This document shows, piece after piece, positions 1 through 32,044 of a DNA stretch of 32,044 nt. Positions within the stretch are counted from its first letter, which is position 1, and the number at the start of each line of letters is the position of its first letter. The stretch covers positions 1 through 32,044 of the IMG/VR virus record IMGVR_UViG_3300036791_001909; one strand, written 5' to 3'. This DNA comes from a virus. Under the pieces are notes generated by a model, which worked only from the letters and a program-made list of their open reading frames with translations, was not told the origin of the DNA and made no database searches. The position numbers and the translations under genes were made by a program.

Positions 1-270
1 ATGAATAAATCACATTTCATGAATGCTCAGCGAATGGCTCGCCTTCACCCAGAGTCATTTTTTGTCTACAGCTACGATGAACTTTCATTATTAACGCCGG
101 GACATTATGTAAAGGTTTGCTCTAACAATGAGCGTTTCTGGGTGGAAATTACCAGTGTAGAAGGTAAACGCTTTACGGGTACAGTAGCTAACAATCTTGT
201 TTGTAATGATCTAAAACTTGGTGATGAAGTGAAATTTACTATGAATAACATATTTGATTACCAGATGTGA
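1..270 (+). CDS. Small hypothetical protein, DUF2314-like
   Basis: An 89-residue frame beginning with ATG at the first base of the window and ending in TGA. The second half (PGHYVKVCSNNERFWVEI, then GTVANNLVCNDLKLGDEVKF) reads as a compact beta-rich module resembling the DUF2314 type, in which aromatic and glycine-rich strands precede a 'LGD.V.F' motif. No catalytic residues or signal peptide are visible. Because the frame starts exactly at the window edge, the true start may lie upstream and no ribosome site can be seen. Function is unknown. The DUF2314 resemblance is from memory of the motif pattern and is tentative. Confidence 0.6.
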   Translation: MNKSHFMNAQRMARLHPESFFVYSYDELSLLTPGHYVKVCSNNERFWVEITSVEGKRFTGTVANNLVCNDLKLGDEVKFTMNNIFDYQM

Positions 271-282
271 AAGTCAAAATGA

Positions 283-426
283 ATGGATTTTAAGTATCCG
301 ATAGATGATTTAAATTCAATACTACAATGTCTTCAACATATATCTCGTGTTTTGAAGGAAATTCATAAATACTATATAGATTGTGACATATCTATCCCTC
401 CATTGAAAAGACACCCTACTTCGTAG
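283..426 (+). CDS. Possible 47-aa small protein
   Basis: An ATG at 283 opens a 47-codon frame (MDFKYPIDDLNSIL...) ending with TAG at 424-426, inside the stem of a downstream hairpin. It begins 13 bases after the stop of the preceding gene, which would suit translational coupling, but no good ribosome site is visible. The same frame stays open after the TAG until a TAA at 481-483, directly before the next ATG, which is unremarkable by chance over 18 codons. No domain is recognisable. It could be non-coding. Confidence 0.3.
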   Translation: MDFKYPIDDLNSILQCLQHISRVLKEIHKYYIDCDISIPPLKRHPTS

Positions 427-436
427 GGTTCCTTTT
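413..436 (+). terminator. Hairpin with T-rich tail
   Basis: A perfect 7-bp stem (ACCCTAC / GTAGGGT) with a 3-nt TTC loop, followed by TCCTTTTG. It looks like a weak rho-independent terminator closing the small genes to its left. The T tract is interrupted, so termination may be partial. Confidence 0.5.
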
Positions 437-483
437 GCTTGGCATTTACTACGAAATCGAAATCATTAAATAAGGAAAATTAA

Positions 484-651
484 ATGAAAAACAAAAAGGA
501 TGTAAAAAATAATTGTGTGACTGTGCGATTAACTGATGCTCAAGTTCAGGCGTTACAGGAACTATCTAAGAGTGGAGTGTGCGAGCGTGAAACACTGGCA
601 AGCGGTTTTCAGTTCTTACTTAATCAATTCATTATTTTGAAAAAAGGCTAA
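484..651 (+). CDS. Small ribbon-helix-helix-like protein, 55 aa
   Basis: ATG at 484 preceded by AAGGAAAAT gives a 55-residue protein. After a short basic N-terminus (MKNKKDVKNN) comes CVTVRLTDAQVQALQELS, which has the alternating beta strand (VTVRL) and first helix of a ribbon-helix-helix DNA-binding protein. The rest (CERETLASGFQFLLNQFIIL) would be the second helix. Plasmids and phages use such proteins as autorepressors or partition/copy regulators, but no target site can be assigned here. It is short and lacks other support, so the family call is an inference from pattern. Confidence 0.55.
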   Translation: MKNKKDVKNNCVTVRLTDAQVQALQELSKSGVCERETLASGFQFLLNQFIILKKG

Positions 652-723
652 TGCTCACAGGCCTGTAAGATGTGAGTGACGCGATCAACGGATTTGACGC
701 GTTTATTTTAAAAGGATGTTAAT

Positions 724-1203
724 ATGAAAAAATGGGAAAAGACGCAATATGGAAATTACATCGTAAGTACTGATGGTGATGTATTTAATACAAAGACTCA
801 AAGGTTACTAACAAATTCTTTAAGTAAATCTAATGGTTACTATAAAGTTACACTATCCGTAAAAGGGTATGGTACTAAAGTAATTGAAGTACATCGTCTT
901 GTAGCAGAAACCTTTATACCACGAAATCAACTGTTAAAGCTAGTAGTAGATCATATAGATGGGAATCCTCTAAACAATGATGTAAATAACCTACAGTGGA
1001 TTACTCAAAAAGAAAACATGGCAAAGGCAAAAGCTCGTAGAGCTATCGTTAGATTCACGGAGAAAGAGAAACAAGAAATTATAGAGACTTACAAGACTGG
1101 CAAGTACTCATTGATTGAAATAACAAACTATTTCAATAATCTTTGGAGTCGTTCGGTCTCACGTCAAGCTTATACAAGAATTATAAAATTAGCAGGGCAA
1201 TAA
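724..1203 (+). CDS. HNH homing endonuclease (NUMOD4 + HNH_3 type)
   Basis: A 159-residue protein with ribosome site AAAGGATGTTAAT before ATG. The N-terminus (KWEKTQYGNYIVSTDGDVFN) matches the NUMOD4-type DNA-binding module common in phage homing endonucleases. The middle carries the HNH core: EVHRLVAETFIP (first His), VVDHIDGNPLNND (Asp-His) and NNLQWITQKENMAKA (Asn). The C-terminal third looks like a helix-turn-helix DNA-binding tail. It is free-standing rather than inside an intron. Such enzymes cleave intron-less or gene-less alleles and spread themselves. The group I intron at 24093-24364 lacks its own endonuclease, but no direct link to this gene can be shown. Confidence 0.85.
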   Translation: MKKWEKTQYGNYIVSTDGDVFNTKTQRLLTNSLSKSNGYYKVTLSVKGYGTKVIEVHRLVAETFIPRNQLLKLVVDHIDGNPLNNDVNNLQWITQKENMAKAKARRAIVRFTEKEKQEIIETYKTGKYSLIEITNYFNNLWSRSVSRQAYTRIIKLAGQ

Positions 1204-1210
1204 AATACAA

Positions 1211-1244
1211 ATAGCCTGTAGTGGGTGGAATCACCACAGGCTAT
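1211..1244. repeat. Inverted repeat between genes
   Basis: ATAGCCTGT at 1211-1219 pairs with ACAGGCTAT at 1236-1244, with three more inner pairs across one mismatch. It is not followed by a clean T tract. It could be a weak terminator for the endonuclease gene or an mRNA structure just upstream of the ribosome site of the next gene (CAGGAGT at 1264-1270). Confidence 0.45.
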
Positions 1245-1277
1245 CTACTAATTAACATTTATACAGGAGTATTTATT

Positions 1278-1787
1278 ATGACAAAAAAGAAAGAACCACA
1301 TGAACTAATGAAACGTGGAAGAAAAGAAACGATACATCAGAATAATGATCTACGTGGTCACTTAGCAGGAGTTAGAAATCTAAATCAGTTAACCAGTGCT
1401 GCACAGAACGTTATCAAGCAGCATATAGATACTATGAAAAAATCAAAAGGTTCTAAGAAAGGTATGGTGAAAAAGAATATACTTATACTACTAACAATGA
1501 TGGGTGACATAAGCGTATCCAAAACAAAAGCAATACTTGATACAAGTGAACTTTTTGAAGGTGATGATTATTCTAAATCGAGAGTGAACGATTACAAGAT
1601 AGTACTGACAGGTGTATCACAAGAGTTGTGGGCGATGCACGTAAATGGTACACCAGTTAGAACAGATCACCCTCGAGGTGGTGAGTACCTTACTGGTGAA
1701 GAGTTATATAATCTGACTCGCCTTCTTGAAAGTAACCCAACTAAAGAACAACTCTCAGATTTCATCAAAAAAATTTACCCCTCCTAA
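1278..1787 (+). CDS. Unrecognised 169-aa protein
   Basis: The start is placed at ATG 1278 because CAGGAGT lies 7 bases upstream; an in-frame GTG at 1221 has no ribosome site and sits in a hairpin. The protein is basic and helical at the N-terminus (KKKEPHELMKRGRKE; MKKSKGSKKGMVKK), then SKTKAILDTSELFEGDDYSK, and ends with LTGEELYNLTRLLESNPTKE. Its basic character and position before a 0.8-kb repeat-rich region are compatible with a DNA-binding replication or regulatory protein, but this is inference and no family is recognised. The stop codon overlaps the left arm of an inverted repeat that starts at 1787. Confidence 0.7.
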   Translation: MTKKKEPHELMKRGRKETIHQNNDLRGHLAGVRNLNQLTSAAQNVIKQHIDTMKKSKGSKKGMVKKNILILLTMMGDISVSKTKAILDTSELFEGDDYSKSRVNDYKIVLTGVSQELWAMHVNGTPVRTDHPRGGEYLTGEELYNLTRLLESNPTKEQLSDFIKKIYPS

Positions 1788-1833
1788 ATTAGTACGATAG
1801 TGGGGTGCTAATTAGGGTTCCATCGTACTAATT
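1787..1833. repeat. 12-bp inverted repeat
   Basis: AATTAGTACGAT at 1787-1798 is perfectly inverted as ATCGTACTAATT at 1822-1833, with a 23-base spacer. The right side lacks a T run, so it looks more like a protein-binding site or RNA structure than a terminator, although its position just after a stop codon leaves termination possible. Confidence 0.75.
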
Positions 1834-2092
1834 CAGGTTAAATCCGGTCAAATTATTATGCAAAACGCAAAATAATGGCTATTTGACATGTTTTTAGGCC
1901 GCTTTTTGCTTGTTTTCAGTACTTTCCCGAATTAGTACCCCCTATATTAATATTAATTGGATCTCCTGATGTCTTACTGATACTCAGTCTCTTAAGAAAC
2001 TAACTATTAGATCGTAAACGTTCCGTTTTTCTCGCGAGTACTCGAAAAGACGGAAGGTGTTTATTCTCGCTTTGCTCGATAGAAATTAGTAC
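1787..2092. repeat. Four dispersed AATTAGTAC words
   Basis: AATTAGTAC occurs at 1787-1795, inverted at 1825-1833, and again direct at 1930-1938 and 2084-2092. All four fall in the same non-coding stretch. They could be binding sites for a phage regulator or replication protein; spacing is irregular (38, 105 and 154 bases between starts), so they are not classical iterons. Confidence 0.55.
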
Positions 2093-2576
2093 TGACTTAA
2101 AAGACATAAACATAAAGAAGCACAAACGCTAACGCGTTCGGCTTTGAATGATATTTGTATGTACTCGTTTGAGTAGTTAATGACTTCTTCTTGAAAGTAC
2201 CTGATACTGGTGAGTACATACAAATATCATTCAATTTCTTTTTTTTATTGTTGAGTACACAAAGGTAACGGGTCGGCACTACGTGCCTAAAGTATTTCGC
2301 TGTACCGCTTCGCTCAAAGGGCAGGGGGAGCGGGCTGTAAAAGCCCTTACTGTAGTAAACTACTAAATCAGTACTATCATCAAGGTATTAGTGAGTAACC
2401 CGCCAGTCCCGCCACCGTACGCACACCCTCCGGCTAACTGAGGTTATTGCTTAAGTGAGTCATGACAGTATAACTAATTTAACGGTGCTTAATGAAAGAC
2501 TCAGATGAGAAGGCCGTTTTTTATCAGCAACTGTTACCACATGCGGAATCGACATAATTCCTATGTACTACGAAAA
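1788..2576. other. Gene-poor repeat-rich region
   Basis: About 790 bases with no credible gene. It holds a 12-bp inverted repeat at 1787-1833, a 23-bp inverted repeat at 2144-2234, four copies of AATTAGTAC, a palindrome CGAGTACTCG at 2035-2044 within an imperfect hairpin, GAGTAC or GTACTC at several places, and short stems such as GGGCT/AGCCC near 2330. A GC-rich stretch runs from about 2270 to 2440. The make-up resembles a replication origin, partition site or complex regulatory region, but no iteron array or DnaA box cluster could be confirmed by eye. Confidence 0.6.
2144..2234. repeat. Perfect 23-bp inverted repeat with 45-nt spacer
   Basis: The arm at 2144-2166 (TTGAATGATATTTGT...ACTC) is exactly complementary to 2212-2234 (GAGT...TCATTCAA). 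The spacer is 45 bases. The right arm is followed by a T-rich run (TTTCTTTTTTTTATTG), so a plus-strand RNA would end in a very long stem plus T tract. It may be a terminator of an unseen RNA, a structured non-coding RNA, or a replication/recombination structure. The spacer rules out a classical protelomerase site. Confidence 0.8.
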
Positions 2577-3290
2577 CTATACATCAAAAAGTTCTCGAAA
2601 TTTATATGTCCTAATTTTATCATGGATACATGTTCCCTGATGATAAGACGAAAGAGCCTCTGCATAATATTCTTTGAAATGATGACCAAAGAGTTCAAAA
2701 AATCTTTCATCATTAATGAAATCCGATAATGCATTTCTTAGATTAAAAGTCGCATTCGATAAAGAAATAATTGTTCTTTGATAAACATCAAGTAGCTGAT
2801 AAATTTCCTCTTCCTTTAAAATTGTGACATCCCAACGTTTTAATGATGAAAACTTGGAATGCGTATCCTGCAATCTCAGTTTGTTGTTTTCAATTAATAC
2901 TCGTAATTCATCGAGTGAATTTATTACTATATTCCTGTCTACTTGGTTTTCAAAAATATTAGACCGATAGTAGATTTCAGCTTCAGCCAAACGATCTATA
3001 TAAGAGTTATGGGCGGAAGAAAAAGTATCGATTTCATTAAGTATAAATTCGGCTTTTTCCAAACCTAATGTTCGTGTTTTTTCTGATAACCAATTTTTTG
3101 CATTAATAGCCGCATATGATGCAGCTCCAGCCATTATAGCGTTACAACCTGTGGATATCCAATCAGAGACACTACCCCATTCAAAACTATTAGAACCAGA
3201 AAATAGTACTTTAATTAATGCTAATATCGCTACCCATAAAAGTACTATGACGGTAGCAACTAACAATTTTTTCCATCCTTCAACTCTCAC
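2577..3290 (-). CDS. Two-TM membrane protein with helical cytoplasmic domain (paralogue A)
   Basis: A 237-residue frame from a GTG start; no in-frame ATG lies upstream before a stop and the ribosome site is weak. Residues about 9-30 (LLVATVIVLLWVAILALIKVLF) and 45-65 are membrane-spanning. The rest is a charged helical domain (EKTRTLGLEKAEFIL, RWDVTILKEEEIYQLL). It is clearly paralogous to the interrupted gene at 5212-5955: both have 'NAKNWLS.K' right after the second segment and a matching SL..W..TI..EE block. Function is unknown; small membrane-anchored cargo proteins on prophages often act in superinfection exclusion, which is only inference here. It converges with the genes on its left and ends in TAG. 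Confidence 0.7.
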   Translation of the reverse strand: MRVEGWKKLLVATVIVLLWVAILALIKVLFSGSNSFEWGSVSDWISTGCNAIMAGAASYAAINAKNWLSEKTRTLGLEKAEFILNEIDTFSSAHNSYIDRLAEAEIYYRSNIFENQVDRNIVINSLDELRVLIENNKLRLQDTHSKFSSLKRWDVTILKEEEIYQLLDVYQRTIISLSNATFNLRNALSDFINDERFFELFGHHFKEYYAEALSSYHQGTCIHDKIRTYKFRELFDV

Positions 3291-3467
3291 ATTCTTAACC
3301 CGTAGCCTGGTTCATGGATGAAAAATTTTACCATTTGCAGTTATGTTTCGTAAATGATCATCGGAGAGTGATAATTTAACTTAAGTGGCAGTTGCAACGT
3401 AGTTAGGTGGGTAGGATCAGTACTGGCTGAGATCACGATTTCTTTGAAAAAAACGGGGCAGGTTGCT

Positions 3468-3496
3468 TTGAACTGGTTAATATAGTGGGATTATAA
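3468..3496 (+). promoter_or_regulatory. Candidate sigma70 promoter for the HNH gene
   Basis: TTGAAC at 3468-3473 and TTATAA at 3491-3496 are separated by 17 bases, 32 bases upstream of the HNH start. The -10 is imperfect. A GAAGTACTTC palindrome at 3505-3514 lies in the leader just before the ribosome site CAGGAG. Confidence 0.4.
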
Positions 3497-3527
3497 GCAC
3501 CGAAGAAGTACTTCAGCAGGAGCCGAT

Positions 3528-4256
3528 ATGAACAGAAAGCAATTCATCCAGTCGCACGGAGCTACTTGCAGTAACTGGACGTGGAGTTGGTCATTTGTTA
3601 ACCATGAAAAGAAGATGGTCATCTTTGGGTCATGGGATGTTGAGAGTGAACAAGAGCGATCTGTAATACTCCGGGAGAAATGGGAATACAACTCAAACAA
3701 CAAAAAACAACCGGGATACACCCAGGCACTGGAACACATCAGGTTAGTCCATGAAGGCTACGAACTTTACACCTTCAATATGGTTTTCTCTGAACACCCG
3801 GATAATCCTGAAATTGCAGTAATCAAGGATTTTGAGCGTAAATTAAACAAGCGATTCCTTCGTAAAGAAGGCGTTGTTTGGTATGCAGACTTCTTACCTA
3901 ATCCATTCCCTGATGAAATTCCTTCAGGAGAGAGTTTTGTTGAAGGTGCAAAGACTCAAGTAACAGTGAACTACTACGAACGCGATCCAAAGGCCAGACA
4001 AGCCTGCATCCAGCATCACGGTACTACCTGTAAATGCTGTGGCTTCGATTTTGAGAAGGTCTATGGTACACATGGTCGTGGGTTCATTCATGTACATCAC
4101 ATCAAGCCGCTTCATACGATTGGGGAAAACTATGTGGTCAACCCCGTAACAGATATGATCCCATTATGTCCAAACTGCCATGCAATGGTACATCGTGGAA
4201 GCAAAGTACTTCCAATTGCAGACTTGAAAAAGAAAATGACATTCTGGAGCGAGTAA
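3528..4256 (+). CDS. McrA-like HNH endonuclease (putative restriction enzyme)
   Basis: A 242-residue protein with ribosome site CAGGAG. The C-terminal domain (about 160-235) is a zinc-supported HNH nuclease of the McrA type: CKCCGFDF, then FIHVHHIKPL with the paired histidines, then MIPLCPNCHAMVH with the second cysteine pair and last histidine. The N-terminal domain starts ATCSNWTWSWSFVN...VIFGSWD and is unlike a simple homing nuclease; such modules in this class may read modified bases, but that is inference. McrA-type enzymes cut DNA carrying modified cytosine or phosphorothioate. It sits between two paralogous membrane genes, as expected of a cargo or defence cassette. It ends in TAA and is followed by a hairpin terminator. 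Confidence 0.8.
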   Translation: MNRKQFIQSHGATCSNWTWSWSFVNHEKKMVIFGSWDVESEQERSVILREKWEYNSNNKKQPGYTQALEHIRLVHEGYELYTFNMVFSEHPDNPEIAVIKDFERKLNKRFLRKEGVVWYADFLPNPFPDEIPSGESFVEGAKTQVTVNYYERDPKARQACIQHHGTTCKCCGFDFEKVYGTHGRGFIHVHHIKPLHTIGENYVVNPVTDMIPLCPNCHAMVHRGSKVLPIADLKKKMTFWSE

Positions 4257-4292
4257 ATGGATTTATCATAATTGAGTAACGTCGAATTGATC

Positions 4293-4311
4293 CCGCCGAA
4301 AGGTGGCTTTT
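4293..4311 (+). terminator. Terminator after the HNH gene
   Basis: CCGCC and GGTGG pair through a GAAA tetraloop (one G-T pair), followed by CTTTTATTATT. It ends the McrA-like gene 37 bases downstream of its stop. Confidence 0.6.
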
Positions 4312-4327
4312 ATTATTAGGGGGCGTG

Positions 4328-5005
4328 ATGGGGTGGCAGCAAGAGTTTAGTTTAGAATTTGAGCGGGATGAACTTAGAAGGTTAATTTCCTACGTTAACT
4401 GGTTTACATTCAAACCAAAATTTAAAGAACAATTGGTTTTATTATTAACACAGCTTTCTGAAAAAAATATTAATCTTAACGTCATTGATATGGCAGATGA
4501 ACCCGATGGATATGGATTTGATTGTATAACTTTGCAGGTCTCAGATCGTATGACGGGAAACATGCGGCAGCAAATTACAAAAGAAAGCATTAGATTTAAT
4601 CATCATAGGCAAAAAGGTGCTTCTTTATCAATAACCTATAGTGCCACAGGGGCTGTGCATATGATGCTATTCCCATCTTCATCGGAAGATTCAATGGCAG
4701 AACATGACTCATTAATTATTTTTCATACTTATAATGCGAAGAATATAACTCCGACTATTATTGAGAACGGTGTGAGAGATCTACTTCGTTATCATCGAGT
4801 AACAGGTGTGTTACATAAATCTTCAATAAAGGATATGTTAAGAATTAAGCTGTTAAGAGTAAAGACATACTTTATACAGTATAATGATAAAGAAAATAAA
4901 TTCAAAAGACTTACAGCACTTTATATTCCAGCTTTGACTTTGTTTGTCACTTTATTAGCAACAATAGCAACTATATTGACGATGAAAATTACAGTGCAAC
5001 CATAG
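4328..5005 (+). CDS. Tail-anchored membrane protein, unknown function
   Basis: ATG 4328 is chosen over an adjacent GTG at 4325 because TAGGGGG ends about 5 bases upstream of it. The 225-residue product has a long soluble N-terminal part (FSLEFERDELRRLISYVNWF...) and a single C-terminal membrane segment at about 197-219 (YIPALTLFVTLLATIATILT) followed by a short tail. That topology places the bulk of the protein in the cytoplasm. No domain is recognised. By eye it contains no GTAC at all, unlike the head and tail genes, which hints at separate origin. It ends in TAG. It may act with the nuclease upstream, but this rests only on proximity. Confidence 0.7.
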   Translation: MGWQQEFSLEFERDELRRLISYVNWFTFKPKFKEQLVLLLTQLSEKNINLNVIDMADEPDGYGFDCITLQVSDRMTGNMRQQITKESIRFNHHRQKGASLSITYSATGAVHMMLFPSSSEDSMAEHDSLIIFHTYNAKNITPTIIENGVRDLLRYHRVTGVLHKSSIKDMLRIKLLRVKTYFIQYNDKENKFKRLTALYIPALTLFVTLLATIATILTMKITVQP

Positions 5006-5163
5006 TTTAAGCATACCGCACTTGTCTTATCATAATAAGTTGGTTTTTTATTAGTAAAATAAACCATTCCACCAGACTGCACATAGAGGGTATATTCAAA
5101 ACGCAGACACTGTATCCCTCAAGTAATGATGCATGGAACAATCAAGCAATAGATTAGTTGATA

Positions 5164-5180
5164 AGGGGCGGAATGCCCCT
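5164..5180 (-). terminator. Hairpin after the minus-strand paralogue B
   Basis: AGGGGC / GCCCCT, 6 bp with a 5-nt loop. On the minus strand it follows the stop of the gene at 5212-5955 and is followed by TTATC, so it may terminate that gene. Confidence 0.4.
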
Positions 5181-5211
5181 CTAAAGAACGTCAACGTTCG
5201 AAGCACAATAA

Positions 5212-5955
5212 TTATTTAAATAAACTATAAAAATCAATTGATAACTCATTTATATTATTTTTGACTGATTCATGAATTGCAAGAACTGCTATCTTTTCAT
5301 TATTCCACTTTCTGTTTCTACTAATAAGTTCGGCCTCATCTTTCCACGTATTAATTAAAGAACGATGTACTTTCTGTAATTCGATTAAGGACGCAACTAA
5401 ATTACCGAATCGCTTTTCTTCAATTATAGTAATTTTCCATATCGTGAGACTATGCATACGAGCACTGAAACTAATAACCAGCGTTGCTAAGTCTTGGAAT
5501 TTTTGTACGTGTTGATAGTAATCGGTTTCATAATGTTTCGACGGTGTACGATCACTACCCTAGAAGTTCGCTTCCAGATTGAGAACGTAGTTAGCTAACA
5601 GGTGCTGTTGAGCAATTCTTATTTTGGTAAGTTCTAGCATACATTGGCTTGCTTGTGTAAAGCCTTCATTCTGGATTTTAGGTGATAGCCAGTTTTTTGC
5701 ATTAAATGCTGCATAAATCGCAGCACTTGCCATTAATATATTACTTATTGCAATAATAACATTGGAATAAGTATTTAAAGCCACGCTGGTTATATTGAAA
5801 GTGAAAACACGTAAAAAAGTCAATGCTGAAAATACTAATAGTACTATTACTGCGACTACTAAAGATTTATTCCATCTTGCAATGTTTTTTATACCATGAT
5901 CACATTGCTTATTATTAGTTTCATTTTCAATGTGTTGGGGTTTTATCTCGTCCAT
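5212..5955 (-). pseudogene. Paralogue B of the 2577-3290 membrane protein, interrupted by one in-frame TAG
   Basis: From ATG at 5955 the frame runs 131 codons to TAG at 5562-5560 and then stays open for another 115 codons to TAA at 5214-5212. The part before the TAG matches paralogue A's membrane region (WNKSLVVAVIVLLVF; MASAAIYAAFNAKNWLSPKI versus MAGAASYAAINAKNWLSEKT). The part after it matches paralogue A's C-terminal block (SLTIWKITIIEEKRF versus SLKRWDVTILKEEEIY). No frameshift is needed: the single TAG is the only interruption, and full length (247 codons counting the TAG) fits paralogue A's 237. A nonsense mutation (CAG to TAG would suffice) or amber readthrough are the two explanations. 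Without suppression the product would be a 131-residue membrane stub. Confidence 0.8.
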
Positions 5956-5982
5956 AATCTAATCGCTTTAGGATAAAACGGC

Positions 5983-6014
5983 AGTATACAAAGAATTTAT
6001 TCGTTATGTATACT
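5983..6014. repeat. 8-bp inverted repeat, possible operator
   Basis: AGTATACA at 5983-5990 and TGTATACT at 6007-6014 form a perfect inverted repeat with a 16-base spacer, about 30-60 bases upstream of the start of the minus-strand gene at 5955. The place and symmetry suit a repressor site or promoter element. Confidence 0.4.
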
Positions 6015-6072
6015 ACGAGGAAGTACTCCCCCTTGCTAATGGGTAGGTTTGTTTGGTGTGAGGGGGTAGTAC

Positions 6073-6381
6073 TCAAAACGGCAGTTCTTCCTGTCCACAA
6101 AACCAACCATCTTCATGAAGCCTGTACATTTCATCTTCCCTCGCCAGAAAGCTTAACCTGACCAGTACTGAATCAATGGGTACATCCATAATCAGAGTGA
6201 AGCAATTCCGCTCAACTGTACCAAACCAAAACATTCCTTGCTCGTTCTGAAAGAATACCCGGTCGCCATAGGTAAACATTTCCAGTATTGAACCGTAGTA
6301 ACACACTCGAAAATCACGATCACCATGCGTGAAGTATTGAAGCCCAAGTGTCTAGGCAGGGTCGAAACCGTTCTTACTCAT
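6073..6381 (-). pseudogene. LexA-linked small gene with in-frame TAG at codon 10
   Basis: On the minus strand GGAGGT-ACT-ATG at 6390-6379 begins MSKNGFDPA, then TAG at 6354-6352, then an uninterrupted frame of 92 codons ending EELPF-TGA. The segment between the TAG and the first possible internal start (TLGLQYFTHGDRDFRV...) looks like ordinary protein. The only other start in this frame is a GTG at 6306 with no ribosome site, so the natural gene is the 103-codon frame including the TAG. A LexA box lies 21-36 bases upstream of the ATG. The product has aromatic-rich strands (GDRVFFQNEQGMFWFGTVERN) and no family is recognised. The TAG may be a nonsense mutation or a readthrough codon. Confidence 0.65.
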
Positions 6382-6401
6382 AGTACCTCCAGATAGAATG
6401 G

Positions 6402-6417
6402 CTGTATATGCATACAG
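6402..6417. promoter_or_regulatory. LexA (SOS) box
   Basis: CTGTATATGCATACAG fits the enterobacterial LexA consensus CTGT-N8-ACAG exactly and is fully palindromic. On the minus strand TATACT overlaps it as a plausible -10 for the gene starting at 6381. It lies in the divergent region between that gene and the EAL-like gene at 6537, so one or both may be induced by DNA damage. Confidence 0.75.
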
Positions 6418-6536
6418 TATATCCAGTAGAGGGTGAAATACCAGTGCACTCATATCGATAAAAGTGGTTGATATAAGATTGAATGATCTACAAAAATGAT
6501 CAATATTAATGACTTACGGTCAATTGAGGTCATTAA

Positions 6537-7067
6537 ATGAACATCCAGTACTGGGCTGTACAGATTACAACTCTCAACGGGCAACTGCTTGGAGTTGAAA
6601 TCCAACCACAGATAGAAATCAACAGCTGTCAGGTCATTGTCGGGGATGGCATGAAGCGGCAGCTACACCATGAACAGATGAACGTCATACGTAGGAAAGA
6701 AGAGTGGTTCAGATTGAATGGACTGTTCTGTGCCGTCAGTACTCCAGTACTTTCCACATCATCAGAAGACTACATAAAGTGCTTTGGCTTTCACTGGCTT
6801 GATAACGTTGGGAGGCGTGGTACTACGGCAGTCGAACTGTTGCACGGCGATTATGAGGTGGTACGGCTAAATAGAAGGTTCAGTGATGAGTTGATCGGCA
6901 GCGTCATGTTCCCCGTACTGCTATAGAACATCCATAGATGCTGTGACAAGGTGGTAGTACAGGTACTGGACAACAACCATCACCAGTTGCTTAAGGGATG
7001 CGGAGTTTGGGCAGTACAGGGAATGTACAAGCCGATCCGCTTCGAGCACTGCGAAAAATTACTATAA
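6537..7067 (+). pseudogene. Degenerate EAL-domain protein gene, interrupted by one in-frame TAG
   Basis: ATG 6537 follows GAGGTCATTAA. The frame runs 129 codons to TAG at 6924-6926 and continues 46 codons to TAA at 7065-7067, ten bases before the next gene's ATG. Read through, the 175-residue-plus product follows an EAL (cyclic-di-GMP phosphodiesterase) domain from end to end: LLGVEIQPQI in place of the EAL motif, EEWFRLNGLFCAVS, LDNVGRRGTTAVELL in place of LDDFGTG..SL, VVRLNRRF in place of K-I-D-R-F, then after the TAG QLLKGCGVWAVQGMYKPI, the classic 'G...QGY..S.P' end. Catalytic acidic residues are largely missing, so it is probably non-catalytic, like the YdiV class of flagellar regulators; that comparison is inference. 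The TAG removes the last strands of the domain unless read through. Confidence 0.75.
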
Positions 7068-7077
7068 GGAAATAATA

Positions 7078-7356
7078 ATGAAAATACTGCTATTGCTAAT
7101 CGCTATAGTACTGACTGGTTGCGGCAATCATTCATTCATGGATAACGCCCTTGTCGGCAATGTTGATAATAAGGCTGTCGTCGTACTGTTTGACGCAGGT
7201 ACACGTAACGGTGTGAAGTACTATCGGCCTCAGTTTCAGAGTGATTGTGGCCGCATCTACAATCCAATCTACCAGATGGACAATGGCAGTACTGGATGTC
7301 TCATACGAGATACCCGCATTGCTGAACTACATCCCTATAGAGAGCATAAAGGGTAA
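7078..7356 (+). CDS. Small lipoprotein (lysogenic conversion candidate)
   Basis: A 92-residue protein with ribosome site AAGGAAATAATA. The N-terminus MKILLLLIAIVLTGC is a textbook lipoprotein signal with lipobox LTGC, so the mature protein starts at Cys15. The remainder is small and polar, with two cysteines (SDCGRI, STGCLI) that could form a disulfide in the periplasm. It starts ten bases after the end of the read-through EAL frame, which suggests one operon. Lambdoid phages place lipoproteins such as Bor near the right end of the genome; this one is not obviously Bor. Exclusion or envelope alteration is a guess. Confidence 0.8.
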   Translation: MKILLLLIAIVLTGCGNHSFMDNALVGNVDNKAVVVLFDAGTRNGVKYYRPQFQSDCGRIYNPIYQMDNGSTGCLIRDTRIAELHPYREHKG

Positions 7357-7386
7357 ATATAGCCTACTGTAACAGTAGGCTATATT
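7356..7386. terminator. Bidirectional hairpin between convergent genes
   Basis: A perfect 14-bp stem (AATATAGCCTACTG / CAGTAGGCTATATT) with a 3-nt loop lies between the lipoprotein gene and the minus-strand gene ending at 7395. The T tract is poor on the plus side, but the position between convergent stops fits a shared terminator. Confidence 0.65.
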
Positions 7387-7394
7387 GCTATGAT

Positions 7395-8012
7395 TTAAAT
7401 GTTATCAAGGGATTTTAATTGTATTTCTTTATATAACAAAGTTTTTAATTCATTTATATAGTCAAGTAAGGTACTAATTTCAGATCTGGCAACAAGAGCG
7501 GTATCTTCAGCATTACAATGTTCGCTTAGACGAGGGTTATACTCATTTTCCTCTATCTGTCTAATTGCTGTCACAGCATTAAGTACTTCCCATATGGTTT
7601 CATTTAACTCAGAATTCATGTAAATTGTATAATTAGATGAGAAGTCTTTGACTTGATTTTTGATGATAATAATATTGCACAATACTTTCAAAAATACATC
7701 ATTAATATCTACATGCGATCCTAATATGTCAGGGGAAATGATAGATTCAAAAGTTTGCAACAATGGCTTAATAAGCTTACGCTTCTCCTGTAAATCCTGT
7801 TCCAATATTTTATTGAAAAATACTTGCTGATTTTCTCTAAGTTTATGTTTATTATTGTTTTTCTGTACAAGGTAACTAATTAATCCTGTCAGTAGCGAAC
7901 CTGAAATAGTACCAATAACAGCAAAATTATTATTAATAACTTGAAGAAAGGAAATGTTGTCCACAAGGAAACCTAAAGTAAAATGAATTGCCAAGGGAAA
8001 AAAGATTAACAC
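7395..8012 (-). CDS. Two-TM membrane protein with helical cytoplasmic domain
   Basis: A 205-residue frame from a GTG at 8012 with no clear ribosome site. Upstream the frame is open to a TAA but has no ATG, so the start is uncertain. An out-of-frame ATG reading MDISTILC and a stop overlaps the GTG and could couple translation. Residues about 2-18 (LIFFPLAIHFTLGFLV) and 32-48 (AVIGTISGSLLTGLISY) are membrane segments. The rest is helical and charged (KLRENQQVFFNKILEQDLQE). Overall design resembles the other cargo membrane proteins in the window but no sequence relation is obvious. Function unknown. Confidence 0.65.
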   Translation of the reverse strand: MLIFFPLAIHFTLGFLVDNISFLQVINNNFAVIGTISGSLLTGLISYLVQKNNNKHKLRENQQVFFNKILEQDLQEKRKLIKPLLQTFESIISPDILGSHVDINDVFLKVLCNIIIIKNQVKDFSSNYTIYMNSELNETIWEVLNAVTAIRQIEENEYNPRLSEHCNAEDTALVARSEISTLLDYINELKTLLYKEIQLKSLDNI

Positions 8013-8059
8013 AATATTGTGCTGATATCCATAAGTTAATCTTTACTTTAATAAGAGTT

Positions 8060-8110
8060 GGGTCCCCCTGCACTGGCGGTACTATCGGGGGTTTTCGGCT
8101 GCGGGTTTAA
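8060..8110 (+). other. Candidate cos site
   Basis: A GC-rich island in AT-rich surroundings: a run of C at 8064-8068, CGGGGGTTTTCGGC at 8086-8099 and GCGGGTTT at 8101-8108. It resembles the stretch just right of lambda's cohesive end (CGCGGGTTTTCGC) and lies upstream of the Nu1-like terminase gene, as cos does. An inverted TGCGGGT...ACCCGCA also spans 8100 to about 8144. The nicking position cannot be fixed. It could instead be a terminator for the minus-strand gene. Confidence 0.4.
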
Positions 8111-8150
8111 TCAATTGTGTGTGAATAAAATGATCATACCCGCACCGCAT

Positions 8151-14901
<6,751 letters not shown>

Positions 14902-14913
14902 TAAGGATTAATT

Positions 14914-15237
14914 ATGAGAGCGTTTAAAGAATCGCAATGTGATGCGTTTCTGAATGCTTTCGGTCAAATAATCCAGACTTCTACGGGAAGTACTTTTACT
15001 GGCATTGTAGAAGTACTTCCCGTTTCTATTGATAGTGGTGGTGGATTTATCGAAAGCACAGAAACATATGTAAGCATGAAAAAAGAGGATATAGCAACTG
15101 CTGACGTGGCACTTAATTCAGTACTGATAATTAATGGCAATAATCAGGTTGTCTATAACATTGAAGATGATCACTCCGGGATTGTGAATGTGTATTATCG
15201 CACGCAAACAGGACAATCATTTTCGGAGGATTACTAA
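14914..15237 (+). CDS. Head-tail connector or completion protein
   Basis: A 107-residue protein with AAGGATTAATT before ATG, directly after the capsid gene, where lambda has FI/FII. It is beta-rich (GIVEVLPVSIDSGGG; VLIINGNNQVVYNIEDD), as is gpFII, and its stop overlaps the next start (TAATG). An FII-like neck protein is the best guess from position and size. A 13-bp inverted repeat lies inside the coding sequence at 14983-15023. Confidence 0.5.
   Translation: MRAFKESQCDAFLNAFGQIIQTSTGSTFTGIVEVLPVSIDSGGGFIESTETYVSMKKEDIATADVALNSVLIINGNNQVVYNIEDDHSGIVNVYYRTQTGQSFSEDY
14983..15023. repeat. 13-bp perfect inverted repeat inside a gene
   Basis: ACGGGAAGTACTT at 14983-14995 and AAGTACTTCCCGT at 15011-15023, with a 15-base loop, within codons 24-37 of the completion gene. 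The mRNA could form a strong hairpin. Each arm contains AAGTACTT. Confidence 0.7.
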
Positions 15238-15629
15238 TGGAGTTAGTCAGTAAAGTACGACAAACAATGAAGCAACTTATTAATGCTTCAAAGAACCTGA
15301 CGGCTTCTCGTGAAAAGGATGTATTTACACAAATTGCATTCGATTATTCATTGAGTAGTATTAATTTCGGCAATCAAAGGCAATCGGCATCATTTGCTAT
15401 TCAGTACCTTGTTAGTCCAAAACCAGAGAGTACTAACACGGCTCCTTCAATTACTTATGATCAGATTATCAGTACCTTTGATGGGCAAAAGTCACAGGCA
15501 TTTAAAGATGCTGGCTTGATTATTCTTTCTTATTCATATGAACAAAGCGACATAGTAACAGATCCCGTATCTGGCTCTGTAAGTCTGTCATTCACGATAA
15601 ATATTCAAGTTACGGAGAAAACAAGATAA
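15237..15629 (+). CDS. Tail terminator/completion protein (gpU-like by position)
   Basis: A 130-residue protein sharing the TAATG junction with the gene before it. It begins with a helix (MELVSKVRQTMKQLINASK) and continues with strands (SASFAIQYLVSP; SLSFTINIQVTEK), the helix-then-sheet order of tail terminators. It lies directly before the tube protein gene, as gpU does before gpV. It would cap the tail tube and join it to the head. The assignment is by order and shape. Confidence 0.5.
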   Translation: MELVSKVRQTMKQLINASKNLTASREKDVFTQIAFDYSLSSINFGNQRQSASFAIQYLVSPKPESTNTAPSITYDQIISTFDGQKSQAFKDAGLIILSYSYEQSDIVTDPVSGSVSLSFTINIQVTEKTR

Positions 15630-15644
15630 CTAAAAGGAATTAAA

Positions 15645-18407
15645 ATGGCAGATATTTTTACAGGTAATGGACTTTCATTATCATATAACACCGATACGGG
15701 GAACAGATCACCACAGGGAATTGGCAACGTACAGATTAATGAAGTGGCAGAGTTTCCCGCACTGGAGATTGAATCAGAGGTAAATCAGTACGACACCTAC
15801 AACAGCACATATAACAGTAAATTACTTGCAGAGAAATCCGCTAATCCACTTGATATTGTTGTTAATTACCTCCCCGATGATTCTACACATCAATTTCTGG
15901 ATGAAGCAGCAGAAAATCAGGATGTGTTCCAGCTAACCATTGCCTATCAGGAAGAGGGCAGCCAGTTAACTTATGCAATGGTGAACGGGGCGATTACCAG
16001 TACTCAACTCTCTGGGGATAAGGATAGCGTAGTAACCAAAACCTATGAATTTACCCCAACTGATGTTGTTGCCCGTAGTCAGGCGATCACGGCCTTACTT
16101 CCGATTTACCAGGGAGATTATGGTGTAGGTTCAAACACAACGGATGTTCCTCAGTACGCCCCAACTATCCCTACGGGTAACAGTTTTATCAAAGTACCTT
16201 CAACACAGGCGGGTAATCCTGCTGGTGCCGACATGATGGGCGTAGGTCTGGTTGATGGCTCGGCTGTCAGTTCCTTTGCAATGACGAAATCGGGAACGCT
16301 AAGTATCTATGCGAAGAATGCCACTACGGCCTGGACTCGTATCTATACCGCTACGCAAATGGACACACGTTATGTTCCTCTCACGCGAACAGTAAACGGC
16401 AAGCAATTAAGTACTGATATTGTTCTGACTCCTGGCGATGTTGGTGCTGTTCCTGTCGGGCGTACTGTAAATGGTCATGCTCTTTCAGATGATGTAGTAC
16501 TTTCGAAAGATGATGTTGGTCTTGGTTCCGTTACTGATGATGCACAGTTGGCGATCAGTCATAACCTTTCAGACCTAACTGATACTGAAGAAGCCCGTAC
16601 CAATCTGGATGTTTATTCAAAGGGTGAAGTCGATACTTTTGGTGAGAATTATGTACAAAAAATCACAACAGTTAATGGCAAGCCATTAAGCACTGATATT
16701 ACTCTTGCAAAAGGGGATGTTGGCTTATCCAGCGTAACGAATGATGCACAGCTAAAAATCACATCGAACCTATCGGATCTTGCGAATATAGCAATATCAC
16801 GTAGTAATCTCGGTTTGGGTTCCCTTGCAGTACAGAACGCTAACGCAGTAGCTATCACAGGCGGTACGGCGGCTTTATCGTCTCTATCCCTATCTACGGC
16901 ATTACCAATAACGAGCGGCGGTACAGGAGCTACTACGGTAGCGGCAGCACGTACAGCTTTAGGGCTTGGCACGGCGGCGACAACAAACATTGGTACATCC
17001 GGTAGTACTGTTCCGTTGCTTTCAACTTTTAACACGTGGAATGGTGTACAAACATTCACAACTACTATTCAGGGTAATGTCTCAGGAACAGCGAGTAATG
17101 TTACTGGCATTGTGCCGATCAGTAATGGCGGTACTGGTGCCAGTACTGCGGATAACGCATTACTTAACTTGAGTGCTATGAAATTCCAACGTACATCACT
17201 TGGTGCCGATGATAATCTAAATGATATTGATGGCTCAAGAGCTGGTTTCTATTATTGCACTTCAAATTCCAATTCTACGGAAGCTAACAATTATCCAGTT
17301 ATACAAGCTGGTTCATTAATGGTTTTGCGTAATGGTGCTAATGGAGATTTTGGTTGCACTCAGATATATTCACCATATAACAGTAATGATATATATATTC
17401 GTACTGGATTTGCTGGAACGACTAATAGTTGGTCCGGTTGGAATGTAATTCTGCAAAAGGGTTCATTTGGTATTGGTGCTGATTTAACAGTTAATGCCAG
17501 TACTCCAATTGCTAACCTGAATGAAAGTACGCCCACTGGATTTTATTACACCGCAAATGAAAATACTTTAGGCGGTATTACAAGTGATACAACCTATTCG
17601 ATCCTAAACCGTGGAGGTCGTCCTACTGCTGTAGCAAGTAAGTATGTACAACAACGTTCATGGGATGGTTGGTATACAGGTACTAATGGTTGGGTCTGGA
17701 AAGAAAATGCATATATGTCGGCACTGAATCAGGGGCAATTTAAAGTACAGGCAAATGGTGAAGCAATTCGTATTGTTTCTACGTCTGGTCAGGCATGTTA
17801 CATAATGGGAATGCTAAATGATACTTATGATGTAGCACAACGTAGATGGTATTTTGGTAACGGTGGTTCGGATAATACCGTAGTTGCGTATAACTCTCGT
17901 ACTAATAATAGTATGGGCTTAGCTGCTGCTGGTAACGTGTATATTCAGGCCCGAAGTGATTCTACTGGTTCCGGTACAGCATATACAACACAATTTCAAT
18001 CTAATGGTACTATTGTTGGGCCACAAGGAACGGTAACACAAACCGCTTCAGATATTCGACTTAAATCAGATGTAAATCCTGCAAATAAAGGTGCTTTAGA
18101 GCGTATTAACGCTATCGGTTGTGTCGAATTTACATGGGATTCTGAACAACGACGCGACCGTGGTTTCATTGCTCAGCAAATCGCAAACATTGATCCTCTA
18201 TATACGTATAAACCGACGGAGGATGGTTATTTGAATTATTCAATTACGGCGTTAATGTCAGATACATTTGGGGCTATCCAGGAATTAGTGGTAATTAATA
18301 GTTCACAGGCGAATGCTATTACTTCTCTTGAAGCCACAATAGAAAGTCAGCAAAGTCAAATCGATGAGCTGAAAGTACTTTCACAATCACTACTCGATAA
18401 TAAATAA
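15645..18407 (+). CDS. Tail tube protein fused to a full tail fibre with S74 chaperone
   Basis: A single 920-residue frame with AAAAGGAATTAAA before ATG. Residues 1-145 are a gpV-type tube protein, paralogous to the next gene: VNYLPDDSTHQ (73-83) and GDKDSVVTKTYEF (124-136) recur there as VNYLPDNEVHQ and GDKDEVVTKTFTL. Residues 250-370 hold tail-fibre repeats (VNGKQLSTD, VNGHALSDD, VNGKPLSTD, each followed by a DVG motif) then SGGTGA repeats (424, 494). Residues 522-603 resemble a pyocin-knob domain (GFYYCTS, GTTNSWSGWNVIL). The C-terminus from Ser802 (TASDIRLKSDVNP, RGFIAQQI) is a peptidase S74 self-cleaving chaperone ending in a coiled coil. If incorporated into the tube, fibres would project along the tail shaft. 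Confidence 0.88.
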   Translation: MADIFTGNGLSLSYNTDTGNRSPQGIGNVQINEVAEFPALEIESEVNQYDTYNSTYNSKLLAEKSANPLDIVVNYLPDDSTHQFLDEAAENQDVFQLTIAYQEEGSQLTYAMVNGAITSTQLSGDKDSVVTKTYEFTPTDVVARSQAITALLPIYQGDYGVGSNTTDVPQYAPTIPTGNSFIKVPSTQAGNPAGADMMGVGLVDGSAVSSFAMTKSGTLSIYAKNATTAWTRIYTATQMDTRYVPLTRTVNGKQLSTDIVLTPGDVGAVPVGRTVNGHALSDDVVLSKDDVGLGSVTDDAQLAISHNLSDLTDTEEARTNLDVYSKGEVDTFGENYVQKITTVNGKPLSTDITLAKGDVGLSSVTNDAQLKITSNLSDLANIAISRSNLGLGSLAVQNANAVAITGGTAALSSLSLSTALPITSGGTGATTVAAARTALGLGTAATTNIGTSGSTVPLLSTFNTWNGVQTFTTTIQGNVSGTASNVTGIVPISNGGTGASTADNALLNLSAMKFQRTSLGADDNLNDIDGSRAGFYYCTSNSNSTEANNYPVIQAGSLMVLRNGANGDFGCTQIYSPYNSNDIYIRTGFAGTTNSWSGWNVILQKGSFGIGADLTVNASTPIANLNESTPTGFYYTANENTLGGITSDTTYSILNRGGRPTAVASKYVQQRSWDGWYTGTNGWVWKENAYMSALNQGQFKVQANGEAIRIVSTSGQACYIMGMLNDTYDVAQRRWYFGNGGSDNTVVAYNSRTNNSMGLAAAGNVYIQARSDSTGSGTAYTTQFQSNGTIVGPQGTVTQTASDIRLKSDVNPANKGALERINAIGCVEFTWDSEQRRDRGFIAQQIANIDPLYTYKPTEDGYLNYSITALMSDTFGAIQELVVINSSQANAITSLEATIESQQSQIDELKVLSQSLLDNK

Positions 18408-18415
18408 ATACAAAA

Positions 18416-18435
18416 GGGATAAATGGACTTATCCC
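18416..18435 (+). terminator. Weak hairpin between the two tube genes
   Basis: GGGATAA / TTATCCC, 7 bp with a 6-nt loop, followed by ATTAATTCAATTCTT. It could attenuate transcription or protect an mRNA end between the fusion and the plain tube gene. Confidence 0.45.
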
Positions 18436-18464
18436 ATTAATTCAATTCTTATAAGGATATAAAT

Positions 18465-18926
18465 ATGGCTATGGATATTTTTGCTGGTGCTAACCTACAG
18501 GTTGAAGTAGGTACAAGTGCTGGCAGTGCTGTTGCAATGGATTTTGAAGTAATCCCGGAAGTGAATACCTTCACGACTTCAGGCTTTGAGAGTACCGTAA
18601 TTACTGTAAAGACATTTAATAATGCATATGATCGAAAATTATTAGGTACTAAATCTATACCTGATATTAGTCTTGCAGTTAACTACTTACCAGATAATGA
18701 AGTACACCAAAAATTAGAACAGCTTGCCGATGATCAGAAACGTTGTCAGATCAAACTCAGCTATTTTGAAGATGCGACTAAAACAACAGGATTCTTTGTT
18801 ATCTATACCTGTTTCGTGTCGAGTACGACTATCGGTGGTGATAAGGATGAAGTCGTAACTAAGACGTTCACTCTTGCTGTAGATGGTGCGGCTATTGATT
18901 CAGGACTGATTACTGAAACTCCATAA
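18465..18926 (+). CDS. Major tail tube protein, gpV-like
   Basis: A 153-residue protein with AAGGATATAAAT before ATG. It shares the tube-fold motifs VNYLPDNEVHQKLEQLADDQ and GDKDEVVTKTFTL with the N-terminal domain of the preceding fusion, so the two arose by duplication. Without an Ig-like or fibre extension, this would be the bulk subunit of the tube. A strong terminator-like hairpin follows at once, as expected after a gene needed in high copy. Confidence 0.85.
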   Translation: MAMDIFAGANLQVEVGTSAGSAVAMDFEVIPEVNTFTTSGFESTVITVKTFNNAYDRKLLGTKSIPDISLAVNYLPDNEVHQKLEQLADDQKRCQIKLSYFEDATKTTGFFVIYTCFVSSTTIGGDKDEVVTKTFTLAVDGAAIDSGLITETP

Positions 18927-18936
18927 TTTAATAAAT

Positions 18937-18965
18937 AAAGGGAAGGTTTTTAACTTTCCCTTTTT
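18937..18965 (+). terminator. Terminator after the tube gene
   Basis: A 10-bp stem (AAAGGGAAGG / CTTTCCCTTT, one G-T pair) with a 7-nt loop and a T5 tail. It probably lets only part of the transcription pass to the chaperone and tape measure genes. Confidence 0.75.
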
Positions 18966-18983
18966 CGTATATGGAGATAACAG

Positions 18984-19283
18984 ATGAATTTAATGGAATT
19001 AAAAAAGAAACTACAACCAGAGCTAAAACCGTTTGAGATCGAAGGCTTCACGCTCTACATCCACCGTCCAAGTGGTCGCGATTTTGCAAGCTGTACTGAT
19101 GTAGCAAATACTCTCATTCTTTGTGTTAAAGATGAAAATGGTGATCCTATTTTCTCTGATGAAGATATTGATGGACGTATTAATGTTAACAGTATTGATT
19201 ATGTTATGCAGGGTAAAATCTACCAGGCAATTATTCAGCTTGTCAGTGACAGTAATCCAGCGGATGAAGTCGAAAAAAAGTAA
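18984..19283 (+). CDS. Tail assembly chaperone, gpG-like
   Basis: A 99-residue protein (GGAG before ATG) between tube and tape measure genes, the place of lambda gpG. It starts with a helix and strand (LKPFEIEGFTLYIHRPSGRDF) and ends VEKK-TAA. The last codons GAA-AAA-AAG contain the slippery heptamer A-AAA-AAG, allowing a -1 shift into the downstream frame. It binds the tape measure protein during tail assembly and is not in the virion, by analogy with lambda. Confidence 0.8.
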   Translation: MNLMELKKKLQPELKPFEIEGFTLYIHRPSGRDFASCTDVANTLILCVKDENGDPIFSDEDIDGRINVNSIDYVMQGKIYQAIIQLVSDSNPADEVEKK

Positions 19284-19672
19284 GAAGTGATAGCCATCTG
19301 CGGTACTTCTGTAAAATGGTCAATAAACGTGGTTTATTACCAGATGAGTACTTTAATTTAGATCCTGAAGTACTCGATATGCTTATGGTTTACGATGCAT
19401 ATATAGAGCCGACAGGTACGCAAATTGAGATGTTGAAACATGCCTATCAGTGCTATTACACCACGATAAGTAATGGGAATCTCACGCCAGAGATACGGCG
19501 TAGTATCAAAGTTGCTGATTTTGATTTTCTGGATGTTCTCAATAGCGATCTCACTACACAAGAAAAATCAGAAGTGAAAGAACTGAAGAAAAAAGAAGCT
19601 CAGGCCAATGATATTAAATCAATCGGTGACGCTATCAGGAATCAGGTATTAGGAAAGAAGAATGGCAAATAA
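18984..19672 (+). CDS. Frameshifted chaperone gpGT-like
   Basis: A join of 18984-19280 and 19280-19672 gives 229 residues: gpG followed by VRSDSHLRYFCK and the T part (MVNKRGLLPDEYFNLDPEVLDML...). The T part contains an ATG at 19316 but has no ribosome site there, so it is most likely made only by frameshifting. The C-terminus is basic and helical (EVKELKKKEAQANDIKSIGDAI). In lambda the T domain recruits tube protein to the tape measure-gpG complex. The end overlaps the tape measure start by 11 bases. Confidence 0.8.
19274..19280 (+). promoter_or_regulatory. Programmed -1 frameshift site A-AAA-AAG
   Basis: The heptamer is in phase (GAA AAA AAG TAA) and a stop follows immediately. A 6-bp stem AGAAGT / ACTTCT (19283-19288 with 19305-19310) lies just downstream and could stimulate slippage. 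The -1 frame is open from here into the downstream T-like frame. The same heptamer drives E. coli dnaX frameshifting. Confidence 0.8.
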
Positions 19673-21881
19673 TAATAGAATCCGTTTTGATATTGACGGG
19701 GATACGTCAGGTTTACAGCGTGCCTTACGACAAGGTACTTCGTCACTTGAAGAATTCGGTTCAAATGCTGGTGGTGTGATTGAAGATCTCACTGGTAACT
19801 TTAGTGGGCTTGCTGGTGGTTTTGGTACTGCAATGACGGGATTAGCGGGGGCTGCTGCAATCGGTATTGGTGGTCTTACTGCACTGGTTAATTCAAGCCG
19901 CGAATATGTTCGTGAAATGAATGAAATCAGTCGTAGTACTGGATTGTCTGTGATGCAGCTACAACAGCTATCAGCGGCGTTTAGTGGCCTTGGACTTGAA
20001 ATGGATAAGTTTGGGGATTTCGACAAGGATACACTTGATAAACTTGGGGATGCGTTCCGTGCTGGCGGTGGTGTATCGGATGATCTTAAAGAATATGGAT
20101 TAAATCTACAGGACTATAACAAGTACCTTAAACAAGCAGATGGCGGTATGCAGGCTGTTATTCATACTTTCTATGCGATGCGGGATGCAGGTAAGTCACA
20201 GGCCGAAATAGTCAACGTCATGGAAACATTGGCGAGTGATTCAAGCCACATGATCAGTACGCTACAGCAGTTCAATACTGAAGCCGATGCAATGACGTAC
20301 ATACAGGGTCAGAACGCCGCCGTGAGTAACGAGGCAGCGGCAAACTATGCAGAGTTCGATAAGAATCTGGATAAGCTGACTACCCGTATCAAAGGTACTA
20401 TCGCTGATGGTCTGAATCCACTCGTAGGGGCAATGAATGCAGTACTGGATGCAGCCAATCAGAAGCCCCATGAAGCAGGGCTATTTGAAGATCTGAACGA
20501 GAAGATTAAAACGTCGAAGGGGTCATTACAGGACTTTTTAGACATATGGGAAAAGCTACGCACCGCCGGGGCTTTAAACTATCAGGGTGCAGCCTTGCAA
20601 ACTGGCAGTATGGATAATGGCAAGCAGAGTGTGTACGCCAATGCTCAGGCCAATCTTGAAGGACTTGTGAACAACTTTCGTAATGACATAGCTACTGTTA
20701 CGGCTCCGCAAGGTGGCTGGAAAGACGAAGCCAAAGAACGTGAGGATGCTCAGAAGAAAGCCGATCAGCTACGGAAACAGGCTGAACAAGCTCAAAAGCA
20801 GGCTGATGCAAAAAGGTTACAGGCACAGCGTAATCTTGAAACGGCACTTGCTCAGGTCGGGGAAGAGGGCTTCAAAGTACGCCTACAGCAGTTCGACAGG
20901 CAACAGAAAGCCCTTCTTAAGACGATTACGGACAGTGCTCAGGTTATTGGAATATCACCAAAGCAATTTAAAGAATATGTCGATGCCGCAAATGCTTCTG
21001 GTACTAAACAACGTAATGATTTAATCAATTCAATGGTTGGTTATCAAGATCCCAATCAGGGTCTGAAAGATACAAATAGTTTAATTTCATCTGGTGTACT
21101 GAACAGTACTCAAAAATCATTCCTAACAGATCAGCAGAGTCAGCGTATCAATGGTGGTAGTCCCTTAAGTTATGATAATACCGATCAATTACTGAAAGAT
21201 AATCAGGATGCCATGAATGCAGAACTTCAGCAGAATGATTTATTACTGAAGGGGCATGAAGATTATGAAAAACGAAAGGCAGAGATTACGGCAAAATATA
21301 ATGCTCATGCTATCGATATCAGTAACCAGAATGCACAGCAACAATTGACTATTTTTAGTGATACGGCCCAATCCTTAAGTGATGGCATGGTAGCAGCGTT
21401 TGGTGAATCGTCAGGGGCAGCACAGGCGGCATTCGCATTGAGTAAGGGCATTACTATTGCTCAGACAGTACTCTCAATACAATCTGCATTAGCACAGACT
21501 CTTGCTACGCCGTGGCCCGCCAGCCTCGCAAATTACGCTCAGGTACTATCGTTAGGTATGAGCATTATCAGTACTGCCAAGGGGGCGGCAAGTGGGCAGT
21601 TCCACGGCGGTGTAGATGAATTGCCAGCAGGTATGGATAACAAAAGTTTTGTACTGAAAGCCGGTGAGCGTGTAGTACAGCCAGAAGCTAACAAGAAGCT
21701 GACTAAGTTCCTCGATACTCAGGAGAAAGGCGGTAGTAATGCTGGAGATATCACCGTCAACGCTCCCTTGATCATTCAGGGAGATGTTGCAGGTGATGAT
21801 AAGAAATTCAATGAAATGTTGAAGAAACACGCTAATAGCGTTACTCAGGCCGTGAGAAGCAGTCAGAGACGGAATACCTAA
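19662..21881 (+). CDS. Tape measure protein
   Basis: A 739-residue protein, by length and place the tape measure, with hydrophobic glycine/alanine stretches (GLAGGFGTAMTGLAGAAAIGIGG, about 49-73), a long coiled coil at about 355-410 (KKADQLRKQAEQAQKQADAK), and a C-terminus with GGVDELPAGMDNKSFVLKAGERVVQP, a motif common near tape measure ends. Its length sets tail length; 739 residues predict a tail somewhat shorter than lambda's. AGGAAAG lies upstream of ATG within the T frame. About 18 GTAC sites by eye. Confidence 0.9.
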   Translation: MANNNRIRFDIDGDTSGLQRALRQGTSSLEEFGSNAGGVIEDLTGNFSGLAGGFGTAMTGLAGAAAIGIGGLTALVNSSREYVREMNEISRSTGLSVMQLQQLSAAFSGLGLEMDKFGDFDKDTLDKLGDAFRAGGGVSDDLKEYGLNLQDYNKYLKQADGGMQAVIHTFYAMRDAGKSQAEIVNVMETLASDSSHMISTLQQFNTEADAMTYIQGQNAAVSNEAAANYAEFDKNLDKLTTRIKGTIADGLNPLVGAMNAVLDAANQKPHEAGLFEDLNEKIKTSKGSLQDFLDIWEKLRTAGALNYQGAALQTGSMDNGKQSVYANAQANLEGLVNNFRNDIATVTAPQGGWKDEAKEREDAQKKADQLRKQAEQAQKQADAKRLQAQRNLETALAQVGEEGFKVRLQQFDRQQKALLKTITDSAQVIGISPKQFKEYVDAANASGTKQRNDLINSMVGYQDPNQGLKDTNSLISSGVLNSTQKSFLTDQQSQRINGGSPLSYDNTDQLLKDNQDAMNAELQQNDLLLKGHEDYEKRKAEITAKYNAHAIDISNQNAQQQLTIFSDTAQSLSDGMVAAFGESSGAAQAAFALSKGITIAQTVLSIQSALAQTLATPWPASLANYAQVLSLGMSIISTAKGAASGQFHGGVDELPAGMDNKSFVLKAGERVVQPEANKKLTKFLDTQEKGGSNAGDITVNAPLIIQGDVAGDDKKFNEMLKKHANSVTQAVRSSQRRNT

Positions 21882-21891
21882 GAAATTCAAA

Positions 21892-22464
21892 TTAGGGATT
21901 TTCAGTGTGATGAGTCAAATAGTTAGATAGAGAGCTTGTCAAGCTATAAAGATTGTAATATTCATCTCTCATTAATTTAACCTTAGACGGTGAATAGTTG
22001 ATATTGAAGTCAAGTTGCGTAGAAAGGGTACGCAATCTTGATAATGAATAATAACTCTTCACTATCGCATCTACTTCTTTTTTAGGAAGTGATGCTAACT
22101 TTTCTAATTGTGAAAAATATACTTCATCATGCAAATAGGAAACGGCGGTTGCTACTCTTTTAATGGCTTCTGTATCTCCGGAAGGTAAAGGAATACAAAT
22201 TTCGTAAGTACCTAATACCTGAGAATCATCGCCGCCAGTTGCAAGAGCCATAAGGTTGTTGTTTATTTCGCTTAATAATATTACACGCATTTTAAAAACA
22301 TTATCTGAACTTTCCTTCCATTTATCATATGTGTTATAGCTTATTTGTGCTCCAAACAAAATCATAGCAACTATAACCGATGCTGCCTGCCAATCAAGCC
22401 TACTAAAAAAATTAAGAAAAGAGGTTTTCAAATAAATAAAGAAAGAAAATATTCGAGGTATCAA
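21892..22464 (-). CDS. Antisense membrane-anchored cargo protein within the tail operon
   Basis: A 190-residue frame on the minus strand between tape measure and tip genes. The start is TTG at 22464 with AAGGA about 8 bases upstream, one base away from the start of the plus-strand gene at 22466; the ribosome site of each lies in the other's start region. One membrane segment lies at about 27-45 (AASVIVAMILFGAQISYNT) and the rest is a helical soluble domain (EINNNLMALATGG, EVDAIVKSYYSLSRLR). Only one GTAC is present in 573 bases, unlike its neighbours, which suggests insertion. It is a moron-type gene; exclusion of other phages is a guess. Confidence 0.7.
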   Translation of the reverse strand: MIPRIFSFFIYLKTSFLNFFSRLDWQAASVIVAMILFGAQISYNTYDKWKESSDNVFKMRVILLSEINNNLMALATGGDDSQVLGTYEICIPLPSGDTEAIKRVATAVSYLHDEVYFSQLEKLASLPKKEVDAIVKSYYSLSRLRTLSTQLDFNINYSPSKVKLMRDEYYNLYSLTSSLSNYLTHHTENP

Positions 22465-22465
22465 A

Positions 22466-23023
22466 ATGGCATCCTTTTCAAACCAAATAAAAATAACAAA
22501 CTTCCAGATTAAAAGTACTGAACCTGTTTATTCAAATCAAACATGGACAGGTCAACGTATCATGAGAAGTACGGGTATTCAATACTATGAGATTCAATTT
22601 CAGTTAAGTTTCAATCCTTCCAGTATTGGAGAGGTTCAAAACTTTTTGGCTCAGTACTCACAGGGTAAATCCTTCACATTCTCACTCGGATTGATGGGTA
22701 CTTACAGGGGAGCACAGAGCGGGGCATTAACAAGTCAGTCAATCGCTTCAAAGGGTACAAGGGTAATCACTACTAATAATAGTTCAATGGCAGTCGGTGA
22801 GTTAATCCAGTTCACGAATCATAAAAAGATATACAGAATTATTGATCGTACCAGTACTTCATTAACCGTATTCCCTGTACTGCAAAATACCGTACAGGCG
22901 AATGAGGCTATTATCTATAACAACATTCAGATTGAAGCGGTATTAGATCCCGATAATGATTATACAATGCCTGTTGGCAACATCATGAATATCACATTAA
23001 AGGCCACGGAGAATATCATCTAA
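22466..23023 (+). CDS. Minor tail protein (gpM position)
   Basis: A 185-residue beta-rich protein with GAGGTATCAAA before ATG. It occupies the gpM place after the tape measure gene. The N-terminus (IKITNFQIKSTEPVYSNQTWTGQRIMRSTGIQYYEIQFQL) and the NTVQ/ITLKAT end look like a distal tail ring subunit with an inserted domain (about 85-150, KGTRVITTNNSSMAVGELIQF, like a small beta barrel). It would connect the tube to the tip complex. Its stop overlaps the next start (TAATGG). Confidence 0.6.
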   Translation: MASFSNQIKITNFQIKSTEPVYSNQTWTGQRIMRSTGIQYYEIQFQLSFNPSSIGEVQNFLAQYSQGKSFTFSLGLMGTYRGAQSGALTSQSIASKGTRVITTNNSSMAVGELIQFTNHKKIYRIIDRTSTSLTVFPVLQNTVQANEAIIYNNIQIEAVLDPDNDYTMPVGNIMNITLKATENII

Positions 23024-23646
23024 TGGACGAGAGTATTTTAACTAACGCAACATTATTGAAGTACTGGAAGTTAGTTCGCGGCACGACTAAAACACGCCTC
23101 AGTGTCATGGATGTAATGAGTTTAGGCGTTCACGTTACCTGCTTCGATGTACTACCGAAAGGTACAAATGGTTTTCACTGGACTGATTCACTTATTGATA
23201 TTGATCTGAATGGCAACAAGTACATTAGCTTTCCCGATATTATTAGTGGTTCATTGCCTTCTTTCAGCGAACAGAAGGGGATCAACAACGATGCGATTAA
23301 CTTCAAAATTAGTAATGTGAATACGAGTGTAAGAGCACTTGCTTTAGGGGGCTTCCTTAAAGATGCACAGATGAATATTACACTCGTTATCCTGAATCCC
23401 TATGACAGTACTGTATTGTACTCAATGCTTATGTTCTCAGGATTTATTGATTACATTCAGGCAGTAGCCGATCCAAATGAAAAAACTAATGAAATGACGG
23501 TTTACGTGAATAGCATTTATAAGAAGCTGGACAGACAGCCGCCATTGATTGCCGCCAATTCAGTATATCAATCTCTCTATAAAGGGGATGAATACTTTAG
23601 TTTATTAGGACAGGTGAATCAGGATCAAACATGGAGATATAAATGA
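23023..23646 (+). CDS. Minor tail/tip protein (gpL position, hub-like)
   Basis: A 207-residue protein starting at the TAATGG overlap. DVMSLGVHVTCFDVLPKGTNGFHW, KYISFPDIISGSLPSF and NFKISNVNTSVRALALGG suggest a hub protein of the DUF2163-like or gpL class, located before an NlpC/P60-like peptidase exactly as in many siphophages and gene transfer agents. The cysteine set of lambda gpL is not visible (one Cys only). The stop overlaps the next start (ATGATG). Confidence 0.55.
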   Translation: MDESILTNATLLKYWKLVRGTTKTRLSVMDVMSLGVHVTCFDVLPKGTNGFHWTDSLIDIDLNGNKYISFPDIISGSLPSFSEQKGINNDAINFKISNVNTSVRALALGGFLKDAQMNITLVILNPYDSTVLYSMLMFSGFIDYIQAVADPNEKTNEMTVYVNSIYKKLDRQPPLIAANSVYQSLYKGDEYFSLLGQVNQDQTWRYK

Positions 23647-24027
23647 TGCATAACGAATTAATGAAAATAATTCAGTACTCAATAGACAACCCCTATAAGT
23701 ATGGTGATAACGATTGTAATCTGATAGTACTCCGCATTATTGATCTATTCACTGGCGGTATCCTTGCGAATCGCCAATATACGAGCGTTAAAGAGGGTAT
23801 AGCAGGACTTAAAAAGGAAGGGTGGGATCATACTGGTCAAATAGTTGAACAGTACTGTGATGAGGTACAGCACGTTATAGACGGTGATATCTGGTTAGAT
23901 CCCGATAATCCATTGGTTATGGCAGTAGTTGTATCAGGTCGAGTACTTGGGGTGAATGAAAGCCATGATGGCTTTGAACTTCATCCAAAACCAATAAATG
24001 GAACATTTTACAGAGTAAGGAAACATA

Positions 24028-24035
<8 letters not shown>
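23643..24035 (+). CDS. Tail-tip cysteine peptidase, NlpC/P60-like (DUF6950 type)
   Basis: A 130-residue protein with YKYGDNDCNLIV at about 19-30, the 'Y.YG..DC' motif whose cysteine is the nucleophile in NlpC/P60 and related phage peptidases. The DUF6950-like pattern continues with a histidine candidate (NESHDGFELHPKPI). Lambda's equivalent is gpK. It would cut peptidoglycan peptides during DNA entry. Its end overlaps the start of the tip gene (ATG at 24028). Confidence 0.65.
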
Positions 24036-27502
<3,467 letters not shown>

Positions 27503-27503
<1 letters not shown>

Positions 27504-27802
27504 TGGCACAGGGTTTACAATGCTGGGATGCATCTGGACGATTAATTGTCGATATTGGTGATTACAATATGCGGTATATGGGTTCAATCAATCTTAATGT
27601 ATCGGTTGGTAGTACTACATCATGGAGTATAGCCTGGTCGGGTATGCGTCCTACGGGTTGGTTAGCAGTAATGCGAGTGAGTCAGTACTGGAATGAATTT
27701 TACTGTATTCCGGGTACTAATGCTTTCACCGTTCAATATCTTCCAGTGAGTGGAGTTTATGCCCAAACTTTAACATTCGATATATACAAATATGACGTGT
27801 AA
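27503..27802 (+). CDS. Small tail-tip accessory protein, DUF6453-like
   Basis: The ATG at 27503 overlaps the stop of the tip gene (TAATG); a GTG at 27497 is not favoured. The 99-residue product begins AQGLQCWDASGRLIVDIGDYNMRYMGS, a pattern seen in small phage proteins that follow gpJ-like genes (DUF6453 type), and is all beta strands. It shares the 'V(Y/W)...G.L..D' opening with the next gene. A decoration of the tip or a fibre cap is possible; no function is established from sequence. Confidence 0.6.
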
Positions 27803-27810
27803 GGATCACT

Positions 27811-28458
27811 ATGTCAGGTTTTCAGGTTTACAATTCAGCAGGTGCTCTTACGATTGATTCCGATAATAAATCGGTCGTAATGAGTTCCGTTAAAGCAATG
27901 GGTACACTCTCAGACACAGGTTACTATCTCATTAACAGTGCTTTTGGTAACGGGAGTACATTAGGGTATTTGCCCCTAAATTTCTTCCCCAATACGGGGC
28001 TACGCTGGTTCCAGCTACAGACGAATGGAAAGTACTGTTTTCCCGGTTCGGCAATGTTCGAAGCAGGTTCAGGGCGGTTCATGCTATCCAGTAATACCAC
28101 GGCTCTTACATCAGGCTATCTCGATGTATATAACAGTGCTGGAACGTTGATCTGGTCTGCTGCAAGTGCGGGTACAATGCCACGTATTCAGGATTTTTTT
28201 ACTGTACCATCCTCTCATGATCTCGGTACTGCCTTGACGATTACGACGAGTTTTGCCGATCCGTGGATATGCATTAGTCAGTGTCCAGGCAACATTTCGG
28301 ATGATGGAGAATCAACGGGATATTCAGGAGTTCTTATTAAGAGGAATAGCAGTACGTCATTCTCTTTACAGTATGTGAATAAGAACCAGAAGACGTATCG
28401 ACAGGCAATGGGGAACAGTGGTTTTCAAATTGCTTTAGCAAGTTTCACTGGCTACTGA
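27811..28458 (+). CDS. Tail-tip accessory protein, DUF6453-like, 215 aa
   Basis: AAGGATCACT precedes the ATG. The opening SGFQVYNSAGALTIDSDNKSVVM matches the style of the previous gene and of DUF6453 proteins, and the phrase VYNSAGTLIWSA recurs in the middle, suggesting an internal repeat. The rest is beta-rich with no known catalytic motif. Expected to be a structural part of the tip or a small host-contact protein. Confidence 0.6.
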   Translation: MSGFQVYNSAGALTIDSDNKSVVMSSVKAMGTLSDTGYYLINSAFGNGSTLGYLPLNFFPNTGLRWFQLQTNGKYCFPGSAMFEAGSGRFMLSSNTTALTSGYLDVYNSAGTLIWSAASAGTMPRIQDFFTVPSSHDLGTALTITTSFADPWICISQCPGNISDDGESTGYSGVLIKRNSSTSFSLQYVNKNQKTYRQAMGNSGFQIALASFTGY

Positions 28459-28495
28459 TATAAATACTCATAATAACAATAATAAGGCATAATAT

Positions 28496-28768
28496 ATGGA
28501 TTTCGGTACTATTGTTGCTCTTGTTATCGCTGGCCTTGGTTTTCTTTATACGATATTCCGTGACAGTTCTTCTGATACTGAAGATTTACTCACGCGAGTT
28601 TCGCAGATTGAAGCAAAGATACAACTACACAGTAGCAGTATAGACCGCCTCGAAACAGAGCAGGATGAAATGAAGAAGACATTACGTAATCTCGAAGATC
28701 AAATTCATCAATTGGATTTGAAGATTGAGCGTATTCTGACAATTCTCGAAAAGACAAAAGGGGCGTAA
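28496..28768 (+). CDS. TM-anchored coiled-coil protein, XhlA-like
   Basis: A 90-residue protein with AAGGCATAAT before ATG. Residues 4-22 (GTIVALVIAGLGFLYTIF) are a membrane segment; residues 28-88 form a coiled coil (RVSQIEAKIQLHSSSIDRLETEQDEMKKTLRNLEDQIHQ...). This layout resembles haemolysin XhlA-like phage proteins that work with holins. Its place directly before the lysozyme (convergent) supports a lysis role. The stop lies in a bidirectional terminator. Confidence 0.6.
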   Translation: MDFGTIVALVIAGLGFLYTIFRDSSSDTEDLLTRVSQIEAKIQLHSSSIDRLETEQDEMKKTLRNLEDQIHQLDLKIERILTILEKTKGA

Positions 28769-28777
28769 TGCCCCTTT
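28757..28777. terminator. Bidirectional terminator
   Basis: AAAGGGGC / GCCCCTTT, 8 bp with a 5-nt loop, followed by GTTATTTT on the plus side and preceded by an A-rich run. It lies between the convergent XhlA-like and lysozyme genes. Confidence 0.75.
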
Positions 28778-28778
28778 G

Positions 28779-29222
28779 TTATTTTAATTGATTATTCATA
28801 TCTCTTACCCGGTTTGGTGTTTGCCTGTACCATAATGAATCAACAGACTCACGCCGCATACCATCTCGATCTCCCGCCTTTGCTGCTGCCAGTAGCTTTC
28901 TAAATTTACTTACGCCATTCACCCCTAACTGAAAAATCATGATGATCAGATAGTCCTCAATGTCGGCAGGAAGAGTACCTAAACGTAGAGTACTTAATCC
29001 TGTTCGGGCGATAGCAATATCCTTATCAAGTAACGTTTCTGCATCATTCGGGGATAATCCCGTACTGAAACGTTCCTCTGATTTGATTAAATGTCCATAC
29101 CCAATAGTACTGAATCCCAATGAGTCAGAGTATGGGAAGAACTTTCCATTACGGAAGTAACCCGATTTTGTCTGGTAGGCAATCGTACCTTCATATTCCT
29201 TAAGTCTACTTTTTAAATCCAT
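28779..29222 (-). CDS. Endolysin, T4-type lysozyme (GH24)
   Basis: A 147-residue lysozyme on the minus strand. Glu11 in LKEYEGT, Asp33 and Thr39 in PYSDSLGFSTIGYGH correspond to the T4 lysozyme catalytic triad Glu11-Asp20-Thr26, with the same six-residue Asp-to-Thr spacing and a 13-residue insertion between Glu and Asp. It hydrolyses the glycan strands of peptidoglycan. No signal peptide or signal anchor is visible, so release needs a holin. It is transcribed against the tail operon, which is unusual for a late lysis gene and implies its own promoter in the 40 bases shared with the next gene. Confidence 0.9.
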   Translation of the reverse strand: MDLKSRLKEYEGTIAYQTKSGYFRNGKFFPYSDSLGFSTIGYGHLIKSEERFSTGLSPNDAETLLDKDIAIARTGLSTLRLGTLPADIEDYLIIMIFQLGVNGVSKFRKLLAAAKAGDRDGMRRESVDSLWYRQTPNRVRDMNNQLK

Positions 29223-29224
29223 TT

Positions 29225-29261
29225 ACTAAATACCTGTATAAATTACATATGGGTATTTAGT
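29225..29261. repeat. 10-bp inverted repeat in the divergent start region
   Basis: ACTAAATACC (29225-29234) and GGTATTTAGT (29252-29261), 17-base loop. The arms contain the presumed ribosome sites of both divergent genes, so each start is preceded by the same GGTATTTAGT. Confidence 0.6.
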
Positions 29262-29262
29262 G

Positions 29263-29712
29263 ATGAGAATTAATAACAACTGGACGATGTTCGCTCCAGA
29301 ACAATGGAATATCAGAGAAGTAAATGAAGGTCTGTACTGTTCATTTGTATACTTAATTGAATTTCCTGAAACGGGAGAGTACTACTTCGGAAAGAAGCAG
29401 ATATATAAAGGTATCAAAGACATTTCAAAACTTAAAAGCACTTCAACGGAAAGTAACTGGATGGATTATACGGGGAGCAGTAAAAGTGTAAATGCCATGA
29501 TTGATTCAGGTATGGAGTACTCAAAAAGGATTCTGTACTGTTTTAAGACAGATGCCGAAGCTACTTTGATTGAAACTGCATTGATTAGCTATTATGGCTT
29601 ACATCCTGACAATCTCAATAAAGCCATTCTGTGTAAATCCCGATTGCCAAAGAATCGAATTGAATTGTTCCGGGTGCTACATAGTTTGATTGAAATGTTG
29701 GGAGTGAGGTAA
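29263..29712 (+). CDS. GIY-YIG-like endonuclease (SegE-like)
   Basis: ATG 29263 is chosen over a GTG at 29260; the product has 149 residues. FVYLIEFPETGEYYFGKKQ aligns with the two strands of the GIY-YIG fold (VYL and YFG in place of GIY and YIG); MDYTGSSKSV follows, then EATLIETALISYYG with the catalytic Glu and LNKA with the Asn. It is similar in layout to free-standing phage homing nucleases of the Seg type. It could mobilise itself or a neighbouring intron. The altered GIY/YIG motifs leave activity uncertain. Confidence 0.6.
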   Translation: MRINNNWTMFAPEQWNIREVNEGLYCSFVYLIEFPETGEYYFGKKQIYKGIKDISKLKSTSTESNWMDYTGSSKSVNAMIDSGMEYSKRILYCFKTDAEATLIETALISYYGLHPDNLNKAILCKSRLPKNRIELFRVLHSLIEMLGVR

Positions 29713-29714
29713 AT

Positions 29715-30284
29715 ATGATTAGAGGCAGAATAACAGGACTGAATAATGCAACAACCTATCTTAATACTACAGGTCAACGTCTCGGACGTGATTTTCAGAA
29801 TGAAATAATCAAAAGGTCAAGGTCGTTATCAACCAAAATGCAAATGGATTTAAACAATGCAATCGATAAAGGAGCAGTACCTTTCACTCAACGTTCCATT
29901 CTCTTTATGTACAAGAAAGTTGGTAATGGTGTTCACAGTACTATTCTCGTGAAGGATCTACAGGCGAAGTACTTATATGACGTTCTTGTTCAGGAAAAGT
30001 CCATTGATAAGTTTGTACCAACGAGTAAAGCACGTCTTGATCGGTTCGGTAACATTGCAGGACTGAAACGTAATCTATCAAATGGGCGTTATAAGGTCAT
30101 TAAAGGAAAGAATGGTAAAAAGCGATTGATTGATACCAGTCAGAAGAAGAAAGAAAAGCGAGTAATTGGATTGCGTGAAAGTAAGAGACGTAAAATCATT
30201 TATGATTTCTATACAGAAGCAGAGAAGGGGGCAAGACTTGTTCTCGCAGGTATACAGGGATCGTTTGTTATAAAAAAGGGATAA
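29715..30284 (+). CDS. Possible gpZ-like tail completion protein, displaced
   Basis: A 189-residue basic protein with GAGGTAAAT before ATG. RGRITGLNNATTYLNTTGQRLGRDF, the long basic middle (RYKVIKGKNGKKRLIDTSQKKKEKR) and the C-terminal helix (YDFYTEAEKGARLVLAGI) resemble lambda gpZ and similar neck proteins in size, charge and order. gpZ is missing from its usual place between the completion genes and the tube gene. If correct, the gene has moved to the end of the late operon. The similarity is by pattern only and it may be an unrelated DNA- or RNA-binding protein. Confidence 0.4.
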   Translation: MIRGRITGLNNATTYLNTTGQRLGRDFQNEIIKRSRSLSTKMQMDLNNAIDKGAVPFTQRSILFMYKKVGNGVHSTILVKDLQAKYLYDVLVQEKSIDKFVPTSKARLDRFGNIAGLKRNLSNGRYKVIKGKNGKKRLIDTSQKKKEKRVIGLRESKRRKIIYDFYTEAEKGARLVLAGIQGSFVIKKG

Positions 30285-30285
30285 T

Positions 30286-30597
30286 ATGAATTTTGAAGAA
30301 CACTATGGTGAACTTACGAGTGAGATAAAACTTAATGGTACTACGCCAGATGGAAATAGTATGCCAATCAATAAGTGCTTTCTCGGAAAGAAGTTCCAGA
30401 AGCAATTGAAGAAAGCAGATATTCAGATTGAGTGTTTTATGAATGTCTGCTACGAGAAAAAACAGAATTTTAATGATGGTGAAGTACTCACATGGTCACT
30501 ACAGGGTGATGAGATCGATGTGTACTTAATCGAAAGTAAAAAGTTATTTGTAAAGGGAAAGCACTTTTGGGTATATGCCGTGGGGATTATTGAATGA
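30286..30597 (+). CDS. Unrecognised 103-aa late protein
   Basis: AAAGGGATAAT precedes the ATG. The sequence (MNFEEHYGELTSEIKLNG...) mixes helix and strands, with two cysteines near the middle and an end FWVYAVGIIE-TGA that overlaps the holin-like start (ATGA). Tight coupling implies co-expression with the genes on both sides. No family is recognised. Confidence 0.65.
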   Translation: MNFEEHYGELTSEIKLNGTTPDGNSMPINKCFLGKKFQKQLKKADIQIECFMNVCYEKKQNFNDGEVLTWSLQGDEIDVYLIESKKLFVKGKHFWVYAVGIIE

Positions 30598-30887
30598 TTA
30601 GTATATTGATTGACTTTCTGAAATCAGGATTGGATTTTTTCATTAAGAAGAAAAGTATTGAACAGGAAGTAAAGAAAACGAATGCTGAAGGGCAGATTGA
30701 AACGAATAAAGAAGAGATTGAAAAGGTAACATTTCACTGGCGTAATGCCCTCGGTTTTGTACTAACCCTTATCATTCTCTATAACTGGATCATAGTACCA
30801 GTACTTGATGCATTTGGTATTGTAGTTATTCAAGTACCTTTAGGGCAACTATTACAAGTACTATTGATTATGGTTGGTGGAAGTTAA
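30594..30887 (+). CDS. Holin-like membrane protein
   Basis: A 97-residue protein starting at an ATGA overlap. A charged coiled stretch (KKKSIEQEVKKTNAEGQIETNKEEIEK) is followed by TFHWRNALGFVLTLIILYNWIIVPVLDAFG and VPLGQLLQVLLIMVGG, two to three membrane segments. The 'WRN...YN..V.P' pattern resembles 3-TM holins of the gene-transfer-agent type (PF11351). It would permit the signal-less lysozyme to reach the periplasm. The stop lies inside a strong terminator. Confidence 0.65.
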   Translation: MISILIDFLKSGLDFFIKKKSIEQEVKKTNAEGQIETNKEEIEKVTFHWRNALGFVLTLIILYNWIIVPVLDAFGIVVIQVPLGQLLQVLLIMVGGS

Positions 30888-30917
30888 AAGTAGCATTACC
30901 ACTAATGCTACTTTTAA
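30884..30917. terminator. Strong bidirectional terminator
   Basis: A perfect 15-bp stem TTAAAAGTAGCATTA / TAATGCTACTTTTAA with a 4-nt CCAC loop. The plus-strand TTTT and the minus-strand TTTT both follow the G-C part of the stem. It closes the late operon and the convergent DUF3800 gene. Confidence 0.85.
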
Positions 30918-30925
30918 TGGGCTAA

Positions 30926-32044
30926 TCAATATCCCGGATGTACTCTGAAAGCATAAAATAATTCTTCTCTAATGCTTTCAGGTAATACAAAGTTTATTCC
31001 CAAAGGGCTTGGGTGTGGTAGTCTATTACAAATAAGCAGCATGTTGAAAATATCATGATAAATCTGGTCGATTTCTAATCTTTTATACATTAATCCGTTA
31101 ATATAGCGATTTAGGAATCCAGCTACAATATCAGCTATTTGTATTGCTGCACTCTCTTTCGAATCGGTAAATTCAAGTTTGATAGTATCTCTAATATGGA
31201 AATCCGCATTAGGTATAGGAGGAATGTTTGTAGGGTCGATTGTCTTAATATTCTCAATGCAAAAGTTCAGCGTTGTAGAAAACTCATTTTGTGTGTCATG
31301 GAAAAGAATAACATCCTCCCAATTACCGCAATGATATTTGTTTAAACGAGCAAGTAAGTTATAGAAGCAATGAACATGGGCCAGAATAGCTATTGTATTA
31401 TTGTTTGAGTCATAATCAGGGAGTGGTATAAAGCGTTTAAGAGCTTGTTGCTCTCCCATATTCTCTTTTTCTAAGCGATAATCATCGATTGTTTCATCAA
31501 TCATGAGAATCGTTAAGTTCTCATCATTTAATTCTTCATGAGTCTCACTGAAAAAGGTTTTAAGACTATTCATTGTAGCTAACAAATTGTCTTCGGTTGG
31601 AGTCATGCAAGTTTGAAAGAATAGTTTAAAGCATTCTTCAGGTGCTTTTAAAGAAATGAAGTCTGCAAGTATGTTTCTAATGTATTGATTCTTTCCATCA
31701 GCTTCATCTGGCATTGGAGGTACTATCAGATGTGTTACCATGGACGTAGCAATAGTATATTTTTTATCTACTACCTCACACAGAAAAGGCAATCTGTTAT
31801 CAACAATATATTTCACTAAATCAAACATAATCTCAGGCTTTTTAAAGTACACATCCTGCGATTTCAACTCCACTTCTGATATCCCATGTTTTTGTTTAAG
31901 TTCATTTAAAACATGTTCGATATTAATATCTTCCTCTATACCTATTCCTACATGTGCAAAAATTGGTTGAGTGAAAAAACTAAGGTCAAATTTTTTATTA
32001 ATTAGATCACCAGTACTTCCACTTTCATCAAAATAATAATGCAT
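30926..32044 (-). CDS. DUF3800 family protein
   Basis: A 372-residue frame with ATG at the last three bases of the window; the promoter lies outside. The N-terminal YYFDESGSTGD and the late DSKESAAIQIADIVAGFLNRYI are the two hallmark motifs of DUF3800 proteins (an RNase H-like fold with acidic residues). The family is common on phages, plasmids and near defence genes, but its activity is not established. Only about three GTAC sites lie in 1.1 kb, lower than in the tail genes. Its placement after a terminator at the end of the late operon marks it as cargo. Confidence 0.85.
   Translation of the reverse strand: MHYYFDESGSTGDLINKKFDLSFFTQPIFAHVGIGIEEDINIEHVLNELKQKHGISEVELKSQDVYFKKPEIMFDLVKYIVDNRLPFLCEVVDKKYTIATSMVTHLIVPPMPDEADGKNQYIRNILADFISLKAPEECFKLFFQTCMTPTEDNLLATMNSLKTFFSETHEELNDENLTILMIDETIDDYRLEKENMGEQQALKRFIPLPDYDSNNNTIAILAHVHCFYNLLARLNKYHCGNWEDVILFHDTQNEFSTTLNFCIENIKTIDPTNIPPIPNADFHIRDTIKLEFTDSKESAAIQIADIVAGFLNRYINGLMYKRLEIDQIYHDIFNMLLICNRLPHPSPLGINFVLPESIREELFYAFRVHPGY

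Follow-up and report, generated by a model that had tools for sequence, protein, structure and literature searches.

Why does a siphophage carry two tail tube genes side by side, one of which runs on into a complete tail fibre? The question is raised by a viral record, 32,044 bases long and analysed here over its whole length (the window), which contains a siphophage head, packaging and tail module. In this module a fusion gene of a tail tube protein (TTP) and a fibre, hereafter F, occupies positions 15645..18407 on the plus strand and encodes 920 aa, and a plain tube gene of 153 aa, hereafter T, starts after a gap of 57 nt. F is a single uninterrupted ORF with its own SD and ATG, and its extent is supported by full-length homologues and by PHROG, Pfam and self-BLAST matches.

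The initial annotation described F as a tube domain, fibre repeats, a knob and an S74 chaperone in one protein, and profile searches bear this out. PHROG_158 ('major tail protein') matches residues 1-150 (E 1.3e-23), several PHROG tail-fibre families cover residues 268-910 and Pfam Peptidase_S74 matches residues 802-851 (E 1.9e-10). All parts lie on the plus strand. Residues 1-150 (15645..16094) form the gpV-type tail-tube domain, the presumed anchor, as judged from PHROG_158, profile comparison, fold and purifying selection. They are followed by a linker (residues 151-178; 16095..16178), which contains the conserved motif G-YGVGSN..VPQY and is modelled with low confidence at residues 152-175, and by a constant small beta domain (residues 179-245; 16179..16379) recognised by conservation and alignment. 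According to PHROG matches and alignment, residues 246-490 (16380..17114) consist of fibre shaft repeats that vary in both length and sequence. The exchanged region starts at residues 491-604 (17115..17456), a T5/Salmonella-type knob module found by PHROG and homologue matches, which has at most 49% identity with the long tail fibres of Salmonella and Escherichia phages. The Peptidase_S74 intramolecular chaperone (residues 802-851; 18048..18197) has the C-terminal location and the conserved Ser-Asp start of S74-matured fibres; the motif S-D-I-R-L-K begins exactly at Ser802, before which cleavage is predicted, and a C-terminal tail runs on to residue 920.

The N-terminus of F is related to T by several comparisons. 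BLAST of F against its own record returns T (35% identity, E 2.5e-20), and profile-profile comparison of the F and T families gives a probability of 99.3% (E 1.9e-20) over residues 3-138. The motifs VNYLPD..HQ and GDKD.VVTKT, which had been said to be common to the two proteins, are present in both. None of the Pfam tube models reaches threshold on F and therefore the tube assignment rests on PHROG, profile comparison and fold; sequence-profile searches of the PDB with F and T yielded chance matches only. A monomer model of F residues 1-245, calculated with AlphaFold2 from an alignment of 20 loci, has a moderate mean pLDDT of 70. In it, residues 80-91 form a helix next to a beta sandwich whose beta2-beta3 (presumed stacking) loop is poorly defined; then come a disordered stretch at residues 152-175 and a small beta domain at about residues 180-244. 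Foldseek comparison of this model with solved structures ranks 8k36, the lambda tail tube, highest (E 4e-8, TM 0.60 when scaled to the target length) and other tube proteins next, while T has the same top matches, including the lambda tube. The gpV-like fold claimed earlier for this part of F is thus recovered in silico, and residues 1-150 join the gpV-type proteins by sequence kinship as well as by fold, with low confidence in the loop. A chance similarity of the F N-terminus to tube proteins is ruled out by PHROG, profile comparison and fold. As the tube fold also occurs in terminators, in distal tail proteins and in T6SS Hcp, fold alone cannot fix the position of F. No donor was found for the F region at residues 165-252 and the constant domain at residues 179-245 is without a match in other phages; it is conceivable that docking is the function of this domain. 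Among predicted structures, BFVD entry A0A6J7WFB0, an uncharacterised protein of 651 aa from an uncultured phage, matches the F N-terminus and is possibly another long tube-domain fusion.

T (18465..18926, plus strand), presumably the bulk subunit of the shaft, is a plain tube paralogue directly downstream of the fusion, as had been claimed. It scores above the cut-off of the Pfam tube family PF08813 (1.1e-6), matches PHROG_158, has the tube fold with a match to the lambda tube and is located before the tail assembly chaperones and the tape measure gene. The surrounding genes, all on the plus strand, are those of a tail module: a tail terminator or tail completion protein (15237..15629), assigned from its position and from a syntenic Vibrio phage gene annotated as tail-completion; the tail assembly chaperones TAC and TAC-T (18984..19672; Pfam, PHROG); the tape measure protein (19662..21881), annotated in the window; and a gpJ-like central tail-tip fibre (24444..27503), recognised by domain matches, in which the tail module ends. 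No side-fibre gene other than F is seen in the window. Outside the tail module, a prohead protease (S78) and an HK97-type capsid protein form one gene of 598 aa at 13105-14901, a region that is split into two ORFs in a related locus (L066), and a DUF3800 gene (372 aa) lies on the minus strand at 30926-32044, past the lysis genes at the window end.

The tube-fibre fusion beside a plain tube gene is real and recurrent. In more than 20 contigs the terminator is followed by the fusion, then by the plain tube gene, the assembly chaperones and, last, the tape measure. With the fusion as query we found 12 viral contigs, mostly over the full length, and the plain TTP as query led to genomes of Pluralibacter, Cedecea, Citrobacter and Phytobacter. 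The terminator, a query neutral to the fusion question, returned 22 loci, the intact ones of which all read terminator, fusion, plain TTP. Among 392 Enterobacteriaceae genomes 12 are positive, each with both tube copies and all with this gene order. At the sensitivities used, no match was found in E. coli complete genomes (distant blastn) or in plasmids (tblastn), and in a class-wide genome sample the query genome itself was the sole match; the clade therefore looks confined to other Enterobacteriaceae. Related Vibrio phages have the terminator and a single TTP, without the fusion. The two-gene arrangement is hence not private to the window but fixed in a prophage clade. For an artefact of sequencing or assembly that joined two genes, or for a single chance fusion in a prophage undergoing decay, we found no evidence; independent full-length homologues occur in isolate genomes and in metagenomes and are under purifying selection, which excludes a joined-gene sequencing error and leaves next to no room for either version of this explanation.

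A few records depart from the common pattern. Escherichia phage DCP80 (PQ671644.1), filed under Tevenvirinae, carries in its first part a siphophage packaging and tail module with the TTP-fibre fusion, but rIIA is present twice as inverted copies and the record is probably chimeric or misassembled; we do not use it as key evidence of an isolate with the arrangement. The only disrupted relative (L023:6411-7514) has a deletion which removes the fibre, the plain TTP and the chaperones, so that the F tube domain, some 169 aa long, continues in frame into the tape measure protein. In one Cedecea assembly the fusion gene is split over two contigs, with the break within the tube domain.

A maximum-likelihood tree of the tube domains of 29 F/T pairs, one from each of 29 loci, places the F domains in one clade and the T proteins in another, with 100/99 support. 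The two separate clades indicate that F and T split once and then travelled together, which is best explained by a split before the radiation of the prophage clade; in a tree with an outgroup, either F or T may be the ancestral copy. Values of dN/dS of about 0.03-0.28 show purifying selection on the F tube domain. In 365 of 378 pairs this domain has diverged further than T. The presumed ring-stacking loop, which is among the most conserved parts of T (0.90), is less conserved in F (0.67). The high divergence of the F domain would also suit a position outside the tube, with the domain docked peripherally, like a collar, around the terminator or the tip and the tube fold merely retained; in T5-like phages a collar, a protein of its own that encircles a TTP-like ring, does fasten the fibres (PMC10713586). 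We consider peripheral docking quite improbable, however, as tube-like elements, the C-terminal strand motif GDKD.VVTKT among them, are retained in the anchor and purifying selection acts on it.

Conservation along the fusion is very uneven. Residues 1-245 are conserved, most of all at 161-240 in the identity profile, with the constant domain (179-245) ranking as the most conserved part of the protein. Beyond about residue 490 most fusion homologues are unrelated even where the first 480 residues are similar. Between the window and the near-identical phage of locus L004, identity of F is 95-100% over residues 1-240 and mostly 0-35% after residue 480. Peptidase_S74 is present at the C-terminus of the fusion in 18 of 27 loci, the rest having Phage_tail_C_2 or no known end, and some loci have a small gene between the fusion and the TTP, either for a Caudo_TAP chaperone (L069, L065) or a 75-aa ORF (L009, L034). 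Both the identity profile and the several chaperone and terminal types thus show the constant anchor and hypervariable distal part of a fibre protein. In two groups of loci the fusion is short and the distal part has a gene of its own. One group is L065/L066, where F ends in a proximal subunit of the T4 gp34 type (41-50% to Phynn/RB43-type fibres) and the next genes encode a distal subunit resembling gp37 and a Caudo_TAP (Tfa-type) chaperone. In L063/L064 the gene after F encodes a lateral tail fibre of 951 aa which has 55% identity over 99% with those of vequintaviruses. The presence of established lateral-fibre types on the F N-terminus is our strongest argument that this N-terminus is a fibre mount. 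With an anchor under purifying selection and a fibre that is swapped wholesale, the tube paralogue reads as a covalent mount for lateral fibres.

The best explanation of the locus, to which we assign a probability of roughly 0.6, is that F is a lateral fibre protein whose anchor is a diverged tube copy, placed in a minority ring or rings at an end of the shaft, and that T builds the bulk of the shaft. The paralogue would have derived from the plain tube gene T by one old split, and its tube domain would insert into the tube stack as a minority subunit. F would most likely sit in one or a few dedicated rings at a shaft end, beside the terminator or the tip; that the F gene lies between those of the terminator and T is a hint of the neck, and the T5-family TTMP ring with its fibres at the tip makes the tip an equally reasonable site (PMC10713586). 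The flexible linker (residues ~152-175) may free the chain, so that three chains from neighbouring subunits could wind into a trimeric fibre, matured by the S74 domain or, in relatives, by a separate Tfa-type chaperone. The distal fibre would be swapped between phages and so track variation of the host surface, while the anchor and the domain at residues 179-245 stay. We infer that F is incorporated into the virion at low copy in such a ring position, and that it trimerises, is cleaved and binds a receptor. The mismatch between a hexameric tube ring and a trimeric fibre had been put forward as a puzzle. It appears soft: by our estimate a linker of ~24 residues spans tens of angstroms, which could be enough for three neighbours to meet, and subunits of one ring or of adjacent rings could in this way feed one trimer, so that the mismatch would not be a strong objection.

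Whether F occupies dedicated rings or is mixed with T bears on its expected amount, and the two genes differ in their expression signals. E. coli-type optimal codons are fewer in the F tube domain than in T at 28 of 29 loci after amino-acid matching, with a mean difference (T minus F) of +0.09; the raw values are 0.57 for T and 0.43 for F. In the window, codon optimality is 0.53 for the major capsid gene and 0.35-0.47 for presumed low-copy genes. Upstream of the plain TTP only, the window has a hairpin (18416..18435, plus strand) with the arms GGGATAA and TTATCCC around the loop ATGGAC, which presents A-N-GGA. It is located ~40 nt before the T start, and a second GGA, which is the SD, lies ~10 nt before the start. 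With a stem of at least 7 bp, a GGA-loop hairpin is present upstream of T at 21-22 of 29 loci with 20 different 5' arms (shuffles average 0.6, maximum 3), and upstream of F at none of the 29. Its layout is like that of CsrA/RsmE-type or phage translational operators. The terL gene of the window is also preceded by a similar hairpin. After T follows an intrinsic-terminator-like hairpin (18937..18963, plus strand; z -3.2), and terminator-like hairpins are found after T in most relatives. By their codons and hairpins F and T look differently expressed, which fits T as the bulk and F as a minor subunit. These features suggest that F is a low-copy subunit, codon use and evolutionary rate being weak proxies and the loci mutually related.

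The initial annotation had instead placed F and T in a mixed tube with fibres as bristles along its shaft. In such a tail, F would co-polymerise with T within or between rings over the whole length, and each tail would bear many fibres. In favour of this, F retains the tube fold and the motifs that it has in common with T, and F and T distances are correlated (r 0.86), though this is expected from co-inheritance alone; SPP1 gp17.1* (PMC8718954) and lactococcal TpeX (PMC6669499) are partial precedents. However, the forms in SPP1 and TpeX have one common core, whereas identity between the cores of F and T is just ~35%; F evolves faster, with a less conserved stacking loop, and its codon optimality and lack of a leader hairpin make it look low-expressed relative to T; and six trimer-forming chains per ring all along the shaft would probably be crowded. 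Co-polymerisation along the shaft is therefore a minor possibility. Its fuller version, in which trimeric receptor-binding fibres stud a non-contractile shaft and the T leader hairpin sets the F:T ratio, seems unlikely to us; if true, it would mean side-on multivalent adhesion. The low-copy signs and the gene order fit a single ring of F and are perhaps still compatible with sparse mixing; they suggest that a dedicated end ring is more likely than studs along the shaft.

A building block of the tail tube thus seems to have been turned into a mount for host-gripping fibres. The mounting of lateral fibres is known for few siphophages, and T5-like phages need three separate proteins for it (ring, collar and fibre), while here a duplicated tube subunit appears to give ring and mount in one chain. 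In different prophages the F anchor has borne T5-, T4- and vequintavirus-type fibres. If our reading is true, it offers a simple path for phages to gain a new fibre system in the course of evolution, and the linker suggests how the symmetries of fibre and tube may be reconciled. It would also add a fibre anchor which annotation pipelines may misname 'major tail protein' or 'tail fibre'.

The fusion was suspected from the outset of being a non-standard arrangement, and this agrees with the literature, where a search made largely in open-access journal papers gave no direct precedent for a TTP-fibre fusion or for shaft fibres in a siphophage. Nearest in kind are TpeX, SPP1 gp17.1* and the TTMP/Ltf of T5. 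In the 936-group lactococcal phages, MTP with TpeX is like F a tube subunit that presents a host-binding module outward, and binding of TpeX to host cells has been shown (PMC6669499). However, TpeX is a frameshift extension of a single tube gene with one CBM, whereas F is a separate, diverged paralogue with a whole fibre and chaperone; it starts at its own ATG and SD, not by programmed frameshifting, and T is a separate gene downstream. SPP1 gp17.1* and the Ig/FN3 domains of lambda gpV resemble F as C-terminal decorations of a tube protein, and SPP1 has two coexisting tube forms (PMC8718954). Unlike F, these decorations are small domains on the same core, without exchanged fibres and without S74/Tfa maturation.

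In T5 and DT57C, the TTP-fold TTMP ring at one end of the tube is the site that holds the trimeric lateral fibres (PMC10713586), a role like the one that we propose for F. In these phages the collar LtfC connects a ring and a fibre that are distinct proteins, whereas F would unite a ring-type domain and a fibre in one polypeptide. The TTMP ring lies between the last tube ring and Dit; the F gene is upstream of T and outside the tip module. Lactococcal NPS collar fibres share with F a constant, ring-forming N-terminal domain and an exchanged fibre/CBM part (PMC6669499). The NPS N-terminus is BppU-like, which contradicts our idea that it might be MTP-like (PMC6669499), whereas that of F is tube-like by profile and fold, with BppU absent among the matches listed. 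The hairy tail of the jumbo phage CBB, with whiskers along the shaft, has the morphology that a bristled tube would show, but the CBB tail is contractile and its whisker genes are not identified (PMC5259590). The S74/Tfa side fibres of T5 (Ltf), T4 (gp34-gp37) and vequintaviruses resemble the other end of the protein, their distal parts being directly homologous to those of several fusion loci. To our knowledge, the N-terminal anchors of T4 gp34-gp37 and of the vequintavirus fibres are not tube proteins. The N-terminal anchor of the T5/DT57C lateral fibres is likewise not a tube protein (PMC10713586). Decorated tube proteins, TTP-like end rings and S74 fibres are thus each known, and what appears to be new is their fusion as the fibre mount of a whole clade.
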